A program made the translations under genes and the position numbers. A DNA stretch of 64,000 nt, taken from IMG/VR virus record IMGVR_UViG_3300031616_000001, positions 1 through 64,000 of that record; one strand, given 5' to 3'. Each line of letters starts with the position of its first letter. Within the stretch, counting starts at the first letter, position 1. Below are positions 1-64,000 of this stretch, piece after piece. Source of the stretch: a virus. The notes beneath the pieces are model-generated. The model had not been told where the DNA came from. It saw only the letters and a list, made by a program, of their open reading frames with translations, and ran no database searches.

Positions 1-2574
1 CAGGCGCTGATCAGTACCGGCCAGGTCGGCCCGCAGGTGCTCGAGTCGGCCACGGCAGCCGCGGCAAAGTACGGCGAGGCCACGGGCAAGAGCGCCAAGG
101 AGGTCGCGGCGGACTACGCCGGCATGGGCCAGGACGTGGCCAAGTGGGCCGCCGAGCACAACCGCCAGCTGAACTTCATCAGCGCCGCGCAGTACGACCA
201 GATCAAGAGCCTGCAGGACCAGGGGCGCGCCGCCGATGCGCAGGCCATCGTCTACGACGCGCTGAACAAGCGCTTCACGACCCTCGACCAGAACCTTGGC
301 ACGATCGAGAAGACGCTCAAGGCCGTCAAGGGCGGCTGGAACTCGTTCTGGGATGCAGCCTTCGATGTCGGCCGCTCGGAGACGATCGAGGACAAGATCA
401 AGCGCGCCGAAGACGCGGCGGCCGCGCTCAGCAGGCGCCTGACCGATGGCCGTGCCGGCAACCCGGCGTTCTCGTCGGCGCCAGCGCTGCGCGCGCAAGA
501 CGACCCAGCCAATGATCCCGCCGAGCGCGCGCGCGTCGCGGGGCTGGCCGCTGGCAAGTCTGAAGAAGCCGTCGAACTTAAGCGCCTGAAGATCGCGCAG
601 GACAGCGCGGTGCTGCGCACCGCCGAGAACGCCGCCATCACGCAGCGCGTCATCGACGGCAAGGCCTTGGTCAAGCAGTACCAGGATGAGGCGAAGGGTG
701 TCACCGCCTACCAGAGCGAGCTCAAGAAGCTGCAGTCGCAATTCGCCGACGCCGAGCGCATCGGGAACCCGTACTCGCCTGAAGCCCAGGCCGAGGCCTT
801 GAAGGGCTTGAAGAAGAAGTTCACCGACAGCCAGGGCATCAACGAGAGCGATGCGCAGCGCAAGGCTCTGCTCGCGCAGGACCTGAAGTTCTCGAAGGAC
901 AACCTCGAGCAGCAGAAGGATCTGCTGCAGTTCAATCAGCAGGCGCTCGCGGCGATCTACGCTGGCGGCAATGTCTCGCTGCAGGCCTACTACGACGAGC
1001 GTCGCCAGATCACGGCGCGCGGCGTGCAGAATGAACTCGACGCGCTCGTCGACGAGCAGGCGCGGCTTGAGGTTGAACTCGAGAAGGGCGCCTTCAAGGA
1101 TCCCCACCAGAAGATCGAGTTGCAGACGCAGTTGAACGACACCGTGGCGAAGTCGGTCAAGGTTCAACGCGAGGCCGCGCAGGCCGCGACGCTGTCGTCG
1201 CTCGAGGAGGCCGCGGCGTTCAAGGCGCTCGGCGATCGCGTCCAGGACTATCGCGCCCAGCTGCTCCAACTCGAAGGCGACGAGGAAGGCGCCGCGCGCA
1301 TCCGCGCCGCGATCACCGAGCAGAACGCGAAACAGTTCGCGCGTCAATCCGGCGGCCAGATCACCGAGAACGACGTAGGGCGCCAGACGCGTGCGATCGC
1401 CGCGGCGAACCAACTCGCGGAGATCCAGCGCAAGCTCAGTGTGGCCACGTCCGAGGCGGCACGCGCCGAGGAGACGTTCACGCTGCGCTCTACACAGGCC
1501 GGCGACAACCTGATCGAGCGCGACACCGGCATCTACCAGCTACGCGCCGCGGCGCTGGTGCAACTCGGCGAACTCGCTGACAAGGCGCGTGAGCTGGCCG
1601 ACGCGTCGACGGACCCGAAGATCAAGACGTATGCCGAGGACCTGGCGCTGCAGTACGCCAAGGCGGCCGACGCCGTCGACCCGGCGATCACGCGGCTGCG
1701 CAGCGGCGCCGACGAGATGGCGTCGTCGTTCCGCGGCACCTTCGATTCGATCGCCAGTGGCGCGCTGACCGGCAACGACGCCATCAAGACGCTCGGCAAG
1801 ACCGTGCAGACCACGCTGACGAAGACCTTCATCAGCGAGCCGCTCGAGGCCGCGCTGAAAGGCGGCCTGCGCAAGCTTGTCGACGGCGATGGCATCGGTG
1901 CCTTCCTGCGACTCGGCACGCCGAGCGCGCAGGCGGGCGCCGGCATCGATGTGGCAGGCGCCGGCTACTCGCCGGCCAAGGATTCGCAGACGGCCAGCGA
2001 AGCCTTTGACGCGCTGCAAAGCAGTCTTGGCAGTGTCGTGAGCAGCACGGTCACGCAGACCACGGTGACGAACACCGCGACTTCGGCGCTGACGTCGATG
2101 ACGGCCGCCGCGCAGGCGGCGGCGTATGCGCTGCAGTTGATCGCTTCGCAGAGCGGGGGCGAAGCCGATCTCTTCAAGCAGATCGCCGGTGCGTCAGGAA
2201 GTGGCAGCGGTGTCAGCGACGTCGGTGGCGTCAACGCGGGCTATCCCGCCTACGGGTTGGCGAACGGCACGAACTACGTGCCCTACGACGGCTTCAAGGC
2301 GACGCTGCACAAAGGCGAGAGCGTGACGCCGGCGAAGTACAACCCGGCCGCCGGCGGCCGAGGCTCCTCGAGTGGCGGGGATCAGATCCAGATCGTCAAC
2401 AACGGCGCGCCGGTGAACGTGGAGAGTTCATCGACCACGACGGGTGCCGACGGCAGGCGGCTCAAGAAGATCGTGATCGGCGCCTTTCGTGACGACATCG
2501 GGACCGGCGGCCCGATGAGCCAGACGATGCAGAGCAAGTTCGGCGTGGCTCGTCGCAACCCGAAGCGCGGGTAG
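1..2574 (+). CDS. tail tape measure protein, 5'-truncated by window edge
   Basis: The frame is open from base 1, so the true start lies upstream; at least 857 residues are present. The protein is long, Ala/Gln/Lys/Glu-rich and helical, with many heptad-like stretches (for example the region around residues 180-480), and ends in a Gly/Ser-rich segment and a short C-terminal domain. This is the usual make-up of lambda-family tape measure proteins, which set tail length and occupy the tail tube. The C-terminal part near 2240-2400 (GYPAYGLANGTNYVPYDGF) resembles the C-terminal region common in such proteins. It is followed at once by minor tail genes in the expected order. Role and family by architecture and context; confidence high. 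Confidence 0.9.
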   Translation, partial: QALISTGQVGPQVLESATAAAAKYGEATGKSAKEVAADYAGMGQDVAKWAAEHNRQLNFISAAQYDQIKSLQDQGRAADAQAIVYDALNKRFTTLDQNLGTIEKTLKAVKGGWNSFWDAAFDVGRSETIEDKIKRAEDAAAALSRRLTDGRAGNPAFSSAPALRAQDDPANDPAERARVAGLAAGKSEEAVELKRLKIAQDSAVLRTAENAAITQRVIDGKALVKQYQDEAKGVTAYQSELKKLQSQFADAERIGNPYSPEAQAEALKGLKKKFTDSQGINESDAQRKALLAQDLKFSKDNLEQQKDLLQFNQQALAAIYAGGNVSLQAYYDERRQITARGVQNELDALVDEQARLEVELEKGAFKDPHQKIELQTQLNDTVAKSVKVQREAAQAATLSSLEEAAAFKALGDRVQDYRAQLLQLEGDEEGAARIRAAITEQNAKQFARQSGGQITENDVGRQTRAIAAANQLAEIQRKLSVATSEAARAEETFTLRSTQAGDNLIERDTGIYQLRAAALVQLGELADKARELADASTDPKIKTYAEDLALQYAKAADAVDPAITRLRSGADEMASSFRGTFDSIASGALTGNDAIKTLGKTVQTTLTKTFISEPLEAALKGGLRKLVDGDGIGAFLRLGTPSAQAGAGIDVAGAGYSPAKDSQTASEAFDALQSSLGSVVSSTVTQTTVTNTATSALTSMTAAAQAAAYALQLIASQSGGEADLFKQIAGASGSGSGVSDVGGVNAGYPAYGLANGTNYVPYDGFKATLHKGESVTPAKYNPAAGGRGSSSGGDQIQIVNNGAPVNVESSSTTTGADGRRLKKIVIGAFRDDIGTGGPMSQTMQSKFGVARRNPKRG

Positions 2575-2577
2575 GTT

Positions 2578-3162
2578 ATGAAGAATTCGGATGTGACGGC
2601 AGTGATTCTGTCCGCGTCGCTTCAGCGCGCGCGGCGCAGCATCGACGGCGTCCGAGTCCTGACGCATGTGGGCCGTTTTGGCGATGCCGCCGGCCTGCTC
2701 GATGCGCGCCTGGCCGCGCTGCAGCGCGTGGACACCGAGTGGTTCTTCTTCCTTGACGACGACGACGAACTGCCGCCCGACTACCTGCGCGTGCTCGATC
2801 TGTGCAAGACCGCCGGAACGCCGATCGCCTACACCGACGAGAAGATCGCTCACGAGAGCGGCGGCTTCATCGTTCGCAAGTCGAGCGACTATTCAGCGGA
2901 CAAGTTCATCGCGAACCGCATGCTGATCCACCACCTGGCGGTCTGCAGAACTGAGGCGGCACTCCGCGCGTCCAGCGTGATTCCGCGCGGGACGTACGCG
3001 GTCGAGAACCTGCTCTTCTTCGAAGTCGCGAAAGGTGGTGCCACCTACATCCCGGAAGTCGGCTACATCTGGCATCGGCGCAATACCGGCCTGAGCCGGC
3101 ACCCGTCGATCCTGATCGGCATGATTCAAAGCGCGACGTGGGCGCATAGGAATCGAACATGA
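2578..3162 (+). CDS. glycosyltransferase family 2-like protein inside tail operon
   Basis: 194 residues. The central motif WFFFLDDDDELPPDYLRVLD (about residues 55-74) is the DxD-type metal/nucleotide-sugar motif of GT-A fold glycosyltransferases. A later TYIPEVGYIWHRRN segment fits the C-terminal part of GT2 enzymes, where a His/Arg-rich end often closes the active site. The usual N-terminal Rossmann start is short, so this may be a reduced enzyme. It starts 3 bp after the tape measure stop and its own stop overlaps the next ATG, so it is part of the tail operon. It might glycosylate a tail or tip protein, or modify a surface sugar; the substrate cannot be read from sequence. Catalytic class moderately sure, role unknown. 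Confidence 0.6.
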   Translation: MKNSDVTAVILSASLQRARRSIDGVRVLTHVGRFGDAAGLLDARLAALQRVDTEWFFFLDDDDELPPDYLRVLDLCKTAGTPIAYTDEKIAHESGGFIVRKSSDYSADKFIANRMLIHHLAVCRTEAALRASSVIPRGTYAVENLLFFEVAKGGATYIPEVGYIWHRRNTGLSRHPSILIGMIQSATWAHRNRT

Positions 3163-4175
3163 GCTTCGCGCTCGGCTGGTACTACGGCAATCCGAGGCCG
3201 AAGTTCGAACCACCGGACGATCTCGGCAACTCCGCTAACTTTTCACCGTCGAACTCTGGGGCCCCCGGAGAGATCGACACGAGCCTCGCTGACTTCTATG
3301 CGGGCGTCGCCGACGTGACGACAGAGACGGTCGTGTGGAGTACGGAGTGGGTGCCTGTTGTTGCCGACCCAGCGCCGTTCATCAACTACCCGCTCGGAGA
3401 GAACGCAGGACCGATCCGCATTCACACGGGTCCCGATGACGACAACTACACCCTGTTCATCGGAACACTGAACTTGACGGCGACGGTGGACGGTGTTCCG
3501 CTGGATGGCCACTTGCGGATCGTGATGGCCGAGGGCGGCTCATACGGGAACTTCGCTTGGGACTTCGTCTCAGGAACCGGCGGCGGGTCGGGCAGCCCAT
3601 GCCTTCCGGAACTGCTGGCGCCAGCCGGAACTCCGGTGTTTCTGGAGAACGGGCATGCGCAGCAGCTGCGCTCGGTGTACCGCGATGTCGCGATGGGAAC
3701 CGGTCACATGCGGCGGATCCGGACGCGCACGATCGCGCCACGGACCGTGGCGGTTTCGTGGTTCGTCGATGCCAACAAGGTCCAGGCGATCGAAGCCTGG
3801 CACGAAGGCTCCTTGCGAGTTGGTGTCGAGCCATTCGCAGCGCGCATCGCGCGTATCGGCGGACGTGGTCTCACGTGGTGGCGGGCGACGTGGGTCGGGC
3901 CGCTGGTCTATACGCCGCTCAACTCCAAGCACTGGCGAGTCAACGGCGATCTCTTTCTGAGTTGCGGTGGCGGCCTCGAAGGTCCAGTGAGTACGAGCGC
4001 GCGAGTCGAGTTCGAAGTGGCGCTGCGCGCTACGGCGAGCGCGGTCATAACGGCATACGCGGCCGTCGAGTTCGTTGCCGAACTCAAGCAACAGTTCGTC
4101 GGCCCGACCTTGCGTGGGACGTCCTCCGGCGAACTCCGAACCACTACCAGCGGGGAGACCCGCATCACGCGGTGA
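3159..4175 (+). CDS. minor tail protein
   Basis: 338 residues, starting in an ATGA overlap with the previous gene. No catalytic motif or signal peptide. The protein is beta-rich with many Trp, Gly and Thr. The region around residues 165-300 (SVYRDVAMGTGHMRRIRTRT, then AIEAWHEGSLRVGVEPFA) has the same pattern as the 131-residue protein two genes downstream: a helix with Trp, a 'GxxxF' turn, and a strand pair ending in an 'E(V/L)xxR'-like end. The two probably share a tail domain. Position between tape measure and the DUF1833/NlpC genes matches the minor tail block of lambda-like phages. Exact structural role not identifiable. Confidence 0.7.
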   Translation: MSFALGWYYGNPRPKFEPPDDLGNSANFSPSNSGAPGEIDTSLADFYAGVADVTTETVVWSTEWVPVVADPAPFINYPLGENAGPIRIHTGPDDDNYTLFIGTLNLTATVDGVPLDGHLRIVMAEGGSYGNFAWDFVSGTGGGSGSPCLPELLAPAGTPVFLENGHAQQLRSVYRDVAMGTGHMRRIRTRTIAPRTVAVSWFVDANKVQAIEAWHEGSLRVGVEPFAARIARIGGRGLTWWRATWVGPLVYTPLNSKHWRVNGDLFLSCGGGLEGPVSTSARVEFEVALRATASAVITAYAAVEFVAELKQQFVGPTLRGTSSGELRTTTSGETRITR

Positions 4176-4182
4176 GCATCAC

Positions 4183-4740
4183 ATGAGCTTGACGATTGGA
4201 GATCTCACGCCGGCGGCACTGCCGCTCGCGCGTAGCACGCTCTTCGAGATTGAAATTCCGGGGTCGCCAGGTGGGTCTGCCCGAGTGCCGCTTGCGCCCG
4301 GCATCTTCCCGGATCCGGATGGCGAGGAAGGCAAATCGCTTGTCGTCGACGAGAACGGCGATTTCGCATGGGAGTTCCAGCCCTTCTCCGAGCGGATTCC
4401 GCTGTCGGATCTGACGACATCCCTGACCGCGGGAACCTCCGTCGGCTACTGGCGGCCGCCGTTCGACGCTGTCGATGTCAAGGTCCGCGCATCGCTGCTC
4501 GTCGCGTCATCTGGTGGCGACGTCGTAGTCGACATGAACAAGAACGGCGCCACGATGCTCAACGCGAAGCTGGCGGTTCACCAGGGTGACGTGTCCAGCG
4601 TGTCTGGATCGCCGACGTCGCCGTCGTACCTGCTGACCACGTGGAACGAAGACGATCTGATCGCCTTCGACATCGACTCCGCCGGCACCGGCGCCAAAGG
4701 CCTCATCGTCACCGTCACCGGCAAGCGGGCGTCCCTGTGA
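4183..4740 (+). CDS. tail-associated protein of unknown function
   Basis: 185 residues. The ATG at 4183 is chosen over upstream in-frame starts because it follows the preceding stop by 7 bp and gives a methionine-led protein without antisense-like sequence. No motif recognised. Pro/Gly-rich N-terminal half, then a compact beta-rich half (residues 85-185) with SLLVASSGGDVVVDMNKNGA and a Thr/Val-rich end, which looks like a structural jelly-roll or Ig-like module. In the tail operon; likely virion component. Confidence 0.6.
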   Translation: MSLTIGDLTPAALPLARSTLFEIEIPGSPGGSARVPLAPGIFPDPDGEEGKSLVVDENGDFAWEFQPFSERIPLSDLTTSLTAGTSVGYWRPPFDAVDVKVRASLLVASSGGDVVVDMNKNGATMLNAKLAVHQGDVSSVSGSPTSPSYLLTTWNEDDLIAFDIDSAGTGAKGLIVTVTGKRASL

Positions 4741-4759
4741 TGCAGCGCCTGATCTGACC

Positions 4760-5155
4760 ATGGCCGACCTTCTTGTGTACCCGACGAATCTGCCGGGGCC
4801 GAGAACCGCGCCTTTCTCACCGATAGAGCGTCGCATGCTATCGAGTCTGCCTGGCCCTCGCCAGTTGCGACCGATGCAGCGCGATCGCCACGCGATCCAG
4901 GACCTGGACTTCATCTACACGCACGACGAGCTCGCGGTCTTCACGACGTGGCTGGAGACACCGCTCGTCCTGGCCGGCGCATGGTTCACCGCGATGTGGG
5001 CACAACCCCAGGGCGGACCGGGAGTGCGGCGCTTCGTTGGTCAGCCGAGTTACCCGGTCTATTTCCCCAGCGTCGGATGGAACGTGCGCGCGTCGGTGGA
5101 AGTGCGTGGCTCAGGCCTCACCGAGATCTACGGCAGCGGTGGCGCTGGCGGATAG
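4760..5155 (+). CDS. small minor tail protein
   Basis: 131 residues. Shows the pattern DLDFIYTHDELAVFTTWLE ... GAWFTAMW ... RFVGQPSYPVYFPSVGW ... VRASVEVRGSG, shared in outline with the C-terminal half of the 338-residue protein upstream. That pattern suggests a domain in which a helix bearing Trp packs on a beta sheet. No signal or membrane segment; a Gly-rich tail (YGSGGAGG) ends the protein. Tail operon position implies a virion or assembly role. Confidence 0.6.
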   Translation: MADLLVYPTNLPGPRTAPFSPIERRMLSSLPGPRQLRPMQRDRHAIQDLDFIYTHDELAVFTTWLETPLVLAGAWFTAMWAQPQGGPGVRRFVGQPSYPVYFPSVGWNVRASVEVRGSGLTEIYGSGGAGG

Positions 5156-5180
5156 CCGGCACGAACGTACTGAACGAAAA

Positions 5181-5726
5181 ATGCCAACGTACCAACCAGC
5201 AGAACGCGGCGCCCAGCTCAGCTGGGAGCTCCTCGAGGGCGTCGTGACTGTGCCCCTGGAAAGAGCACTGCTGAGCGCCTTCGAGATCTATCACCCGTTG
5301 AGCGGGCGACATCGATACGTCGCCGACGAGCAGAATCTTTTGGCAACGATCGAGCCAGGCGCCCCAGCCGATGCGAATGAAGAGGTGCTGTGGGAAGCGT
5401 TGCCGGTCACAGTCGGCAAGCCCGAGCAGAGCGCCGCTGCAGCGTCTCCGAACGTCTCGCTGAGCCTTGACAACGTCGCCGGCCTCATGGCCAAAGAGAT
5501 GGACAAGACGCGCGGTTCACTTGATCCGTGGGTCGTGACCGAGCGCCTATATGCATCTGACGACACCGGCGGTCCCGCCGTGCTGCCGCCGACCGTCATG
5601 TACATCAGCAACGTCCGGCTGCAAGACGCCGCCGTCGTCATCACGGCCAGCTATGGCGAGCCGGCGAACGTCGACGTGCCGAAGACAACCTTCAATCGGT
5701 TCGAGTACCCGGGCCTGATGAAATGA
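5181..5726 (+). CDS. DUF1833 family tail protein
   Basis: 181 residues. Start placed at the ATG at 5181 rather than 5037, since the family pattern begins just after it: ERALLSAFEIYHPLSG near residue 25, LSLDNVAGLMAKEMDK in the middle and RLYASDDTGG / NVRLQDAAVVITASYG toward the end. These agree with the phage DUF1833 family, which sits between minor tail proteins and the NlpC/P60 gene in many siphophages. Stop overlaps the next ATG (ATGA). Function in the family is unknown, probably tail tip assembly. Confidence 0.75.
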   Translation: MPTYQPAERGAQLSWELLEGVVTVPLERALLSAFEIYHPLSGRHRYVADEQNLLATIEPGAPADANEEVLWEALPVTVGKPEQSAAAASPNVSLSLDNVAGLMAKEMDKTRGSLDPWVVTERLYASDDTGGPAVLPPTVMYISNVRLQDAAVVITASYGEPANVDVPKTTFNRFEYPGLMK

Positions 5727-6148
5727 CCTCTGTGACATTGCATTGGGCTGCTGCCTACGTCGGCAAGCCCTGGCGGAGCGCTGCCTGCGGCCCGCTCGCC
5801 TACTACTGCTGGGGTCTAGTACAACGACTCTGCCAGATTCGCCTGGCCGCACGGATGCCGGATCTGGTCATCGGTGACGACAACCAAGCGGCCATCATGG
5901 AGGCCGTCCGCGACCTCGGGTGGTCTCGGGTAGACGGCGAGCCGCGAGAGGACGACATCATCCTCGCGCGTCGACGCGACGGTGCCCGTCATTGCGGCTA
6001 TATAGTTCACGATGGCCGCCGCCTTGGCGTTCTCCATGCTGACGGTCACATGAGTTCGAGCGGCCCCGTTGGGGCCGTCGTCTTCCAGACCGTCGCCGAG
6101 TTCACGAGCGGCGGCTACAGCGATCTCGAATTCTGGAGGCGCGCTTGA
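5723..6148 (+). CDS. NlpC/P60-type tail assembly peptidase
   Basis: 141 residues. The signature is GPLAYYCWGLV, with the presumed catalytic Cys at about residue 29, and RHCGYIVHDGRRLGVLHA, with the presumed His near residue 90. This arrangement is that of NlpC/P60 proteins such as the C-terminal domain of lambda gpK. The family cleaves peptidoglycan stem peptides; in phages the enzyme sits at the tail tip and helps cell wall passage or tail assembly. It is directly before the TipJ gene, overlapping it by 4 bp, which is the standard order. No JAB/Mpr1 partner domain is fused here. Confidence 0.8.
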   Translation: MTSVTLHWAAAYVGKPWRSAACGPLAYYCWGLVQRLCQIRLAARMPDLVIGDDNQAAIMEAVRDLGWSRVDGEPREDDIILARRRDGARHCGYIVHDGRRLGVLHADGHMSSSGPVGAVVFQTVAEFTSGGYSDLEFWRRA

Positions 6149-9111
6149 GCGCGCGCGTGTTCGGCCTGCAGCAGCCCGTGATGGGTGTGTCCCGCAACCC
6201 GCTGCTCGACCTGCGCGAGATCGACATGCACCCCGTGCCGGTCGGCGTATCGCTGGCCAGCTTGAAGCCAGAGGCAAAGGGGGCGTTGCGCTGCTATCGC
6301 AATGGCGAGCCGCTGTACCCCGTCACCGGCCGGCAGTTCAAGCACTACCAGCAGATGAATCGCAAAGGCCGCGCCGATGACGCGCGGCGCTATCTCGGCC
6401 GCGCGGCGCGGCGCGGCCTGAACTGGCAGAACGCCAAGACGCGACCCGGCGACATCGTCACTTGGCACGAGATCCCGCAGGACAAGGAAGACGGCCGCAC
6501 GTTGCTTCAAATCGCGGCGGTCATCGTATCGATCGCTTACCCGGCGTTCGCTCCGTATGCCGCGGCAGCGATGGTGGCGTTCAACATCTTCGTTCCGCCG
6601 ACCCAACGGAACCTGCAGCAGCTCGATGCCGCCAACGGTGTCTTCAGCACCAGCCTTGACGGCAATCAGGCTCGACTCGACCAGCCAATCTGGCGCAACT
6701 GCGGCCTCAACAAGATCACGCCGCCGTTCGCTGCGCAGCCCTACTACGAGTTTCTTCCATCCGGCAAGAAGGACGGCGAAGGCCGCGACATCGACGCCGA
6801 CCAGTACTACTTCGTCGTCTTCGCGGTTGGCATGGGCAGGAACGATCCGCGTCGCGTACTGATCGGGAAGACGCCGGCCACTCACTTCCAGGACATCCTC
6901 GAAAGCAACTATCTAAAACCCGGTGAGCAGCCGCATCGCGCGCTGTGCAACGTCACGACCTCGACGGAAGTCGCTGGCCTCGAGATGGAGAGCGACGGTC
7001 GGTATATCGGCGGCTACGTTGCATCGCAGCCACGACGCAAGGCTGTGAGGATCGGTATCGACATGGCCGCGACCCAGGGCCTCGGCACAACAGAAACCGT
7101 TGGCGAAGACGCAGGTCAGCCCAAGCCGATCACGATCAGCTGGCGCATCGAAGCGCGCGAGATCGACAACTATGCGCGGCCTTTGACAACATGGGTTGTG
7201 CTAGGCGACGAAGAGCGCACAGGCAACACCAACACGCCACAACGCTGGACGTCGACATACACGTTGACGACGCCGGCACGCGTCGAAGTGCGAGCCGTGC
7301 GCACCGACATCAAGGACACGAATCCCAACACGCGCAACGCGCTGCAATGGATTGGGCTACGCGCATATCTCCAGGATGGCGCGCCGCTGCAGCAGCACTG
7401 CGCGCACTACGAGATCGTGATGCGCGCAAGCGAGCAACTCAGCGGCCAGGCGCAGCGCGACTTCGCCATCATCAACCAGGGCTATGCGCGGACATGGCAT
7501 CCGGACACCGGGTGGTCGTGCTTTGGCGGCGAATACGACAGCTACACGGCGACACGCAACCCGGCCTGGTATCTCGCCGACTTGTGGACCGATCCAAACT
7601 GGGGCGAAGGCCTGCCCGACGAGCGCATCGACCTGCAAGGCCTGTACGAATGGTCGCTGGTGTGCGATGCCCGGCAGGACCGCTTCGACTACACCTTCGA
7701 CAAGTCGATGAATGCCTGGGACGCGGCGCAACTGATCGCGCGCGCCGGCCGCGCGCGCTGCTTCCGTCGCTTCGGCATCAACACGATTGCGCGTGACGAT
7801 CTGCAGACGCTGCCGAAGACCGCGTTCTCGCCGCGCAACACGCTGCCCGGCACCATGGCTTGCGATGAAACCACGCCGGGTCTGAACGTCTCCGACGGCT
7901 ACGTCATCGAGTTCAAGAGCAACGTCTCGTGGGACGTCGACACCGTCGATTGCCCTTGCCCTGGATTCACGGTGAGAGACCCCGGTGACCCGCGCCACGA
8001 CCCCGCGCTACCCATCATGTCGCGGCCGATCTTTGACCGGATCGACGGCATTCAAGGCGCTATTCACGCCGAGCGTGAGGGATTGTTCCAGGCAGCCGCG
8101 ATGATGCTGCGCACGCGCACCGTGAGTTGCACGACGACGATGGAGGGCATGGTCCTGGCCTACATGGACCCGCTGCGATGGCAGCCCGAGGTCGGCGGTT
8201 TCGGTCAGAGCGGCGACGTCACCTTCTGGAACCCAGAGACTTTGGTCATGGGTCTATCGGAACCCGCCGACTTCGCCGGCAGCGGCTCGAGCTTTTTGAC
8301 ACTCATGCGTGACGACGGCAGCCTCACCGATGCCGTCGAAGTCACGCCGGGCCTGACGACACGTGAGGTCCAACTGCCGTCAGCGCCTGACTTCGAAATC
8401 ATCCTCGACGACGGCACGCGCGACCGTCCGAAGTTCTTTCTTGGCCATCTCGACCAGATGGCGCGCATCACGTCAATCGCTGACGGCGGCAAGAGCGACG
8501 CGGATGACGGTGAAGAGGGCGCGCAGCTCTTTGAGATCACGGGATTCATTGACGACGAGCGCGTGCACACGGCGGACCTGCACCTGCTGCCTGGGCCCGG
8601 TGAGATCCAGGATCCCGTCGACGACGGTGACGACGCCGGCGGCGGTGACGGCGGCGGCGATACCCTCATCCTCATCAGGCTCACGGCTCACGAGCTCGTC
8701 GACGGCCAGGCGATCGGCGGCGGCGGCATCAAGGTCGAGTTCACGATGCGCAACAACGGGACGATGTCGATCACGCAGGTGCGGAACGACGAGCCCGACA
8801 CGCATGACGTCGTCTCCGAGTGGGCGCTGGTACCGGTCGAGGTGACAGACGCCGCTCGCTTCGAAGTCATGGTCGCGCCGCCGGCCTGGGCGAATCCATC
8901 CGTCTTCGGCTCCGCCATCAACACATGGCTGAGCCTCGACACCGAGCGGTCTTGGTACTGCAACGGCACCAATGGCGGCGGCGAGGGCGTCGTCGGAGTG
9001 GACGGCGTGCGCATCCCGCTGCAGGTGACGATCCGCGAGATCGCCACCGGTGCCGTTCAAGAGTCGCAAACCTTTGGCATGACGGTCTGGGCGAGTGGCA
9101 TTGGCTTCTGA
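6145..9111 (+). CDS. tail tip / host specificity protein J-like (TipJ)
   Basis: 988 residues starting with TTG in a 4-bp overlap. The N-terminal ~120 residues (ubiquitin-like 'HPVPVGVSLASLKPEAKG', then GDIVTWHEIPQDKEDGRT) lead into a hydrophobic stretch at about 118-152. The large central region carries the TipJ phage-tail pattern GYARTWHPDTGWSCF, NPAWYLADLWTDPNWG and RFDYTFDKSMNAWDAAQLIA at about 450-535. A Gly/Asp linker (DDGDDAGGGDGGGD, about 825-840) separates a C-terminal beta-rich module that probably contacts the receptor or fibre. Proteins of this type form the tail tip hub and determine host specificity. Family sure, receptor unknown. Confidence 0.88.
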   Translation: MSARVFGLQQPVMGVSRNPLLDLREIDMHPVPVGVSLASLKPEAKGALRCYRNGEPLYPVTGRQFKHYQQMNRKGRADDARRYLGRAARRGLNWQNAKTRPGDIVTWHEIPQDKEDGRTLLQIAAVIVSIAYPAFAPYAAAAMVAFNIFVPPTQRNLQQLDAANGVFSTSLDGNQARLDQPIWRNCGLNKITPPFAAQPYYEFLPSGKKDGEGRDIDADQYYFVVFAVGMGRNDPRRVLIGKTPATHFQDILESNYLKPGEQPHRALCNVTTSTEVAGLEMESDGRYIGGYVASQPRRKAVRIGIDMAATQGLGTTETVGEDAGQPKPITISWRIEAREIDNYARPLTTWVVLGDEERTGNTNTPQRWTSTYTLTTPARVEVRAVRTDIKDTNPNTRNALQWIGLRAYLQDGAPLQQHCAHYEIVMRASEQLSGQAQRDFAIINQGYARTWHPDTGWSCFGGEYDSYTATRNPAWYLADLWTDPNWGEGLPDERIDLQGLYEWSLVCDARQDRFDYTFDKSMNAWDAAQLIARAGRARCFRRFGINTIARDDLQTLPKTAFSPRNTLPGTMACDETTPGLNVSDGYVIEFKSNVSWDVDTVDCPCPGFTVRDPGDPRHDPALPIMSRPIFDRIDGIQGAIHAEREGLFQAAAMMLRTRTVSCTTTMEGMVLAYMDPLRWQPEVGGFGQSGDVTFWNPETLVMGLSEPADFAGSGSSFLTLMRDDGSLTDAVEVTPGLTTREVQLPSAPDFEIILDDGTRDRPKFFLGHLDQMARITSIADGGKSDADDGEEGAQLFEITGFIDDERVHTADLHLLPGPGEIQDPVDDGDDAGGGDGGGDTLILIRLTAHELVDGQAIGGGGIKVEFTMRNNGTMSITQVRNDEPDTHDVVSEWALVPVEVTDAARFEVMVAPPAWANPSVFGSAINTWLSLDTERSWYCNGTNGGGEGVVGVDGVRIPLQVTIREIATGAVQESQTFGMTVWASGIGF

Positions 9112-9148
9112 AGCCAATAGTCATTGCGCTGGAGATTGAGGAAATCAC

Positions 9149-10039
9149 ATGAGTCTGTTCACTGATATCGGCGAGAACAACCTCGCAGATTTCCTCCGCG
9201 GCCAAGGCCTCACTCTACCCAGCAGCTGGTACGTGGCTCCGCTGAGTGAGGCGATCGACGGCTCCACTACCGAGGTGGTCGGAACCGGCATCGAGAGATT
9301 CGAGATGGCTCGCAGCCTGCCGAACTGGAGCGGAACTCAGGGCGCCGGTACGACGTTGGCTAGCAACGGCACCAGCCACCGAAGCAGCAACAACGTGCTG
9401 ATCGACATGGGCACTGCGGCTTCGGCCGTCGGCACCGTGACACATGTCGGGTTCTTCGACGACAGCGGGGCAGGCGACTGCTGGTTCGTCGCCGCGCTCG
9501 GCGCGCCTGTCGTGACTGGTGCGGACGTTGACATTCAGATCGCTGTCGGCCAGTTGGTCTTCGAGCTGGGTCTGGTGAACGGCATGTCCGACTACCTCTG
9601 CAACAAGCTGATTGACAAGATCTTACGCGGCGCCACGTATGACTATCCGACCACGGTGTGGCAGGCCGCCTTCACCGCGGCACCGTCAAATGTTGGTGGC
9701 GGCACAGAGGTTGGCGGTGGCGTCGGCTACGCGCGCCTCGATCTCGAGTCGAGCCTGGACGCGCTGAGCGGAACGCAGGGGGCCGGCACTACGTCGGCCA
9801 GCGATGGCAGTTCGGGGCGCATCAGCAACAACGCAGTGCGCGCTTTCGCAAATCCCACAGGTCCATGGGGAGACATTGGCTGGACCGGCTTCTACGATGC
9901 GAGTTCGGGAGGCAACCTCCTCTGGCAACGCGCGCTCGGCCAGTATGTAAGCGGTACGTATACGCCGATGGTCAAGTCAATCGTCGTTGGCGTGCCGCTG
10001 ACGTTCGCTGCCGATGCTCTCGGTTTCACGGTGGCCTGA
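9149..10039 (+). CDS. tail fibre-like protein with internal duplication
   Basis: 296 residues. Two copies of one module can be seen: GTQGAGTTLASNGTSHRSSN near residue 66 and GTQGAGTTSASDGSSGRISN near residue 208. Each copy is preceded by a 'WYVAPL/WQAAFTAAP...EVGG' start and followed by a 'G(F/W)(F/T)(G)FFD(D/A)SSG' end. The second copy starts with MSDYLCNKLIDKILRGATYD, a beginning known from small phage tail fibre-like proteins. The duplication is direct from sequence; the fibre assignment rests on family resemblance and on lying right after TipJ. Confidence 0.65.
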   Translation: MSLFTDIGENNLADFLRGQGLTLPSSWYVAPLSEAIDGSTTEVVGTGIERFEMARSLPNWSGTQGAGTTLASNGTSHRSSNNVLIDMGTAASAVGTVTHVGFFDDSGAGDCWFVAALGAPVVTGADVDIQIAVGQLVFELGLVNGMSDYLCNKLIDKILRGATYDYPTTVWQAAFTAAPSNVGGGTEVGGGVGYARLDLESSLDALSGTQGAGTTSASDGSSGRISNNAVRAFANPTGPWGDIGWTGFYDASSGGNLLWQRALGQYVSGTYTPMVKSIVVGVPLTFAADALGFTVA

Positions 10040-10041
10040 CC

Positions 10042-10494
10042 ATGAAGCGCCAAGTCACCGATCGCCTGTTCTTGACGGGTCTGTCGTTCCTCGCTGTCGG
10101 TGTCGCGTACTTCGAGCCGTCGAGTCTCAGCTACATCATGCTGCGCATCGGAGGATTCTGGGCGCGGCTTTGCATGCTCACGCTGTTCGCGCTCAGCGTG
10201 ATCGCGCTGCTCGACACCGTCGTCAACGACATCCTACCGCAGCGATTCACGCTGCGACGAACGCTCGGACGACGCCGTGGAATTTGGATGGCCATTGCCA
10301 TTACCTACGGCGGCATGGCGTTCGTGATCGTCAAGTACGGGTCAGGCTTTTGGATTGCCGCCGTCTTCTTCTGGTACGCGGCCCGGTGTGCTGCCATTGC
10401 GTTCCTGGATCTCTTCTACGAATACAAGCCGGTGATCTTGGATCCGTCGACTTCGATCAACCCAACCATTCCGGCGGCACTCGGCGATGAGTAA
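10042..10494 (+). CDS. integral membrane protein
   Basis: 150 residues. Start at 10042 just after the previous stop. At least three, perhaps four, hydrophobic segments: about 10-24 plus 30-58 (LFALSVIALLDTVV) and 85-122 (MAIAITYGGMAFVIVKYG, AAVFFWYAARCAAIAFL). Basic loop RFTLRRTLGRRRG between them. No homology recognised. Its stop overlaps the next start by 8 bp. Pairs with the next membrane gene; the two could be lysis or fibre-associated accessory proteins. Confidence 0.65.
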   Translation: MKRQVTDRLFLTGLSFLAVGVAYFEPSSLSYIMLRIGGFWARLCMLTLFALSVIALLDTVVNDILPQRFTLRRTLGRRRGIWMAIAITYGGMAFVIVKYGSGFWIAAVFFWYAARCAAIAFLDLFYEYKPVILDPSTSINPTIPAALGDE

Positions 10495-10987
10495 GAAGCA
10501 CAAGGCCAAGTTCTTCCTCCGATCCGACGCCGTCGCAATGATCAGGACGCTCGTCTTGTTGCTATGGCCGATCACCGCGCTTGCCGCTGCGCAGAGTCTC
10601 GGCGCCACGTTGAGCGGCGTCACGTTCGCCGACTGGTTTTCGTTGCTGACGCTGTCGTTTGTCAGCGGACTGGTAGCTCTCCTGCATCGCGTTCGCAAGA
10701 GCCTTGAGGCCGCGGCGCGCGTCTCCACTGGCGAGGTCGTCGACATGTCGGATCGGCAGTTGATCCCGTGGTGGCTCTTCGCTCTATGCCATATGGCTGG
10801 CGCCATGTTTATCGGAGTGCTCGCCTTCTTCGTATGCGAATGGCTCGACTTCAACAGTCACCTTGAAGCGCTGTGCATCGCTCTCGCCAGCTGGAGCGGG
10901 GCAAAGCTCGCGGATCGCTGGGCCGATGCATTCAGCGATGGATTGGCGGCGCGCGTTGGCGCCGTGTTCGGAAAACAAAACCCCTAG
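10487..10987 (+). CDS. membrane protein, possible holin-like
   Basis: 166 residues. Basic N-terminus, then three hydrophobic segments: about 18-37 (IRTLVLLLWPITALAAAQ), 48-66 (WFSLLTLSFVSGLVALLH) and 95-122 (WWLFALCHMAGAMFIGVLAF). It ends in a helix ASWSGAKLADRWADAFSDG. Size, number of segments and position in the late operon allow a holin or phage membrane accessory role, but a better holin candidate lies next to the endolysin. I would annotate as membrane protein. Confidence 0.6.
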   Translation: MSKKHKAKFFLRSDAVAMIRTLVLLLWPITALAAAQSLGATLSGVTFADWFSLLTLSFVSGLVALLHRVRKSLEAAARVSTGEVVDMSDRQLIPWWLFALCHMAGAMFIGVLAFFVCEWLDFNSHLEALCIALASWSGAKLADRWADAFSDGLAARVGAVFGKQNP

Positions 10988-10997
10988 AGGACCACTC

Positions 10998-13130
10998 ATG
11001 AAGCACCTGCTATTGACTCTGCTGCTTGCCGCCGGCACGGCGGCCGCGGACACAACCGTCGCGCCGCTGCCGACGGGCACGTGGACGCTGATGCGTAGCG
11101 CGACCAACGTGCAGACCGGCTACGCGACCAAGGAGGCTTGCTGGGCTGCTGCCGAAGTCGACGCTGAAGCGAGGAAGATCGTGGCAAAGGTGAACTATCG
11201 GTGCCGCACCGATCTGATCTTCGCCGTCACATACAAGGCTCCGACGATCCCGCCACAGCCGGCGGCGGAAACGCAGACCGTCGCGTGCACGTCGCCGCTA
11301 GTCGGCAGCTGGACGCAGGTCCGCACCTACTTCCTGTCGAACGGCAAGTGGGTCGCCGGCGACTGGACGCCAAGCGCGGCGCCCGCCGGCGCCTGCGTGA
11401 CACCGGTTCCGCCGAAGCCCGCTGACGACACGCAGACCGTCGCCTGCCCGAGCGGCACGACCGGCTCGTGGTCGCAGACGCGCACCTACAGCCTGGTGAG
11501 CAACGCATGGGTTGCCGGCGCGTGGACTCCCGCCGCGGCTCCGTCCGGCGCTTGCACCGCAGTGGTGGCTCAGACCTGGGCGAAGATGGCCAGCGAGGGC
11601 GGATCGTTCAACGTTGCCACGGCCTCGAGCGTGCGCTTCGGCGCCGGCTCGGCGTGGATCACGAAGACGCTCTCGGGCACCGTGCAGTGCACGAACACAT
11701 TCTTCGGCTCTGACCCCGCGGTCAATGTCGTCAAGGAATGCGACCAGCTCGGCGGCGTGTCGCCGACTCCTGTAGATCCGCCGGTTGATCCGACGCCGAC
11801 TCCGCTGCCCGATCCGATCCCCGGGCCGGTCAACGGCTTGCAGGTGAACCGCACGAGCTGCACCGCGCCTTGCGCTGTCCTGTTCGATGCCACCGCGATG
11901 GGCGACTTCCGCGCGACGTACAGCTTCGACTTCGGTGATCCGAACTCCGGCGCGTGGGCGATCAGCGGCAAGTCGAAGAACACGGAACTTGGCGGCCCGA
12001 TCGCGGCGCACGTCTACATGGTGCCAGGCGCGTTCAAGCCTGTGGTCAACGGCGTGTCCGTGACCATCACGGTGGCCGACGCCAACGTGACGTACGCCGG
12101 CACGAAGACCGTGTGCGTGAGCCCGGCCAAGGACTACACGGACTGCCCGGCGGGTGCCGCGCAAGTCACCGCCCTTCCGGCGCTGCCGTGGGCTGGCAAG
12201 CGCGTGCTGCTGCACACCGGCGAGAAGTTCGGCGACATCCAGCTGCTCGACGGCAACATCGGCGTGCAGGTTGGAAGCTACGGATCCGGCGCGAAGCCCG
12301 TCGTGGCCTCGGTCGGCATCGGCAACTGGCGTCCGACCACGACGGCCTTCCCGTCCGATGTGACGGTGATGGACCTGAACGTCTCGAACCAGATCTCGCA
12401 GAGCCTCGGCAACCGCGTGTTGATCCTGCGCAACGACGTGCACCTGACGCCGAACAGCGGCGGCATTCCGCTGTCGATCGGCGAGGTCGACTACTGGTAC
12501 CGAGGCGACCCGTACCGCACCGTCCCGCAGAGCGCGTTCTACAACGCGCACCAGATCTTCCTCGTCGAAAACAACGCGCTTGGCACCGACACCGCCACAG
12601 GCGTTGCTGGATTCTGGGGCGAGGGCTCGCGCATCGCGATGCTGGGCAACCGCTTCGGCAAGTACCAGATGCACAGCGCGCGCTTCAGCGGTCTGAACAA
12701 GGGCGTGATCTCGCACAACGAACTGCAGGGCATCAGCGCCGACGGCATCCGCCTGGCGCTCAAGCTGCATTCGAATGGCGTGCTGCCGTACTCCGACACG
12801 TTGATCGCCGATAGCTCGGGACGCGGCACCTGGGCGTCGAGCCAGATCGTGATCGGCAACAACCTGTTCGGCAACGCAGCGGACAACAACGCGTGGACGG
12901 TCGAGGTCGGTCCGCAGAACAACACGGTGGGCGAGGGCGTCGAAGACGTCGTCGTCGAGAACAACCGGTTCGCGCGCGGCAAGAACACGTCGAGGGACTT
13001 CGTCTACGTCGGCCGCCGCATCACGACGCGCGGCAACACCGTGGTCGGCGGCGGCGCGATCTCCACGGGTACCGACACGAACACCGAACTGCCGGCGTCG
13101 TGGATGGGCCCGAACTACATCGGCAACTGA
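10998..13130 (+). CDS. secreted PKD/beta-helix protein with N-terminal signal peptide
   Basis: 710 residues; start at 10998 because it gives a canonical signal peptide MKHLLLTLLLAAGTAAADT (cleavage likely after TAAA). Domains in order: a small Cys-containing module (30-75); two repeats of the form TQTVAC...GSW(T/S)Q(V/T)RTY...W(V)AG(D/A)WTP with paired Cys (about 95-190); a Pro/Thr linker PTPVDPPVDPTPTPLPDP (about 255); a PKD-like domain (CTAPCAVLFDATAMGDFRATY with SFDFGD, about 285-385); and a right-handed parallel beta-helix (about 410-710) with repeated 'VxVxNNxF' turns such as IVIGNNLFGNA and VVVENNRFARG. Parallel beta-helices bind or cleave polysaccharides in phage tailspikes and pectate lyases. 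A Sec signal on a late phage gene is odd: the protein should be exported by the host. Confidence 0.75.
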   Translation: MKHLLLTLLLAAGTAAADTTVAPLPTGTWTLMRSATNVQTGYATKEACWAAAEVDAEARKIVAKVNYRCRTDLIFAVTYKAPTIPPQPAAETQTVACTSPLVGSWTQVRTYFLSNGKWVAGDWTPSAAPAGACVTPVPPKPADDTQTVACPSGTTGSWSQTRTYSLVSNAWVAGAWTPAAAPSGACTAVVAQTWAKMASEGGSFNVATASSVRFGAGSAWITKTLSGTVQCTNTFFGSDPAVNVVKECDQLGGVSPTPVDPPVDPTPTPLPDPIPGPVNGLQVNRTSCTAPCAVLFDATAMGDFRATYSFDFGDPNSGAWAISGKSKNTELGGPIAAHVYMVPGAFKPVVNGVSVTITVADANVTYAGTKTVCVSPAKDYTDCPAGAAQVTALPALPWAGKRVLLHTGEKFGDIQLLDGNIGVQVGSYGSGAKPVVASVGIGNWRPTTTAFPSDVTVMDLNVSNQISQSLGNRVLILRNDVHLTPNSGGIPLSIGEVDYWYRGDPYRTVPQSAFYNAHQIFLVENNALGTDTATGVAGFWGEGSRIAMLGNRFGKYQMHSARFSGLNKGVISHNELQGISADGIRLALKLHSNGVLPYSDTLIADSSGRGTWASSQIVIGNNLFGNAADNNAWTVEVGPQNNTVGEGVEDVVVENNRFARGKNTSRDFVYVGRRITTRGNTVVGGGAISTGTDTNTELPASWMGPNYIGN

Positions 13131-13141
13131 GGAAGCGCGTC

Positions 13142-13501
13142 ATGGAACTGCCAAAAATCACGGTCCCCAAGGCCTTCATGCAAGGGCTGATCGCGCTCCT
13201 GCTGATTGCCAACTTCACGTTCATGCTGGTGGCGCCGTCGGTGCTGCCCGGATACAAGCCACCTGGCGATGCGCTGACGCAGACCCTCGTCAACCTGGTG
13301 ATCCTCGCCGTCGGCTACTACCTCGGGAGCTCGCAGGGTTCGGCGCGCAAGGATGAGCTCAATGCCCAGCAGCAGGACAAGGCAATCACCGCACTGGCCT
13401 CGACTCCGCCGCCGGATCCGCCGCCGATCGCCCCCGCGCCTGCACCTGCACCTGCTGTGGATGTGGCGCCAACCACTGTCGAAGTGGTGGCAACGAAATG
13501 A
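13142..13501 (+). CDS. holin candidate (two-TM)
   Basis: 119 residues. Short N-terminus, hydrophobic segments at about 13-33 (FMQGLIALLLIANFTFMLVA) and 46-63 (LVNLVILAVGYYLGS), then a charged segment SSQGSARKDELNAQQQ and a Pro/Ala-rich tail. The motif GYYLGSSQGSARKDE is common in small phage proteins annotated as holins. Its last codons overlap the endolysin start (ATGA), the classic holin-lysin arrangement. No spanin pair is recognised beside it. Confidence 0.7.
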   Translation: MELPKITVPKAFMQGLIALLLIANFTFMLVAPSVLPGYKPPGDALTQTLVNLVILAVGYYLGSSQGSARKDELNAQQQDKAITALASTPPPDPPPIAPAPAPAPAVDVAPTTVEVVATK

Positions 13502-14118
13502 TCACATCCGCGCAGTGGTTGCACGTACTGACCAGCTGTACCGTTCGCTTCACCACCGCGGTGCAATGGGCGAAGATCTTCGAGGCGCGCGTGCAACCCG
13601 TGTCGTTCAACCTGGGCGCGCGCGAGCTCGACGATTTCGTCGGCCAGGTTCTCCATGAGACGCAGCTGCTCGAGCACCTCGAGGAGAACTTGAACTACAG
13701 CGCGAAGCGATTGACCGAGGTCTGGCCCGAGCGCTTCCCGACGATCGCCGATGCCATGCCGTATGCGTACAACCCCGAGGCCTTGGCCAACAAGACTTAC
13801 GGTGGCCGCCTCGGTAACACGCAGCCCGGCGACGGCGCGCGCTACATCGGCCGCGGCATCCCGATGATCACGGGTCGCGACAACTATGCGCTGCTCGAGA
13901 CGCTCACCGGGCTTCCGCTGTTGCAGCACCCCGAGTTGCTGGCCAGCCCAGACGGGGCCATGCGCTGCGGCGTGCTTTGGTGGGAGAAGCGGATCCCGGA
14001 CAGCGCGATCGACAGCGTCGAGAAGGTCACGAAGGCCGTGCAGGGCAAGCAACTCGGCCTGCTTGATCGCAAGAAGCTCACCGAACTGGCAGGCCGATCG
14101 CTCGGCGCGCTGGGCTGA
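13498..14118 (+). CDS. endolysin, glycoside hydrolase family 19
   Basis: 206 residues, no signal peptide, single catalytic domain. GH19 signatures: QVLHETQLLEHLEENLNYSA (presumed acid Glu near residue 54, second Glu about nine residues on), YGGRLGNTQPGDGARYIGRG and ITGRDNYALLE. GH19 phage lysins cut the beta-1,4 bonds of peptidoglycan. Translationally coupled to the holin candidate. The last ~25 residues are basic and may help bind the cell wall. Family sure. Confidence 0.9.
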   Translation: MITSAQWLHVLTSCTVRFTTAVQWAKIFEARVQPVSFNLGARELDDFVGQVLHETQLLEHLEENLNYSAKRLTEVWPERFPTIADAMPYAYNPEALANKTYGGRLGNTQPGDGARYIGRGIPMITGRDNYALLETLTGLPLLQHPELLASPDGAMRCGVLWWEKRIPDSAIDSVEKVTKAVQGKQLGLLDRKKLTELAGRSLGALG

Positions 14119-14120
14119 TC

Positions 14121-14510
14121 GTGGGCCAGCTGAGCGCCGTCCTTCGCAACGCGGAGGACGGCATGCTGCTGTTCTGGTGCCCGGGCTGCGACGGCGCGCA
14201 CGGCATCAAACACGGCGCCGGCGCTGGGCCGCGTTGGACATGGAACGGCGACGCCGACAAGCCGACTTTCAGGCCATCGATTCTGGTGCGCTATGAGTAC
14301 CTGAGCGAGGCGGCGTGCTTGCGCAACTTCGCCTTCTACGCCGAGCACGGGCGCTACATGACGCACGAGGAACTGCCATTCGACGTGCATGAGGTATGCC
14401 ATTCCTATGTCACAGACGGCCGCATCCGGTTTCTCCAAGACTGCACGCACGCGCTCGCCGACAAGACCGTGGACCTTCCGCCCTGGCGCGAGGCAACCGA
14501 AGATTTCTGA
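14121..14510 (+). CDS. DUF6527-like protein
   Basis: 129 residues from a GTG 2 bp after the endolysin stop. Pattern LLFWCPGCDGAHGIK, WTWNGDADKPTFRPSILV, then CHSYVTDGRIRFLQDCTHAL and TVDLPPW. The CPGC and CH.../DCTH residues look like a metal site. This matches a family of small phage and bacterial proteins (DUF6527) without assigned function, often found after lysis genes. Confidence 0.7.
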   Translation: MGQLSAVLRNAEDGMLLFWCPGCDGAHGIKHGAGAGPRWTWNGDADKPTFRPSILVRYEYLSEAACLRNFAFYAEHGRYMTHEELPFDVHEVCHSYVTDGRIRFLQDCTHALADKTVDLPPWREATEDF

Positions 14511-14521
14511 GCGAGGCAATC

Positions 14522-14710
14522 ATGGCCATCTTCAGGCATTCCGACGGCAGCTACAGACGCTATCCGCCGGCCGCAGTCCCGCCGGCGACGAAGATCGCTG
14601 ACGATGAGTACGAGAACCCGGCGCATTGGCGGCCAGCGCCTGGCGCGCGGCCCGGCATCGAGATTCACCGCGACGGCAAGACGATGCGCAATCGTCCCGG
14701 TGGTTCGTAG
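14522..14710 (+). CDS. small hypothetical protein
   Basis: 62 residues: short aromatic N-terminus (MAIFRHSDGSYRRYPPAAV), a Pro/Ala-rich middle and a basic end. Start chosen for the SD-like GAGCGAGG seven bases upstream. Last gene of the late block before the oppositely oriented tRNA cluster. No family recognised. Confidence 0.5.
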   Translation: MAIFRHSDGSYRRYPPAAVPPATKIADDEYENPAHWRPAPGARPGIEIHRDGKTMRNRPGGS

Positions 14711-14711
14711 G

Positions 14712-14786
14712 TGGCGGGCCCCGAGAGATTCGAACTCCCGTCGCACGGTTTTGGAGACCGGCATCGTTCCGCTAGACCAGAGGCCC
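14712..14786 (-). tRNA. tRNA-Trp (CCA)
   Basis: Acceptor GGGCCTC pairs with GGGGCCC (one G-T), discriminator G, encoded CCA. Anticodon loop CTCCAAA gives CCA. T-arm GGGAG-TTCGAAT-CTCTC. First pair of the anticodon stem is mismatched. Last of the tRNAs in transcription order. Confidence 0.88.
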
Positions 14787-14794
14787 CAATGAAG

Positions 14795-14871
14795 TGGTAG
14801 CGAGCATTCGATTCGAACGAATGACCTACGGGTTATCTGCCCGGCGCTCTAACCGACTGAGCTAGCCCGCT
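14795..14871 (-). tRNA. tRNA-Ile (GAT)
   Basis: Acceptor AGCGGGC pairs with GCTCGCT, discriminator A, encoded CCA. Anticodon loop CAGATAA gives GAT. D-arm GCTC...GAGC is intact and the T-loop is TTCGAAT. Cloverleaf complete. Confidence 0.92.
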
Positions 14872-14880
14872 GCGCTGTAC

Positions 14881-14956
14881 TGGCAAGGGCGGCACGATTC
14901 GAACGTGCGACACGCGGGATCAAAACCCGCTGCTCTACCAACTGAGCTACGCCCCA
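14881..14956 (-). tRNA. tRNA-Gln (TTG)
   Basis: Acceptor TGGGGCG with CGCCCTT, discriminator G, encoded CCA. Anticodon stem GCGGG/CCCGC is perfect and the loop TTTTGAT gives TTG. The 1-72 position is U-U rather than a pair, followed by G-U; a weak first pair is typical of tRNA-Gln. Confidence 0.9.
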
Positions 14957-15066
14957 GAAGATTCACTGTCGCCAGGTGACGACGATCTGAATTCGGGCGG
15001 TCAGGTGGGAGCGGGTCATGATGCGCGCAATTATGCAGCAAGTTTGCAGCGAGGTAAGTGCACTGC

Positions 15067-15143
15067 TGGTGCGCCCGCAGGGATTCGAACCCCGAACCTA
15101 CCGCCTAGAAAACGGCTGCTCTGATCCGTTGAGCTACGGGCGC
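15067..15143 (-). tRNA. tRNA-Arg (TCT)
   Basis: Acceptor GCGCCCG with CGGGCGC, discriminator A, encoded CCA. Loop TTTCTAG gives TCT, reading AGA, a codon expected to be rare in a high-GC host. T-arm CGGGG-TTCGAAT-CCCTG. Confidence 0.92.
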
Positions 15144-15148
15144 ATGTG

Positions 15149-15223
15149 TGGTGCCGCGTCGAGGAATCGGACCCCGGACCAACGAGTTACAAGGACGCTG
15201 CTCTACCACTGAGCTAACGCGGC
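15149..15223 (-). tRNA. tRNA-Thr (TGT)-like, possibly decayed
   Basis: Acceptor GCCGCGT/ACGCGGC and D-arm are intact and CCA is encoded. Loop CTTGTAA gives TGT (ACA). The 3' side of the anticodon stem is CTCGT where pairing to GCGTC would need something like GGCGT, so two pairs are lost. The T-loop is TCCGATT, so position 55 is C instead of U. Either a pseudo-tRNA or an unusual tRNA. Confidence 0.65.
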
Positions 15224-15230
15224 GAGATGG

Positions 15231-15306
15231 TGGCTGGCAAGACAGGGCTCGAACCTGTGACCAATCCCTTAACAGGGGAACGCTCTACCGACTGAGCTAC
15301 ATGCCA
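15231..15306 (-). tRNA. tRNA-Asn (GTT)
   Basis: Acceptor TGGCATG with CTTGCCA (one mismatch, U-U), discriminator G, encoded CCA. Loop CTGTTAA gives GTT. T-arm ACAGG-TTCGAGC-CCTGT. First tRNA after the promoter. Confidence 0.85.
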
Positions 15307-15429
15307 ACGGGCATGCGGTCAATTTCGCCTGGACGGCGTTCGGGCAGGTGCGGCCGACGCGCGCGTGTCCGTGGATCTGGTGATCCGGGTATCGCTGCGT
15401 GTGATGTCGGCCCTTTGCATGGTGCCGCG

Positions 15430-15458
15430 ATTCTAGTTCGCCGCGCTCCCTGATTCAA
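15430..15458 (-). promoter_or_regulatory. sigma70-like promoter of the tRNA operon
   Basis: On the minus strand: TTGAAT, 17-bp spacer, TAGAAT. Predicted start is near 15423, about 117 nt before tRNA-Asn. No other good promoter is seen facing the tRNA genes, so the six tRNAs probably form one transcript independent of the late operon. Confidence 0.65.
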
Positions 15459-15573
15459 CTTCCTCGTGACCGGCCTGCTCGTGAGAGCCAGCGCCAGCGC
15501 GCCGCCGCGCGCGTCGTTTCAAGCAGTCGACGCGCGGCCGTTCAAGTTCCCCAACCGCCCGAAAGGCAATTCC

Positions 15574-15936
15574 ATGAAGCACTTCCGCTTTTCCATTCAA
15601 CTCGCGTTCTTCGCATTGGTCGCCGCCATCGTCGTCGGTTGCGCCGCGCTCGGTGCGCCGACGCCCGACACGTTCAACCAGAAGCTCGCCGTCGGCGTGG
15701 CCAGCGTCACCGAGGCGCGCAACACCGCGACCACTCTCCTGCAGGCCGGAAAGATCAGCGTCGCCGACGCCCAGAACATCCAGGCCCAAGCTGACGTTGC
15801 CCGTGAGGGCTTGAACGTCGCGCGCGGCATGTCGGCTACCGACCTCACCACAGCCAACACGCGCCTGGAGGTCGCGTCCGCCGCGCTCCGGGCCTTGCAG
15901 GCCTACCTCGTCACCAAGCAAGGAGGTGTGAAATGA
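15574..15936 (+). CDS. small lipoprotein
   Basis: 120 residues. Basic N-terminus, hydrophobic core and a lipobox VVGC with Cys at residue 23 (MKHFRFSIQLAFFALVAAIV then VGC). The mature part is an Ala/Thr-rich helix with spaced hydrophobics (TEARNTATTLLQAGKISVAD), likely coiled coil. An SD GAAAGG precedes the ATG. Stop overlaps the next ATG. Outer-membrane anchored helical lipoproteins can be o-spanins or lysogenic-conversion factors; no partner i-spanin is evident. Confidence 0.75.
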   Translation: MKHFRFSIQLAFFALVAAIVVGCAALGAPTPDTFNQKLAVGVASVTEARNTATTLLQAGKISVADAQNIQAQADVAREGLNVARGMSATDLTTANTRLEVASAALRALQAYLVTKQGGVK

Positions 15937-16139
15937 ACAACGCCCTCATCCTCGTCAGCCTGCTTCTCCAGTACAGCGATAAAATCGCCGCCGTCTCGAA
16001 GCTCCTCACCGCCGCGCACAGCGAAGGCCGCGACGTCACCGACGCCGAGCTCGACACGCTGTTCGCCGGCGACGACGCCGCGCGCGCCGCGCTGCAGGCC
16101 GCGATCGACGCCGGCAAGGCCGCGCCGCCGGCGCCGTGA
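15933..16139 (+). CDS. small hypothetical protein
   Basis: 68 residues with a strong SD (GGAGGTG) just before the ATGA overlap. Helical: MNNALILVSLLLQYSDKIAA, then TDAELDTLFAGDDAARAALQ and an Ala/Pro end. No membrane span long enough to be certain. Coupled to the lipoprotein before it and the gene after it. Confidence 0.6.
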   Translation: MNNALILVSLLLQYSDKIAAVSKLLTAAHSEGRDVTDAELDTLFAGDDAARAALQAAIDAGKAAPPAP

Positions 16140-16390
16140 GCGCCAGGCTCAAGGTCGAGATCTTCGCCGCCAAGAACGGCCAGTGGGCGTTCCGTGTGAT
16201 CCGCGGCGCGCGCATCATCCTCGGCCCCGTCGAGACCTATGCGCTGCGCGGCGGTGCGCGGCGCGCCGTGCGCGCGCTGGCCGCCATCAGCACGGACGCG
16301 TCGAGTTCGAGCTGGGTGAGCCCGCTTCAGGCCGCCTGCCTCCTGGGCCTGGAAGACGAGCAGCGAGCGTGGGACGCCCGCCGGCGTTGA
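16136..16390 (+). CDS. DUF1508-like small protein
   Basis: 84 residues from a GTG overlapping the previous stop. The pattern VEIFAAKNGQWAFRVIRGAR followed by a Gly/Ala helix resembles the YegP-type DUF1508 fold, in which a short beta hairpin with a central Trp precedes a helix. Function of the fold is unknown. Last gene of the + block, 11 bp before a strong hairpin. Confidence 0.5.
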   Translation: MSARLKVEIFAAKNGQWAFRVIRGARIILGPVETYALRGGARRAVRALAAISTDASSSSWVSPLQAACLLGLEDEQRAWDARRR

Positions 16391-16401
16391 TCTGATCGAC
16401 C

Positions 16402-16426
16402 TGGCCGGCCCGCAATGGGCCGGCCA
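16402..16426. terminator. hairpin between convergent genes
   Basis: Perfect 10-bp stem TGGCCGGCCC / GGGCCGGCCA with loop GCAAT, placed between two convergent stop codons. No long T-tract on either strand, so termination efficiency is unsure. Confidence 0.6.
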
Positions 16427-16434
16427 CTTGCCCG

Positions 16435-16728
16435 TCAGGGCTTCCGCTGCGGCCGGGGCAGTTGCGCCCCGGTGCGCAGTCGCTCGGTCCAGGCGTGGAT
16501 CTCGACAAGTCCGTCTTGGCTCACCCATAGCGCGCGTCCCCTCCCGGGCGCTCGAAAGCCGAGCAGGCGAACCTCGTCTGGCGTCTTCGCGCCGTCAATC
16601 GCCGTCGCCTCGATCGACGTGATTGCCCGCTCCCTGGACACCAGGAAACCGTAGCCGGTATGGATGGTGTCGCCGTCGAATCGAAACATGAACTCGTGCG
16701 GCAAAGGCTCGCGCGTCGGATAGGTCAT
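16435..16728 (-). CDS. small hypothetical protein
   Basis: 97 residues. Start at 16728 supported by the SD AGAAGGAG. Begins MTYPTREPLPHEFMFRFDGD; a TIHTGYGFLVSRERAITSIE segment and GRALWVSQDGLVEIHAW suggest a small beta-rich domain. No family recognised. Overlaps the upstream gene by 4 bp. Confidence 0.6.
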   Translation of the reverse strand: MTYPTREPLPHEFMFRFDGDTIHTGYGFLVSRERAITSIEATAIDGAKTPDEVRLLGFRAPGRGRALWVSQDGLVEIHAWTERLRTGAQLPRPQRKP

Positions 16729-16943
16729 TTCTCTCCTTCTGGCGCCGCGCCATCGAACGGACGTTCGACGCTGCCGGCACCCGAGAAGTCGATGAAGCCG
16801 TACGGCTTCCCATTCTCGTCGGCGATGAACAGATTGCCGATCTGATTGACACACACCTGTGTGCCTTCCGGCAGCTGTAGCAGCAGCTCCGCCAGCCGCC
16901 TCGGTTCCAGCCACTTCAGGCCGGTAGTAGGATCCAGATTCAT
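16725..16943 (-). CDS. small hypothetical protein
   Basis: 72 residues with a strong SD (ACAGGAGG). Contains LAELLLQLPEGTQVCVNQIG and NLFIADENGKPYGFIDFSG, a layout like small phage proteins that hold a 'xxLxxLPxGTxVxVN' turn. Function unknown. First gene of this small minus pair; attP follows upstream. Confidence 0.65.
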   Translation of the reverse strand: MNLDPTTGLKWLEPRRLAELLLQLPEGTQVCVNQIGNLFIADENGKPYGFIDFSGAGSVERPFDGAAPEGEK

Positions 16944-16976
16944 GCCCTTGTCCTCCTGTTTGCGGAGGCAGCAGGA

Positions 16977-17169
16977 TTCACACGTTTCTCACATGCGGTC
17001 CCGCGGCTCCACGTGGAACACAGGGGCAAAGCGACGAAGTTGGATTCGGGGTTCGAAACCCTCACCGCCCACCATCAAATTGCCCCGCCTTACCGGGCGT
17101 CAGACGCAAAACAGCCGTCAGCGACCCGTCCCAAACCCGGCTACGAATTCACATCTTTCTCACATGCGA
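16977..17169 (+). repeat. direct repeats flanking the attP core (arm-type integrase sites)
   Basis: Two 22-bp copies, at 16977-16998 and 17148-17169, share TTCACA, TTTCTCACATGCG and differ at only a few positions. The right copy lies in the last codons of the integrase gene. They bracket the tRNA-like core at distances of 43 and 73 bp, as expected for P and P' arm binding sites. Confidence 0.6.
17042..17074 (+). other. putative attP core resembling a tRNA 3' end
   Basis: A T-arm-like block (GGGGTTCGAAACCCT), a 7-nt acceptor-like strand, a discriminator A and CCA follow in order, with no 5' half of a tRNA upstream. Phages that integrate into tRNA genes carry such a fragment as attP core. It lies beside the integrase gene and inside a pair of direct repeats. 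Host tRNA isotype cannot be told. Confidence 0.6.
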
Positions 17170-18337
17170 CCGTAGTCCAGAGCCGAGATCCTCCGTATCG
17201 CCGGGCCGGCCGGTCGAATCCGAGCTTCTCGCCTTCGCTGATCCAGCGCCCGTACGTGCGGGTCACCATCTCGATGTTCTTGTGGCCCAGCAGGTTCGAG
17301 ATGTGGGCCGGGTTCTCGCCCTGGCTCAGCAGGTTCGAAGCAAATGTGTGCCGCAGCTGGTACGGGCTCCGGTACGCGATTCCCGTGCCCTTGTGCGCCT
17401 TTCGCCAGACCTCGGCCAGGCGCCTGTCGTCCCAAGCGCCGTCGTCGCGCGTGCCACGCGGGTTCACTGAGACGCGGTCGCCGGCGAGCAGCGTGTGCGC
17501 GCGCAAGAGATCGATGGCCTCGCGCGCCGCCGGCAGCAGAAGGATCGTGCGCACGCCCGCCGGGGTCTTCGGCCGCGCCTTGTCTTCGCCCGCTGTCGTC
17601 GTCTCCTGGATGTGGATGGTGCTCGCCTCGAGGTCGACGCGCGTCCATCGCAGGCCGATCAGCTCGCCGGTTCGCAGGCCGGTATAGGCCCACAGTTGGA
17701 AGGCGAAGCGCTCGGGCTCGGCGACGTTGGAAAGAAGCTTGACCACCTCCGACTCGCCATAGGGCTGCGCGTCGTAGCCCGTCGACCGCTGTGCCACGGG
17801 GAGCAAGGGCGCGATCTTCAGGCCGAGCAGCGGGTTGCCTTTGATGATCTCGTCGCCGACGGCCTCGTTCAGGACGGCGCGCAGCGGCAGCAACAGGTTG
17901 TTGATCCGCTTCAGGCTGCAGGTCTGCTTGTTGACCCAATCGCGGATGTCGCTTCGCTTCAGTTCGGTGATGCGCTTGTGGCCGAAGGCTGGCACCAGGA
18001 CATTGTCGATCGCCGTCTTGGTCCCGGCGAACGTCGACGGCTCGAACGTCCGCTTGACGCGGTCACGGTAGGCCTCGAGCAAGTCCTTGAGCAGCGCCGT
18101 CTTGCCGACGCCGTGCCCGAAGACGGCGGCGCGCTTTGACATCGGGAATTCCCTGGCGTAGTCGAACTGGGTCTTTTCGATCATCGTGAGGATTGCCGCG
18201 CGCCGGCGCTCGCACCACGCTTCGTTCGCCTTGCTGTGCTCGAGGTCGACCACCTCGCGGCACTGCACGCCCATGAAGCTGAAGGCGATCTGGTAGATCT
18301 GCTTCGTCTTGCGCGTGATCGGCGTGACTCCAATCAC
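17141..18337 (-). CDS. int: tyrosine recombinase (phage integrase)
   Basis: 398 residues from a GTG that overlaps the excisionase stop (GTGA). N-terminal arm-binding DUF3596-like domain: RKTKQIYQIAFSFMGVQCRE and QFDYAREFPMSKRA (about 10-70). Core-binding SAM-like domain about 90-185. Catalytic domain from about 210 with Arg in AYTGLRTGELIGLRW, YQLRHTFASNLLSQG giving the H-x-x-R pair, LLGHKNIEMVTRTYGRW giving the second His and the Tyr nucleophile. All catalytic residues are visible. It catalyses integration and, with the neighbouring Xis, excision. The start was chosen for the coupling and because translation upstream of it is shadow sequence of xis. Confidence 0.93.
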   Translation of the reverse strand: MIGVTPITRKTKQIYQIAFSFMGVQCREVVDLEHSKANEAWCERRRAAILTMIEKTQFDYAREFPMSKRAAVFGHGVGKTALLKDLLEAYRDRVKRTFEPSTFAGTKTAIDNVLVPAFGHKRITELKRSDIRDWVNKQTCSLKRINNLLLPLRAVLNEAVGDEIIKGNPLLGLKIAPLLPVAQRSTGYDAQPYGESEVVKLLSNVAEPERFAFQLWAYTGLRTGELIGLRWTRVDLEASTIHIQETTTAGEDKARPKTPAGVRTILLLPAAREAIDLLRAHTLLAGDRVSVNPRGTRDDGAWDDRRLAEVWRKAHKGTGIAYRSPYQLRHTFASNLLSQGENPAHISNLLGHKNIEMVTRTYGRWISEGEKLGFDRPARRYGGSRLWTTVACEKDVNS

Positions 18338-18543
18338 TTTCCGTTTCCGTGCTGGAGCGTTGGCTTTACCCCCGCCGCCCAGTCGTCCACCGCTCGTTCG
18401 TTGATCCATAGATCCTTGGCGCCTTCCGGCTTTCTGGCATGCACGCCCTTCAACCAGTACCCGCGGCGGAGACGCGAGTCGACGGCCTCGGCCGTCTCGC
18501 CGGTGCGTCGCAGGTACTCTGGCAAAGGGACCCAATCAGCCAT
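18334..18543 (-). CDS. xis: excisionase (recombination directionality factor)
   Basis: 69 residues: MADWVPLPEYLRRTGETAEA, then RLRRGYWLKGVHARKPEGAK and LWINERAVDDWAAG. This is the winged-helix Exc/Xis pattern, with an aromatic N-terminus, a basic recognition wing 'GYWLKG' and a closing Trp helix. Such small proteins bend attL/attR DNA and push the integrase toward excision. Translationally coupled to int. An operator-like site lies 20 bp upstream of its start. Confidence 0.8.
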   Translation of the reverse strand: MADWVPLPEYLRRTGETAEAVDSRLRRGYWLKGVHARKPEGAKDLWINERAVDDWAAGVKPTLQHGNGK

Positions 18544-18555
18544 GAGTCTATGGAG

Positions 18556-19143
18556 TCAAGGTTTAGTAATGCTTGCGGTGTCGGCCAAAGCAGCGGCCTC
18601 GCGGCGGCCACGCTCTGCCATGTTCATGGATTCGACGACGCGGAAGCTGTCCCACATTCGAAGGCTGGCCAGGCGCGCGATGTCGGCCACGCTGCCGGCG
18701 CCGATCGGCTTGGCTTCGGGGTTCGCCTTTGCCCGCCGGATGAGCTCGACGACGAACTGGTCTGGATCGCGCACGGTGCCCAGCAGGATCACACCGCTCG
18801 CCGGCGACGCCAGCGCATCGATGAGCTCGGGCTTCCAGATGGCTCGCGGCATGGCCACGTAGTGCTTCCACACCTTCGGCGGCCAGTCGCGGTGCACAGG
18901 ATCCGGCCGCGTCTCGCCAACGCGCCACGAGGCCGTGCGCTTCCACCATTTGTCCTTGCGTGCGTCGGCCTTCAGATCGGCCCGCGAGATCTTCACCTCG
19001 ACGTCGACCAGCATGAGTTTCTCGGTGACGACGAGCAGGTCGCACTCGTGACCCGTCCACGTGCAGTTCGGCACGACGACGAGGCCGCGCTTGAATGTCT
19101 GTCGCGCGAGCGCCGCGCCGATCGTGCCTTCAGTCCAGGCCAT
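18556..19143 (-). CDS. PD-(D/E)XK nuclease-like protein
   Basis: 195 residues; start at the ATG giving MAWTEGTIGAALARQTFKRG. The core HECDLLVVTEKLMLVDVEVK has an Asp, then a strand and ExK (VEVKIS), the layout of PD-(D/E)XK nucleases such as MmcB and VRR-NUC types. A KDKWWKRTASW segment follows. C-terminal half is helical with basic patches. Might act in DNA repair or host DNA degradation. Family by motif only; substrate unknown. Confidence 0.6.
   Translation of the reverse strand: MAWTEGTIGAALARQTFKRGLVVVPNCTWTGHECDLLVVTEKLMLVDVEVKISRADLKADARKDKWWKRTASWRVGETRPDPVHRDWPPKVWKHYVAMPRAIWKPELIDALASPASGVILLGTVRDPDQFVVELIRRAKANPEAKPIGAGSVADIARLASLRMWDSFRVVESMNMAERGRREAAALADTASITKP
18562..18576. promoter_or_regulatory. 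operator-like site upstream of xis/int
   Basis: TTTAGTAATGCTTGC shares its right half AATGCTTGC with the immunity-region operators. It overlaps the end of the nuclease-like gene and precedes xis. If bound by the repressor it would block read-through into xis/int. Confidence 0.45.
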
Positions 19144-19300
19144 GGGCTTTGATCCATTCAATCCGATCGATATTGGCCTGCAGCGCGATCCGTGCGAGCT
19201 TCGTGGCGCGATGTGCATGCCAGATCGACATGCTCGCGCACACGATCACGAGGACGTCCAGGCCGATCGCGACGCACGTCACGATCATTGATACGCTCAA
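19130..19300 (-). CDS. small single-pass membrane protein
   Basis: 56 residues from a TTG that overlaps the previous stop (TTGA) and follows AGGAGG by 5 bp. An ATG four codons further in is the alternative start. Hydrophobic segment about 4-23 (SMIVTCVAIGLDVLVIVCAS), then a basic helix HRATKLARIALQANIDRIEW. The end overlaps the next gene start by 14 bp. Small enough to be missed by most gene finders. Confidence 0.6.
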   Translation of the reverse strand: MSVSMIVTCVAIGLDVLVIVCASMSIWHAHRATKLARIALQANIDRIEWIKAHGLD

Positions 19301-19626
19301 GACTGCCTCCTGTTCACGAATACGACCGGCGGCATGTCAGCCCGCATCTGCGAGATCTCGCGCGCGATGCGGCTGGGCTTGCGCACGGGCTCGCCGGTCT
19401 TCGGGTTGATGCGCACGCGCACCTCCTTCAGCGTCTTGCCGCAGTTCTGGCAGACGCCGCCCTTGAGGCCACCGCAGTGGTCGCTCCACCGGTGATACGG
19501 GATCAGGTTGGTGTTGTAGCGTGCAGTCCAGACGCTCGGCTCGCTTCCGACCTCGCAGCGCAGCGTCTCGTAGACCGTCGTCGCGTGGACGGTGTCGGCC
19601 AGGTTCTTGTGGTCGTAGGACATCAT
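19297..19626 (-). CDS. hypothetical protein with Cys pair
   Basis: 109 residues. CGGLKGGVCQNCGKTLKEV holds a possible zinc knuckle, and a basic segment RKPSRIAREISQMRAD follows. Nucleic-acid or protein binding is possible. In the early operon, 4-bp overlaps on both sides. Confidence 0.55.
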   Translation of the reverse strand: MMSYDHKNLADTVHATTVYETLRCEVGSEPSVWTARYNTNLIPYHRWSDHCGGLKGGVCQNCGKTLKEVRVRINPKTGEPVRKPSRIAREISQMRADMPPVVFVNRRQS

Positions 19627-19835
19627 CCTGGATCCAAGTGCAAATAGGTCTTCTCGCTGGCCTTGTTGTCAGCGCTCATCGTCGAGTGACTGCGCATAAC
19701 CCAGCCGCCCGTCTGCGGCACCGCTTTGATGACGGTCAAGCCATCAACAACGGCGTAGTCACTGAAAACGTCGACGACGACTTCCATCTCGTTAGGGTGC
19801 TCGTTGAGCAGTTTCTTCAAATCTCCGACGTTCAT
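19623..19835 (-). CDS. small hypothetical protein
   Basis: 70 residues; start at 19835 (TGATG junction). MNVGDLKKLLNEHPNEMEVV then a beta segment VVVDVFSDYAVVDGLTVI. This 'LxxLLxxxPxxxxVVV' beginning is common in small phage early proteins of unknown role. Confidence 0.6.
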   Translation of the reverse strand: MNVGDLKKLLNEHPNEMEVVVDVFSDYAVVDGLTVIKAVPQTGGWVMRSHSTMSADNKASEKTYLHLDPG

Positions 19836-20125
19836 CAGAACAACTCCGGTTCGTTGTCGCGCCGCTCCGCGAGGTGCGTCGGGCACAGATGCTTGTCGTG
19901 CTCGATCTCATGCGCGTGATCGACGCACAGCGGCGCGTCGCAGGTGCTGCCATCCAGCAGCACGTGGTCGCATAGGACCGAGCTAATCGCGCAACACCGC
20001 ATGGTCGCACCGATGGCCGGCGAGCCGCGCGGAATGCGCGCGCAGCACGGTGCCGGCGCGGGACGCTTCGCGGTGTTCGTCATCTTGAGGTGCATGAAGC
20101 CCGAGCCGTGACGGTAGGTCGGCAT
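19835..20125 (-). CDS. Cys/His-rich small protein
   Basis: 96 residues. Two Cys/His clusters: APCCARIPRGSPAIGATMRC (with CAISSVLCDH after it) and CDAPLCVDHAHEIEHDKHLC. Likely zinc-binding (treble-clef-like spacing). Family not recognised. Confidence 0.55.
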   Translation of the reverse strand: MPTYRHGSGFMHLKMTNTAKRPAPAPCCARIPRGSPAIGATMRCCAISSVLCDHVLLDGSTCDAPLCVDHAHEIEHDKHLCPTHLAERRDNEPELF

Positions 20126-20126
20126 C

Positions 20127-20375
20127 TCATTGAACTCCGCCGACGCCGCAAACGTACTGCGCGCCGCGGCACACGTGCGTCATGCTCGCGCGCTGCTCAT
20201 CGGTGATCGTCGACATCGTCAGCAGCTTGAAGTCGATGTCTGTGAACGGCGGCTCGAAGCCGCGGATGCGAATCGTCCCCGGCGGCGGCCATTGAATGCC
20301 GAGCTCACTGCATCGCAGTCGCTTCTTACCGCCGCTCGGGAGAACGAAGATCAGGAAGTCGTCTTCGAATGTCAT
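20127..20375 (-). CDS. small hypothetical protein
   Basis: 82 residues, beginning MTFEDDFLIFVLPSGGKKRL, acidic then basic, with two Cys near the end (CRGAQYVCG). No family recognised. Shares a 4-bp overlap with the upstream gene. Confidence 0.5.
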   Translation of the reverse strand: MTFEDDFLIFVLPSGGKKRLRCSELGIQWPPPGTIRIRGFEPPFTDIDFKLLTMSTITDEQRASMTHVCRGAQYVCGVGGVQ

Positions 20376-20671
20376 CGGGAGCCCTTCTTTGATGCAGCGA
20401 AGGCTGCCTGCAGGTCAGGCATCGTCGCGAGCGCGCGAGCCGCAACGGGGTCGTGGCCGGTGGCCTTCCGCACGGCATGACGCATCGGCTCGTGATCGAA
20501 CTCACTGTCGGCCAGCGCGGCTTCGAGCAGCGCGACCTGCTTGTTGTCGATCACGGCGCACGCGCAACAGATGAAGACGCGCTGGCCGGCCGCGGTCAGG
20601 CGTACGCGCCGGCCAGCCACGTCACGCGGCTGATCGCAGGAGAAGCACAGGAACCTCACGAGGCGGTCCAT
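20372..20671 (-). CDS. hypothetical protein with CxxC motifs
   Basis: 99 residues. Two Cys pairs, LCFSCDQ and ICCACAV, about 25 residues apart, suggest a zinc ribbon at the N-terminus. A helical C-terminus follows. Start at 20671, overlapping the upstream stop by 16 bp. Confidence 0.55.
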   Translation of the reverse strand: MDRLVRFLCFSCDQPRDVAGRRVRLTAAGQRVFICCACAVIDNKQVALLEAALADSEFDHEPMRHAVRKATGHDPVAARALATMPDLQAAFAASKKGSR

Positions 20672-21198
20672 GGCTGAAGCTTCGCGGTCTTCGGAATCTT
20701 GTGCTTGCCGCGAGCGAGCGGATGCATGGGGTGACCGTTCTGGCATGCGCCGAGCCGGTACACGGGCTTGCCTTCGGCGGCCGCAGCGCGGATCAACTCG
20801 TCGACTCGCAGGTACCAGTTCTCAGCGCGCCATCCCATCGAGCCCCACCCGGTCAGGATGGCGCTGCACGAAGCGAGCTCAGTCTCGACGACGTCGAAGT
20901 TGTCGCGCATCGCCTGGTCCGATTCCGGCGTCGGCGTGCTGCTGTTGATGGCTTTCAGGAACTCGAATACTCGCGCCGTCGTAGAACTGCGAAGCGGGCA
21001 CAGATTGACCACGGTGATGCCGCCGTAGCCGTTGTGGCTGGCGATGTGCGTGAGCAGCGTGACGGTCTTGTCGTTGACGGCGTGGTCGGCGTCCGATGGA
21101 TTGAACATGACAACCAGCAGCATCGGCCGATCGTCCCATACGCGCGTGAGCGTCCAGCGGAAGCGACCGCAGTCGGAGATGGTCGCGGTCATCTTCAT
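20656..21198 (-). CDS. DUF1643 family protein
   Basis: 180 residues; start at 21198 in an ATGA overlap. Pattern FRWTLTRVWDDRPMLLVVMF, NPSDADHAVNDKTV, NGYGGITVVNLCPLRSS and ILTGWGSMG agrees with DUF1643, found in phages and mobile elements. The family has a conserved 'MxNPSxAD' turn and no agreed activity. Confidence 0.8.
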   Translation of the reverse strand: MKMTATISDCGRFRWTLTRVWDDRPMLLVVMFNPSDADHAVNDKTVTLLTHIASHNGYGGITVVNLCPLRSSTTARVFEFLKAINSSTPTPESDQAMRDNFDVVETELASCSAILTGWGSMGWRAENWYLRVDELIRAAAAEGKPVYRLGACQNGHPMHPLARGKHKIPKTAKLQPWTAS

Positions 21199-21449
21199 TT
21201 CGACTTCGCCTTCCGGAAGACCTTCAGCGTGATCGTGACCGTGGTGTGGCCGGTTGGCGCGATCCTGTCGAAAGCGCCGTACGGCGGCGACGTCTGGATT
21301 TTGGCGGTGTCGTGATCCTGCGCGATGTCGACCTGCCGGATCTCGCTGCGGCGATCGTCGAGCACGTCCTGAATCGTCTTCATTGCGAGCCGCGCGCCGC
21401 CGCGGATCTCGCGGTTCGTGGCCTTGTGCAATAGCTTGTAGTGGCCCAT
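21195..21449 (-). CDS. small hypothetical protein
   Basis: 84 residues, start in a TGATG junction. Basic helical N-terminus (MGHYKLLHKATNREIRGGAR) and a beta-rich C-terminus ending KVFRKAKSK. No family recognised. Confidence 0.5.
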   Translation of the reverse strand: MGHYKLLHKATNREIRGGARLAMKTIQDVLDDRRSEIRQVDIAQDHDTAKIQTSPPYGAFDRIAPTGHTTVTITLKVFRKAKSK

Positions 21450-21724
21450 CAGAGAGCCGCCTGCTTGATGCGATTCCACGCCTGACGCGCGGTGATCTTG
21501 TACGTGATGCCAACCATCTGCGCGCGCACGAACATCGCGCGATCGACCGCGGTGACGGGCGCGCGATCCGCGGGGAAGCTGGTCGACCGCTTGACGCCGT
21601 CGGCCCACCAGCTCACGTCGACGAAAAGTCGAGGCATGCCGGTGCGCGTGCGGCGCGCGCGCAGTCGGATGCCTGGGATGCCGCTGGTGTTGGTGCGGCG
21701 GAGCTCGTTGACGACGCGACTCAC
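21449..21724 (-). CDS. small AP2-like DNA-binding protein candidate
   Basis: 91 residues from a GTG that overlaps the previous stop and follows AAGGAGA. The core GIPGIRLRARRTRTGMPRLF with VDVSWWADGVKRSTSF has the strand-turn-strand spacing of AP2/ERF-like domains found in phage HNH and integrase-associated proteins. A helix follows. Start chosen for the SD; an upstream ATG would overlap by 40 bp. Confidence 0.5.
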   Translation of the reverse strand: MSRVVNELRRTNTSGIPGIRLRARRTRTGMPRLFVDVSWWADGVKRSTSFPADRAPVTAVDRAMFVRAQMVGITYKITARQAWNRIKQAAL

Positions 21725-22410
21725 GGTTGAATCTCCTTGAATGAAACTGCCCAGATCCATGGATTAGTCTTGTGCGACGCCGCGCCGTTGATCGAGTCCC
21801 AAAGCGTCTGATAGCTGGTTCGCGGCTTGATGCATAGACCGGACGGATCCATGTAGTCGCGCCAGCCTTCATCGATCGGCTCGATGCCTTCGGCGATCGC
21901 ATCGGCGTCGCTGATGCTGTTGAGTCGCTCGATGCGCACATCGGTAATTTCGAGCAGGATGCGGCTGGCCCAGCGCGGCATGTGGATCGCCGGCCGCCAG
22001 GTGATGGGGCCGTGCAACCAACTCGCGCGGTAGAGGCAATAGTTTGGGTGCCTGAAGCGCTCAGGGATCAGATCCAGCGGCGCGCCCTTGCAGCCGTAGA
22101 ACTGCGTCGCCGGCCACGTGCCATCGACGGGTGCATCGAACTGGTGGGTCTCTCGCACCCATAGCCTGTCGCCCTCGAGGCCATATGGGCTGCGCAGCGG
22201 CTTCGAGCGATCCTCCCAGCAGCTGCCGGCACCGCGCGAGAACAAACTCCAGGTCTCGCCAAAGCGTTGCACCGACAGCCCGGTGAACGACAGATTCAGG
22301 CCGGGGTCCGTCTTGAACTTCGCCACGCGACGCGTCTGCGTCTTCGGACTTGTCTCGCGTCGCAGCGCCGTGATCATCGGCGCGCTGAAGATAATGCCTC
22401 TCTCCTTCAC
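21721..22410 (-). CDS. ASCH-domain protein
   Basis: 229 residues. MKERGIIFSAPMITALRRET, KTQTRRVAK, then YGLEGDRLWVRETHQF and ILLEITDVRIERLNSISDAD AIAEGI fit the phage ASCH family (PUA-like fold), thought to bind RNA or modified nucleotides. These proteins are frequent in early operons of phages; the biological role is not settled. Confidence 0.8.
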   Translation of the reverse strand: MKERGIIFSAPMITALRRETSPKTQTRRVAKFKTDPGLNLSFTGLSVQRFGETWSLFSRGAGSCWEDRSKPLRSPYGLEGDRLWVRETHQFDAPVDGTWPATQFYGCKGAPLDLIPERFRHPNYCLYRASWLHGPITWRPAIHMPRWASRILLEITDVRIERLNSISDADAIAEGIEPIDEGWRDYMDPSGLCIKPRTSYQTLWDSINGAASHKTNPWIWAVSFKEIQP

Positions 22411-22664
22411 ACCGAACTCCCAACTGGCGCAGGCTTCGGCGCCGCTGGATCTCGGTCGTCGTCATCGTCCCCAGGAAGCGGGCCAGGCCATGCAGTAAGG
22501 ATGCCGTGGCCCTTCACGATGCACGGCGGATTCAGCGGACACCCCGAGCAATCAAGGTCCACAACCATTTTGCAAGGAATGGTTCGGCGGCAGTGGGTGC
22601 AGTCGAAGGGCTCCGTGTGCAGATGATGGAGGGCTTGGGCGATTGCGAGCTCGTCGGGGGTCAT
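22407..22664 (-). CDS. small zinc-ribbon-like protein
   Basis: 85 residues. N-terminal helix, then FDCTHCRRTIPCK and LDCSGCPLNPPC: several CxxC groups consistent with one or two metal sites. The end is acidic and Pro-rich (GDDDDDRDPAAPKP). No known family. Confidence 0.55.
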   Translation of the reverse strand: MTPDELAIAQALHHLHTEPFDCTHCRRTIPCKMVVDLDCSGCPLNPPCIVKGHGILTAWPGPLPGDDDDDRDPAAPKPAPVGSSV

Positions 22665-23581
22665 GGTGTCTCTCCTAGCGTCCCTGCCCTGGGGCTTAAT
22701 GCGAGAGCAGCGCGAACCATTGCTCGGAGGTTTTCTCGGGTCCCTGACCCGAGGTGTTGTGCGATCAATGAATCGACAAGCTCCGGGCTCGCCTCCCGCC
22801 CATCCGTCGCTACCTCTAGGCCGCGGCGGGGGTTAAGAGCGGAAGCAAATCCAGCTATCAGTTCAGCCGCCGCATGACGTGCGATCTTGTGACCCTGCCG
22901 AAATGCCTGGCCTGGGTTGTCGCCGTTGGACAACCAAGGTGGACTCCGTAGATTCATGATCCTGTTGTGCAGCCCATCCACCGCGGCCACTGCAATAGCA
23001 GGGGTGGCGCGGAACAGAGGCTCGCTGTAGAACTTGATGCTGCCGCCCTGAACGCGAAACGCATCCTCGCTGGCCCATGTCAGGGTGTAGGGCTTGCCGT
23101 CAGGATAAAACCACGCAAGTGCGAACGGCGCCTCGCTCGGCTGTTCTCCTGGCCCAGCCGCGATGTGGTAGCGGTTGTCAACAAGAGCCTTCGGGATCGT
23201 CACGCTCACGCCGGGCGTCTTGATCGGTTGGACCGCAGCGCATAGCAGTTTGAACCGTGCGTACTCAAGCGCCGGCAGCGCGAAGTCCCGCAGCGCCATG
23301 CCTTGGTGACGCAGGTCCATCTCGGATGACATGAGGCAGTGGCTGGCGGCTTCGCAAAAGTCGTCGTCGTTTTCGATGCGTACCGGGCTCGGCTCTGTGG
23401 GTTCTCCTGCTCCAGTAGGAGGGGCGTCCAGTTCCATCAACGCTTTCTTGATGAGCCGTGCCGCGTATCCGGCGTTGTGCCACTGTGGAACGCCGTCAAC
23501 CACTTCCTGCGCAGCTTCTAGGGCTTTGCGCACGATGCTCGGCTGGGCCACTGCTACTGCTGGGGTTGGATTGGGGGTCAT
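22661..23581 (-). CDS. conserved phage early protein of unknown function
   Basis: 306 residues. N-terminal helices (PSIVRKALEAAQEVVDGVPQ, YAARLIKKALMELD), a middle beta part (FALAWFYPDGKPYTLTWASE), then a helical end. The segments 'PLFRATP' and 'LRSPPWLSNGDNPGQAFRQG' occur in many phage early proteins. No catalytic motif seen. Confidence 0.55.
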   Translation of the reverse strand: MTPNPTPAVAVAQPSIVRKALEAAQEVVDGVPQWHNAGYAARLIKKALMELDAPPTGAGEPTEPSPVRIENDDDFCEAASHCLMSSEMDLRHQGMALRDFALPALEYARFKLLCAAVQPIKTPGVSVTIPKALVDNRYHIAAGPGEQPSEAPFALAWFYPDGKPYTLTWASEDAFRVQGGSIKFYSEPLFRATPAIAVAAVDGLHNRIMNLRSPPWLSNGDNPGQAFRQGHKIARHAAAELIAGFASALNPRRGLEVATDGREASPELVDSLIAQHLGSGTRENLRAMVRAALALSPRAGTLGETP

Positions 23582-23616
23582 GGGTGTTGGTCCTGGTTAT
23601 TTGCTCGGAGCATCAG

Positions 23617-23901
23617 TCATGCCCTCATGCCCCAATGCACCTTGACCACGCTCGACTTTGTCAGCACGATCCCGGCGTCATCGAGCATCACCTTCGTGGG
23701 CAGCGCGCGACCGTGCAGCACCTTGCTCACGAATGGCGAACTGACGCCCCAAGCCTCGGCAGCGGTCTTCTGCAAGGCGTACTTGCGGCGGATGTGCAGC
23801 AACAGCGTCTCGCACAAGCTCGGCACCATGCCCTCGTGCTCACCACTCTCGGGCTTCGGGCCAGGGAAGGCGCGTGGCGTGCGAAGGTCGGCAGCTCTCA
23901 T
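23617..23901 (-). CDS. HTH (Cro/CI-like) protein
   Basis: 94 residues. A helix-turn-helix at about 40-65: KYALQKTAAEAWGVSSPFVS then KVLHGRALPTKVMLDDAGI. N-terminal half is basic. No dimerisation or cleavage domain. As an extra regulator inside the early operon it might adjust early transcription or act as an anti-repressor regulator. Confidence 0.6.
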   Translation of the reverse strand: MRAADLRTPRAFPGPKPESGEHEGMVPSLCETLLLHIRRKYALQKTAAEAWGVSSPFVSKVLHGRALPTKVMLDDAGIVLTKSSVVKVHWGMRA

Positions 23902-24206
23902 CCGTTGTACTCCGGCAGTTGATCGATCAGCCACTGGATTGCGGCTTCGTCGTTGTCGTCGGGCATCCGCGCGCTCGCGTCGATGCCGGTCTCGCCGCGC
24001 TGCCATTCGAGGAACTTGGCGAGTGCGGGCGAAGTGATCGAATCTCGCGCCGCCCAATACAACTCCACCTTCAACGAGTTAGGAACATCGTGGTCCTTCC
24101 AAACTGGTAGGTTGATGATGGTGTCGTTGTCCATGTCAGTCCCTTTGTTGAATGCGGCATGAAGACGTGCCGCTGCGTCGTTGTTGATTTGGTCGTGGTC
24201 ATTCAT
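23898..24206 (-). CDS. hypothetical protein
   Basis: 102 residues, acidic: MNDHDQINNDAAARLHAAFN, a Trp-containing turn (NLPVWKDHDVPNSLKVELYW) and an acidic end DDNDEAAIQWLIDQLPEYNG. No family recognised. Confidence 0.5.
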   Translation of the reverse strand: MNDHDQINNDAAARLHAAFNKGTDMDNDTIINLPVWKDHDVPNSLKVELYWAARDSITSPALAKFLEWQRGETGIDASARMPDDNDEAAIQWLIDQLPEYNG

Positions 24207-24340
24207 TTGGGTTTACTCCACGTATCTATTACAGCCACTGCGGCGCCGGTGGCAGACGCGGCTTCGGCTCCGACCGATTCGTAGGATCCTTTGTTGGCAT
24301 GGTTCCTTCTAAGCTCATGGCTTGCCACCCCTCGACGCAT
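24203..24340 (-). CDS. possible small ORF
   Basis: 45 residues in the frame whose stop overlaps the next ATG (ATGA), as the other genes here do. In another frame a 23-codon ORF (24229-24300) has the better SD, AGAAGGA. Either or neither may be translated; the stretch between the two neighbours is otherwise empty. Confidence 0.3.
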   Translation of the reverse strand: MRRGVASHELRRNHANKGSYESVGAEAASATGAAVAVIDTWSKPK

Positions 24341-24809
24341 CAGACCCAAGCGGCAGCGTGGTGGACGCAGCATCAACAGGATGAGCAGAACCATCGTTCT
24401 CTTCTCCCTGTTCCCGCAGGAGTTGGGCGGCGTACAGCGCACGCACCTCATACATTCGCTGCCCTTGATAGGCGAACTCACGCAACGCTGCAACGCGCTG
24501 CTCAAGCGTCTGGATGCGCGACCACGGCTTGACTTCTTCCCAGCTATTTAGGCCGTTCACATGTCGGTACTGCCAAAGCACCGGCTCCTGTTCTGCCGCA
24601 GCAAGGGTGCGGACCTCTGCCTCTATGGAGCTTCGCCCCATCAACTCCAGGCTGCGTTCGCTCGGTGGCTTTCGTGCATCGAGCGTGCTGTCAAGCCTGC
24701 CTGTTCCAACTTTGGTGATCAGGTCGGCAGCCGCAATCGTTCCGATGTCAAGAAGTTTTCTGTAGCGCAGAGCGTCTTCCGTCAGCAGGGCCGGCGCCTT
24801 GGGGCTCAT
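24315..24809 (-). CDS. conserved phage early protein
   Basis: 164 residues; start at 24809 in an ATGA overlap. Helical, with LTEDALRYRKLLDIGTIAAA at the start and AAEQEPVLWQYRHVNGLNSW in the middle. The 'EPVLWxYR...W' turn recurs in phage early proteins. C-terminal coiled coil (TLEQRVAALREFAYQGQRMY). Function unknown. Confidence 0.55.
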   Translation of the reverse strand: MSPKAPALLTEDALRYRKLLDIGTIAAADLITKVGTGRLDSTLDARKPPSERSLELMGRSSIEAEVRTLAAAEQEPVLWQYRHVNGLNSWEEVKPWSRIQTLEQRVAALREFAYQGQRMYEVRALYAAQLLREQGEENDGSAHPVDAASTTLPLGSDASRGGKP

Positions 24810-25114
24810 GCTGCGTGCTCCGTGGCTTTGATGGCGGGGCATGATGGCTGCTCGCACCACTCGCCGTCGTCTCGGCGATCGGCATGCGTGCACTGTGCGA
24901 CGCCAGCATTGATCTTGATGCCCTCGTAGCACGGGCACAGTTCGCGCGCAGCCGCGAAGACTTGTTCGTCCTGCGGCATCGACAACCCGGCGGGGCGCAA
25001 TTGGCGGGCCATCTTGGTGCCAGAATTGGCGCAACCTGTGCACCCACCGCCGCCGCAATCCCGGTGGTCGATCAGGATTCGTGGCGTGTGCTGCGCACGC
25101 ACCTTGGTACTCAT
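24806..25114 (-). CDS. Cys-rich small protein
   Basis: 102 residues. Seven or more Cys in clusters: DCGGGGCTGC, ELCPCYEG and EWCEQPSCPA. Probably binds metal. The first 12 residues (MSTKVRAQHTPR) resemble the 'AQHTP' beginnings of two proteins at the other end of this operon. Confidence 0.5.
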   Translation of the reverse strand: MSTKVRAQHTPRILIDHRDCGGGGCTGCANSGTKMARQLRPAGLSMPQDEQVFAAARELCPCYEGIKINAGVAQCTHADRRDDGEWCEQPSCPAIKATEHAA

Positions 25115-25395
25115 GCTGCGCTTCCGGTTGATTGGTTCACGAAACCGGAGTCAAGTAGGACCGTGTCGGCGGCACCGCGTGACTTGATGTTGAGGGTTTC
25201 GCTGGCGCCGTGACATACGCCGTGGTCGATGAAGCCCGCAGCGATGACTTCGCTCTCGCGCAGCTTTCTGCACCAGTCGCGCGACGTGCCAAAGCGGATG
25301 GCCTCAAGCGCTTCGGCCATGCGGTCATGGTCGACAGTGCGCGGGAATACGAAGACGACTTCCTCCCCATCAAGGACTGTGACGAGGTACTTCAT
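25111..25395 (-). CDS. small hypothetical protein
   Basis: 94 residues from the ATG at 25395. Begins MKYLVTVLDGEEVVFVFPRT, then a helix and FIDHGVCHGASETLNIKSRG. Probably one alpha/beta domain. No family recognised. Confidence 0.55.
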   Translation of the reverse strand: MKYLVTVLDGEEVVFVFPRTVDHDRMAEALEAIRFGTSRDWCRKLRESEVIAAGFIDHGVCHGASETLNIKSRGAADTVLLDSGFVNQSTGSAA

Positions 25396-26891
25396 CGGGC
25401 GCTCCCAGCGAGGCTTGGGTGAGATTCGAGCCCGATCTGATAGGCCGCCATCGCGAACTTGAACAGCGGCACGACCGCCGGCGCGTTGTCCTCGCCGCGC
25501 CACCAGCCGCAGAGCGCATCGAAGTAGCCAGGCAGGCCGGCGTTTTCACCGGCCCGTTGAACGATGGCGAGTTGCTGTTCCGTGGTCGGACCCGAGGCGG
25601 AGAACTTCAAGCGGCCTTGCTCGTCTCGCCAGATCTGATCGGTCGCGGCGCGCTTTGCCACCTGAAGCGCGGCCAGCCTTGCGTACTTCTCCTCGGTCGT
25701 ATGGCCGTCCCACTGACCGGCGTACGGCGGCAGGCCGTCGAAGAGGTAGGCCTGCGAGTCATGAAAGTGCCAAGAGCACTGGCCGGTTGGCACGTCAACG
25801 TACACGACTCCGTGCCAGTCTTCAGACCAGCCTTCGATTGCCGTGCGCGCGATGCCTGACGGAAAGGCCTTGGCCAGCGCTGCGACGACCTGATTGCGCT
25901 CGAGGTAGGCGGCGTCATTGCGCCGTTCCATGGCGTCGACCAGGTCGAAGTTCGGCGCCTCGCCGAGCGGCGGCTTCCAGAGTTCGCCGCCTTCGAACGT
26001 GTAGCCGAGGCGTTGGAGCGTCGCCGCCGCCGACATTGAACGCTGGCACTGCGCGCGCCACACTCCCAAGAGAGCCTCGGCGTCGGCCAGCGTCTTCTCA
26101 AGCCCGTGCTTGTCGAGGTAGTGGCCGCCGTCGCCGTGGATGCGCGCGAGCAGATTGCGCAGCATGCTGGACTCGCTGAGGTAGTCACGGTTGGAATTCG
26201 CGGAAGCTGCATCGTCCGCCGCGACTTCGTGATAGGACGGCATGCCGACCGGTGTAATCCGGGTGGCATCCACGGCAGTCCAATGCTTTGACATGGCTGT
26301 GGCCTGCGCTTGTGACACCCGCGATGGGTGCACTTCCTTGGGCTCATAGCCGCTGTCGTACGTCGCATCCATTGCGCGCTCGGCTTCCGCAGCAAGCCAG
26401 TCGCCGCTGACCGCTTTGCCAGCCATCGACACGCAGGCATTGCCGAACTTGAACATCGCGATGATGGATGCGTGTGGCCGGCCGTACGTGTCTGGGTTCA
26501 TGCCGCGGAAGTGCGAGACCAGGCTGTGCATCTGCGCCCAGCGCGTGGTGTCGTCGCGCGCGATGCACTCCGGCAGCAGGTTGAAGTCGTAGAGCAGGCT
26601 CTGCAGCAGTGGCACGGCGTTGATCAACGCGTAGGCGTCGCGGTCTTGCTCGAGCGTCGCCGGGTCCTTCGGGTCGTAGATCCCCGGGAGCCGCGGCGGC
26701 ATCGTGCGTACGACCGTGCAGCCGTCCGCACTCCTCGCCGGCCACACCGTGACGACCGGCCGGTGGTTGCCCATGGCGAGCGGCGGCAGAGGCTCGAGGT
26801 GGATGGTCAGGTTCAGCCCGAGCTCATGCGCGAGTCGGACCAGGTTGGCAGCCTGGACCTCGACGGTCAGGACGTGCTGTTCTGTGTTCAT
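25392..26891 (-). CDS. large conserved phage protein of unknown function
   Basis: 499 residues. N-terminal ~150 residues include LHELGLNLTIHLEP-like helices and a Pro-rich middle. The region about 85-180 is rich in Asp/His/Trp; a C-terminal domain (about 350-435) carries YVDVPTGQCSWHFHDSQAYL and GLPPYAGQWDGHTTEEKYAR, a block often seen at the end of phage early proteins. No catalytic residues can be named with confidence. Confidence 0.6.
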   Translation of the reverse strand: MNTEQHVLTVEVQAANLVRLAHELGLNLTIHLEPLPPLAMGNHRPVVTVWPARSADGCTVVRTMPPRLPGIYDPKDPATLEQDRDAYALINAVPLLQSLLYDFNLLPECIARDDTTRWAQMHSLVSHFRGMNPDTYGRPHASIIAMFKFGNACVSMAGKAVSGDWLAAEAERAMDATYDSGYEPKEVHPSRVSQAQATAMSKHWTAVDATRITPVGMPSYHEVAADDAASANSNRDYLSESSMLRNLLARIHGDGGHYLDKHGLEKTLADAEALLGVWRAQCQRSMSAAATLQRLGYTFEGGELWKPPLGEAPNFDLVDAMERRNDAAYLERNQVVAALAKAFPSGIARTAIEGWSEDWHGVVYVDVPTGQCSWHFHDSQAYLFDGLPPYAGQWDGHTTEEKYARLAALQVAKRAATDQIWRDEQGRLKFSASGPTTEQQLAIVQRAGENAGLPGYFDALCGWWRGEDNAPAVVPLFKFAMAAYQIGLESHPSLAGSAR

Positions 26892-27085
26892 GTCGTCACC
26901 CAGTTGGAGCCCGGTATCGGGCGGAGTTGGATCTGCACCTCGCGGATCAGCTGCGGCACGGCGTTGCCAACCGTCGATGCATCGGTGTTCCTGATGGCGA
27001 CGTTGTCGACGTGCTGGCCGGTCGCGATCTCAAGCTCGGCGAGCACCGATGCGATGCGCAGCTGCGCGTATTCGACTGCGTTCAT
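26888..27085 (-). CDS. small hypothetical protein
   Basis: 65 residues. Start at 27085 (MNAVEYAQLRIASVLAELEI) preferred over 27112, because it has the SD GAAAGG and does not overlap the upstream gene. Helical. No family recognised. Confidence 0.5.
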   Translation of the reverse strand: MNAVEYAQLRIASVLAELEIATGQHVDNVAIRNTDASTVGNAVPQLIREVQIQLRPIPGSNWVTT

Positions 27086-27095
27086 TGCGTGCCTT

Positions 27096-27779
27096 TCAGA
27101 GATCAGCTTCATCGAGCCACCACGCGACGAAGAACGTCAGCGGGCCCCTGCCGTCGGGACGCACGATCTGTCCGGCGATGATGGGATCGGCCGCGCGGTA
27201 TGCCGGTGCGATGCCGAGCGCATCGAAGATCTTCATGTGAAGCGCGCGGCCAACCTCTTCGATGATTTGCGGCTTCATCGCGCGGATCGGCAGATCGATG
27301 CCGTGTTGCCAGTTGCCGTTCTTGAACAGCGTGACCGTGTAGTCTTGCTTCGCGCTATTCGTGCGCTGCACAGTGCCGGCTTCGACGCGCGCAACCGCCG
27401 GGTTCTCGTAGCGGCCTTCGCCTACGGGCAGAGAGACAGGCTTCATCTCTTGCTGCCATCGGCTATCGCTCACGTTGTCCGGCGTGCTGACGCGATTGGT
27501 CCGGATGGCGAACAGCTGAATGTCGAACGGCGGGATGATGTAGTAGCCGGCCTCGAGTGCCGCCTTCACCTTCTCGTAGAACTTGACGCGTCGGTTCGCC
27601 TTCGCTGCGATGGCCTCGACAGGCCGCGTGCGGAGGCCGGCCTTCTGCAGTGCCAGAAACGTTTCCTTCGCGTTCGCAAGGTCTCCATTGGCGTCGGCCA
27701 GCTTGGCGCTGATCCAGCCGATCGTGGTGGCTTGGGCCTCTTGCATCTGCTGGGGGTTCACTGCGATGATTGCATTCAT
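27096..27779 (-). CDS. conserved phage protein of unknown function
   Basis: 227 residues. N-terminal coiled coil (KLADANGDLANAKETFLALQ), then KVKFYEKV-like basic helix, a beta middle (GYYIIPPFDIQLFAIRTNR) and a C-terminal TFFVAWWLDEADL end. The NVSDSRWQQEM and 'GEGRYENP' parts are common in phage early genes. No catalytic motif. Confidence 0.6.
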   Translation of the reverse strand: MNAIIAVNPQQMQEAQATTIGWISAKLADANGDLANAKETFLALQKAGLRTRPVEAIAAKANRRVKFYEKVKAALEAGYYIIPPFDIQLFAIRTNRVSTPDNVSDSRWQQEMKPVSLPVGEGRYENPAVARVEAGTVQRTNSAKQDYTVTLFKNGNWQHGIDLPIRAMKPQIIEEVGRALHMKIFDALGIAPAYRAADPIIAGQIVRPDGRGPLTFFVAWWLDEADL

Positions 27780-28060
27780 TGCGATCTCCTCTTGGATTCG
27801 TCGACGAGCGCGTCGACACGGTTCATTAGGTCGGTGCGCAGCTTCAACGTCTTGAAGTGGCCAGCCTCCGAAGTTCGAAGAACCTTACCGGCTGCGATTT
27901 CCGCGAGTAGCGCCTCGGCCGCGTCGACCCGCTCCTGCATCTCGCAGGCGAACTCGACGATGAGACTGCTGTGCGTGGCCAGCACCTTGCCGATCTCCTC
28001 CAGCGTGCGGGCGTTGAAGGCCTCGGCGTGCTGACGGGCGAATTCGCGGCGATCAGTCAT
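27776..28060 (-). CDS. helical hypothetical protein
   Basis: 94 residues, nearly all helix: FARQHAEAFNARTLEEIGKV, IVEFACEMQERVDAAEALL and KTLKLRTDLMNRVDALVDE. Possible coiled-coil partner of the next gene. Overlaps both neighbours by a few bases. Confidence 0.5.
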   Translation of the reverse strand: MTDRREFARQHAEAFNARTLEEIGKVLATHSSLIVEFACEMQERVDAAEALLAEIAAGKVLRTSEAGHFKTLKLRTDLMNRVDALVDESKRRSQ

Positions 28061-28400
28061 GCTCTCCGCCTTCCGAGTCCGCTCCGGCGCGCGGCGGGAA
28101 CGGCCATGCTGCGCGCGGGTTCAACTTCGGGCTCACGCGGCCGCGCTGCGCGATAGAGCCGGCCGGCTCATCGTCTTCCGACTGCAGTTCATCGAAGCGC
28201 TGCAGCGCGAGATCACGATCGGCAAAGCAGAACCGCGTCGACCAGCCGAATCGCGTCACGCCGAGCACGACGGCTCGCGTGGTGAAGAGCTCGATCACGG
28301 CGGCTACTGATCCGTCGGGCAGCACCCGCGCTGCGATGTAGCCGTTCTCCTCGCTGAGGAGCCAGGCGACCAGCTCATCGAGTTGCTGGCAGTCAGCCAT
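28053..28400 (-). CDS. hypothetical protein
   Basis: 115 residues. N-terminal half beta/alpha (VAWLLSEENGYIAARVLPDG and VVLGVTRFGWSTRFCF). The C-terminal third is Pro/Arg/Gly-rich and probably disordered. No family recognised. Confidence 0.5.
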   Translation of the reverse strand: MADCQQLDELVAWLLSEENGYIAARVLPDGSVAAVIELFTTRAVVLGVTRFGWSTRFCFADRDLALQRFDELQSEDDEPAGSIAQRGRVSPKLNPRAAWPFPPRAGADSEGGEHD

Positions 28401-28842
28401 GGCGCGCCTCGGTGTAGCCCGTGATCGCCATGTCCGGGCCGTGGCCGTCCTGGTAGATCGAATTGACGAGCGACTGCATCGTGTCCGCCTGCTCGAGGCG
28501 CTCCGGCGCGACCAGTTTGACGCGGGCGATCGCGATCTCCGTGGCGCGCGCCAGCGTCATCGAGATCCACATGCGCTGGCCGTGATGCGGCTTGTGGTCG
28601 GGCACACACCAGTCGGACCCGAAGGCATCGTGAAGTAGATCCGGCCGACCGCAGCTCGGGCAAGCCGTACCGAAGGGCGTCACGCCGTCGCGGCTGTTCC
28701 AGATCACCTCGCGGTGCGCGCAGGATCGGCACACGTAGAGCATTAGGGCGAATGCCTCGACGTGCTGGTAGCCGCGCAGTTCTGCTGCCTTGCGCGCCGG
28801 CATGCCGGGTTGCGAGGAATAGGCTGACAGAAAGCCACTCAC
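28393..28842 (-). CDS. zinc-ribbon protein
   Basis: 149 residues. LYVCRSCAHREVIWNSRDG and FGTACPSCGRPDLLHD give a two-CxxC zinc ribbon at about 37-70. A histidine-rich turn (WCVPDHKPHHGQRMW) follows, then a helical end. Likely nucleic-acid binding. No specific family named. Confidence 0.55.
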   Translation of the reverse strand: MSGFLSAYSSQPGMPARKAAELRGYQHVEAFALMLYVCRSCAHREVIWNSRDGVTPFGTACPSCGRPDLLHDAFGSDWCVPDHKPHHGQRMWISMTLARATEIAIARVKLVAPERLEQADTMQSLVNSIYQDGHGPDMAITGYTEARHG

Positions 28843-29864
28843 GATTGAACCTCCGGGTACTGGTCGTGCAGCACGCCGTCGAGATGACGACCGGCCTTTT
28901 TCTTTCCGACGTGGACGACAGTGGAGCCGTCAGAGAACTGGTGCATCGGACTCGTCGCGCTGCCCATGAACGCAGCGGCGTCATCGTCGAGCCAGTTGCC
29001 GTTCTGCTTGTGAAGGTGCGCGGTTCCGTGCTTTGCGCATTGATCGCGCAGGGATCTGAACCAGGCCGTCTTCGAAGGTCGAGCGCCGACACCACTCTCG
29101 CCACCCGTCACGACCCAGTCGATCTTCGGCACGTCGTACTGCCCGACCTTCGTCGAACGCTTGCCTTCGAGCGCGTTGTCGCAATAGGTCCAGTCGCTGT
29201 CGCGGTCGTCGGGTTGGTCTCGCGATGCCGATGTCGGGCTGCTCCGCATCAGCTCGTCAAGCCTGATCTCGCCGAGTAACGGCTCAGCGCTGACCCAGCG
29301 CACGGCGGCTGGCGTGTCCTGCAGATGCGGGACACGCTCCTCGGCCGTCGCCTGGTCCTCGGCGCTGACGCCCATCCACATGTTGGGCAGCGGCCACTGC
29401 GTGAGAGCCTCTATCGGATTGCCGCCGAGCGCGAGGATCTGTTTCTCGATCGGTCCGTAGTCGGCGGCGAAGCGCTTCATATAGTCGCGCATCCGCGCTG
29501 AGCGCTTCGTCAAGACCTGGAATGTGTGCTGCGGCGCCATGGCCATGACGGCAAAGACCTTGTCGATCCACTCGTCGGGTACGCCTTCATAGAACAGATC
29601 GCCGTGGGCGACGACAAAGATCAGCCTGCCGCGTTTCCACGTCAACGGCTGGCGCAACCACGGCTCGTTGAAGCGGACCTCGCCGTTCCAGACTGGCCCG
29701 GCAGCGCTCGGCTGAGTCAGACCGGCCCGCGACGGATGATGTTGAAGACGGGTGCCGGCCAACCTCATCGCATAGCAATTCGTGCAGCCCTTTGTCTTCA
29801 CCTTGCAGCCGGTGATGACGTTCCAAGTAGCATCGCTCCACTCGATCTGTGTCGAATCAGCCAT
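28839..29864 (-). CDS. DUF5131 family (phage Gp37/Gp68) protein
   Basis: 341 residues; start at 29864. Begins MADSTQIEWSDATWNVITGC then KVKTKGCTNCYA, the conserved start of phage Gp37/Gp68 (DUF5131), with a Cys set like those that hold an FeS cluster. Later blocks GVSAEDQATAEERVPHL and WVVTGGESGVGARPS fit. The family is suspected to be a radical-SAM-like fold. Activity and target are unknown. C-terminal 'KKAGRHLDGVLHDQYPE' is also conserved. Confidence 0.85.
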   Translation of the reverse strand: MADSTQIEWSDATWNVITGCKVKTKGCTNCYAMRLAGTRLQHHPSRAGLTQPSAAGPVWNGEVRFNEPWLRQPLTWKRGRLIFVVAHGDLFYEGVPDEWIDKVFAVMAMAPQHTFQVLTKRSARMRDYMKRFAADYGPIEKQILALGGNPIEALTQWPLPNMWMGVSAEDQATAEERVPHLQDTPAAVRWVSAEPLLGEIRLDELMRSSPTSASRDQPDDRDSDWTYCDNALEGKRSTKVGQYDVPKIDWVVTGGESGVGARPSKTAWFRSLRDQCAKHGTAHLHKQNGNWLDDDAAAFMGSATSPMHQFSDGSTVVHVGKKKAGRHLDGVLHDQYPEVQS

Positions 29865-30126
29865 CGAACTTCTCCTTGCCGCTCGCCATCTGCTGGAGCG
29901 GACTGGGGTGAGCACCTGGTGGCGCGATAGCGAGGCGCGCCTCGAGGCCGTCGATGCTCATGGCCGCGCCACCGGCCAGCGAGCCAGCTGGCAGGCCGAG
30001 GAACTGAAACTTGGCATAGCACATGCCGCAGCGGATGCGCACGTCGGCAGTGAAGCCGCCGGTGTCGGTCAAACGCGTGACATCGACGCTGGCCTCGAAC
30101 CTCGGGTGCTCGCAGCTGCTACTCAT
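29857..30126 (-). CDS. conserved phage metal-binding protein
   Basis: 89 residues from the ATG at 30126. Pattern CEHPRFEASVDVTRL, FTADVRIRCGMCYAKFQF, LGLPAGSLAGGAAMS occurs in many phage early proteins. Cys at three places plus His suggests metal binding. Overlaps the DUF5131 start by 8 bp. Confidence 0.65.
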   Translation of the reverse strand: MSSSCEHPRFEASVDVTRLTDTGGFTADVRIRCGMCYAKFQFLGLPAGSLAGGAAMSIDGLEARLAIAPPGAHPSPLQQMASGKEKFDG

Positions 30127-30443
30127 GGTTTGGCCTCGATGAACCCAGGGATGCGCCGCAGCGTCTCGACCGTCACGCCCTCGTGCTTGAGCGCTAGCCC
30201 GGATTCGCGGATGTAGCCGACGCCGGTCTCGAGGTCGCGCAGGTGCGGCGCCACATCGAGATCGACGCGAATCTCCATCCACGTCGCCACTTCGAACTCG
30301 AGCTTCGAATACGGCAGACCCTGGCCGGGAACGCCCATCAATGGCAGCACGACCAGGCGCTGTTTGAGCAGCGCCTCTGGGACGGGGACCGTGCCGAGAA
30401 CCTTGGTTGCCTGACAACAGCACCTGACCTCCATGCGCTTCAC
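30123..30443 (-). CDS. conserved phage early protein
   Basis: 106 residues from a GTG that overlaps the previous stop (ACGTGA). MEVRCCCQATKVLGTVPVPE at residues 4-23 is typical of a small phage family with a Cys cluster at the start. A beta-rich domain ends EGVTVETLRRIPGFIE. Function unknown. Confidence 0.6.
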   Translation of the reverse strand: MKRMEVRCCCQATKVLGTVPVPEALLKQRLVVLPLMGVPGQGLPYSKLEFEVATWMEIRVDLDVAPHLRDLETGVGYIRESGLALKHEGVTVETLRRIPGFIEAKP

Positions 30444-31036
30444 GTCGGACCTCCGATCAGCTGCTGCTCGCGCCATGCATCGCTCTCGGCGACGGGCTCG
30501 CCCTTGTCGTCGTAGACGGCAAGCAGCGCGCGGGCCCGGTGGTTCAGGTCAGCCGAATAGTTCAGGCCGAGGAGTTCCTTCTCGACGGCCAGCAGCTTCT
30601 CGTCGACGATGGCCTCAACGGCGTTCTCACCGTCGTCGGCGCGCGTGACACGGCCGCGCCAGCGCAGCAGGCGCTTGCGCTTCGTCGTGAGTGCCCGGAC
30701 CTTTTGATTGATGTTCTCCAGCCCCGTGGCAATGCGAATGTCGATCGCCATCGGCAGGTGCATCGCGAAGCTGTCGATGGCCTCGTCCATGAGCACGCGC
30801 AGCAGGCCGGCGGCTTCGATCTCCGCCTGGACTTCGCTGTGCGTGTCGCCGACGTCGTACATGGCGCGCTTGACGGGATCGCTGAGGCAGTCGTAGGCCT
30901 CCTGGATCTCGCGCATCTTCTCGTCGCTGCCGCCGTTGCGATCGGGATGCGCTGACATCGCCTTGCTGCGATAGGCGCGCTTGACGGCGTCGAAGTCGGC
31001 ATCGCGGGCGACGCCAAGGAGTTCGTAGTACGTCAT
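30440..31036 (-). CDS. J-domain (DnaJ-like) protein
   Basis: 198 residues from the ATG at 31036. Residues 1-63 are a J domain: MTYYELLGVARDADFDAVKR, YRSKAMSAHPDRNGGSDEKM with the HPD motif, IQEAYDCLSDPVKRAMYD. No G/F or zinc-finger region; the rest is helical with a coiled-coil-like part. J domains stimulate DnaK ATPase, so this protein may recruit host DnaK to phage replication or assembly, a role lambda reaches through host DnaJ. Confidence 0.85.
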   Translation of the reverse strand: MTYYELLGVARDADFDAVKRAYRSKAMSAHPDRNGGSDEKMREIQEAYDCLSDPVKRAMYDVGDTHSEVQAEIEAAGLLRVLMDEAIDSFAMHLPMAIDIRIATGLENINQKVRALTTKRKRLLRWRGRVTRADDGENAVEAIVDEKLLAVEKELLGLNYSADLNHRARALLAVYDDKGEPVAESDAWREQQLIGGPT

Positions 31037-31743
31037 ACGCCGGCCTCCGGGCGCCAAGATGGGTGCTGGTTGGCGCGCGCCCAGTAGAGGCGCTCGTCGG
31101 CGCGCATCATCTGCAGGTGCGCGGCGATTTCGTCCGAAGGAACCATCGCACCGGCCCACGAGCCAGCATAGTGAGCTACTGGATGCATGCAGAGGGCACA
31201 GAGAATGCGCATCTGTCCTTTGACCTCGTGCAGCGCTACCGTAGGCTTGAGCCTGCGGAACATGTATGTGATGCCACTGCGCCGGCTCTTCTCGACGAAC
31301 GTTCCGGTCAGCAGGTATTGCTTGAACGCGCGATGCGTCATGAGCGTTCCGAGGAGTGCCAGCGCATTGCTCTCCTGCTCGACACCCCATGCCTCCGCGC
31401 AGCCCAGCGTGCGAAGGTCATAGCTCAAATGGTTGGCGCCGGGGAACATGGCGAATGTCACCTTGCCGCTGGGTGGTTCGATGACGACGATCTCGCAGCG
31501 CCGCCGCGTCGACCAGAAGCTGTTGCGCACCTTGATGTCTTCGCGGTCCGCGGTCTCCGCGGGCCGTTGCGCGCCGCCGCACATCGCCATCAGTTCCGCC
31601 GCCTTTGGATAGGTCGGCTCGACCACGAGCGTCTCGTCCTCTAGCGGCATGGGAATGCCGGACCACAAGCCGAGGTGCTCGGCAGCGCGGTGCAGACCGT
31701 TGCGCAGACTGGCGAAGTTGTCGTGACGCTCGAGCAGTTCCAC
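31033..31743 (-). CDS. hypothetical protein
   Basis: 236 residues from a GTG 1 bp after the upstream stop, with SD GGGAGG. An ATG far upstream would overlap the previous gene by 167 bp and is rejected. Contains CGGAQRPAETADREDIKVRN, then IVVIEPPSGKVTFAMFPGAN and a helical end with CALCMHPVAHYAG. Trp and His are common. No family recognised. Confidence 0.55.
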   Translation of the reverse strand: MELLERHDNFASLRNGLHRAAEHLGLWSGIPMPLEDETLVVEPTYPKAAELMAMCGGAQRPAETADREDIKVRNSFWSTRRRCEIVVIEPPSGKVTFAMFPGANHLSYDLRTLGCAEAWGVEQESNALALLGTLMTHRAFKQYLLTGTFVEKSRRSGITYMFRRLKPTVALHEVKGQMRILCALCMHPVAHYAGSWAGAMVPSDEIAAHLQMMRADERLYWARANQHPSWRPEAGV

Positions 31744-31744
31744 C

Positions 31745-32185
31745 TTAGCCTCCCGCCGTACGTCCGACAGCGACGGCGCTGGTCTTCTCGGCGGCGACGC
31801 GCCGCTTTCCGACGCGCTTGCCTGGCGCTGCTGCAGGCGCTGCTGTTCCTTCTTCAACGCGCGCTTGCGCTTGGCCGTCTTCGGCATTGGTGTCCTCCTT
31901 GATGTCGGCACCGATCAGCGGATCGAAGTCGGCGATGATGTATTCGCAAGCGTCTTCGTCGAAGCCGAGCGCGCGCCTGTAGATCTTCTTGCCGTCGCCA
32001 TCGGTACCGGCTTCAACGAGCAAGGCGTAGCCTTGCCGAATCATTCCGGCGACTACCCGAGCCGCGCGAATGCGCTCTGCCGGATTGGACTTGTCGAAGC
32101 TGATCTTGATGTCGCCGGCTCCGACGCTGAGGATCCCGACGGAACCGGGTGCACCGGCGTATTGGATGGAGCGAGTCATGATCAA
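31745..32185 (-). CDS. hypothetical protein with basic tail
   Basis: 146 residues from a TTG overlapping the previous stop, or 144 from the ATG at 32179. KISFDKSNPAERIRAARVVA then GMIRQGYALLVE is a block seen in phage early genes. The C-terminal third is Ala/Lys/Arg-rich (PGKRVGKRRVAAEKTS) and likely disordered or nucleic-acid binding. Confidence 0.55.
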   Translation of the reverse strand: MIMTRSIQYAGAPGSVGILSVGAGDIKISFDKSNPAERIRAARVVAGMIRQGYALLVEAGTDGDGKKIYRRALGFDEDACEYIIADFDPLIGADIKEDTNAEDGQAQARVEEGTAAPAAAPGKRVGKRRVAAEKTSAVAVGRTAGG

Positions 32186-32469
32186 AAGTCCTCGTCGAGC
32201 GTCACAACAACCGAGCCGCGGATCTGGTGTGTCGTGCCGGGGTAGCAGTTCTTGAGATAGAGCTCCGTTGCCTTGGCGTTGACTGGCAAGTTCTTCGAAT
32301 GACCGAGGTCATCGACGAACATCACGATGCCGCGGCCGAGGTGCCGCAACTGCACGGTGTCCAGCGCGTCGGCGCCGATCAGCGCGCGGATCAGCGCGCG
32401 GATCGTGGTGGTGGATTGCGGGCCGTCGAGATTGGTCTCGGTGCCATCGCATCGGATCAGGCGGCGCAT
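32182..32469 (-). CDS. DUF3846-like protein
   Basis: 95 residues. MRRLIRCDGTETNLDGPQST, LRHLGRGIVMFVDDLGHSKN, LPVNAKATELYLKNCYPGTT and a final GSVVVTLDEDF follow the DUF3846 layout: N-terminal beta, a 'GLPVN' turn, a closing 'IxGxVVV'. Family of unknown function in phages and plasmids. Confidence 0.65.
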   Translation of the reverse strand: MRRLIRCDGTETNLDGPQSTTTIRALIRALIGADALDTVQLRHLGRGIVMFVDDLGHSKNLPVNAKATELYLKNCYPGTTHQIRGSVVVTLDEDF

Positions 32470-32633
32470 CACGACTGCACCTCCGACTCGTTCTCGGCGA
32501 CGACGATCTGCACGAGATCGACGGATATGCCGAGGGCCTGTGCGACCACGGCGCAGGCCTCGTCGTGATCGGAACCGCGCTTGACGGCGCGGGCGTAGGC
32601 GTCGAGCACCCGCTTGCGTTCGATGATCGTCAT
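32469..32633 (-). CDS. small HTH-like protein
   Basis: 54 residues. MTIIERKRVLDAYARAVKRG, then DEACAVVAQALGISVDLVQI. Two short helices with 'ALGIS' look like a helix-turn-helix. ATGA and TGATG junctions on the two sides show it is translated in the operon despite its size. Confidence 0.6.
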   Translation of the reverse strand: MTIIERKRVLDAYARAVKRGSDHDEACAVVAQALGISVDLVQIVVAENESEVQS

Positions 32634-33496
32634 GACGTCGCCAGCACATGATCGCGTGCCACCTTGAAGCCGGCGGCATGCAGGTGGCCGCCACCGCCGT
32701 ACTCGACGGCGATCGCGCTGACGTCGATGCCATCGGGTGCCGAACGCAGGCCGAAGATGCGCGATTCAGCTGTGTCCCAGTACGTCGCCGCGAAAGGCCT
32801 GCCGACAGCCAACGTGCCGGCGGCATCGCTCACCATCGTGTAGGGCAGTGAAGCGACTGGCACGAAGTAGCCGCCGATCTGCATCTCGCGTGTGCAGACC
32901 TTCAGAAGCTCGGCGATGTCCTTGTGATGCTTGCGCTCGATCGCCGCGCCGGCCACGGTCATCTTCAGCAGCTCCGCCTGATCGGCAGACATGAGCCGAT
33001 CCCATTGGTCGAAGGTGTACTCGTAGCTGAAGACGTTGGCCTGGATCTCGCGGGTGTTCGGCAACTTGAAGCGCCATAGATCGCGGTCCTCGATGTGCCC
33101 AAGCAGTAGCGGTCGGTCCTCGCCAGGGAAAAGAAAGTCCCATGCGAGAGTTGCGCCACTGCGATCCAGATCGCAGTACCAGACCGCTTTGCGAGCCACC
33201 CCGTAGGCCATGGCATCGAACTCGTGCGGCTCGAAGACTGGACGCAGGTCTTCGATGGCGGTCTTGTGGTGGTCGATCAGCGTAACGCTGTTGGCCTGCT
33301 CCAGCATCCGAGCCACCACCGGCGCCTTGTAGCTGAAGTCCACCAAGTACACGTCGCGGCCGGTCACGTCGGGCGGGTCTTGCTGATACACGCCTGCCAC
33401 GTAGTCTGCGCCGGCGCGATACTTGCGCCAGAAGCACCAGGCGGCGCTGAAGCCATCTGCGCAATTGCCGTGGTAGATGATGAGAGGTCTGGTCAT
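32630..33496 (-). CDS. DHH-family phosphoesterase
   Basis: 288 residues. MTRPLIIYHGNCADGFSAAW gives the N-terminal DxD-type start; SVTLIDHHKTAIEDL is the DHH motif; LLGHIEDRDLW an additional Asp; and VEYGGGGHLHAAGFKV is the DHHA1 C-terminal motif. Metal-dependent phosphodiesterases of this kind include nano-RNases, c-di-AMP/pApA hydrolases and RecJ. The short size and DHHA1 tail favour an oligonucleotide or dinucleotide substrate over RecJ-like DNA. Possibly counters nucleotide signalling in host defence (inference). Confidence 0.85.
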   Translation of the reverse strand: MTRPLIIYHGNCADGFSAAWCFWRKYRAGADYVAGVYQQDPPDVTGRDVYLVDFSYKAPVVARMLEQANSVTLIDHHKTAIEDLRPVFEPHEFDAMAYGVARKAVWYCDLDRSGATLAWDFLFPGEDRPLLLGHIEDRDLWRFKLPNTREIQANVFSYEYTFDQWDRLMSADQAELLKMTVAGAAIERKHHKDIAELLKVCTREMQIGGYFVPVASLPYTMVSDAAGTLAVGRPFAATYWDTAESRIFGLRSAPDGIDVSAIAVEYGGGGHLHAAGFKVARDHVLATS

Positions 33497-33498
33497 GG

Positions 33499-33999
33499 TC
33501 AGTCGCTCGATGAGCTCGAAGATGAATCTGAGGAACTCGAATCTCTGCTCGACGAATTCGATTCGGGAGTGGTTGTCGGCGGATCGCTCGGCGTCGCCTT
33601 CGGCTCATCCCAGCTGTCGCTGGCCCCGCCGCCGGCGAACTGACCGCCGCCGCCCGAGCGGAACTCTTCAGGCGGCGGCGCCGGCTCGGCTACCGCGGCC
33701 GCCCCCATGAGTCCGAAGAGGCTCGCCGGCATCGAATCGTCGACGCGGCGATCGGTCACTGGCGGCGGGGCTGGCGGCTGACGGCTCGGAGGAGTCGTCC
33801 GCACGACGTCGCGCAGATACGGTGCCCGCGCCCACGGCCGATCGGGTTCGACGTACGCCGAGTGCGAGTGACGGCCGTATGGCCGTTTGAACTCGGCGGC
33901 ATAGTCGCGCTCCTGTCGGGTCGCGCGGAACGGATTCCACGGGAACGTGAAGAGCCGCTCGAACCAGGTGCGAGGCACCGTCTTGAAGATCTCTTCCAT
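33499..33999 (-). CDS. hypothetical protein with Ser/Asp tail
   Basis: 166 residues. N-terminus MEEIFKTVPRTWFERLFTFP (aromatic helix, perhaps membrane-proximal), Pro-rich middle, then a Gly-rich stretch and a low-complexity Ser/Asp tail (NSSSRDSSSSDSSSSSSSD). 'EFRSGGGGQFAGGGASDSWD' is common in phage proteins. No family. Confidence 0.5.
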   Translation of the reverse strand: MEEIFKTVPRTWFERLFTFPWNPFRATRQERDYAAEFKRPYGRHSHSAYVEPDRPWARAPYLRDVVRTTPPSRQPPAPPPVTDRRVDDSMPASLFGLMGAAAVAEPAPPPEEFRSGGGGQFAGGGASDSWDEPKATPSDPPTTTPESNSSSRDSSSSDSSSSSSSD

Positions 34000-34000
34000 G

Positions 34001-34348
34001 TCAGCCTCCTGCAGCCTCGGCAGCGCGGTCGTCTCGCTCGATCTGGGCGATGAGCAGCGCCGCGGCGCGCACCAGGTCTTCGCGTCGCGTCTTCGGCTTG
34101 CACTCGGCGCGGTCCCATGGCCAGACGCCGCCGGCATAGGACTCGAGGATCCATTTGCGAGAGACATTGCTCTCATCGGGGATCGGCAGGAGTTCCGCCG
34201 CCGAGTGGATGGCGTAGTAGCTTGCGGCCAGCGCGAGCTCGCCGAGATCGTGCTCGTCGTCGTGGGCGGCGTCATAGCCTTCGCCGGCCACCTGGCGCTG
34301 GCGCTCGGCGATCACGTCGTCCTGGGCGCGGGTTTGTGTCATGCGCAT
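34001..34348 (-). CDS. conserved phage early protein (AERxRQ family)
   Basis: 115 residues from the ATG at 34348. DDVIAERQRQVAGEGYDAAH and DDEHDLGELALAASYYA match the widespread phage pattern 'DVxxERxRQ..EG(W/Y)..xHDD.H..GELA.AA..YA', often found beside recombination genes. A DLVRAAALLIAQIERDDRA end is conserved. Function unknown. Confidence 0.75.
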   Translation of the reverse strand: MRMTQTRAQDDVIAERQRQVAGEGYDAAHDDEHDLGELALAASYYAIHSAAELLPIPDESNVSRKWILESYAGGVWPWDRAECKPKTRREDLVRAAALLIAQIERDDRAAEAAGG

Positions 34349-34358
34349 GGTCTGGTCC

Positions 34359-34523
34359 TCAGTAGCTTGGTGCGGGGTTGGTGAGGCCCGACGTCGGCGC
34401 CCGCATGTGCAGGCGTTCGTCGAGCCAGATGTCGAGGATCTCGTCGGCCGGCCGGTAGGGCAGCAGCGCATCACGGCGCAACGCCTCCTCGTTGATCAGC
34501 GGTGGCATCTCTCGCGAGGTCAT
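34359..34523 (-). CDS. small hypothetical protein
   Basis: 54 residues. Start at 34523 in an ATGA overlap. LLPYRPADEILDIWLDERLH then a Thr/Pro end. Helical. No family. Confidence 0.5.
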   Translation of the reverse strand: MTSREMPPLINEEALRRDALLPYRPADEILDIWLDERLHMRAPTSGLTNPAPSY

Positions 34524-34894
34524 GACCTTCTCCTGGATCTGATGTGCGCGTGCGAGCGCTTGACCCGTGCCCGCAGCGTCAACTTGGAATTGATGAGCCA
34601 GTGCGACGACGGCAGATCGACACCGACCGCGCGGTAGGCGGTGGTGATGAGAGGGATCGCCTGCAAGCGCTTCGCCCGTTCGCCTACGACGGCCCGCAGC
34701 GTTCCGAAGTGCTCGTGGTTCGCCGCGAACTCGCGGAAGAACGGCCACGCCGGCGGCGTCCACCTGGCCACGATCTCGAGTGCCATGTCTTCCACCTGGA
34801 AGCAGATGAAGTGGAAGCGCCACTTGTCGAGACGGCCACCCTTCACCACGCCCGCGGAGGGGATGGTGATGGGGCGGGCGACATCGAGCAGCAC
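34520..34894 (-). CDS. hypothetical protein
   Basis: 124 residues. Beta segments (WRFHFICFQVEDMALEIVAR) and a basic C-terminal tail (RVKRSHAHIRSRRRS). Codon use matches the neighbours. No family recognised. Confidence 0.45.
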   Translation of the reverse strand: MLLDVARPITIPSAGVVKGGRLDKWRFHFICFQVEDMALEIVARWTPPAWPFFREFAANHEHFGTLRAVVGERAKRLQAIPLITTAYRAVGVDLPSSHWLINSKLTLRARVKRSHAHIRSRRRS

Positions 34895-34906
34895 GGTGGC
34901 CCCCGG

Positions 34907-35206
34907 TCAGATCTTCGAGCTGCGCGGCTTCTCGGCCGGCCCCTTGCGGCCGGCTGCAACTGCCTCCGGCGTCCATTCGAACTCGGGCCGTTCCATGACC
35001 GGCTTGTTGCTCGTCGTATCCAAGCGATTGACGTCGAACCAATGCGAGTCGAGTGGCTTGCCGTCCTTGTCGACACCTGGGTTCACGATCGCCTGAATGC
35101 AGCCGTAGAGATCGAAACCGATGGACGTCACAGTGCCCTTGAATCCGGTCACTCGGTCTTTGACGGGCATGCCGAGCATGTCCAGATGCTTCTTGAGATT
35201 CACCAT
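34907..35206 (-). CDS. conserved phage protein of unknown function
   Basis: 99 residues. VKDRVTGFKGTVTSIGFDLY, GCIQAIVNPGVDKDGKPLDS and HWFDVNRLDTTSNKPV form a small beta-barrel-like pattern ('G(F)xGxVxxxxxDLYGCxQ...WFDxxRL') widespread in phages. No activity assigned. Confidence 0.7.
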   Translation of the reverse strand: MVNLKKHLDMLGMPVKDRVTGFKGTVTSIGFDLYGCIQAIVNPGVDKDGKPLDSHWFDVNRLDTTSNKPVMERPEFEWTPEAVAAGRKGPAEKPRSSKI

Positions 35207-35236
35207 GGTCTTCTCCTTTGGATGGATGAGGTCAGG

Positions 35237-35914
35237 TCAGTGCGTCGCTGCCGCGCCGTCGCCGGTGTTCTGTTCGATAAAGGCGTCGGTCGCAGCGCGG
35301 TGTGCATCGCTCTTCGTCTTGGTCTTCGCAGGCTTCTCGGGCTCGGCAGCCGGGCCGGTGCCGGGCGCACCGCTACCGGCAGCCGAGTCGATTGCGTCGT
35401 CTTCCAAGAGGCTCGGTGCGAGCAGCCGAATGAAGATGCTCTTCTTCTGGCTCGATCCCATCTTGCCGATGAAGCGCTCCGTGATATCCGCCGCTGACAG
35501 GATCGTGAAAGCGATGTCGACGAGACCGCCGTCATGGGGCGTGATATCGAAGTGCTTGACCTCGCAAAGCTGGACGATCATGTTCGACTCGCCGCCCGTC
35601 CCATAGTCCACGTGGAACGTGTAGCCGGTGAACTCGCGATCCCAGCGGATCGGATAGTGCAGATCCTTGAAACGAACGAATGCGAGGTCATTGGCCTCGA
35701 GTGCCATCTCGCCTTGTTCGCTCCCTTGGTCTGGGGTGGCCGAGAACAGGTGCTCGCGCAGGCTCTTGTGGAGCATGTCGAGGGCATGGTTCTTGGTGCG
35801 CCAACGGACCACAGTTCGCTGCGTAGTGACGAGAGCCTCGCCGTGCTTTTTCGAGTTGGTATCGAAGTCAACGCACAGAACTTCTGAGACGTCGGTGATT
35901 TCAAATTGGGGCAT
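35237..35914 (-). CDS. conserved phage protein of unknown function
   Basis: 225 residues. Mostly beta in the first 160 residues (FEITDVSEVLCVDFDTNSKK, MIVQLCEVKHFDITPHDGGL), then a Pro/Ala/Lys linker. No catalytic signature. It follows the only short intergenic gap in this part of the operon, which contains an operator-like site. Confidence 0.6.
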   Translation of the reverse strand: MPQFEITDVSEVLCVDFDTNSKKHGEALVTTQRTVVRWRTKNHALDMLHKSLREHLFSATPDQGSEQGEMALEANDLAFVRFKDLHYPIRWDREFTGYTFHVDYGTGGESNMIVQLCEVKHFDITPHDGGLVDIAFTILSAADITERFIGKMGSSQKKSIFIRLLAPSLLEDDAIDSAAGSGAPGTGPAAEPEKPAKTKTKSDAHRAATDAFIEQNTGDGAAATH

Positions 35915-35940
35915 GGGTTGCTTTCGGTGTGGTGAAGGTA

Positions 35941-35955
35941 CTTTGTAATGCTAAG
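35941..35955. promoter_or_regulatory. operator-like site in an early-operon gap
   Basis: CTTTGTAATGCTAAG, 14 of 15 bases identical to the site before cro and to one inside the 707-residue gene. It lies 27 bp upstream of the 225-residue gene start. Its position in a rare intergenic gap makes repressor or stoperator binding plausible. Confidence 0.55.
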
Positions 35956-35977
35956 TTACGCGGCGACTGGAATGGCA

Positions 35978-36379
35978 TCAGAAGGGCTGGTCGTTGTCGA
36001 TCTCGCGATGCGACGTCAGGAGGCGATGCCGGTCCGCGTCGGGCAAGTTGTTGATGGCCTCCTTCACGCTGTACGGTTTCATGGGCTCGTGCTTAATGTC
36101 GAATGCCGCAACTTGCGCCGTGGCTTCGTCGCACCAGTTAATCGAGTAGATCGCCGCGGCACCGAAGGATCTGGTGTGTGCTGCGATCTCGCGGATGCTG
36201 ACCACGCGCTCACCATTCCTGAATTCGCTTTCGCGCACTGTCACGGCTGGCACGTCGACGCGAATGAACGCGGTGCCTCCGAAAGCCTGCTCGTTGATGG
36301 CGCCAGCGATACGGGCGTGGCCGAAGAGCTCGACGACCGCGTAGAGCTGAGGAGACTGAAAGTCGTCGATGGAAGGCAT
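35978..36379 (-). CDS. conserved phage protein of unknown function
   Basis: 133 residues. YAVVELFGHARIAGAINEQA and FGGTAFIRVDVPAVTV are typical of a phage/plasmid family with a 'VELxGHxRxAGxxxEQxFGxxxxxRVDVPxV' start. A SFGAAAIYSINWCDE part follows. No agreed function. Confidence 0.7.
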   Translation of the reverse strand: MPSIDDFQSPQLYAVVELFGHARIAGAINEQAFGGTAFIRVDVPAVTVRESEFRNGERVVSIREIAAHTRSFGAAAIYSINWCDEATAQVAAFDIKHEPMKPYSVKEAINNLPDADRHRLLTSHREIDNDQPF

Positions 36380-36404
36380 TCTTTGGCTCCTGCGAGGATT
36401 GAAG

Positions 36405-36428
36405 AAAAAAGGGCGGCCTTGCGGCGCG
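36405..36428 (-). terminator. rho-independent-like terminator inside the early operon
   Basis: On the minus strand a GC-rich stem with a GCAA loop (GCCGCAAGGC) is followed by CCGCCCTTTTTTC. A larger inverted repeat at 36423-36476 may back it up. It lies in the 112-bp gap after the Ntn-hydrolase gene, the longest non-coding gap in the leftward operon apart from the pentamer modules. Confidence 0.55.
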
Positions 36429-36491
36429 ATCGGGGAATGGGTTCAGGGAGGGAGGAGGTTGTCCCGATCGGCGCGCCCCGGAAAATGGTTG

Positions 36492-37049
36492 CTAACTCGC
36501 TGGCGGCTTCGCCGGCAGTTCGACGAAATGGAACGGACCGGCCACGCCGGTGCTGAACGTCACGGCCGCATCCAGACCTGCCTGCAGACGTGCCATCGGA
36601 TCGGCGACGCCGCGCAGTGCGTGCATCGCGCCCATGGCGTAGCTTTCACCGCATCCGACGGCTGTGATGTCGTCGATGCACTCGGCGACCTGGAAGTCGC
36701 TGTGGATCGTGAACAGACTTCCGCGGAAGCCGACGATGAAGACACCGCCTTCATCGCGCCCGTTGACCGTCGTCGCGTATCCGCCGCTTTTCAGCGTTTC
36801 TCGGATGGCCGGCACCAGCGCCTTCACGGCGTACTCGAACGGCTGCTGACCTTCGACGATCGCCGGCGGCGACAGGTTGAACTGCAACAGCTGCAGCATC
36901 CTGAATGAAGACGTGCCTCCGATGATTAGGCCGCCGTTGAGGAACACCTTGCGGTCCTTGCGAATGCGCAGGTCCCAGCCGCCGACGCCGGCGCTGTCGG
37001 CACCGAGAATGATCTTGCCCTCGTGGGCGATACCGACGATGCAAGTCAT
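36492..37049 (-). CDS. proteasome/HslV-like Ntn-hydrolase
   Basis: 185 residues from the ATG at 37049. After Met removal, Thr1 begins TCIVGIAHEGKIILGADSAG; Asp is at 17 (GAD) and Lys at 33 (RKDRKV), the exact spacing of the catalytic Thr1-Asp17-Lys33 set of proteasome beta and HslV subunits. Later GVFIVGFRGSLFTIHSD and AVGCGESYAMGAMHAL correspond to the family's 'G.ly..d' strand and 'G.G..yA.gA' Ser/Gly turn near residue 135. No HslU or other ATPase is encoded beside it. It could self-assemble as a protease or amidase, or act with a host ATPase. Fold assignment fairly sure; substrate unknown. Confidence 0.75.
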   Translation of the reverse strand: MTCIVGIAHEGKIILGADSAGVGGWDLRIRKDRKVFLNGGLIIGGTSSFRMLQLLQFNLSPPAIVEGQQPFEYAVKALVPAIRETLKSGGYATTVNGRDEGGVFIVGFRGSLFTIHSDFQVAECIDDITAVGCGESYAMGAMHALRGVADPMARLQAGLDAAVTFSTGVAGPFHFVELPAKPPAS

Positions 37050-37429
37050 GCCGTGACTCCTCTGCGCGCGATCTCTTGTTTCAGCGCGTCTATCTCGGAC
37101 CCCGCGAACATGGTCTGCCGCACGGTGCCATCGTTCGCCGCGTACTCGGCTAGCATGCCGGGCACGAAGCCCCACGGCCGCGCAACTAAGTGGGAGGTGC
37201 AAAGCATTTCGATACCGAGGTACGTGAAGCGCATGCCGATGGCGACTGGCGGGTCGAACGCCATCAACGCAGCCACGGCTGCAGGCAGGGGAGTCACCGA
37301 CGGAGGCGGCACCGCGGATGCGGGTGCAGCCGTCCGGCGACGTTCGGCATTGCGCCCGTCGACGCGACCGCGGACGTAGATAAACACGAACGCGACGGCG
37401 ACGTAGAGGACTGCGGTTAGGCCGTCCAT
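37046..37429 (-). CDS. N-terminally membrane-anchored protein
   Basis: 127 residues. N-terminal hydrophobic helix about 3-20 (GLTAVLYVAVAFVFIYVR), then a basic linker, Pro-rich segment, and a beta region FTYLGIEMLCTSHLVARPWG with a helical end (SEIDALKQEIARRGV). Directly coupled (ATGA) to the Ntn-hydrolase gene, so the two may work together at the membrane. Confidence 0.6.
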   Translation of the reverse strand: MDGLTAVLYVAVAFVFIYVRGRVDGRNAERRRTAAPASAVPPPSVTPLPAAVAALMAFDPPVAIGMRFTYLGIEMLCTSHLVARPWGFVPGMLAEYAANDGTVRQTMFAGSEIDALKQEIARRGVTA

Positions 37430-37431
37430 GA

Positions 37432-39555
37432 TCAGGCGTCCACGTCGTCGAAGACACTGCGCGTGCCGTCGGCGTTCATGAGGGTGCCGTCCTCGGCATA
37501 GAACTGGCCACCCGTCAGCGGAACAGCGCGCAGCGCTGACTTGAGCGCGGCCATCTCATCGTGCGGCACGATCCATGGCCCCGGCTTGCCGGCTCGCGGC
37601 TTCAGGGCTGCCGACTTCATGACGGCGGCGACCGCGGCCAGCAAGGTTCCCGCCGTCTCCAGGTACTTCTTCATGTCGTAGAAGACCTCTGGCGGCGCAT
37701 CAGCAGCGTGCAGCTCGCCGGTCTGCCGCAGATAGCCGATGTACCCCTCATCTGAAGTGATCGAGATCGCCTGCAGCTGATAGTCGCCGAAGTACCTCTT
37801 GCTGGGGACCGATCCTGGCTCGCCGGCATAGCCAAGCGCTTGGAATCCAAGAGAGAAAACGAAGTCTGGCGTCGGTGGCAAAGCCGACGTGCGGATCTCG
37901 AGCCAGCCGACAGGCTTGTTCTGATCGAAGCCGATCAGGATGGGCACGCGCGTGGTGTCCTCGTTGAGTACGACGGGCAGCGTGCCGTCGCCGGGGCCGC
38001 CGGGCAGCGCGTCGGCGGCATCGGTCAGCGCGCCGTGAACCGTTTGGTCGCTGCCCGTCGCCATGTCGACACCGATGACAATCGTCTCACCCTGGTGCAA
38101 TACGTCAGCCATTTCGGCCGGCACGTATCCGCTCGGCGTATCGGCCAGCGCCAGCGCGGCCTTGACGTCGGCCACCTGCTCAACCAGCGGCGGCGCATCG
38201 CGGCTCGCGACCAGCTCGGCCAGGTAGCTGCGCAGGCTGACCAGCGTCGCGTCCTTCACGGCCTGCGCCGAGCCCACGAGGATCCCGAAGTTGGCGTCGT
38301 CGATTAGCCAGGCCTCGGTCTCTGCGATGATCTTCTCGACGTCGTCGACGTTGGCACCGGTGTAGTAGGGGATGCGGCCGACGTGGGCGATGACCAGCTG
38401 CTGGCGAATGCCGTCGATCTGCTGCATGGCCATTTGCGTGCGCTCGGCTGCCGCGGCTTGCTCGTCGCGAAGGCGCCGGGTTTCGGCGTCGGCGGTCTTC
38501 TGGTCGGTCTCGCGCTGCAGGACGACCCTGTGGAAGTCGTGGAGCTCATGCAGCGCCTTGTCGCGCGCCTTGACAGCCACGGCCGCGAACTCGCCGAGCT
38601 CATCGCCGACGGCAACGTGTTCGATCAACGTGACCAGCTCCAGCAGGCCGGCGGCCGACGACGTGAAGGCTCGGCGCTGGATGCGGTCGATCTCGGCCAC
38701 CAGTTCGCTTGCGGCGTCGCTGCGCGCGCGGCGATCGTCGGCGGCCCGCTGCTCGGCTGCGCGCTGCGCGTCGGCGACCCGACGCTGCTCGACGTCGGCG
38801 GCCTCGCGCTGCCGGCGCTCCTCGGCCTCGCGGGTGATGCGCTCGGCGTTCTCGCGCTCGAGTTGCGCGAGGCGCAGGCGGTTCGCTTCGGCCTCGGCTT
38901 CACGCTGCTCGGAAGACTTTGCAATGCTAAGTAAATCGGCCAACTTCAGGAGCGTCTCGGCCTTTGCGTTGACGGCGTGCGGCTCGAACTCTTCGAAGTC
39001 CGCGCCGACGACGATGCGCGCAACCATGTCGATGCGCTCCTGGATCTGCGCCGACGTCATGCCTACCGCGCGCACGGCGACGTTGGTGATGTCGGCGATG
39101 CGATCGCGGTGGCCGGCCTGGCGTTCGGCCTCGGCGGCGTCGCGCTCTGCCTTCTCACGCACCCTGCGCTGCTCGTCTGCGGTGATCTGCTGGTCGGCCG
39201 AGTTGTAGATCTCCTCGGTGATGCCGACGAATCGTTCGGCCTCGCTCTCCAGCCTGATGATCTTCTCGGCGACGCTGGCCTTCAATTCACGCTTTTTGTC
39301 GGCACAGCGCTTCTCGATGGTCGTCATCGTGCGCTTGAGCATCTGCCGATCCTTGCGGGCGCGGTCGTTGCCTTTGATCGTCGTCAAGTCGTAGGCGATG
39401 CCCTTGAGCTTGAGCATCTCGTTCAGGCCGTGGATGAGGTCCTTGTATTCCTCGAGCTCTGTCGAGACAAGTGCGACCTCGGTGCCCGGCGTTTTGTCGT
39501 CGACGACATCAGGGCCTGCCGTGCCCGCGGATTCTTCATTTTCGCTCATGGTCAC
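37432..39555 (-). CDS. large coiled-coil protein
   Basis: 707 residues. N-terminal ~110 residues helical (LIHGLNEMLKLKGIAYDLTT, KASVAEKIIRLESEAERFV), followed by a TolA-like Glu/Ala/Arg coiled coil to about residue 290. A central helical domain (about 290-440) follows, then a beta/alpha C-terminal domain (about 490-700, PVGWLEIRTSALPPTPDFV). The N-terminal part resembles coiled-coil proteins found beside RecT-type recombinases, and recT lies 4 kb upstream in the same operon. The C-terminal domain is not recognised; it may be a fusion. Confidence 0.6.
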   Translation of the reverse strand: MTMSENEESAGTAGPDVVDDKTPGTEVALVSTELEEYKDLIHGLNEMLKLKGIAYDLTTIKGNDRARKDRQMLKRTMTTIEKRCADKKRELKASVAEKIIRLESEAERFVGITEEIYNSADQQITADEQRRVREKAERDAAEAERQAGHRDRIADITNVAVRAVGMTSAQIQERIDMVARIVVGADFEEFEPHAVNAKAETLLKLADLLSIAKSSEQREAEAEANRLRLAQLERENAERITREAEERRQREAADVEQRRVADAQRAAEQRAADDRRARSDAASELVAEIDRIQRRAFTSSAAGLLELVTLIEHVAVGDELGEFAAVAVKARDKALHELHDFHRVVLQRETDQKTADAETRRLRDEQAAAAERTQMAMQQIDGIRQQLVIAHVGRIPYYTGANVDDVEKIIAETEAWLIDDANFGILVGSAQAVKDATLVSLRSYLAELVASRDAPPLVEQVADVKAALALADTPSGYVPAEMADVLHQGETIVIGVDMATGSDQTVHGALTDAADALPGGPGDGTLPVVLNEDTTRVPILIGFDQNKPVGWLEIRTSALPPTPDFVFSLGFQALGYAGEPGSVPSKRYFGDYQLQAISITSDEGYIGYLRQTGELHAADAPPEVFYDMKKYLETAGTLLAAVAAVMKSAALKPRAGKPGPWIVPHDEMAALKSALRAVPLTGGQFYAEDGTLMNADGTRSVFDDVDA
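38917..38931. promoter_or_regulatory. operator-like site inside coding sequence
   Basis: CTTTGCAATGCTAAG is the best match in the window to the 15-bp family and differs from the cro-proximal site at two positions. It is inside the 707-residue gene, where selection for codons alone would not give 14-base identity to other sites. Confidence 0.5.
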
Positions 39556-39565
39556 TCCGTTTGAA

Positions 39566-39799
39566 TCAAAGGTCTTGGTCGCGAGCGACGCGCATGCTCT
39601 GCCGATCGCGAGCCACGTCAGCCGCGCAATCCCTGTAGAGCAACTCGCTGCACGGCTTCGGATTCATGTTCTCGTAGCACCAGCACAGGTACTGCGGGTC
39701 CTTCTCGCCGATCTGTGATGGTGTGAGGCCGGGATACTTCCGGCTGCGCGCCATCGGCGCGTGGTCGAGGTCTTCGGCGACTGTCATTTCTAGTTCCAT
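39566..39799 (-). CDS. small ExoX-C-like protein
   Basis: 77 residues from the ATG at 39799 (TGATG junction; a TTG one codon earlier is possible). SRKYPGLTPSQIGEKDPQYL then CWCYENMNPKPCSELLYRDC resembles the small 'GKxKGxxxxEIxxxDPxYLxW' domain found at the C-terminus of ExoX-like and other phage proteins. Adjacent to recombination genes. Function not known. Confidence 0.5.
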   Translation of the reverse strand: MELEMTVAEDLDHAPMARSRKYPGLTPSQIGEKDPQYLCWCYENMNPKPCSELLYRDCAADVARDRQSMRVARDQDL

Positions 39800-40284
39800 C
39801 AAGAGGTAGGGATCTCGCGCTGCAGGCTGACCTGCTGCTTTGGCTTTGGCGGCTCGATCTCTTTCATCATGGCGGAAGCCTGTGAGAGAACGGCTGCACC
39901 AAGACGCATGACGTGCAACTGCTTGCTCTGCTCAATTTGCGTGAGCGTCTCGGCACGTACCATCGTCACACGCCGGATGCTCTTGCCTTGCTTGCGCGTG
40001 CCCTGCTTGAATCCCTTGATGTTCGTGTCCAGTCGCTCGACGCCAGTGAGCGCGCGAAAGCCGATCGTCGGAATTGCCGCGATCTCGATGTTGTGGCTGT
40101 TCAACATCTCTTTTCGCCAGGCGAGCGTGACGCACCGATAGCGGTTCGACTTCGGACTGAGCCCGATCACCGCCTCGATCTGCTCGTGCGTGAAGTCGGT
40201 GCCTTCTGCGATCTCTGGGAACGCAGTGCGCAGCTTCTTGACATCAGGGGCTGTTGGAACGCCCCCAAGAAACAACTTGCTCAT
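39799..40284 (-). CDS. hypothetical protein
   Basis: 161 residues; ATG at 40284 chosen for the SD AAAGGA upstream. Begins MSKLFLGGVPTAPDVKKLRT, then EIAEGTDFTHEQIEAVIGL and a basic segment KGFKQGTRKQGKSIRRVTMV. A conserved phage family by look, likely nucleic-acid binding; no named domain. Confidence 0.55.
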   Translation of the reverse strand: MSKLFLGGVPTAPDVKKLRTAFPEIAEGTDFTHEQIEAVIGLSPKSNRYRCVTLAWRKEMLNSHNIEIAAIPTIGFRALTGVERLDTNIKGFKQGTRKQGKSIRRVTMVRAETLTQIEQSKQLHVMRLGAAVLSQASAMMKEIEPPKPKQQVSLQREIPTS

Positions 40285-40300
40285 CTCGATTCCTTTCAAC

Positions 40301-40361
40301 TATGCGCGTAGCGCCCGTGCCCCGGCTTGCTCTGCAACGCCCGGCCACGCCTTGCCAGACC
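40301..40361 (-). repeat. degenerate fourth pentamer module
   Basis: A hairpin-forming TATGCGCGTA is followed by GCGCCC and pentamers of the form NNGCC or close to it: GTGCC, CCGGC, TTGCT, CTGCA, ACGCC, CGGCC, ACGCC, TTGCC, AGACC. The start matches the first full module (palindrome around TGCGC, then GCGCCC). It lies downstream of the 220-residue gene, in a 91-bp non-coding gap. Confidence 0.6.
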
Positions 40362-40375
40362 ACAACAAGACGGGA

Positions 40376-41038
40376 TTAGATCTCTTGAACCTCTGCGGTG
40401 AACATCCCGAACGAGCCCGGCGTCGTGCTGCCAGGTCGCCAATCGCAGAGCCCCTTATATTCGCCGGAGAAGCTCACGATCTCCTGGAGAACTCGCTTAG
40501 TGATCTGCTTGTCCCAGACGCTGATCGTTCCGGTCGCTGACCATCGATCGAAGCGGGGACGAACGCGAATGTGTTTGCTCTTGCCGATCTTGGCGCGCTT
40601 CACGAACAGGCTGAAGCCCATCGCAGCACATGCCACCTTGTGCTCGGCGAAATCTTGGACCTTCATCAGGTCTGCAATCGGCGCCCATAGCAGCGGCTGA
40701 CCGTCGATCAGAAGCGGCCAGTGCATGTCATCGACACGCATGCCACTCTGGGTCTGAGCTTTGAAAGTCTTGTTGCCGCGTCCGCCTGGCACGGGGACCA
40801 TGGCGCCGCCTTCCATCAGGCACCGCATCAGGTTGTCGACCGGAACAGTCACGAACTGTTCATCCTGGTAGCAGCTGCCGAGCCAACGCCACGCCGGTGT
40901 TCTGTCATCGCCAGCCTTGCTCGACTTTTGATTGGCGGCATCATCCTTCCATGCCGACATCCTGTCCGCCCAGTCGATATCATCAGAGTGCATCAGTAGC
41001 GGCGTCTTGCCTGTGATGGTCACTGAGAATTTCTTCAT
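40376..41038 (-). CDS. conserved phage protein flanked by pentamer modules
   Basis: 220 residues. KKFSVTITGKTPLLMHSDDI, DDRTPAWRWLGSCYQDEQFV, RCLMEGGAMVPVPGGRGNKT, and a C-terminal GLCDWRPGSTTPGSFGMF. Near-identical blocks are known to me from other phages, often near recombination genes, without function. The beta start 'xxxTITGxTPLLMH' and the Gly-rich 'GxFGxF' end recall RAMP-type RNA-binding folds, but that is a guess. The gene is the first one downstream of the 123-nt repeat modules and shares their direction. Confidence 0.65.
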   Translation of the reverse strand: MKKFSVTITGKTPLLMHSDDIDWADRMSAWKDDAANQKSSKAGDDRTPAWRWLGSCYQDEQFVTVPVDNLMRCLMEGGAMVPVPGGRGNKTFKAQTQSGMRVDDMHWPLLIDGQPLLWAPIADLMKVQDFAEHKVACAAMGFSLFVKRAKIGKSKHIRVRPRFDRWSATGTISVWDKQITKRVLQEIVSFSGEYKGLCDWRPGSTTPGSFGMFTAEVQEI

Positions 41039-41058
41039 CGCTTCCTCCTAGAGTTGAT

Positions 41059-41155
41059 CAATGCGCATTGCGCCCTTGCCACACCACACCTTGCCCGGCC
41101 GTGCCCAGCCCGGGCGAGCCATGCCAAGCCTTGGCTGGAGTGGTGCATTCGCACC
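41059..41155 (-). repeat. pentamer module 1 (hairpin - 14 pentamers - hairpin)
   Basis: Starts with the perfect palindrome CAATGCGCATTG, then 14 pentamers in phase from 41071 (CGCCC TTGCC ACACC ACACC and on, mostly NNGCC), then hairpin GGTGC-ATTC-GCACC. On the transcribed minus strand the run reads (GGCNN)n. A 26-nt spacer follows before module 2. Confidence 0.8.
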
Positions 41156-41181
41156 GGCAACCATCGCACGCGACGGAAGCC

Positions 41182-41278
41182 GCTGTGAACAGCCCTTGCC
41201 AAGCCTGACCGCGCCGCGCCCCGCCGTGCCGAGGCTTGCCATGCCATGTCAGGCCACGCCGCGCTAGTGCAACCGCAC
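41182..41278 (-). repeat. pentamer module 2
   Basis: Hairpin GCTGT-GA-ACAGC, then 14 pentamers in phase from 41196 (TTGCC AAGCC TGACC GCGCC and on), then hairpin GTGC-AACC-GCAC. Starts exactly 123 nt after module 1. The 26-nt spacer after it has the same length as the first one and shares positions with it on the minus strand (GCGG.TTC...CCGGTGCG..TGCAC). Confidence 0.8.
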
Positions 41279-41304
41279 CGGGATAACGGCAGAACCGCCA
41301 ACCC

Positions 41305-41382
41305 GCTGCGTTCGCAGCCCCTGCCAGGCCGAGCCGTGCCTTGCACTGCCACGGCGTGCCATGCCGCGCCACACCGAGTGGC
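41305..41382 (-). repeat. pentamer module 3
   Basis: Hairpin GCTGC-GTTC-GCAGC, then 11-12 pentamers (CTGCC AGGCC GAGCC GTGCC and on), then hairpin GCCAC-ACCGA-GTGGC. Starts exactly 123 nt after module 2 and ends 14 bp before the NinB-like stop codon. Shorter by about two pentamers. Confidence 0.75.
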
Positions 41383-41396
41383 ATCATGGAAGTAGT

Positions 41397-41945
41397 TCAA
41401 TGCGGGCTCCTGTGACGCGGCTTGGCCATATACCGAGCGCCTTCGCGCTCGCTCGGCTCGAACTCGAATGTCACGCCGTACTGCACGATCGCGTCGTCGA
41501 TGATCTGATCGGTCCAGATCGCGTACTTCTTCGGGCCCAGCGATTCGCTCGAGACATAGACCTTGTGCGGCGTGCGCTTCTTCGCCACGCGCCGCACGCC
41601 GGTCTTCTTGTCGACCACCTCGCCGCGGCGCATTTCCCAATGGAAGAGAAAGCGTTCGTTGTAGACGAGCTTCCACTGGTCGACGGGCCAGAGTTCAGTT
41701 TTTCCGGTCAGCTGACCCTTGCTGTCGAAGAGCGGAATGCGCACCTGATCGCTGATCTGCTTCAGCACGGCGCCGTGCAGAAACTTGCGCTGCTTGATCG
41801 TGATCGGATCCAGCGCCGGGCCCACCCGCAGCTCTACCTGTTCGCCGTTGTCGAGGAGGCATCGCGCATGAGTCATCGCAGCAATGAACTTCTCACGCGC
41901 TCCGGCTTCGGTCGCGATCACCACGAGGTAGATCTCGTCGTTCAT
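41397..41945 (-). CDS. NinB-like recombination protein
   Basis: 182 residues. VELRVGPALDPITIKQRKFL, HGAVLKQISDQVRIP and WPVDQWKLVYNERFLFHWEM follow the NinB (Orf) family, which in lambda binds ssDNA and replaces RecFOR functions. A tail EFEPSEREGARYMAKPRHRS is basic. Placed with Ref-like, exonuclease and RecT genes, which supports the call. Confidence 0.75.
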   Translation of the reverse strand: MNDEIYLVVIATEAGAREKFIAAMTHARCLLDNGEQVELRVGPALDPITIKQRKFLHGAVLKQISDQVRIPLFDSKGQLTGKTELWPVDQWKLVYNERFLFHWEMRRGEVVDKKTGVRRVAKKRTPHKVYVSSESLGPKKYAIWTDQIIDDAIVQYGVTFEFEPSEREGARYMAKPRHRSPH

Positions 41946-42235
41946 TCGGCCAGCCTCCGCAGCACGTCGGCCAGCAGATCGAACTCACTGCCGACACCCA
42001 AGGCAAGCATGAGCGGTGGCTTTGCCAGATGCACGGACGCGCGCGTCCCGTTGTGATGCATCTCGCACAGCGGAATGGTGAGGAAGTCGTCGCGCGCAAT
42101 CCGGCCCTCGCGGATGTGGTGTACCTGTGCCCCCGCGTGGCCGTAGCCGAGGCGATGGCAAACGATGCATCCGATTTCAGCGACGCGACCCATGTGGCGC
42201 GAGGCTGCGGCGGTGGCGGCGATCTTGCGGCGCAT
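41942..42235 (-). CDS. Ref-like HNH nuclease
   Basis: 97 residues. HMGRVAEIGCIVCHRLGYGH, AQVHHIREGRIARDDFLTIP and LCEMHHNGTRA give the C-x2-C...HH...H set of phage P1 Ref-type RecA-dependent nucleases. Ref cleaves DNA in RecA filament D-loops. Short length fits. Beside NinB and YqaJ. Confidence 0.75.
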   Translation of the reverse strand: MRRKIAATAAASRHMGRVAEIGCIVCHRLGYGHAGAQVHHIREGRIARDDFLTIPLCEMHHNGTRASVHLAKPPLMLALGVGSEFDLLADVLRRLAE

Positions 42236-42236
42236 C

Positions 42237-43136
42237 TCAGGCCTCTACGCCGAACTTCTTCGCCGCGGCGATGCGCAGTGCGGCGCGATCGTCTTCAGGC
42301 ATGTGAGCGATGCCATCGAGCAGCAGGTCGACCTCGGCCTGGTTGCGGGCCGTCGTGATGCGCTTGAAGAGGCGTTCGAACTCCGTGGGCTTCACGGCGG
42401 ACGGCGCGAACGCTGCGCGAACCGTAAGCGGCGCCGGCAGCGTGCGCCTTGCGATCTTCTGCAGCTTGGCGGGCATGTCTTCGACGGCCGCGAAGGGCGC
42501 GCGCAGGATGCGCTCGTACTCGTCGACCATGGCCTTGAACTCCATGAGATCGCTCTCGAGCTTTTCGATGAAGTCGTCGTCGCGGTAGATCCGCTTGCGC
42601 CAGAGTTGCTTGCCGGCTGGCGCCAGGGCAGGGCAGTACAGGCAGAAGTCCATCCACTGCCGACGGCTGATCCACAGGCCGCCCTGCACTTGATCGATGA
42701 CCATTGACGTGTCGCCGGTCGTCCAGATCTTGCGAAGCTTCAGCGGTGCCAGGAAGCACTTGTACTCAGCAGATCCATCGTCTTCGATGACACCGTCGAG
42801 GCTGCCGCCGAAGACCTCGTCGTCGGTCATGATGAAGCCGACGCGCTGCACGAACAGACCGATGTCGATCTCGTGCTCGTGCCGCGCGTCAGGCTCGAGC
42901 TCATGCCCGCGAGTCATGTACCACGTCTCGTAGTTCTCATCGAGCGGCTCGCCGCTGATGCGCTCGATGGCAATGCGGAACGCTTCGTCCTTGGCATCGC
43001 TGCTGTACTCACCGGCTTCATCACCACGCTTCAGCCGGGCGGACTCGCGCATCAGATGGAAGTTGGAGCACGTCAGCTTGCCGACGCGCGCCTGCTTCCA
43101 TGGCTTGCTGCCCTGCTCGCAGAGAACTTCTTTCAC
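42237..43136 (-). CDS. YqaJ-type phage exonuclease
   Basis: 299 residues. QGSKPWKQARVGKLTCSNFH at the start is the YqaJ/lambda-Exo beginning; GGSLDGVIEDDGSAEYKCFL carries the Asp and the Glu-x-Lys of the catalytic site; VQGGLWISRRQWMDFCLYCP gives the Gln motif. These 5'-3' exonucleases produce ssDNA for the annealing protein encoded immediately upstream. ATGA coupling with recT. Confidence 0.88.
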   Translation of the reverse strand: MKEVLCEQGSKPWKQARVGKLTCSNFHLMRESARLKRGDEAGEYSSDAKDEAFRIAIERISGEPLDENYETWYMTRGHELEPDARHEHEIDIGLFVQRVGFIMTDDEVFGGSLDGVIEDDGSAEYKCFLAPLKLRKIWTTGDTSMVIDQVQGGLWISRRQWMDFCLYCPALAPAGKQLWRKRIYRDDDFIEKLESDLMEFKAMVDEYERILRAPFAAVEDMPAKLQKIARRTLPAPLTVRAAFAPSAVKPTEFERLFKRITTARNQAEVDLLLDGIAHMPEDDRAALRIAAAKKFGVEA

Positions 43137-44296
43137 TTGGCCGCGCCCTTGCCTTCAGCCGCCTTGATGTCGCGCACGAAGTCGTCGTCGACTTCGCCTG
43201 TGCCGGGATCGGCGGCCTGCGCAGCCGTCTGAGGCGGCGGTGCATCGGCGGTGGTAGCGGCGGCCGGCGCAGGTGCGGACGCCGGAGCGTTGTCGACGGT
43301 GCGCTCGCGGTCGACGGCGACGGCCTTGTCCTTCAGGCGCTGGTGCTCACCGGCGAGCAGCCGGCGATTCTCTTGGCCGGTGCCGGCGAAGAACTTCTGA
43401 TAGGCGGCGACGCCCTTGTCAGCAGCGGTCTCGGCTGCCTTCAGGAGCGCATCGGGAATCTTCGGTCCGACGTCGTCGACCGGGCCCATGTCGCGCGGCG
43501 CGTTCATCTCCTGCAGGTCGTCGACCGTGTGCACGCCGAGCATGCACTGCGGCGCGTACATGCGCTGCCAGAGCTTCTGCGCGAGATAGAAGATCTGCTG
43601 CTGCGGGTTGGTCGTCCACAGCGTCGAGTTGCGCGTCAGCGCCTGCGCCATCAGCACCTCGAGGTACCGCGGCTCCTTCTCACCGGTGAGCGTCGTCCAC
43701 ACCTTGATGCCGAGGCCGACCTCGTCGGCGGGCTTCCAACCGGGCACCTTGTACTTCGCCGGATGGCCGTGATCGTCCTGCTTCTTCTTGCTCTCGCGCT
43801 CTTCGAAGCGGCCGTTGATCTTCGTCCAGTCGCCGAAGTATTCGATGTGCAGCGCCTCCTTGATGGCGCCCATGTTCTTCATCACGGCGCCGATGACCTG
43901 CGACTCGTAGCCGAGCTTGCCATTGATCATGTGCGTCTTCTCCGCGAGGCCGTAGAAGTCCAGGCCCCATCGGTCGGCGCGCATGGCGATCGCCGTGCAG
44001 TCGGCGGCGTTGCCCTTCAGGTGTGCCGGCAGCGTGGCATTGCCCTTCGACACGAACGAGCCGAAGTCCATGTAGGCCTTCATGGCGGCGGCGTTCGTGA
44101 TCTGCGAGAGGCCGAGGCTGGAGTTCTCGGTCATCGCGACGAGCGCCTGCTCGACGCGGGCCATCAGCCGCACGCCATCCGCGGTTGTCGCCAGCTCCGT
44201 CGACGAGCGCAGGTCGCGCAGCAGTTCGGGGATGCCGCCGGCGCTCGGCGCGATGGTCGCGGTGCTGATCTCGGTGCTCGTGTCTTGCGTCGTCAT
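43133..44296 (-). CDS. RecT-family single-strand annealing protein
   Basis: 387 residues from the ATG at 44296. Core: AIAMRADRWGLDFYGLAEKT, HMINGKLGYESQVIGAVMKN, then YLEVLMAQALTRNSTLWTTN and PQQQIFYLAQKLWQRMYAPQ. This is the RecT family signature. The C-terminal 90 residues are Ala/Pro-rich and acidic, typical of a disordered tail. It anneals complementary ssDNA made by the YqaJ exonuclease. Confidence 0.9.
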   Translation of the reverse strand: MTTQDTSTEISTATIAPSAGGIPELLRDLRSSTELATTADGVRLMARVEQALVAMTENSSLGLSQITNAAAMKAYMDFGSFVSKGNATLPAHLKGNAADCTAIAMRADRWGLDFYGLAEKTHMINGKLGYESQVIGAVMKNMGAIKEALHIEYFGDWTKINGRFEERESKKKQDDHGHPAKYKVPGWKPADEVGLGIKVWTTLTGEKEPRYLEVLMAQALTRNSTLWTTNPQQQIFYLAQKLWQRMYAPQCMLGVHTVDDLQEMNAPRDMGPVDDVGPKIPDALLKAAETAADKGVAAYQKFFAGTGQENRRLLAGEHQRLKDKAVAVDRERTVDNAPASAPAPAAATTADAPPPQTAAQAADPGTGEVDDDFVRDIKAAEGKGAAK

Positions 44297-44327
44297 GTCG
44301 GTCTTTCTTCGGCGTTCGCCGTGGTGG

Positions 44328-44573
44328 TCAGATCTTCTCGAGGAGGGCGAGCTCGACGCGCAGCTCGGCCGCGCGCTTCTCGTGGTGCTTGATGCGCTGC
44401 GGCAGACCATCGAATTCGGCCTTGAGGTGCGCGGTGTCGGACTCGGCGCTGGCGATCAGCTTGCGCACGTAGATGGCCTTGAACCAGGCGACGGTCTTCG
44501 CGGCGCCGAGACGGATCAGGTCGCCGGCGACGAGGTGCGGCGCCGAGCGCGTTGGGGTCAAGACGGCGCTCAT
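44328..44573 (-). CDS. helical hypothetical protein
   Basis: 81 residues. GDLIRLGAAKTVAWFKAIYV then AHLKAEFDGLPQRIKHHEKR and a coiled-coil end (ELRVELALLEKI). Overlaps the upstream gene by 4 bp; next to recT. No family recognised. Confidence 0.5.
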   Translation of the reverse strand: MSAVLTPTRSAPHLVAGDLIRLGAAKTVAWFKAIYVRKLIASAESDTAHLKAEFDGLPQRIKHHEKRAAELRVELALLEKI

Positions 44574-44812
44574 TGCGATCTCCCTGTTGCTTCGAGAAGC
44601 ACCGCGCGCATCTCCGTTTCCATCGCCAGGTCATCGCGGCGGTCGCCGCCGAGCGACTTGAAGTCGGGCTGATGCAGGCGCACCAGCGCGGCGACGGCGG
44701 CCCAGTGACAGGAGAAGGCGCCGATCACCTGCGGCTGCCGCATGTTGTTCGCGAGGATCACGCGCTTGCCCGACACGTAGGGCTGCGCTTCGCTGACGCC
44801 GCCGGGCTTCAC
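44570..44812 (-). CDS. small hypothetical protein
   Basis: 80 residues from a GTG overlapping the preceding stop (GCGTGA). Begins KPGGVSEAQPYVSGKRVILA, then a Trp/His helix IGAFSCHWAAVAALVRLHQP. No family recognised. Confidence 0.5.
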   Translation of the reverse strand: MKPGGVSEAQPYVSGKRVILANNMRQPQVIGAFSCHWAAVAALVRLHQPDFKSLGGDRRDDLAMETEMRAVLLEATGRSQ

Positions 44813-45036
44813 GCGGTTTGCCTCGCCGTTCTGATGCGCGCGTCGCGGTTGGCGCAGATCACCATGTCGGACGCTTGACCGATCGTGGCGTCGATGGCCT
44901 GGCGGCGGCGCTCGGCATTGGCCTGAGCGGTCTTCAGGCCTTCGGCGCTTCGCGCGCCTGCCAGGTCGGCCTGACGCAGGCGTGATTCCTCGGCGCCCCA
45001 GGCCAGCATCGCGTCGGCGTCCATGTCGCGGTACAT
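44809..45036 (-). CDS. small helical protein
   Basis: 75 residues. MYRDMDADAMLAWGAEESRL then a long helix GLKTAQANAERRRQAIDATI, Arg-rich end. TGATG junction at the start. Possibly coiled-coil. No family recognised. Confidence 0.5.
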   Translation of the reverse strand: MYRDMDADAMLAWGAEESRLRQADLAGARSAEGLKTAQANAERRRQAIDATIGQASDMVICANRDARIRTARQTA

Positions 45037-45380
45037 CACAGCCGAGACTCGTCCGCGGTGATGCAACGCGCGTCTGGGTCGTGTTGCGTGAAGAGTCCGC
45101 CGTCGACCACGATGACCGCTGCCGACGTCGGCGACTGAGGCGCGAAGGCCGCGCGGGCCGCACGCCTCAAGGCTTCGCAATGCTGATCCTGCGCGCTGGA
45201 ATCGGGGTCGCAGCACCCGCGCCCGTTGGGCATGGGCGTCGAAGAGCGGATGGCGTCGTCGGCGACGAACTGGATGAGGTTGTCCAGCGCGTCCTCGAAG
45301 GCTTCCTCGTGCGGGTTGACTGCCGGCGCCGGCGCGACGGGCAGACCACGTATATCGGCAGGTGTGTGCTGTGCTGTCAT
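45036..45380 (-). CDS. hypothetical protein (AQHTP start)
   Basis: 114 residues beginning MTAQHTPADIRGLPVAPAPA, then an acidic helix EAFEDALDNLIQFVADDAIR and Cys-containing region (GRGCCDPDSSAQDQHC). The same 'AQHTP' beginning is in the next protein, pointing to a related N-terminal tag. Confidence 0.5.
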   Translation of the reverse strand: MTAQHTPADIRGLPVAPAPAVNPHEEAFEDALDNLIQFVADDAIRSSTPMPNGRGCCDPDSSAQDQHCEALRRAARAAFAPQSPTSAAVIVVDGGLFTQHDPDARCITADESRL

Positions 45381-45679
45381 GACGTGGTCCCGGTTGCTTT
45401 GGCGATTGCGGCGCGAGCGGCCATCAAGCGCAAACGATCCTCATGGCGCTCCTGCTGCGTGGTGGGCGCACCAGCGCGGCAGTAGGCTTCGTCTAAACCC
45501 TGCAGCGCAGCCAGCAAATCAGGCGCGCCGGCTGCATCAAGTGCGGATTGCGCATCAGCGAGGTGCTCTTGCCCGTAGACCTTCCACGCGTCGTCGAAGT
45601 CAACGTTGCACTCATCTGCGGCTCGCTTGCACAAGGCTCGCGCTGCGGCGACAACCATCGGCGTGTGCTGCGCGTTCAT
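45377..45679 (-). CDS. hypothetical protein (AQHTP start)
   Basis: 100 residues beginning MNAQHTPMVVAAARALCKRA. Helical, with ALDAAGAPDLLAALQGLDEA and an Arg-rich end. The 'AQHTP...AAxxL' start is widespread in phage early proteins. Function unknown. Confidence 0.55.
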   Translation of the reverse strand: MNAQHTPMVVAAARALCKRAADECNVDFDDAWKVYGQEHLADAQSALDAAGAPDLLAALQGLDEAYCRAGAPTTQQERHEDRLRLMAARAAIAKATGTTS

Positions 45680-45996
45680 GCGGCGCGCCCGGTAGCCGCG
45701 ACGATGTCAGCAGCCGTGAGCCGCCGGCATTGCCCGATGTGTCGCGGCGGACCCATGGAGTCGCCGTGGCCAGCCCAGCCCCAATACATGCAGGCGTTCG
45801 GGTTGATCTCGGCGATCTGCCGGCGCAGCGCGTTGACTTGCGCGACGCGCCCCAACTCGCTGCGAAGATTCGGCCACTCGGTGATGGCGTTGATCTTGCG
45901 CCAGGTCTCGGCAAACGAGCCGCCGCGGCAGACCGCGAGCAGTTCGCGCTGCAGGTCGTCAACGGTGCGCGGCACCGGCGGTTGCTCCGCGCTCAC
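45676..45996 (-). CDS. hypothetical protein
   Basis: 106 residues from a GTG overlapping the previous stop. Two helices with Trp (AETWRKINAITEWPNLRSEL), then NPNACMYWGWAGHGDSMGPP, a Gly/His/Trp-rich turn. No family recognised. Confidence 0.5.
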   Translation of the reverse strand: MSAEQPPVPRTVDDLQRELLAVCRGGSFAETWRKINAITEWPNLRSELGRVAQVNALRRQIAEINPNACMYWGWAGHGDSMGPPRHIGQCRRLTAADIVAATGRAA

Positions 45997-46223
45997 AGCC
46001 CGAACCCCAGCTTCCAGCAGGCTGACGCCGCCGCGGCGACGCCGATCGCGGCGATCCACATCCACGGGAACCAGGTCGGATCAGGCTCGGCCACGCGCGC
46101 CGGCGCCGGCCGCGATGCCGTGGCGCCGATGTGATGCACGACGGCCGTGTGGAACTCGACGAGCGGCGGCAGCGGCGTGCCGGGCACGGCCGGCCGCAAG
46201 ACGAGGCGTGCGCCGGCCTTCAC
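45993..46223 (-). CDS. small C-terminally anchored membrane protein
   Basis: 76 residues. Hydrophobic C-terminal segment about 52-74 (WFPWMWIAAIGVAAAASACW). The rest is Pro/Arg-rich. Tail-anchored topology likely. Function unknown. Confidence 0.5.
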   Translation of the reverse strand: MKAGARLVLRPAVPGTPLPPLVEFHTAVVHHIGATASRPAPARVAEPDPTWFPWMWIAAIGVAAAASACWKLGFGL

Positions 46224-46357
46224 GACAGATCTCCGCGCTTGACGAAGAGCACGAGCGCCGCGGCCGCCGCGATGCCACCGTTCCAGGCGCTGCCCACGGA
46301 CAGCGCCGCGACGAGGTTGCCGGCGCCGAGCGCGCCGAGCCAGATCCGGTAGGTCAT
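46220..46357 (-). CDS. very small membrane protein
   Basis: 45 residues. MTYRIWLGALGAGNLVAALS followed by a second hydrophobic run GIAAAAALVLFVKRGDLS: two short segments or one helix hairpin. ATGA overlap at its start and GTGA-type overlap at its end show it lies in the coupled series. Confidence 0.5.
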   Translation of the reverse strand: MTYRIWLGALGAGNLVAALSVGSAWNGGIAAAAALVLFVKRGDLS

Positions 46358-46542
46358 GACTGCTCCTCGAAGTCGAGAGGGATGTCGCAGACGTCCTGTG
46401 TTTCCGCAGCTGGCGGCTCGCGCAGCACCAGCGCCAGCTCGGCGCGCACGCGGTCCTTTGCCACGGACTTGCGGAAGCTCTGGCTCACCGCGATGAGCCG
46501 CACCTGCGCGCCGGGATACAGAAAGGTGGGGGCGACGGTCAC
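46354..46542 (-). CDS. small hypothetical protein
   Basis: 62 residues. MTVAPTFLYPGAQVRLIAVS, a basic helix FRKSVAKDRVRAELALVLRE and an acidic end. No family recognised; coupled on both sides. Confidence 0.5.
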   Translation of the reverse strand: MTVAPTFLYPGAQVRLIAVSQSFRKSVAKDRVRAELALVLREPPAAETQDVCDIPLDFEEQS

Positions 46543-46811
46543 GACGCCGCCGGCTTGTTGCCTGCCGCCGGCGCAACGACATGCACCTGGTAGTCCGTGG
46601 GGGCGATGGAATTCCAGACGGCGAAGTCAGGATCCAGACGCTGCTGGGCTTCGCGCAGCGCCGCGCGTTCGGCGCGTCCCGCGCGGACGACGCGCATGTC
46701 TTCGCTGTAGTCGAAGGCCCAGTCGTGCGCCGTGAGTGCGGCGACGTAGGCCGCCTGCTGTTCATCGCTGACGGCCTGCCCGACGGGTACGCCCGGTGTG
46801 GTGTCTGTCAT
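46539..46811 (-). CDS. first gene of the leftward early operon
   Basis: 90 residues. Start at 46811, with SD GGAGG 8 bp upstream. MTDTTPGVPVGQAVSDEQQA then AYVAALTAHDWAFDYSEDMR and a helical middle. The 'HDWxFxYSDD' piece occurs in phage early proteins. Position next to the leftward promoter resembles lambda N, but composition does not suggest an antiterminator. Confidence 0.6.
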   Translation of the reverse strand: MTDTTPGVPVGQAVSDEQQAAYVAALTAHDWAFDYSEDMRVVRAGRAERAALREAQQRLDPDFAVWNSIAPTDYQVHVVAPAAGNKPAAS

Positions 46812-46853
46812 CTCGGTGTCCTCCGACACGTGATTTCGAATGGGTCTGAACGC

Positions 46854-46881
46854 ACTATAGCAGCGCAAAGCAAAAACGCAA
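46854..46881 (-). promoter_or_regulatory. leftward early promoter (pL-like)
   Basis: Minus strand: TTGCGT, 16-bp spacer, TATAGT. Predicted start near 46847, about 35 nt before the first early gene. The operator core at 46881-46889 abuts the -35, so repressor binding would block it. Confidence 0.65.
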
Positions 46882-46892
46882 GCATTGCTAAA
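46878..46892. promoter_or_regulatory. operator at the leftward promoter
   Basis: GCAAGCATTGCTAAA holds the exact palindromic core AGCATTGCT. It lies between the divergent secreted-protein gene and the leftward promoter. Confidence 0.65.
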
Positions 46893-46947
46893 TATCATTC
46901 CGTGGAGAATCGGGGCCCCCGACGCCAATCCACCTGGGAGACGCTCC

Positions 46948-47511
46948 ATGAAAGCACTCGTCGCCATTGCAGTGTTGTCCGCGGCATCCGCGCACGCTCA
47001 GCTGGCTTTCAAAGGTCTGCCGCTCGGTGTCGATCGACAGCAGCTGACGCAGCAGTTCCCATCGCTGCGATGCCAACAGGTACCGCCGCAGTTCAGTCGC
47101 CTCGGCGAGCAGCGCTGCACCAGCGCACCGTGCAACAGCGATGCATGCAGGGCCTCAGAGAAGGCCCTGGGTTCTTACGGCGGCATGCCGGCATGGGACA
47201 CCGGCTTTTCAGTCGTCGGCGGCCGCGTGGCGGCTTTCGATCTCGTCGTCAACGCGACATCGTATGAGGCCGTGCGCGAGGCATTGCGCGAAGTCCATGG
47301 CGCCGGCGAAGAGCAGGTCGTCGCCATGCAGACGGCCGGCGGCGCGAAGGTCAACGCGAGGCTGTGGACGGTGAAGACCGCCGACGGCAAGATCTCTCTG
47401 TACGAACGCGCCGTGAACTACGACACGGGCCGGGTGCAGGCAGAGACCACGGCGTTCACGCGGTGGTTGGAGGCTGCTCCGGCTTCGCGAAAAAACGCAC
47501 GTGATTTATGA
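46948..47511 (+). CDS. secreted protein opposite pL (candidate exclusion factor)
   Basis: 187 residues. Start at 46948 with SD GGGAG. Signal peptide MKALVAIAVLSAASAHAQ (cleavage after AHA). Mature part has 'FKGLPLGVDRQQLTQQFP', several Cys (CQQVPP, CTSAPCNSDACRA) likely forming disulphides in the periplasm, and DTGFSVVGGRVAAFDLVVNA. Lone gene divergent from the early operon and expressed from the immunity region: a usual place for lysogenic conversion and superinfection exclusion genes. No specific family named. Confidence 0.65.
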   Translation: MKALVAIAVLSAASAHAQLAFKGLPLGVDRQQLTQQFPSLRCQQVPPQFSRLGEQRCTSAPCNSDACRASEKALGSYGGMPAWDTGFSVVGGRVAAFDLVVNATSYEAVREALREVHGAGEEQVVAMQTAGGAKVNARLWTVKTADGKISLYERAVNYDTGRVQAETTAFTRWLEAAPASRKNARDL

Positions 47512-47644
47512 ACGTGCCTATACGGTGGTGGCGTGCATCACCAAAACGGGGCGCGTCATTGAGTCGGTGGATTCCCTCGAATTCCACCCTACCGATCGCA
47601 GCGACAAGCCGCTAAAGTGTTTCATTGAATTAAGGACGGTTTCA

Positions 47645-48127
47645 ATGAAGTACAGGTGGCAATACGACGCCGCATCGGCGACGGCAGAATTTCACGACGG
47701 CCTGTGTGTCGTCGACCTCCGCGGCCTCATGACGGCGGACGCGATCAGCGAGCTATCAGCGGACATTCAAAAGCACATGGTGACGCCGACGTATGTCGTC
47801 GTGTGCTGCTGGGACAAATCCGTGTTGGCGGTGGAGGTTGGCGACGGCGACAAACCCGGTGAAAACCCGATACGCGTGCCGGTCGTCAACGTCGTCAGCT
47901 CGGGAGAGCGCGACGCGTTCGAACGGCACGCCGACAACATGATCCGCTATGGCTTGCTGCGGATCACGACCTTGTCTTTGGACGCCGCTTTGGGCTGGGC
48001 GGCGCGGAAGGCGGTCGTCTCCGAGTGGAGCCAAGAGCTCCGCTTAACCGGACAGTTGCTCGCGCCGGTTTCACCAGCGCGGGCACGGGTCCGATCTCCA
48101 GGTCGGCGACACACCGCTCGACTTTAA
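47645..48127 (+). CDS. hypothetical protein overlapping the repressor tail
   Basis: 160 residues from the ATG at 47645, with SD AAGGA. An upstream in-frame ATG at 47501 overlaps the previous gene and is less likely. Alpha/beta: MKYRWQYDAASATAEFHDGL, IQKHMVTPTYVVVCCWDKSV, then a helical part. The last ~55 codons run antisense through the repressor gene. Likely lysogen-expressed. Family unknown. Confidence 0.5.
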   Translation: MKYRWQYDAASATAEFHDGLCVVDLRGLMTADAISELSADIQKHMVTPTYVVVCCWDKSVLAVEVGDGDKPGENPIRVPVVNVVSSGERDAFERHADNMIRYGLLRITTLSLDAALGWAARKAVVSEWSQELRLTGQLLAPVSPARARVRSPGRRHTARL

Positions 48128-48482
48128 GCCTGGCTTCGTCGCTGGGCAGGTTGTCGTAGGCCCACGCGATGTTCAGCGCTTCCGGTGTGTACGCGCGCCG
48201 CTGAAAATCCTCGCGGGTCGGCCCGGGGATCGACGGCAGGTGCATGCGGGATTCCTTTCGGGCATTGATCTTCGCGATGATGTCTTCGACGTCGAGTAGC
48301 AGGATCTCCTCGGTCGTCGTACGAAGGATCGCCGCGACCTTGGCCAGGTTCTCCTTTTCGATCGTGCTGAAGCGGAACCAGTTGGACACGGCGCCGCCCG
48401 AGACCTCCAGGCGATTCGCCACGTCTATGTTCCGCAAGCCAAAGTGTTTGAAGAGTGACTTGAGCTTCGGGCCGATGTCCAT
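47964..48482 (-). CDS. CI-like repressor without peptidase domain
   Basis: 172 residues. N-terminal HTH at about 15-45: HFGLRNIDVANRLEVSGGAV then SNWFRFSTIEKENLAKVAAI. This is the XRE/CI fold. The C-terminal half is helical, then Pro/Arg-rich (RRRPPSAPPSPKRRPKTRS); no Ser/Lys of a LexA/CI autocleavage domain. Faces the Cro-like gene across 70 bp holding two operators. Most likely the immunity repressor; how it is induced is unclear. Confidence 0.75.
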   Translation of the reverse strand: MDIGPKLKSLFKHFGLRNIDVANRLEVSGGAVSNWFRFSTIEKENLAKVAAILRTTTEEILLLDVEDIIAKINARKESRMHLPSIPGPTREDFQRRAYTPEALNIAWAYDNLPSDEARLKVERCVADLEIGPVPALVKPARATVRLSGALGSTRRRPPSAPPSPKRRPKTRS

Positions 48483-48504
48483 CTCGGAATTCTTGCAGAC
48501 GCGT

Positions 48505-48520
48505 GCTAAGCAATGCTTGC
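48505..48520. promoter_or_regulatory. operator 1 between repressor and cro
   Basis: GCTAAGCAATGCTTGC, core AGCAATGCT at 48509-48517. Centre to centre with operator 2 is 23 bp, about two helical turns, as in lambda OR. Confidence 0.7.
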
Positions 48521-48545
48521 GCTTGAAACTTTGTAATGCTAAAGT
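48517..48545 (+). promoter_or_regulatory. rightward promoter (pR-like) before cro
   Basis: TTGCGC, 17-bp spacer, TAAAGT. The predicted start falls about at 48552, one base before the cro ATG, and no SD is visible, so the cro message may be leaderless. Confidence 0.5.
48529..48543. promoter_or_regulatory. operator 2 between repressor and cro
   Basis: CTTTGTAATGCTAAA overlaps the spacer and -10 of the rightward promoter. Identical over 14 bases to the site at 35941. Confidence 0.7.
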
Positions 48546-48552
48546 CTCTGTG

Positions 48553-48894
48553 ATGGACTTGAACACTTGGTGCAACGCGGAATCCGGCAGAGCCTCGCGC
48601 CTGCAGGAATACTTGACTTCGGTATTGCGCACGTCAGACCCCGGCAAGGAGATCGCCGACGCGCAGTTCTGGCAGTGGCGTCGCGAGGACGGCGATCCGC
48701 GCAAGCGCCCCATCCCGGCAACCATGGCCCTCGCGATTGAGGAATTCACGAAGGGCGAGGTCATGCGCTGGGAAAGCCGGCCGAAGGACTGGTTCCTGTA
48801 CTGGCCCGAGCTGAAGAAATACAGCGGCGCGCCACCACTGCCGACGGTGAGTCCGGCGACGGCTGACGAAGCCGCGGCGCTCTCGAAGACCTGA
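48553..48894 (+). CDS. YdaS/Cro-like regulator
   Basis: 113 residues. LNTWCNAESGRASRLQEYLT, then DAQFWQWRREDGDPRKRPIP and MALAIEEFTKGEVMRWESRP. This is the YdaS/Cro pattern: an HTH whose recognition helix ends 'QWR..', followed by 'RPIP...AIE..T.G.V.RW..RP.DW'. C-terminal end is Pro/Ala-rich. Divergent from the repressor, so it plays the Cro part. Confidence 0.8.
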   Translation: MDLNTWCNAESGRASRLQEYLTSVLRTSDPGKEIADAQFWQWRREDGDPRKRPIPATMALAIEEFTKGEVMRWESRPKDWFLYWPELKKYSGAPPLPTVSPATADEAAALSKT

Positions 48895-49234
48895 TGTGGC
48901 CGGGGCGATCTGGCAAGCATTGCTTCCAGATTTCTGACTGAGCCTATTCACAAACAACCTCCGTTCCTCATTGGTGAAACCGATGTTGACAAGGATACCC
49001 GGTGACATTAGCAATGCAAAGCACTGAATTTGGGGGGTGTGCTGGGCACGCGCATTGCATCGGCCAGATCGCATCTGCGGTCAGCAGGCCGGCGGCCGAC
49101 CGGTTGCACGAGGGGAAACCCCCTTCGGAGAAGGTCGCCAGGCCGCGCCGCGCGCGCGTACGGTTTACCGATTCGCGGCTCCGCGCTGTTACAAAAAACT
49201 TTGCGTTGCTGAAGTCCATCGGCGGTGGCCGTCG
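48895..49234. other. intergenic region with promoter and two or three operator-like sites
   Basis: 340 bp between cro and the methyltransferase. Holds AGCATTGCT at 48916-48924, a TTGACA at 48986 with an operator overlapping its -10, and a weaker site CTTTGCGTTGCTGAA at 49199. The methyltransferase frame is open back to 49037 but that part is Arg/Pro-rich and not like the family. I do not see a certain gene here. Confidence 0.5.
48986..49021 (+). promoter_or_regulatory. promoter with operator before the methyltransferase operon
   Basis: Perfect -35 TTGACA, 17-bp spacer, weak -10 TAGCAA at 49009. The operator TTAGCAATGCAAAG (49008-49021) covers the -10. Confidence 0.5.
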
Positions 49235-51010
49235 ATGATCGAGCCGCAGTTCATCCTCGCGCGGGCCGCCAAACTCGTCATCGATCTGTTCGCCGGCGGC
49301 GGCGGAGCCAGCACTGGCATTGAGCAGGCCATTGGCCGCCACGTCGACATCGCGATCAATCACGACCGCGTCGCCGTCGCCCAGCACCAGGCAAACCACC
49401 CGCAGACCCGTCACCTGGTCACCGACATCTGGGAGGTGGACCCGCTCAGGACCACCGAGGGTCGGCCCGTCGGGTTGCTGTGGGCGAGTCCGGACTGCCG
49501 TCACTTCAGTCCAGCCAAGGGCGGCGCGCCGGTCAGCGATCGCGTGCGCAGCCTAGCGTGGGTGGTGATCAAGTGGGCGACGCATTGCCGGCCCGATGTG
49601 ATCTGCCTCGAGAACATCCCCGAGTTCAAGAACTGGGGGCCGGTCATCGCCGGCCGGCCGTGCCCGGACCGCAAAGGCAAGACCTTCCGCCGCTGGCGCC
49701 TGCAGCTCGCGCGTCTCGGCTACGTCGTCGAGTTCCGCGAACTCCGCGCCTGCGACTACGACACGCCGACGATCCGCAAGCGGCTCTTCATGGTGGCGCG
49801 CTGCGACGGCCTGCCGATCGTCTGGCCGGAGGCGACGAACGGCCCCGGCCTGCGGCCGTTTCGCACGGCCGCCGAGTGCATCGACTTCAGCCTGCCGTGC
49901 CCGAGCATCTTCGAGCGCAAGAAGCCGCTGGCGGCGGCGACGCAGCGGCGCATCGCGCACGGCGTGAAGCGCTACGTCATCGACAATGCGAAGCCGTTCA
50001 TCGTGCCCGTGACGCACCCGCGCGACTCGCGCGTGCACAGTGTCGACGACCCGATGCGCACCGTCACCGCGGCGCCGCGCGGCGAGTTCGCACTCGCGGC
50101 GCCGACGATCGCCCGCATCGGCCAGACCGGCGGCAATGGCAAGTACGCGAACAGCGTCGAGGAGCCGCTGTCAACCATCACCACGAAGGCCGAGCACCTG
50201 CTGGTCGCGCCGGTGATCGTTGAAGCCGCGCACGGCGATGTTTCGCCGACCGGCGTCAAGCGCTGGGGCAAGGGCCACCGCTCGATCGAGGAGCCGGTGC
50301 CGACGATCACGGCCAGCGGCGGCAACACCGCGGTGGTCGCGTCGTTCCTGGCCAAGCACTACGGTGGCCACGAGACGCCGGGCACGCCGCTCGACAAGCC
50401 GATCAGCACGATCACGACGCAGGACCATCACCACCTGGTGGCAGCGCACATCACGAAGTTCCGCACGGACAGCGACGGCGTCGCCGCCGACGTCCCGATG
50501 CCGACTGTCACCGCCAACAGCCATGTCAAGCGCCCGGGCGGCGCGCCGCCGCTTGGCCTCGTGACATCGCATCTCGCGAAGCTGCGCGGCACCAGCAACA
50601 GCGCGGCGACCGACGAGCCATTGCACACCATCAGCGCCGGCGGCTGGCATCACGCCGAAGTCCGCGCCTTCCTGGCGGCGTACTACGGCACCGACCAGGA
50701 TCCGCGGCTCGAGGAGCCGTTGCATACGCTGACGACACGCGACCGTTTCGGCCTCGTCACCGTCAGCGGTATCGACTACGTCATCGTCGACATCGGCATG
50801 CGCATGCTCCAACCTCGCGAGTTGTACCTGGCGCAGGGTTTCGCGCCCGACTACATCATCGACTGGGGCATCGACCCGAAGACCGGTGACCGCATCACGC
50901 TGACAAAGACCGCGCAGGTTCGCCTGGTCGGCAATAGCGTCTGCCCGCCGCTGGCGCGCGCCATCGTCGCCGCGAACTACTCCGACGTCGAGATGCGGAG
51001 GGCGGCTTGA
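49235..51010 (+). CDS. C5-cytosine DNA methyltransferase with repeat-rich insert
   Basis: 591 residues from ATG 49235. Motif I VIDLFAGGGGASTGIEQA (about 14-31), catalytic Cys in WASPDCRHFSPAKGG (about 87), motif VI ENIPEF (about 125), motif IX-like MRMLQPRELYLAQGF and motif X VGNSVCPPLARAI near the end. Between VI/VIII and IX lie seven repeats of the type (D/E)xPxxT(I/V)(T/S)xxxxx at about 271, 308, 351, 387, 419, 459 and 493 (for example VEEPLSTITTKAEH). The insert occupies the target recognition region. Probably protects phage DNA from restriction. Upstream in-frame starts add an unlikely Arg/Pro-rich leader. Confidence 0.88.
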   Translation: MIEPQFILARAAKLVIDLFAGGGGASTGIEQAIGRHVDIAINHDRVAVAQHQANHPQTRHLVTDIWEVDPLRTTEGRPVGLLWASPDCRHFSPAKGGAPVSDRVRSLAWVVIKWATHCRPDVICLENIPEFKNWGPVIAGRPCPDRKGKTFRRWRLQLARLGYVVEFRELRACDYDTPTIRKRLFMVARCDGLPIVWPEATNGPGLRPFRTAAECIDFSLPCPSIFERKKPLAAATQRRIAHGVKRYVIDNAKPFIVPVTHPRDSRVHSVDDPMRTVTAAPRGEFALAAPTIARIGQTGGNGKYANSVEEPLSTITTKAEHLLVAPVIVEAAHGDVSPTGVKRWGKGHRSIEEPVPTITASGGNTAVVASFLAKHYGGHETPGTPLDKPISTITTQDHHHLVAAHITKFRTDSDGVAADVPMPTVTANSHVKRPGGAPPLGLVTSHLAKLRGTSNSAATDEPLHTISAGGWHHAEVRAFLAAYYGTDQDPRLEEPLHTLTTRDRFGLVTVSGIDYVIVDIGMRMLQPRELYLAQGFAPDYIIDWGIDPKTGDRITLTKTAQVRLVGNSVCPPLARAIVAANYSDVEMRRAA

Positions 51011-51011
51011 G

Positions 51012-51254
51012 ATGACATACGGTCTGAAGCTGATCGACGGCCGTCTCGTGCTCGGCGCGCAATCCACAAGGGGCGGCTTCGTTCCGCAGGTCAGTGAGCT
51101 TCAGCCTGTTGGTCATTGGGTCGATGCCGAAGGCGGTCTGCGTGCCCAGTTCTGGCCAGGCCCGGGCTTGATCACGCGCTTCTTCGCGCGGCGCCGCGAC
51201 TATGTCTACGTGCACTACCCCAAGGAGCGGCGCGTACCGCCGATCATCGAATGA
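51012..51254 (+). CDS. small hypothetical protein
   Basis: 80 residues. MTYGLKLIDGRLVLGAQSTR, GHWVDAEGGLRAQFWPGPGL and FFARRRDYVYVHYPKERRV: beta-rich with a basic end. Starts 1 bp after the methyltransferase stop and overlaps the next start. No family. Confidence 0.55.
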   Translation: MTYGLKLIDGRLVLGAQSTRGGFVPQVSELQPVGHWVDAEGGLRAQFWPGPGLITRFFARRRDYVYVHYPKERRVPPIIE

Positions 51255-51940
51255 ATCTGCCGAAGTTCATCACGTTCACCGGTGCCGATGAGCACACCAA
51301 CGTTCATGGCATGCTCGCCCTGGCCGCGCGCTACCCCATCGAGTGGGGCGTGCTGTTCTCGCCCAAGCGCCAGGGCACCGGACGCTATCCGCCGCTCGAG
51401 ACGGCGTGGAAGTTCCAGGCCTCCTCGCCGGCGCTGCGCCTGAGCGCACATCTATGCGGGCAGTACGCGACTGACACGATCGATGCAGGCGGCCTGCCGC
51501 TGTATCGCCAGGCCTTCGATCTGTCGCGTTTCATCAAGCAATGCCAGCGCGTGCAGATCAACACGACACGCTCGGATCTGAACGTCGGCGAGGTCTCGCA
51601 GTGGGGCGCAAGCATGGGCGTGCGCGTGATCTACCAATCCCGAGACGAGCATTGCTTCCCCGCCGACGATCGATGCGATTGGTTGTTCGACAACAGCGGC
51701 GGCCGCGGCGTGTCGCCCGGCGAGTGGCCGCGACCGGAGATCGGCTCACCTGCGATCCACGGCTATGCCGGTGGGCTGAACCAAGACAACGTTGCCCGCA
51801 ACGTCGAGTCGATCGAGTGGGAAGCCGGGGCGAACTACTGGATCGACATGGAGTCCGGTGTCCGCGACGCCGACGATCGCTTTGACCTGGCCAAGTGCGA
51901 GGCCATCTGCCGTGCGGTGTACGGGGAGGGCGCGCTGTGA
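51251..51940 (+). CDS. phosphoribosylanthranilate isomerase (TrpF)-like TIM-barrel protein
   Basis: 229 residues from ATG 51251. KFITFTGADEHTNVHGMLAL, WGVLFSPKRQGTGRYPPLET, LRLSAHLCGQ, RVQINTTRS and YWIDMESGVRDADDRFDLAK give the strand order of a TrpF-like barrel known from phages, where the enzyme's catalytic role is not proven. Phage copies are usually annotated as isomerase-like. Role here unknown; a real tryptophan function is unlikely. Confidence 0.6.
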   Translation: MNLPKFITFTGADEHTNVHGMLALAARYPIEWGVLFSPKRQGTGRYPPLETAWKFQASSPALRLSAHLCGQYATDTIDAGGLPLYRQAFDLSRFIKQCQRVQINTTRSDLNVGEVSQWGASMGVRVIYQSRDEHCFPADDRCDWLFDNSGGRGVSPGEWPRPEIGSPAIHGYAGGLNQDNVARNVESIEWEAGANYWIDMESGVRDADDRFDLAKCEAICRAVYGEGAL

Positions 51941-52599
51941 TCGATGCCTGCTCGTGGGACGCGCCAGGCCGGGACCGCTATACGGGGTCGGTGCCGGCGG
52001 CCATCATTGCCTTCGGCCTGCCGCTGGCCACCCAATCCAAGCTGATCGCGGCCTTCGAAGCCCGCGAGTTCGTCGACGCCGTCGTCATCGACCGCGATGC
52101 CATCCGCGGCCGCACCTTCGACTATGCACCGGAGATCTCCGCGATGCACTTCGGCAGCCGCGGGCGGATCTGCGGGACGGTGACGCGCACCGGCTGGAGC
52201 GCTGAGCACGTCGAGACGGCGCTGGTGCTGTGCGCCGACGGCGAGTGCATCGCCTGGCCGGCGGTGTGCGGCAACGTCTTCAGGCTCGCGCGGCGCGAGC
52301 GCGCCGAGAAGCTCGCCGGGCCGCCGGCCGCGGTCCCCGAGACGCCGGGCGATGCCGTGGCCCCGCCCGAGCCGCCTCCTGTTCTCACGCTGACGTCGGC
52401 GCCCGTGCCGCTGGCTGGGCCCGCATATCCGCCGTCGGGCTACGGCGGCCCGCCGGACATCTTCTTTGGGCCGTGCTGCGCGACGCCAGGGGCTCCCGGG
52501 CTTCCGCCGATCACTCCGGCCATCCCGGAGCCGTCGACCTGGGCGCTGTTGATCGCCGGCGGCGCGGCGTTCCTCCTGGCGAGGAGACGGCGGGCGTGA
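51937..52599 (+). CDS. MHFG-type PEP-CTERM protein
   Basis: 220 residues from a GTG overlapping the previous stop. The N-terminal domain has DACSWDAPGRDRYTGSVPAA and ISAMHFGSRGRICGTVTRTG, the features of the phage 'MHFG' family. A Pro/Gly-rich middle leads to a C-terminal IPEPSTWALLIAGGAAFLLA then RRRRA: the PEP motif, hydrophobic helix and basic end of exosortase substrates. No ordinary N-terminal signal peptide. That combination is known to me only from a few phages. Suggests a host with exosortase EpsH. Confidence 0.75.
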   Translation: MIDACSWDAPGRDRYTGSVPAAIIAFGLPLATQSKLIAAFEAREFVDAVVIDRDAIRGRTFDYAPEISAMHFGSRGRICGTVTRTGWSAEHVETALVLCADGECIAWPAVCGNVFRLARRERAEKLAGPPAAVPETPGDAVAPPEPPPVLTLTSAPVPLAGPAYPPSGYGGPPDIFFGPCCATPGAPGLPPITPAIPEPSTWALLIAGGAAFLLARRRRA

Positions 52600-55214
52600 A
52601 ATCGTACGAGCAGTTCCTTCGCGACAAGGTGCGCCTCGCCCCTGATGAGGGGTTCGACGTTGCCCTGGACGAGGTGAATCCGCTGCTGAAGATGCACCAG
52701 CGCCTTATGGTGGTCTGGGCAATCCGCGGCGGGCGGCGCGCGATCTTCGCGGCCTTCGGTCTCGGCAAGAGCGTCATCCAACTCGAGATCGTCCGCCTGA
52801 TCCTTGCGCGCATCACCGGCCTCGGCCTGATTGTGATCCCGCTGGGCGTCCTGCAGGAGTTCAAGCGCGACGCCGCCATGCTCGGCATCGTCGTCAAATT
52901 CATCCGCGACATCGAAGACGCGCACGGCGCCGACATCTACCTGACGAACTACGAGACCGTCCGCGACGGCAAACTCGACCCGCAGCGGTTCGCCGTGGCC
53001 AGCCTGGATGAGGCCGCCGTCCTGCGCGGCTTCGGCGGCACCAAGACATTCCGCGAGTTCATGCGCACGTTCGCCGGCGACGGCAAGACGTTGAACGACA
53101 GGACGATCACGGACGGCGTGCGGTATCGCTTCGTGGCGACGGCGTGCCCGAGCCCGAACGAGTACATCGAGTTGCTGGCGTACGCCGCCTACCTCGGCAT
53201 CATGGACGTGTCGGCGGCGAAGACCAGGTTCTTCAAGCGCGACAGCACGAAGGCCGACAAGCTGACGCTGCACGCGCACAAGGAGCGCGAGTTCTGGTTG
53301 TGGGTGTCGTCGTGGGCGATCTTCGTTCAGAAGCCGAGCGACCTCGGCTGCTCGGACGACGGCTACGAACTACCGCCAATGGACGTGCGCTGGCACGAGG
53401 TGGCCAGCGACGTCGCCACCATCGGCCACGAGCCCTGGGGCCAGGCCAAGATGTTCGTCAGCGCCGCCATTGGCGTCGTCGACGCCAGCCGCGAGAAGCG
53501 CGAGAGTCTGCCGCTTCGCATGGCCAAGATGATGGAACTGCGCGCGGAGGATCCGCATGCCCATCGCATCCTCTGGCACGACCTCGAGCGCGAGCGCGAC
53601 GCCATCGAGCGCGCCATCCCGACGGCGGTCAGCGTCTACGGTTCGCAGGACCTGGATGAACGCGAGCAGGCCGTCGTGGACTTCAGCGACGGCCGGTTCC
53701 AGGAGCTCGCCGCGAAGCCCGTGATCGCCGGCAGCGGCTGCAACTTTCAGCGGCACTGCAGCTGGGCAATCTTCCTCGGCATCGGCTTCAAGTTCAGCGA
53801 TTTCATCCAGGCGATTCACCGTATCCAGCGTTTCCTGCAGACGCGGCCGGTGCGCATCGACCTGATCTACACGGAAGCCGAGCGCGAGGTTCGCAGGCAG
53901 CTCGAGCGCAAATGGGAGCAGCACACCATCATGGTCGCCAAGATGACCGAGATCATTCGGGAGTTCGGACTCTCACAGGCCGCGATGGCGCAGTCGCTGA
54001 CGCGCGCCATGAACGTGGAACGCGTGGAAACCGCTGGTCGCAGCTACAAGCTCGTGAACAACGACAGCGTCGACGAGACGCGTCGCATGGCTACCGACAG
54101 CGTCGACCTGATCCTCACGTCGATTCCGTTCTCTTCGCAATACGAATACTCGCCGAGCTACCGCGACCTCGGTCACAGCGACAACAACAAGCACTTCTTC
54201 GAGCACATGGACTTCATCACGCCGAACCTGCTGCGCGTGCTGAAGCCCGGCCGCATCGCGGCGATCCACGTGAAGGATCGCATCGTGCCCAAGGGCATGA
54301 CCGGCCTCGGCTTTCAGACGGCCTACCGATTCCACAGCAAGGTTGCCGACCACTACGAGAAGCACGGCTTCGCCTACCTCGGCATGAAGACGATCGTCAC
54401 CGACGTCGTGCGCGAGAACAACCAGACCTATCGCCTGGGTTGGACGGAGCAGTGCAAGGACGGCACGAAGATGGGCGTCGGCATGCCCGAGTACCTGCTG
54501 CTGTTCCGCAAGCCCGTGACGGACACCGCCGACGGCTACGCCGATACGCCGGTGGTCAAAGCCAAGCCGCTGTGCCTCGACGGCGACGACGACGTGCCGT
54601 TTGACCGCGATCTTCCGATCAAGCCGAACAGCGGCTACTCGCGATCGCGGTGGCAGATCGATGCCCACGGCTTCACGCGGTCATCGGGTGACGGTCTGCT
54701 GCTGCCAGAGGACCTGGCCGGCATGACGCACGCCGAGATGTTCCAGCTGTTCAAACGGCGATCGCTCGAGACCGTCTACAACTTCGAGAACCACGTGCGA
54801 CTCTGCGAGCACCTCGAAGCCGCCGGCAAGCTGCCGGTGACCTTCATGTTGCTGCAGCCGCAGAGCTGGAGCGATGAGGTGTGGACCGACATCACGCGGA
54901 TGCTCACGCTCAACGGCGCGCAGTCCGCGAAGGGCAAGGAGATGCATCTTTGCCCGATGCAGTTCGATCTCGCCGATCGCGCGATCGAGCAATGGTCCAT
55001 GCCTGGCGAGGTGGTGTTCGATCCATTCGCCGGCCTCGGAACCGTCCCGTACCGCGCCGTCCAGAAGGGCCGCTTCGGCCTGGGCTGCGAACTGAGCCCG
55101 TCGTACTACCTCGACAGCCACACCTACTGCCGCGCGGCCGAGCTCGAGCTGAGCATGCCGAGCCTCTTCGATGCCGAAGAGATCGGCGAGACAGCCGACT
55201 CTGCCGCGTCTTGA
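52596..55214 (+). CDS. helicase-DNA methyltransferase fusion
   Basis: 872 residues from a GTG overlapping the PEP-CTERM stop. Residues about 1-480: SF2-like helicase, Walker A variant AAFGLGKSVIQLE (55-59 GLGKS), DEAA in place of DEAD/H near 150, and a motif VI-like QAIHRIQRFLQTRPV near 415. Residues about 500-860: N6/N4 beta-class methyltransferase with LILTSIPFSSQYEYS (motif IV; Pro-Pro replaced by Ile-Pro) at about 509 and FDPFAGLGTVPYRAVQKGRF (motif I, after motif IV) at about 808, ending GLGCELSPSYY. Such fusions modify DNA and are seen in phage anti-restriction proteins (DarB-like idea, inference). Helicase motifs partly degenerate. Confidence 0.8.
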   Translation: MKSYEQFLRDKVRLAPDEGFDVALDEVNPLLKMHQRLMVVWAIRGGRRAIFAAFGLGKSVIQLEIVRLILARITGLGLIVIPLGVLQEFKRDAAMLGIVVKFIRDIEDAHGADIYLTNYETVRDGKLDPQRFAVASLDEAAVLRGFGGTKTFREFMRTFAGDGKTLNDRTITDGVRYRFVATACPSPNEYIELLAYAAYLGIMDVSAAKTRFFKRDSTKADKLTLHAHKEREFWLWVSSWAIFVQKPSDLGCSDDGYELPPMDVRWHEVASDVATIGHEPWGQAKMFVSAAIGVVDASREKRESLPLRMAKMMELRAEDPHAHRILWHDLERERDAIERAIPTAVSVYGSQDLDEREQAVVDFSDGRFQELAAKPVIAGSGCNFQRHCSWAIFLGIGFKFSDFIQAIHRIQRFLQTRPVRIDLIYTEAEREVRRQLERKWEQHTIMVAKMTEIIREFGLSQAAMAQSLTRAMNVERVETAGRSYKLVNNDSVDETRRMATDSVDLILTSIPFSSQYEYSPSYRDLGHSDNNKHFFEHMDFITPNLLRVLKPGRIAAIHVKDRIVPKGMTGLGFQTAYRFHSKVADHYEKHGFAYLGMKTIVTDVVRENNQTYRLGWTEQCKDGTKMGVGMPEYLLLFRKPVTDTADGYADTPVVKAKPLCLDGDDDVPFDRDLPIKPNSGYSRSRWQIDAHGFTRSSGDGLLLPEDLAGMTHAEMFQLFKRRSLETVYNFENHVRLCEHLEAAGKLPVTFMLLQPQSWSDEVWTDITRMLTLNGAQSAKGKEMHLCPMQFDLADRAIEQWSMPGEVVFDPFAGLGTVPYRAVQKGRFGLGCELSPSYYLDSHTYCRAAELELSMPSLFDAEEIGETADSAAS

Positions 55215-55216
55215 GG

Positions 55217-55231
55217 CTTAGTAATACTATG
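55217..55231. promoter_or_regulatory. weak operator-like site after the fusion gene
   Basis: CTTAGTAATACTATG, with core AGTAATACT. One base of each half differs from consensus. It covers the ATG of the following small gene; could be chance. Confidence 0.3.
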
Positions 55232-55483
55232 TCGCCGCCACCCATCACCTACCCGTCTGGGTTATTCACGGAGCTCATGCGCAGGCACGCGTGGCCCCCC
55301 GGCTTCGAGTCGCAGATCCAGATCCAGACGTTGAGCGACGTCGACCGCCGCGAGTCGGCGGCGCGCGGCCGCGAGACGCAGCTGTCCAACGGCTACACCG
55401 GCACCGTGTTCGGCATGAGCAGAAGCGCCGACGCTCAGGCCGCGGTGTCGAGGCCAAGGTTCAACGCGAGGTTGAGCCGATGA
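55229..55483 (+). CDS. small hypothetical protein
   Basis: 84 residues. MSPPPITYPSGLFTELMRRH, then AWPPGFESQIQIQTLSDVDR and a Gly-rich end. The SD GAGG is 12 bp upstream, rather far. Stop overlaps the HNH start (ATGA), which supports translation. Confidence 0.5.
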   Translation: MSPPPITYPSGLFTELMRRHAWPPGFESQIQIQTLSDVDRRESAARGRETQLSNGYTGTVFGMSRSADAQAAVSRPRFNARLSR

Positions 55484-56166
55484 CAAAGCTCACCTACTCA
55501 GAACAGCTGAAGCATCCAAAGTGGCAACGCAAGCGTCTCGAGATCCTTGAGGCAGCTGACTGGAAATGCATACGCTGCAGTTCAGCGGAAAAGACGCTTC
55601 ATGTTCATCACCGGCAGTACATCGCTGGCAGGTTGCCGTGGGAGTATGCCGCCGACGATTTGCTCGCGCTTTGCGAGGACTGCCATGCGGGAGAGCATGG
55701 GAAAGAGTCGATTCCGAATCGCCGCGCAGTGACTCGTCGAGATCGAGCCCTCTGGCTGGGAATCGAGGTTGCTGATCCACGTGCTGTTCTCAGTCAAGTC
55801 GACTGGGAATTCCTGTGCAGGTTGCCGCCTCCGTACGGTTTCGCGTTTGTCCAGATCGACATTATTCAGCGAGGATTGGGCCCGCTGTCCAAGATTGAAC
55901 TCTTGGCTGAGATGAGGAAGAAACGTCCTCAAATTTCAGATGAGCCTGCTGTCCCGAATGTCCTCGACGTCGTTCAAGGCCTCATACAGGTACAGCCAGG
56001 GGTCGACGTCGGTCGCGATCTGGCGCTCGCCGTGAAATGGCTCATGCGGGACGAGGTTAACGATCAACTCCGAGCATTGATCTCCGTTGGCGAGACAGCG
56101 AGGGGCGGTGAGCTGAGAGACCTCGTTGCTCGCCAGCGCCTTCTGAACCAGGAGTTGGCGCCGTGA
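55480..56166 (+). CDS. HNH endonuclease family protein
   Basis: 228 residues. WKCIRCSSAEKTLHVHHRQY and LALCEDCHAGEHGK give the C-x2-C ... HH ... C-x2-C-H pattern of HNH nucleases at about 27-75. The C-terminal half (about 90-228) is helical, with PPPYGFAFVQIDIIQRGLG. It may nick DNA for replication or act as a homing-type nuclease; the linked replication genes favour the former. Confidence 0.7.
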   Translation: MTKLTYSEQLKHPKWQRKRLEILEAADWKCIRCSSAEKTLHVHHRQYIAGRLPWEYAADDLLALCEDCHAGEHGKESIPNRRAVTRRDRALWLGIEVADPRAVLSQVDWEFLCRLPPPYGFAFVQIDIIQRGLGPLSKIELLAEMRKKRPQISDEPAVPNVLDVVQGLIQVQPGVDVGRDLALAVKWLMRDEVNDQLRALISVGETARGGELRDLVARQRLLNQELAP

Positions 56167-57155
56167 GCAAGACGGTCGAGACCTGGATGCCCTGGTACAT
56201 CGACAAGTACCTCGGTGACACGACCAACCTGACGACCGAGCAGCACGGCGCGTACTGCCTTCTGCTGATGAGTATGTGGAAGAAGCAAGGGCTCCTGCCA
56301 AACGACGACAAGCAACTCGCGCCGATAGCAAAGCTGTCATTGGGAAAGTGGCGCTCGTACCGACCAGTGCTCATCCAGTTCTTTCGAGTGTCCGAAGACG
56401 GCAGATTCATCAGTCAGAAGCGCGTCAGCAAGGAGTTGACTCGGGCGCTTGCGATCTCAGATGAGCGGTCTAAGGCGGGCAAGGAGGGTGCAGCCAGGAA
56501 GCGCGTGATTCAGGAAGAGAGGTCAGCATTTGAACTAGCAAACGGTATAGCAACCGCGGTAGCAAATGCTTCAGCAAATGCTAAGCAAAACGCAACACCT
56601 ATACCGAAGACACCTTCGCTTCGCTCAGGTTCCGAAGCTATCGCTTCGGTTGCTGTGACAGCTGCGCCGTCACCGCCGAAGCGTCGAAAGGCAAAGGCTG
56701 AAGTCGACCCTGAACCTCCGACAAACGCCACGTGGGAGGCCTATAGCGAGGCATACCGCAGGCGGTATCGCATCGCCCCATTGCGAAATGGCAAGGTCAA
56801 CAAGCTATTGCTGAACTTCCTGGGGCTCGTGCCAGCCGAACATGGGCCTGCAATCGCTGCGTTCTACGTCGGACACCAGCAGAACCTCTATGTCAACGCG
56901 AAGCATGCGGTGGAGCTTCTATTCCGCGACGCAGAGCGGCTGTACGCCGATTGGATGACAAACAGCGCGGCGGGCGTGCAGCAAATTCACGGCACCGAGA
57001 CGGCCAACCATCGCCAGCTGCGCGAGATGCACGCGGCCCTCAGTGGCAATCGAGTCGCGTCGGCAACCGCTCCGGCCCCCCCAGCGCAGCGCTCGATTGA
57101 TCTCAAACAAGCGCAGGAGGTGCTTGATGTCATCCCTACCGATCTACTCCGTTGA
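56163..57155 (+). CDS. DUF1376-type replication protein (O-like)
   Basis: 330 residues from a GTG overlapping the previous stop. N-terminal DUF1376 domain: TWMPWYIDKYLGDTTNLTTE, HGAYCLLLMSMWKKQGLLPN and KWRSYRPVLIQFFRVSEDG (about 5-90), a winged-helix fold found in phage replication initiators such as YdaU. A low-complexity middle (about 122-145, ANGIATAVANASANAK) encoded by a 12-bp iteron array separates a C-terminal domain with TWEAYSEAYRRRYRIAPLRN. Together with the P-like gene downstream it corresponds to lambda O-P. Confidence 0.8.
   Translation: MSKTVETWMPWYIDKYLGDTTNLTTEQHGAYCLLLMSMWKKQGLLPNDDKQLAPIAKLSLGKWRSYRPVLIQFFRVSEDGRFISQKRVSKELTRALAISDERSKAGKEGAARKRVIQEERSAFELANGIATAVANASANAKQNATPIPKTPSLRSGSEAIASVAVTAAPSPPKRRKAKAEVDPEPPTNATWEAYSEAYRRRYRIAPLRNGKVNKLLLNFLGLVPAEHGPAIAAFYVGHQQNLYVNAKHAVELLFRDAERLYADWMTNSAAGVQQIHGTETANHRQLREMHAALSGNRVASATAPAPPAQRSIDLKQAQEVLDVIPTDLLR
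56525..56590 (+). repeat. 12-bp iteron array, putative replication origin
   Basis: AGCA(A/T) occurs at 56525, 56537, 56549, 56561, 56573 and 56584: spacing 12,12,12,12,11 bp. The units between them (AACGGTAT, ATGCTTC, etc.) are AT-richer than the surroundings. The array lies inside the O-like gene, as lambda ori lies in gene O. Confidence 0.65.
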
Positions 57156-57657
57156 GGAGATCATGTCGCGTCTGAGCGTGGCCTACGGCAGTGCTTGGGC
57201 ACAGATGTGGCTCGGCCTTGACCCAGCCGAAGTGAAGGCGCAGTGGGCGGATGCGCTCGGCCCGTACCTCAACAAGCCCGAGAAAATCCATCACGCGTTG
57301 GCCCACTTGCCAGTCGACAGGCCACCGAACTCGCTTCAGTTCAAGGTCATCTGCATGAACGCGCCGGAGACGGAACCGGATCCGGTTCCGCAGTTGCCCG
57401 GGATGCCGGAGCGCAAGGCAGACATCTCACGGCTGCGCGCGGCGTTCCTGCGCTTCAAGGAACTCCGCAAAGAGATGCTGAAGAAGCCCAAGGAGTGGGC
57501 GTACCGGCTTCAGGAGCGCGAGCGGCGCGGCGAGCGGCTGACAGCCTTCGAGCAGCAGGCCTGGCGCGATACGCTGGCCAAGGTCGAAGACAAGCACGTC
57601 GGTGGTCATCACACGCCGATCGCCAACGAAGACCTGCCGCCAGGGATGCGGCGATGA
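57127..57657 (+). CDS. replication protein P-like helicase loader
   Basis: 176 residues from ATG 57127. EEIMSRLSVAYGSAWAQMWL, then W-containing helices, HHALAHLPVDRPPNSLQFKV ICMNAP matches the lambda P-type 'WPPSLPEF..LC' element, and a charged C-terminus (KELRKEMLKKPKEWAYRLQE). P proteins load the host DnaB at the origin. Overlaps the O-like gene by 29 bp. Confidence 0.7.
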   Translation: MSSLPIYSVEEIMSRLSVAYGSAWAQMWLGLDPAEVKAQWADALGPYLNKPEKIHHALAHLPVDRPPNSLQFKVICMNAPETEPDPVPQLPGMPERKADISRLRAAFLRFKELRKEMLKKPKEWAYRLQERERRGERLTAFEQQAWRDTLAKVEDKHVGGHHTPIANEDLPPGMRR

Positions 57658-57926
57658 GCTACGAAGCCTGGGGCGAACCCGATGGCCGCCCGTACCCGAC
57701 GGCGGCGGCGAGGCGCATCCGCGTGCGCGTCGAAGAGGGCGACTTCCGAGGATTCAACGGCCGCACGCCGTGCGCACCCGACGAGCCGACGCGACAGTGT
57801 TCGATCTGCGCGCGGCACCGGCCGGCCCTGGCGCGCGTCGTCGATCGCGACACCGTGCTGATCGACGCCACGACGGTGACGCCGCCCGGGCTGCGCTGCC
57901 CAATGTTTGCACGGCGCGACCAATGA
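57654..57926 (+). CDS. Cys-containing small protein
   Basis: 90 residues. NGRTPCAPDEPTRQCSICAR, then RHRPALARVVDRDTVLIDAT and RCPMFAR: Cys at three places, perhaps zinc binding. ATGA coupling with the P-like gene. No family recognised. Confidence 0.5.
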   Translation: MSYEAWGEPDGRPYPTAAARRIRVRVEEGDFRGFNGRTPCAPDEPTRQCSICARHRPALARVVDRDTVLIDATTVTPPGLRCPMFARRDQ

Positions 57927-58120
57927 GCCCGGAACAGATGGACCACATCCGCCAGGCGGCGCGCGACATCCTCGATGCCGCCGAGTTCGGCTGGTGGTAT
58001 GCCGGCGGTCAGATCGATGCACACAAAGTGGCATGGGCGCAGTGGATCCTGTGGCACGCCCCCAAAGTCTGGCCGGAGCTGATCACGGCGAACGAGTGCT
58101 TCACGGAGATCGTGCTGTGA
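57923..58120 (+). CDS. small hypothetical protein
   Basis: 65 residues. DHIRQAARDILDAAEFGWWY then QIDAHKVAWAQWILWHAPKV, Trp-rich helices. Coupled on both sides. Function unknown. Confidence 0.5.
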   Translation: MSPEQMDHIRQAARDILDAAEFGWWYAGGQIDAHKVAWAQWILWHAPKVWPELITANECFTEIVL

Positions 58121-58623
58121 GCAGCGGCCTGCACGCGCATTCGCGCGAACTCAAGTACGCCGTCCAGGGCCCGGGGCTGAGCTGCGAGGGCCGGTTGTGC
58201 AGCCGCTGCCACAGGCCGTCGCGCAGCACCGGCGGCGGAACCATCGACGGGCGCTGGTACTGCGCGAAGTGCAAACCAAAGAGAGGCAACGACATGGCGA
58301 AGACGAGCGACTGGACAACCCGAGTGCACGAGCACCTCTTGAAGACCAGGACGGGCATGACGCCGGCGATGGTCATCACGATGTTCGGCAAGCCGCCGGG
58401 TACGAGCGCCGCCGGCAAGGTGCTGAGCGCGGCGTCGCAGCACGGATGGTTTCGCCGCGAACAGCGCGAAGCCGAGGGCGACACCGTGCGTGTCACGACG
58501 CCCATCTATTTCGCCGTCGACCGCGCGAATGCCACGCCGACGCGCCGCGGGCCGGAGCCCGAGAGCTACTTCTACGGGGTCAAGCGCGTGCGGTCAGTCT
58601 TCGAACTCTGGAGCACGCTATGA
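58117..58623 (+). CDS. zinc-finger/winged-helix-like protein
   Basis: 168 residues from GTG 58117. LSCEGRLCSRCHRPSRSTGG and WYCAKCKPKRGNDM hold a four-Cys cluster at about 23-55. The second part (RVHEHLLKTRTGMTPAMVIT, SAASQHGWFRREQREAEGDT) has the look of a winged helix. Likely DNA binding. Function unknown. Confidence 0.55.
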   Translation: MSSGLHAHSRELKYAVQGPGLSCEGRLCSRCHRPSRSTGGGTIDGRWYCAKCKPKRGNDMAKTSDWTTRVHEHLLKTRTGMTPAMVITMFGKPPGTSAAGKVLSAASQHGWFRREQREAEGDTVRVTTPIYFAVDRANATPTRRGPEPESYFYGVKRVRSVFELWSTL

Positions 58624-59267
58624 CGCACACGCCACGACCGGGAAGCATTGGCGAGCGGTCCATCAAGTATCTCGGCGAACACGGCCGGCAGACGATGCGC
58701 GATCTCGCCGACGGCATCGACGCCGAGCTCGGCTCGATGAGCGCATCGCTGAATCTCTGCTTGCAGCACGGCTTGCTTGTCCGCGAAGAAGCCGACGGCA
58801 AGATCTTCATCGGCGTACCCAAGCCGCCGGCCGTCGTCGCGTCGATTATGCGGCCGAACGGCGTCGAGGTCGGTAATCGGAAGGCTGAACCTCGCGACGG
58901 CGTTGCTGTCGCGGAGGAAGCCGAGTCTGCGGAGGCGATCGTCGTGAGCAACGGCCACTATCAGAATGGCGTTCGCGAAGAATCGTTTGTCGTCGACGAC
59001 AAGAGGACCGTGACGGTCCGCCGGCCCGACGAGTCGGCAGCGGATTCCTCGACCGAGACGCCGACGTCGATCATCGAAGAGCTCGCGCCGAGCAGGCCGA
59101 TGCGCGTCGATGCGCCGGCGCCGCGTCACTTCGCCGTCGGCATCTTCACCGATGGCCGCTTTGTCATCGAAGTCGGCGATCGCGGCGAGACGCTGACCCG
59201 CGATGAAACCGAAACGCTGTGGAAGTTCGTGCACGGCATCGAAAGGCCATTCGATGAACAGGCCTGA
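58620..59267 (+). CDS. winged-helix-like hypothetical protein
   Basis: 215 residues. GSIGERSIKYLGEHGRQTMR DLADGID then LNLCLQHGLLVREEADGKIF is a short winged helix at about 8-65, resembling the preceding protein's second half, so the two may be paralogous in part. Low-complexity middle, C-terminal HFAVGIFTDGRFVIEVGDRG beta segment. Function unknown. Confidence 0.55.
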   Translation: MTHTPRPGSIGERSIKYLGEHGRQTMRDLADGIDAELGSMSASLNLCLQHGLLVREEADGKIFIGVPKPPAVVASIMRPNGVEVGNRKAEPRDGVAVAEEAESAEAIVVSNGHYQNGVREESFVVDDKRTVTVRRPDESAADSSTETPTSIIEELAPSRPMRVDAPAPRHFAVGIFTDGRFVIEVGDRGETLTRDETETLWKFVHGIERPFDEQA

Positions 59268-59451
59268 CTCGTCGCTGGATCTCGTGCTGGCCGTCTCCTT
59301 GTGCATCGGCGTCTGCCTGATCGCCGTGATCCTTGGGCTCGTCGCTACCGGTCTGATGCTCGCCGTCGCCGCGCTCGTCCTGTGGATAGTGCGCATGGCC
59401 TGGTTCCTCGTGACCGTGCTGTGGGAGATGTGGGGAATCTGGCCGTGGTAA
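59254..59451 (+). CDS. small membrane protein
   Basis: 65 residues, start overlapping the previous gene. Hydrophobic from about 10 to 58 (LVLAVSLCIGVCLIAVILGL, VRMAWFLVTVLWEMWGIWPW): two or three spans. No family. Confidence 0.55.
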   Translation: MNRPDSSLDLVLAVSLCIGVCLIAVILGLVATGLMLAVAALVLWIVRMAWFLVTVLWEMWGIWPW

Positions 59452-59930
59452 TGCCGATTGCGTTCCGCATCCTGGGGCAGCCATGCTCAAAGGCGAACTC
59501 GCGGCAGATCGTGACGATCGGCGGCAAGCCGAAGTCGATCAAGTCGAAGGAGGCTCTGGCGTATGAGTCCGATGCACTGCGGCAAATTCCGACATGGGCG
59601 CGTCAAATGATCGACGTCCCGGTTCGAGTGACGCTGCGAATTTTCTACGCCTCTGAGCTTCCAGATCTCGATGAATCGATCGTGCTGGACGTCATGCAGG
59701 CGCGCTACAAGAAGTATGGAGAGAAGCGCGTTCTGATCCAGTCCGGTGTCTATGTCAACGATCGTCTCGTCCGCGAGAAGCATGTCTTCCATGGCGTGGA
59801 CAGATCGAATCCACGAGCCGAGATCAGCGTCGAACCGCTTCATCCGGTGCAAGCCGACATGCTTGCACCGGACATCGGAACGATGCTGAACCCAATCAGC
59901 GACGAGCACCCCGATGGCCTCCCGTTCTGA
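59451..59930 (+). CDS. rusA: RusA-like Holliday junction resolvase
   Basis: 159 residues from the ATG in TAATG. FRILGQPCSKANSRQIVTIG, LRIFYASELPDLDESIVLDV with Asp residues for metal and QSGVYVNDRLVREKHVFHG follow the RusA pattern (central D..D..., then VxVNDxxV). RusA cuts Holliday junctions symmetrically. Fits the recombination-rich genome. Confidence 0.75.
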   Translation: MPIAFRILGQPCSKANSRQIVTIGGKPKSIKSKEALAYESDALRQIPTWARQMIDVPVRVTLRIFYASELPDLDESIVLDVMQARYKKYGEKRVLIQSGVYVNDRLVREKHVFHGVDRSNPRAEISVEPLHPVQADMLAPDIGTMLNPISDEHPDGLPF

Positions 59931-60141
59931 GCACGCCAATCTCATGGCCTGGCAATGCAATCAGCAGCTGGGCTGTCTCCAAATGCATGCCGCTGTTCGT
60001 GCGCGGAACATGACGGCTGGCGGCGCGGCGGAGATCTATCAGACCATGGTCGAGATCCCGCTGCTCGTCACCATGCGCGTCTTCGCGCTGTCGTGCGGCG
60101 ACGCCGTCAATGAGATGCCAGACACACCGGAGGCTGCGTGA
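59914..60141 (+). CDS. small hypothetical protein
   Basis: 75 residues. MASRSEHANLMAWQCNQQLG, then a helix and VEIPLLVTMRVFALSCGDAV. Overlaps the RusA gene by 17 bp and the next by 4. No family. Confidence 0.45.
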   Translation: MASRSEHANLMAWQCNQQLGCLQMHAAVRARNMTAGGAAEIYQTMVEIPLLVTMRVFALSCGDAVNEMPDTPEAA

Positions 60142-60662
60142 TCGAATTCCCGAAGGATCTGATCCTCCGCAACATCGGCGGCAGCGACGATGCGCTGGCC
60201 GTGTCGATTCAAGACGAGATGAATCGCCGCATTGGCGGTGAACTGAAGATTGACATGGGATTCGCAGCTGTCTCGAACGGTGCGGCGAGCACGTCGACCG
60301 CGCGGATCCCGACGGTGGCCAGCATGAAGAAGACGTTGGCCGAGATCGACGAGTTCTTCAGCCGCGCCGCGTCGCCAGCCCCTCAGATGCTGGCGCCGCC
60401 GCCGATGTCGCAAGCCGAAATCGGCCAGCTGATCGGTGTGCGCATGCACATCATGTCAGAGGCCATGCTGCCGCGTGATCCGGTGCGCGTGCACAAACGT
60501 CAGCGCTGGGATCGCTCCGGCAAGTACCACCTGCGCATCCAGAAGAAATGGAACAAGCGCTTCGGTGTCGTCGTTCGCGAAGTCGCCTATGTCAGCGACG
60601 CCGGAAAGACTCTTTACATCACACAGGCGGCGTTCGATCGCCTGCAGAAGGAACTCGCCTGA
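60138..60662 (+). CDS. hypothetical protein
   Basis: 174 residues from GTG 60138. EFPKDLILRNIGGSDDALAV then a Ser/Ala/Thr region and a basic C-terminal half (VHKRQRWDRSGKYHLRIQKK, WNKRFGVVVREVAYVSDAG). Likely nucleic-acid binding. No family. Confidence 0.5.
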   Translation: MIEFPKDLILRNIGGSDDALAVSIQDEMNRRIGGELKIDMGFAAVSNGAASTSTARIPTVASMKKTLAEIDEFFSRAASPAPQMLAPPPMSQAEIGQLIGVRMHIMSEAMLPRDPVRVHKRQRWDRSGKYHLRIQKKWNKRFGVVVREVAYVSDAGKTLYITQAAFDRLQKELA

Positions 60663-60916
60663 TGGACTCGACGACGACATATCCAACGGTGGCCGCCGTG
60701 ATAGCCGCCGACTTCGAGACGTTGAGCGGGTGGGCCGACAAGCTGCCGCCGCCGCAGACCGACGTGGAACGCACGGTAGTGCGCCGCATCAAGGCGCGAC
60801 AACACGAGATGGCTTCGAGCGAGTTGCGCAGGAAAGCACCTGACATTGCCGACACGATCAACTCGGTCTCCGACATGGTCGAGAAGCTGACAGGCAAGAA
60901 GTTCCCGAGGTTCTGA
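60662..60916 (+). CDS. small helical protein
   Basis: 84 residues. TVAAVIAADFETLSGWADKL, then RTVVRRIKARQHEMASSELR and ADTINSVSDMVEKLTGKKFP. Helical throughout. No family. Confidence 0.5.
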   Translation: MDSTTTYPTVAAVIAADFETLSGWADKLPPPQTDVERTVVRRIKARQHEMASSELRRKAPDIADTINSVSDMVEKLTGKKFPRF

Positions 60917-60918
60917 TC

Positions 60919-61101
60919 ATGAGCATCAAGGAAGTTGTGCGGATGGAGATTGCGATTGCCTTCTGGGCGTGCGTGATCTGCTCGACCGTCTGGTCCACCC
61001 AGTTTGGCGTCAACCCCATCGCCGCGTTCTGGTGCCCAGCGTGGATGGTCGCGGCCGCGGTCCTCGCTGTGTCTCGAGTCATTGTGGCATTCATGAAATG
61101 A
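60919..61101 (+). CDS. small membrane protein
   Basis: 60 residues with two hydrophobic spans, about 10-28 (MEIAIAFWACVICSTVWS) and 36-57 (AFWCPAWMVAAAVLAVSRVI). No family. Starts 2 bp after the previous stop. Confidence 0.55.
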   Translation: MSIKEVVRMEIAIAFWACVICSTVWSTQFGVNPIAAFWCPAWMVAAAVLAVSRVIVAFMK

Positions 61102-61418
61102 AATCGCCGCCGCAGTACGAAGACCCGGACGCCGCGACGTCGATCGCGCTGTTCAAGGCGCGCACGCCGCAGGCCAACGCAGATGGCTCGTTGATGGGAG
61201 GCGCGCGCATCCTCAATTTTCAGACGGGATGGGCGATGCCGGTGTTGGTCGTCAACGCCTCGTCGTCGCACTGGTTCCGGCGTCTCGGCAACGACTGGGC
61301 GGAAGCGCTCTGCGGGATCCAGGCGCCGCTCGAGCTGGTCCACGGACCTGGCAACTACCCGCGCTGCGGCAACTGCATCAAGACGATGTCGCGGCTGATC
61401 CGACAGGGTGCGATGTGA
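61098..61418 (+). CDS. hypothetical protein with Cys pair
   Basis: 106 residues. NFQTGWAMPVLVVNASSSHW and GNYPRCGNCIKTMSRLIRQG: one CxxC near the end. Mixed alpha/beta. No family. Confidence 0.5.
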   Translation: MKSPPQYEDPDAATSIALFKARTPQANADGSLMGGARILNFQTGWAMPVLVVNASSSHWFRRLGNDWAEALCGIQAPLELVHGPGNYPRCGNCIKTMSRLIRQGAM

Positions 61419-61702
61419 GCCGCAACAACAGCCCGATCCCGACGGCCGATCGCCAGGACTTCCTCGCCGCGATGACAGCTATCGACGCGGAATGCGAAGG
61501 CCTTGCCGAAAGCTACTGGCTGATGCTCGATGCCGCCGAGGAGTTCATGGTGTCCCGACGCTACCAGCGCGGCGATCCGCTGGCGGCCTTGAAGCAGTAC
61601 CGACGAATGAAGGCAGAAGCTTTAGCCAACGCCGAGAGATTCCCTGGCGTCGACATCGACGCCGTTCACCGCAACCAAAGACCGAAGACGAAAGGATCCT
61701 GA
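61415..61702 (+). CDS. helical hypothetical protein
   Basis: 95 residues from GTG 61415. DFLAAMTAIDAECEGLAESY then WLMLDAAEEFMVSRRYQRGD: helical, acidic, with a KQYRRMKAEALANAERFPG segment. No family. Confidence 0.5.
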   Translation: MSRNNSPIPTADRQDFLAAMTAIDAECEGLAESYWLMLDAAEEFMVSRRYQRGDPLAALKQYRRMKAEALANAERFPGVDIDAVHRNQRPKTKGS

Positions 61703-61704
61703 CC

Positions 61705-61953
61705 ATGGAAACAACGGAAGACCGCGTGAAGCGCATCGTGAGCCATCACCTCGGCGTGCCCGCTGAGACGCTCAACGCCGCCGCCGACATCGTGAAGGAT
61801 CTCGGCGCCGAGTCCTTAGACCGCGTCGAGATCGTGATGTGCGTCGAAGACGAGTTCGGCATCGAGATCTCCGACGAGGACGCCGAGCCGTTCCGGTCGA
61901 TCGCCGACATCTGCGCACATGTCGACAAGCACAAGTCGGCCGCCGCGGTCTGA
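61705..61953 (+). CDS. acyl carrier protein
   Basis: 82 residues. RVKRIVSHHLGVPAETLNAA, IVKDLGAESLDRVEIVMCVE and DEFGIEISDEDAEPFRSIAD match bacterial ACP, with the 4'-phosphopantetheine-accepting Ser at residue 37 in 'GAESLD' (normally GADSLD). Length is typical. Acidic. A phage ACP could feed host fatty acid or lipid A enzymes, or bind other host partners; there is no synthase beside it. Confidence 0.85.
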   Translation: METTEDRVKRIVSHHLGVPAETLNAAADIVKDLGAESLDRVEIVMCVEDEFGIEISDEDAEPFRSIADICAHVDKHKSAAAV

Positions 61954-61964
61954 CTGGACCTGCC

Positions 61965-62114
61965 ATGACCTTGATCGTATGTCCTCGAGGTCGCGGCAAG
62001 TGGAACCACATTCGCTTGGTGATCGACGGGCCGTTTGATCTTTTCACGTTCGCGGTCGGAGAGAAGCTAGATCTCGGCGGCAGATGCTTTTGGATTATTG
62101 AGGTGCTCAATTGA
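61965..62114 (+). CDS. very small hypothetical protein
   Basis: 49 residues. MTLIVCPRGRGKWNHIRLVI then FDLFTFAVGEKLDLGGRCF. Beta-rich. Shares its stop with the HNH start. Function unknown. Confidence 0.45.
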   Translation: MTLIVCPRGRGKWNHIRLVIDGPFDLFTFAVGEKLDLGGRCFWIIEVLN

Positions 62115-62653
62115 TTGATTCGCGTGATCTGCCAGAAGAGTGGCGACCGATTGCTGGATTAGAAGGCTTCTATTCCGTTAGCAGTTGGGGACGGGTTCGC
62201 GCCGAGTGCCGACAAGTGTCGGGAAAGCTAGGAAGCATTCGAACCCTGCCACAACGCATCATGGCTACGTCTTCTATTGACAGCAGTGGCTATCCGCACC
62301 TCAGCTTGTCCAGAGACCGGAAGAGGGTATTTCGGAAGGTTCACATCCTTGTCGCGCATGCCTTCAATGGACCGCGGCCGACAGGACTCCAGGTCGCGCA
62401 CAACGATGGAATTCCGGTCCATGCGCATGCTTCGAATCTTCGATACGACACGCCGGTTGGCAATCAAGCAGATCGTCTCATCCATGGAACCGCACCCCAT
62501 GGCAACGCTACGAATCGTGCGAGGCTAGAAGCGGCACAGATAGAGGCGATCCGCAGAGACCCGCGATCAGAGCGAAAGATCGCAGCGGAACTGGGCGTAA
62601 ACCACAGCACGATTGGTGCAGTGAAGAGGGGGACATCATGGTTCTACATCTGA
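62111..62653 (+). CDS. NUMOD4/HNH homing endonuclease
   Basis: 180 residues from a TTG. NUMOD4 start EEWRPIAGLEGFYSVSSWGR, then VHILVAHAFNGPRPTGLQVA and HNDGIPVHAHASNLRYDTPV, the His-Asn-His core, and a C-terminal HTH (RKIAAELGVNHSTIGAVKRG). Selfish nuclease with its own DNA-binding end. AT-richer than most of the window, which fits recent entry. Confidence 0.85.
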   Translation: MIDSRDLPEEWRPIAGLEGFYSVSSWGRVRAECRQVSGKLGSIRTLPQRIMATSSIDSSGYPHLSLSRDRKRVFRKVHILVAHAFNGPRPTGLQVAHNDGIPVHAHASNLRYDTPVGNQADRLIHGTAPHGNATNRARLEAAQIEAIRRDPRSERKIAAELGVNHSTIGAVKRGTSWFYI

Positions 62654-63093
62654 AAGCTGCTGCCATCGCTAGTCCGACATTGTTGAAGCGCACAGTGCGC
62701 CCAATGGAACATAGGCGTGTTGCTCTTCGAGCCTTCACTGCACTTGCCGAAATCTGCAATGGAACGGCGAGAACGGAAGAGATCATTGATCTATGCGATT
62801 CGATCAATGTTGTCGAAGCGCTTGTGACCATTGGCAAGTGCGACGATGATTCGGCTCCCGAGCACATTCTCAAAGCGATGGACGGCGTCCGCGTGGCGGT
62901 CAAGTGTCCGTCCGGAATGATGCGCATGGGTCAGGCTTCGACGTTCTCGATGCGTCACATCGTGACCCTGCATGACTTGGCTGTGGGCCGGCTAAGTCAG
63001 GGCACATTGTTCGAGGCATGGCAACTGGTGATGGACAAGATCGCCGATCCAGCGGCCAACGAATCTACTGGTCTCTTCGTGGTCCACGCGTGA
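62638..63093 (+). CDS. conserved phage protein of unknown function
   Basis: 151 residues. KRTVRPMEHRRVALRAFTAL, then AEICNGTARTEEIIDLCDSI and a helical C-terminus. The lower GC continues from the homing endonuclease. No catalytic motif recognised. Confidence 0.5.
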   Translation: MVLHLKAAAIASPTLLKRTVRPMEHRRVALRAFTALAEICNGTARTEEIIDLCDSINVVEALVTIGKCDDDSAPEHILKAMDGVRVAVKCPSGMMRMGQASTFSMRHIVTLHDLAVGRLSQGTLFEAWQLVMDKIADPAANESTGLFVVHA

Positions 63094-63332
63094 CGTGCGC
63101 GCATTGCATCGCTGCTTCCGCGGATCCTCACCACGGGCGGTCGAACGCCGGATGCCGGGGCTGCCAAGCGCGGCGCCTCGCACTGTCTCCGCATGCATTC
63201 GCCGCGCTGGCCGGCGCGCCGGAGCAGCTGCAGGCGGACATCGCGGAGATCTGGGGGGACGACTACAAGGCGGGCCGCGCCGAGGTTTGGAAGTGGATCG
63301 AGTTGATGCGCCAGAAACCGGGTAGCGGATAG
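63090..63332 (+). CDS. zinc-binding small protein
   Basis: 80 residues from a GTG that overlaps the previous stop. TCAHCIAASADPHHGRSNAG CRGCQARR gives CxxC...HH...CxxC; then WGDDYKAGRAEVWKWIEL. Probably one zinc site. Function unknown. Confidence 0.55.
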   Translation: MTCAHCIAASADPHHGRSNAGCRGCQARRLALSPHAFAALAGAPEQLQADIAEIWGDDYKAGRAEVWKWIELMRQKPGSG

Positions 63333-63335
63333 CGA

Positions 63336-63370
63336 AGCGCCCCGCGACAGATGAACTGTCGCAGGGCGCT
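63336..63370 (+). terminator. strong hairpin before the last gene
   Basis: 15-bp stem AGCGCCCCGCGACAG / CTGTCGCAGGGCGCT with one C-A mismatch, loop ATGAA. No T-tract follows. Terminator, attenuator or antitermination site. Confidence 0.5.
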
Positions 63371-63421
63371 GGTCTGACGTGAAAAGCGAGGTGAGATGCG
63401 CATTCTACGTTGGAGACAAAG

Positions 63422-64000
63422 ATGAACCTCGGCGACAACACAGACCCGGTCTTCAAGACCGTGGGGCAGGCCTTGTACTTGGCATACGTGATGGAGGTGA
63501 CTCCGGCGTCGACGCCGAGCCCGACGGAGACGCTCATCAGAGACTTGATGAAGCAGCGCTACGGCGAGGCGCCGGTGCCGCAGGCCGAGCGCAGCATCAA
63601 CATGGGTGGCATGAACCCGCAGGAACTGCGCGCGCAATGCGCGCTGATCCGCGCGAGCGTTGCCGATCACCTAGCCGGCCAGGAGCGCGACACGATCTGC
63701 TCGCGCTTCGGCCACCAGATGACGCGAGCCGTGGGCGTGCGCAATCTTCGCGATCACTACGGCAGCCTGTGCAACACCCAGCACCAGGAAGCCGTGCTCG
63801 GATTGATCTGGGCGATATACGCGCCCGGGATTCGGCAGTTCCCCGGTGAGAATCCGCGCGCCTTCAATCTGCGGCGCAAGAAGCGCGAGAACGAATGGTC
63901 GGTACGTGGCATGGAGCGCGTCTACGGCATCGGCCGAAGCGTACTGCGGCGCGATCAGGACATGCTGCGCAAGCTGCTTAACGCCGTCGAGATGCAGGCG
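63422..64000 (+). CDS. conserved phage protein, 3'-truncated by window edge
   Basis: At least 193 residues from ATG 63422; the frame stays open to the window end. EVTPASTPSPTETLIRDLMK, then NMGGMNPQELRAQCALIRAS and FGHQMTRAVGVRNLRDHYGS; the end is basic with RGMERVYGIGRSVLRRDQDM, a DNA-binding look. Its place after the replication block is where antitermination or late regulators (Q-like) are found, but no motif proves that. Confidence 0.65.
   Translation, partial: MNLGDNTDPVFKTVGQALYLAYVMEVTPASTPSPTETLIRDLMKQRYGEAPVPQAERSINMGGMNPQELRAQCALIRASVADHLAGQERDTICSRFGHQMTRAVGVRNLRDHYGSLCNTQHQEAVLGLIWAIYAPGIRQFPGENPRAFNLRRKKRENEWSVRGMERVYGIGRSVLRRDQDMLRKLLNAVEMQA

Follow-up and report, generated by a model that had tools for sequence, protein, structure and literature searches.

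A putative group I proteasome-like threonine peptidase encoded by a phage, with relatives enriched beside head genes

A survey of the proteasome superfamily described 22 new proteasome homologs, with AAH, PPH and CPH found in phages, and reported for these three neither a known function nor an AAA+ partner nor an informative genomic context (Fuchs, Alva and Lupas, 2021; PMC8665760). PPH is a protein of ~140 aa in which helix H2 is missing, and connectase, which is without both helices H1 and H2, is a proteasome homolog acting as a monomeric, specific ligase (PMC8665760). BPH forms a tetradecamer and binds epoxomicin, but standard assays revealed no proteolysis by it (PMC5777263). Experimental studies of phage proteasome homologs were not found in the open-access literature searched. 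The protein analysed here is of a kind already published (PMC8665760) and catalogued as PHROG 1040, and is less novel than the original prediction for this locus implied.

The gene is carried by a viral record of 118,179 bases, of which the first 64,000 nucleotides constitute the window analysed. Its open reading frame lies where it had originally been placed (window 36492-37049, minus strand) and encodes 185 aa beginning MTCIVGIAHEGKIILGADSAG, with the N-terminus Met-Thr-Cys. Because homologues in the alignment begin at the same Met-Thr-Cys, the ATG start is preferred over a longer GTG-initiated frame, and the ATGA overlap suggests that translation is likely coupled to that of the upstream ORF (Table 1). 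The gene belongs to a run of same-strand genes that includes RecT-like, YqaJ-type and DHH members, and it lies far from the head genes of this phage: small and large terminase subunits and a protease/major-head fusion occupy record positions 88005-92333 on the opposite strand, the fusion itself at 90315-92333. A megablast search with the surrounding 15 kb returned no near phage relative.

Table 1. Features of the protease gene and its surroundings (window coordinates unless marked; residues numbered with Thr = 1 after removal of Met; conservation counted over 110 homologues).
Feature	Position	Strand	Basis
Predicted proteasome-like (group I) Ntn-type protease gene, 185 aa	36492..37049	minus	PHROG 1040 E 4.6e-21; AlphaFold2 pLDDT 95.5; BPH/HslV fold matches
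ATG of protease	37049-37047	minus	sequence
AGAGGAG Shine-Dalgarno-like site, 7 bases before ATG	37057..37063	minus	sequence
ATGA, stop of upstream ORF overlapping protease start	37046..37049	minus	sequence
Codon of Thr1, predicted N-terminal nucleophile once Met is removed	37044..37046	minus	Thr 104/110, Ser 6/110
Asp17 codon	36996..36998	minus	110/110
Lys33 codon	36948..36950	minus	110/110
Gly43, equivalent of proteasome oxyanion-hole Gly47	36918..36920	minus	Gly 108/110; aligned with HslV Gly
TSSFRM, start of helix H1, residues 46-51	36897..36914	minus	alignment of 110
Gly-Cys-Gly turn, Gly132-Cys133-Gly134	36648..36656	minus	Cys in place of proteasome Ser129
Downstream ORF, 133 aa, phrog_29525 (function not assigned)	35978..36379	minus	PHROG match
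Upstream ORF overlapping the protease start, 127 aa, N-terminus hydrophobic, no match to any family	37046..37429	minus	ORF list, profile searches
Upstream 707-aa low-complexity, coiled-coil-like protein, phrog_1376 (function not assigned)	37432..39555	minus	sequence, PHROG match
YqaJ-type exonuclease, upstream in same-strand run	42237-43136	minus	profile matches
RecT-like annealase, upstream in same-strand run	43133-44410	minus	profile matches
J-domain (DnaJ) segment of gene 30440-31033, downstream in same-strand run	30854..31033	minus	PF00226 E 3.8e-20
Classical AAA ATPase, 521 aa, AAA domain in C-terminal half	record 85082-86647 (L116:2582-4147), outside window, ~48 kb from protease gene	minus	PF00004 E 1e-31; phrog_8638 E 9e-164

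Among profile searches, PHROG 1040 ('peptidase HslV family') matched residues 1-182 and was the sole PHROG matched; head maturation protease families gave no match with the protein. The NCBIfam HslV equivalog models scored far under cut-off (16.1 vs 137 and 15.4 vs 157.75 bits), and Pfam PF00227 (Proteasome) fell below its gathering cut-off (15.3 vs 22.4 bits, E 0.016), so that assignment to the superfamily depends on the family profile together with the fold. Searched against solved structures, the 84-sequence family profile recovered HslV (E 3.5e-11) and BPH (E 5e-10), aligned from Thr1, the HslV alignment being full-length. The AlphaFold2 model (84 sequences; pLDDT 95.5, pTM 0.90) arranges helices 49-57, 70-88, 135-144 and 151-165 around sheets, and the alpha-beta-beta-alpha sandwich, whose absence was to have counted against a proteasome-like reading, is present. 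BPH gave the top Foldseek matches in the PDB (TM 0.73-0.80), followed by HslV, and VIA-align scored the model against proteasome-type chains at Z 17.7-20.5, with model residue 2 paired with chain residue 1. Taken together, PHROG 1040, the family profile and the fold Z scores show that the match to the proteasome-like family is not due to chance, and the protein very probably belongs to the proteasome-type class. The original prediction of a proteasome/HslV-like Ntn protease was thus right for the fold and active-site layout, as judged from the model and from residue equivalence to HslV and BPH.

At the residue level, Thr1, Asp17 and Lys33 occupy the proteasome beta positions as claimed, Asp17 and Lys33 being invariant and position 1 holding Thr or Ser. 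The Ser/Gly turn anticipated near residue 135 exists as a turn, but without the Ser: it reads Gly132-Cys133-Gly134, with Cys at the Ser129 position (Cys in 92 and Ser in 16 of 110 homologues, both Gly in all 110). In addition, the TSSFRM motif is widely shared among the homologues (T 101, S 87, S 104, F 100, R 105 and M 100 of 110) and, on alignment evidence, looks like a signature of the protease's subfamily.

Compared with the described systems, BPH (PDB 5ovt, 5ovs, 5ovu) is the closest in fold (rmsd 2.3-2.5 over 171-174 residues, Z 20.5); it shares the catalytic layout and is likewise without a known unfoldase. The phage protein differs in being phage-carried, in its ~20% identity, in the TSSFRM motif and in having Gly-Cys-Gly for the Gly-Ser-Gly of BPH, and shows no long acidic insertion of the BPH pore-loop type between helix 70-88 and strand 104-108. 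HslV (ClpQ), with which comparison had been proposed, has the same fold (Z 19.5, rmsd 2.7) and the same Thr1/Asp17/Lys33 set, but it is not the closest structure, BPH being nearer, and it differs in the model scores, in the Cys at the Ser129 position and in that no HslU was found in the record. With AAH, PPH and CPH the protein shares phage carriage, group I membership, Thr1/Asp17/Lys33, the lack of a propeptide and the lack of a companion AAA+. PPH membership is ruled out by 185 aa and four helices including H2, against ~140 aa without H2, so the protease belongs to neither the HslV nor the PPH group. The best guess, which host range and the exclusion of the others suggest, is that it may be AAH-like, and the six named alpha-proteobacterial loci among 14 matches in cellular genomes fit AAH without proving membership.

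The distribution of the family shows that the gene is mainly viral. A tblastn search found homologues in 179 phage records at no more than 45% identity, including T5-like, 121Q-like and Vibrio phages. In IMG/VR, a single-protein query of viral contigs found nothing and an alignment query was needed to reach 369 loci, the all-homologue alignment being too diverse for use as a scan query. The 14 cellular loci came from the same type of alignment scan, and two of them (L101, L102) look like prophages, since terminase and portal or head genes adjoin the protease gene. Among 289 alpha-proteobacterial genomes, a close member occurred in only two, both already known carriers, which rejects a chromosomal housekeeping gene; a further 28 gave matches of E 1e-13 to 1e-6 and may carry HslV or other homologs.

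Several relatives have features of their own. At the record end of Aeromonas phage 2L372X (L012), the neighbouring gp211 and gp001 are both annotated as 'peptidase HslV family' and are possibly a duplicated or two-subunit pair, while two homologues (L007:6001-7167 and L009:6001-6867) bear C-terminal extensions of ~100-200 aa with no assigned function. In Moorella phage MTATph1 (L003:6001-6043), the annotated start lies 14 codons late and removes the catalytic Thr, with a homologous TTG upstream. Escherichia phage 121Q (L015:2065-3597) has ClpP-like and HslV-like protease genes almost adjacent. In a T5-family phage, the homologue is flanked by thymidylate synthase and RNase H.

What is new here is that relatives of the protease gene are enriched beside head genes, in several arrangements, and in this the subfamily differs from the 2021 survey, which found no suggestive context. 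The comparison covered 31 related viral contigs in which a terminase or portal was detected, sampled from the best-matching of the 369 loci; the gene lay within 3 kb of terminase or portal in 19 of them (3.9 expected) and within 1 kb in 13 (1.5 expected). None of 5000 shuffles reached either count in a random-placement test, which treats any position as possible and contigs of shared ancestry as separate. After relatives of >65% identity were thinned, 15 of 27 were near at 3 kb against an approximate expectation of 5.1; contigs <60 kb supplied 13 of these 15 near cases, and contigs of at least 60 kb were near in only 2/8. The order may be terminase-protease-portal, portal-protease-maturation protease/capsid or protease-terminase, and in some relatives there are start/stop overlaps with the portal gene. 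Hitch-hiking in a late operon may account for this adjacency and would look the same.

The HK97-type head maturation protease is also a phage protease and is often encoded near relatives of the gene, but it belongs to another family and is separately encoded in the window's phage, as the fusion already located. ORFs of a head-maturation protease/major-head cluster, named from one scanned member, lie near the protease gene in 23 related loci. The suggestion that the protein processes virion proteins is therefore disfavoured insofar as it would replace the head-maturation protease, since this phage, like many relatives, encodes a standard one.

Equally relevant is the question of an unfoldase. 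Within the window, the original observation that none is encoded nearby holds; the same record, however, carries the AAA ATPase listed in Table 1. This protein may resemble Ycf46-type ATPases. No Clp/HslU-type AAA passed the cut-off in the 118-kb record, which may be incomplete. Among 40 related viral contigs, the phrog_8638 family was matched in two, strongly in one, and Clp/HslU-type AAA (AAA_2) passed the cut-off in three (255-578 kb), with three more weak matches; J-domains passed it in six of 42 records including the window's phage, all of at least 73 kb, and since IMG/VR records can be fragments, the absences are soft. Because AAA and J-domain companions are rare among relatives, a dedicated partner is not a general feature; both a dedicated AAA+ partner as a general rule and the J-domain as a conserved partner were rejected.

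With moderate confidence in the statement as a whole, the protein is read as an N-terminal threonine peptidase of the group I proteasome-like type that is probably oligomeric and has no dedicated unfoldase. With no propeptide, host methionine aminopeptidase would remove Met and expose Thr1 as the predicted nucleophile; Asp17 and Lys33 would complete the triad and Gly43 would form the oxyanion hole, with Cys at the proteasome Ser129 position. By analogy with BPH and HslV, the subunits would probably form a single or double ring enclosing the active sites. With no dedicated phage Clp/HslU-type unfoldase, the enzyme would most likely act on peptides, on unfolded proteins or on proteins handed over by chaperones. 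In many relatives the protein is produced together with the head genes, as would suit an enzyme that clears scaffold peptides or misfolded head proteins while heads assemble; such a role may not apply to the phage of the window, whose gene lies outside the head module. The direct grounds for this reading are the gene, the fold as modelled, residue conservation, phage distribution, head-module enrichment and the small number of Clp/HslU-type unfoldases in relatives, and confidence stays moderate because we infer the activity, the assembly and the role in head assembly. Proteolytic activity should not be assumed, given that BPH, the nearest solved relative, was inactive in standard assays (PMC5777263).

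Connectase further indicates that a proteasome homolog may act as a monomeric ligase (PMC8665760), which counts against the oligomeric peptidase reading. A highly specific processing protease or a transpeptidase/ligase of connectase-like specificity, directed at a single phage or host protein (virion or defence), would accord with the lack of general activity of BPH in vitro (PMC5777263), with the position beside head genes in relatives and with a specific pocket that the conserved TSSFRM and the Cys of Gly-Cys-Gly could shape. It is nevertheless unlikely, as helices H1 and H2, both absent from connectase (PMC8665760), are present in the model and a head maturation protease already exists in this phage and many relatives. 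More doubtful still is an HslV equivalent that captures host HslU, or another host AAA unfoldase, and redirects host proteolysis: the fold and active site are HslV-like, but the HslV models lie far under cut-off (15-16 vs 137-158 bits) and the C-terminus varies among relatives, unlike a shared docking tail. Each of the ten bacterial genomes in which a member occurs encodes AAA_2 (Clp/HslU-type) proteins, a count uninformative on pairing because AAA_2 is near universal in bacteria. The AAA ATPase (PF00004 E 1e-31) and the J-domain protein (PF00226 E 4e-20) of the same genome could make the protease, partnered with that ATPase or with host DnaK, part of a phage degradation set, which is very improbable as neither is a regular companion (2/40 relatives for phrog_8638, 6/42 records for the J-domain). 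An Ntn amidase or acylase of another family, for which the fold common to amidases speaks and whose amidase form the original prediction had allowed, is scarcely credible when 50 of 50 fold matches listed (BPH, HslV, proteasome subunits and Anbu) are proteasome-type and aligned from Thr1, with a full-length HslV profile match.

Altogether, phage proteasome homologs are widespread, as the 179 phage records and 369 IMG/VR loci indicate. One branch of the family, whose gene recurs among terminase, portal and capsid genes, may participate in capsid assembly: working beside the head-maturation protease, it would serve head proteins as a peptidase or quality-control chamber that needs no unfoldase, a possibility that is advanced only tentatively. 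The head-module enrichment offers a concrete, testable lead on function where the 2021 survey reported no informative context (PMC8665760).

Follow-up and report, generated by a model that had tools for sequence, protein, structure and literature searches.

Phased GGY/NN repeats in a temperate phage very probably form the guide arrays of a type II VIPR locus

What could a gap filled with phased pentamers be doing inside a phage operon? The gap in question (41039-41396, 358 nt) lies in the window, the stretch of 64,000 nucleotides analysed here (positions 1 to 64,000 of the IMG/VR viral record IMGVR_UViG_3300031616_000001). A sequence-only reading had described it as three 123-nt modules at 41059-41382, each with 11-15 strictly phased pentamers between hairpins. 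The sequence is as described, and all the palindromes and hairpins named there are present. The gap is home to three GCC-phased arrays on the plus strand (Table 1; the array starting at 41323 ends at 41370 or 41375). The GCC pentamers are indeed in phase, but each array has 11-13 units, of which 1-2 per module are off consensus. The 123-nt spacing holds for the palindrome starts only: the array starts are 120 and 125 nt apart, relatives vary (121/102/112 in L130), and the period is not conserved. When the 358-nt gap was shuffled 2,000 times with its dinucleotides preserved, no array scored above 5.0, compared with observed scores of 8.0, 10.0 and 9.2, and the sum for three arrays reached at most 9.0, compared with 27.2. 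A degenerate fourth module between vipr and vap (40319-40361) was absent from the earlier coordinates. A search of the whole 118-kb record with three mismatches allowed found no array beyond these four.

Table 1. Coordinates of the candidate vrRNAs and their neighbouring genes in the window (NN dinucleotides 5′ to 3′)
Feature	Position	Strand	Details
vrRNA-a repeat tract	41323..41375	-	11 units, transcribed first; NN: GT GC AT AC GT AG AA AC TC CT AG
vrRNA-a 3′ tail	41266..41322	-	HP1 41305-41318, HP2 41280-41304, HP3 41266-41279; HP2 covariation
vrRNA-b repeat tract	41198..41260	-	13 units; NN: GT CT AT AT AA TC AC GG GC GC CA TT AA
vrRNA-b 3′ tail	41142..41197	-	HP1 41182-41193, HP2 41156-41181, HP3 41142-41155; HP2 covariation
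vrRNA-c repeat tract	41078..41130	-	11 units; NN: TT AT TC CG TG AC CG AA GT GT AA
vrRNA-c short tail	41063..41073	-	HP1 only (GCGC-loop-GCGC), then AGGAGG ribosome site and vipr ATG
vipr	40376..41038	-	phrog_4652 family; single-domain RAMP/Cas7-like protein, predicted guide-RNA binding, 220 aa
vrRNA-d repeat tract	40319..40361	-	degenerate, ~9 units, in the vipr-vap gap; NN: CT AA GT CG GT AG AA GG AC
vrRNA-d HP1	40304..40314	-	GCGC-loop-GCGC, then vap leader and ATG
vap1-like accessory gene	39799..40284	-	predicted winged-helix DNA-binding protein, 161 aa

The leftward operon around the gap consists of genes for RecT (43133-44410), a YqaJ exonuclease (42237-43136) and a Ref-like HNH protein (41942-42235) and of a weak NinB/Orf match (41397-41945), and continues past the arrays with vipr and the vap1-like gene. 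Since the gap lies inside this operon, the transcript would read (GGYNN)n. On the operon (minus) strand each module is a (GGY-NN)n tract with a hairpin tail after it, and all four are in the vipr sense. RecT binds 5 nt per monomer, and the idea that the 5-nt unit is a RecT monomer footprint was dropped because RecT is rarely found near arrays. In many close relatives (L130-L145), YqaJ-type exonuclease genes are located about 140-670 nt downstream of vipr, and the locus thus keeps company with recombination genes. Elsewhere in the window there are an integrase (17141-18535), a repressor-like gene (47964-48920) and tail genes, which indicates a temperate tailed phage. Past the recombination operon, the opposite strand carries genes for a large DNA methyltransferase (49037-51010, +) and a helicase/methyltransferase-like protein (52230-55214, +), whose products possibly serve phage self-protection.

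At the RNA level the repeat tract ends in GGC-AA/AG-GGG and is followed by HP1 (GCUG..CAGC), HP2 (GGG..CCC) and HP3 (GGUG..CACC). The closing hairpin, 26-nt spacer and 5′ palindrome recognized earlier as separate parts of a module do exist, but on the RNA they are HP3, HP2 and HP1 of one tail behind the tract. Two tails in the window carry all three hairpins, and HP1 alone stands ahead of the vipr and vap start codons. In 20 clade tails, 119 of 140 HP2 pairings are formed, compared with 88.5 ± 4.5 after shuffling of the arms; none of 2,000 shuffles reached 119, a count that is not a strict probability, as the 3′ arms were dealt among related sequences. Pairs were counted in the hairpin register, since hairpins of unequal length misalign under MAFFT. 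Several pair types (GC, AU, CG, UA) occur at paired positions, and HP2 therefore covaries. Such compensatory changes bear out the proposed selection on the architecture of the operon-strand RNA. The window has the conserved structured 3′ tail that is a feature of VIPR.

VIPR (Viral Interference Programmable Repeat), a phage-borne relative of CRISPR, is described in the main text of a 2026 preprint as a system built on a phage-encoded ancestral (single-RRM) RAMP (PMC13142463). According to that text, a vrRNA consists of 9-16 tandem GGY/NN (YNNGG) units and ends in a structured 3′ tail, and one base between dinucleotides is skipped when DNA is recognized (PMC13142463). Our GGY/NN consensus was derived ahead of the comparison with this description. 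Across 385 clade modules the information at the five unit positions was 1.71, 1.74, 1.35, 0.05 and 0.01 bits, that is, GGY is conserved and NN is hypervariable. The main tolerated change was GCC to ACC (GGC to GGU on the RNA), with 406 cases versus at most 77 for any other. A GGY that recurs in phase every 5 nt next to the gene of a RAMP protein, with C-to-U tolerated, fits recognition of GGY by the protein. This is the conserved feature; the two-tier G-quadruplexes or slip-paired RNA suggested earlier are not supported. The stable, covarying hairpins and the GG that recurs at 5-nt intervals on the operon strand would also suit a structured regulatory or decoy RNA, or a DNA or RNA shape element (G-quadruplex, slipped repeats), that has no guide function. 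We consider this very unlikely, since the NN are nearly free while GGY stays fixed in its phase with C-to-U tolerated, and since the arrays are tightly linked in both directions to the RAMP gene (see below). Rfam also speaks against it, as nothing above gathering was found for the array region. The earlier statement that the element is not a known RNA holds in this respect, but the element matches the vrRNAs of the preprint (PMC13142463).

To assess the linkage from the DNA side, we examined 122 loci, namely 120 of the IMG/VR stretches matching six GCCNN units (at least 120 do), LESphi2 and the window. The Vipr family profile was seeded only by the window protein and the LESphi2 neighbour, and arrays were masked for the clustering of neighbours. 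Among the matches listed, 83 of the 122 array-bearing loci contain a member of the Vipr family, and the array has the same sense in 80 of these 83. The distance between array and vipr in the 80 same-sense loci is mostly within ~200 nt and always within ~750 nt. Many of the loci with no Vipr match contain just one short array or lie on short contigs. From the protein side, 6 genome and 80 viral loci were fetched by alignment to close-clade Vipr, with the DNA pattern unused. GGYNN arrays were found in all 86 (427 sense, 1 antisense), whereas the controls on these loci gave 0 for period 4 and 6 for period 6. A same-period CGG control gave 72, a count that probably arises from NN letters of GGY arrays creating that triplet. 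The paths from DNA pattern to protein and from protein to DNA pattern, over about 200 viral and bacterial loci, provide strong independent support for VIPR.

The relatives also bear on the coding capacity of the repeats. Long minus-strand frames, e.g. 41058-41387, are open here and similar array translations cluster across loci, as a repeat-rich short protein would require. We give this explanation almost no chance: a 5-nt repeat yields open frames by itself, the inter-array segments are hairpins, and between relatives (L130, L133) the modules vary in length by 5 or 10 nt, which breaks any frame. In agreement with the sequence-only reading, no protein is conserved in one frame.

Next to the arrays, the product of vipr matches PDB entry 36pp ('SUSP1 Vipr protein') with E=8.2e-44 for the family profile and 1.8e-9 for the window protein alone. 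It is about 27-28% identical to the Ounavirinae homologues. The AlphaFold model (pLDDT 90.9) has its best PDB matches among RAMP subunits (Cas7/Csm3) of type VII and III-A CRISPR systems, with E from 4.5e-5 and modest whole-chain TM-scores to Cas7 of 0.4-0.5. Pfam, NCBIfam and PADLOC scans of Vipr gave nothing credible, and no Cas match above chance. The downstream gene aligns with SUSP1 vap1 over 85 columns (hhalign profile probability 93.9%, E=1.5e-7), and its model weakly resembles winged-helix DNA-binding domains. Direct BLAST with SUSP1 vap1 reaches few relatives; in most close relatives a vap homologue follows immediately after vipr. The vap1-like gene next to vipr points to type II, an assignment made on gene content, i.e. 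on the vap1 alignment and the gene order. We thus regard it as very probable that the arrays are vrRNAs of a type II VIPR locus in a temperate phage, acting as Vipr-bound guides together with Vap.

The preprint demonstrates transcription, assembly of the RNP, the skip rule and repression for the VIPR of SUSP1 and P. fulva (PMC13142463), and by analogy the window locus probably works in the same way. Each minus-strand module would be a vrRNA of ~9-13 GGY-NN units followed by its hairpin tail. Vipr would coat the repeat tract and hold the GGY, presumably with one subunit per five bases, and the NN would pair with DNA under the one-base skip (target xNNxNN...). With the help of Vap, a predicted DNA-binding protein, the RNP would then keep genes of rival phages or of other mobile elements from being transcribed.

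The position of two guides suggests a further possibility. Only HP1 stands between the last unit of vrRNA-c or vrRNA-d and the ribosome site of vipr or vap, respectively, and both guides are thus located in 5′ leaders. This placement recurs: in many relatives the array ends ~30-41 nt ahead of the vipr start codon. Leader-embedded guides are not mentioned in the preprint's main text (PMC13142463). Processing or Vipr binding might switch translation of vipr and vap and so let the system set its own level, although we consider such feedback rather doubtful.

Next, we searched for targets of the guides. Exact patterns of 9-10 dinucleotides found no target in IMG/VR for vrRNA-b and vrRNA-c; phages of the host need not be in this collection. 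The sole IMG/VR match of vrRNA-a (L209) agrees at 9/9 searched dinucleotides, in codon phase. The adjoining dinucleotides fail to match on either side, so it looks like chance, and by our estimate about one such match is expected by chance. No target of vrRNA-b was found at up to 3 mismatches in 369 genomes from the class to which a bacterium with 61% Vipr identity belongs, nor was there one for two of the LESphi2 guides in an exact-pattern search. In an all-against-all guide search among loci, the one-base skip showed no excess over shuffled guides, and the zero score at skip-3 reflects each array matching itself. As the right host genomes or the host's phages are perhaps absent from the collections, these results neither support nor refute the skip rule.

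The lack of a credible target match is also what a relic would show, i.e. a VIPR locus in which the genes remain while the guides of the window have decayed and no longer work. In addition, about 8 of 44 units are not GGY (two in vrRNA-a, two in vrRNA-b, one in vrRNA-c and three in the degenerate vrRNA-d), which is above the clade average and suggests that some guides may be decaying. We nevertheless find a relic unlikely: the open frames of Vipr and Vap are intact and retain the family's invariant residues, HP1-HP3 are intact in two tails, and occasional non-GGY units are also found in relatives.

Guide content and linkers vary among related loci. In viral contigs whose Vipr is ~62% identical to that of the window (L134-L145, L165), close relatives have the vipr-adjacent vrRNA in common but differ in the guides further upstream (e.g. 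L136, L142), which suggests guide replacement over short times. The commonest linker overall is a single base between modules (GCC-T-GCC on the array strand, 102 cases), which occurs roughly every 55-75 nt in L007, L018, L044, L073, L086, L118 and L121. These modules may correspond to the 'staggered arrays' named in the preprint's main text (PMC13142463); literature on pentanucleotide repeats offered no lead. Two loci, L029 (IMGVR_UViG_2681812969_000001, minus strand, ~4280-4600) and L006 (~3780-3830, plus strand), have tRNA-like elements between vrRNA arrays, with an acceptor-like stem and a canonical T-arm (UUCGACU loop). L029 also has a short arm, and one of its linker copies has a perfect 7-bp acceptor-like stem. 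ARAGORN found no whole tRNA genes in the linkers. The tRNA-like elements are possibly RNase P/Z processing sites and possibly represent a new VIPR variant; the main text of PMC13142463 makes no mention of them.

Our results change the interpretation of the locus, from a shape element of no known type to guides of a known system that was described very recently. As a class of RNA-guided DNA recognition, VIPR is only months old and known from a preprint alone, in which it is proposed to be older than CRISPR (PMC13142463). It was reached here from raw sequence, repeat side first, and the window contributes a further case, a temperate phage whose RecT/YqaJ recombination operon contains four guides. 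Where phage genomes have unannotated (GCCNN)n gaps, these can now be read as guide arrays.

Compared with known systems, the predicted Vipr fold resembles that of class 1 CRISPR-Cas effectors (Csm3/Cas7; types III-A and VII) by AlphaFold and Foldseek. In contrast to class 1 systems, the locus has no CRISPR repeats or spacers; GGY/NN tracts are the only arrays in the gap, and their 5-nt units take the place of a contiguous spacer. Neither a class 1 CRISPR array nor a multi-gene cas operon was found; the tested neighbours are recombination genes and vap. Closer in layout is Pseudomonas phage LESphi2 (OQ594955, L001), in which three modules, alike in their tail hairpins and different in NN content, immediately precede the gene of a Vipr homologue. 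The region, 3199-4190 of OQ594955.1, is annotated as a hypothetical protein plus an unannotated gap and appears as an unannotated VIPR locus with three vrRNAs, in a phage of the epidemic P. aeruginosa strain LESB58. With the type II VIPR of Escherichia phage SUSP1 and a Pseudomonas fulva prophage, as given in the main text of the preprint (PMC13142463), the window shares the Vipr RAMP, a downstream vap1-like gene, several GGY/NN vrRNAs in intergenic gaps, the conserved structured 3′ tail and the phage origin. The guides are arranged differently, with three upstream of vipr and one between vipr and vap in the window, and one upstream and three downstream of its genes in SUSP1. Unlike the loci of SUSP1 and P. 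fulva, that of the window lies in a RecT/YqaJ/HNH/NinB operon.
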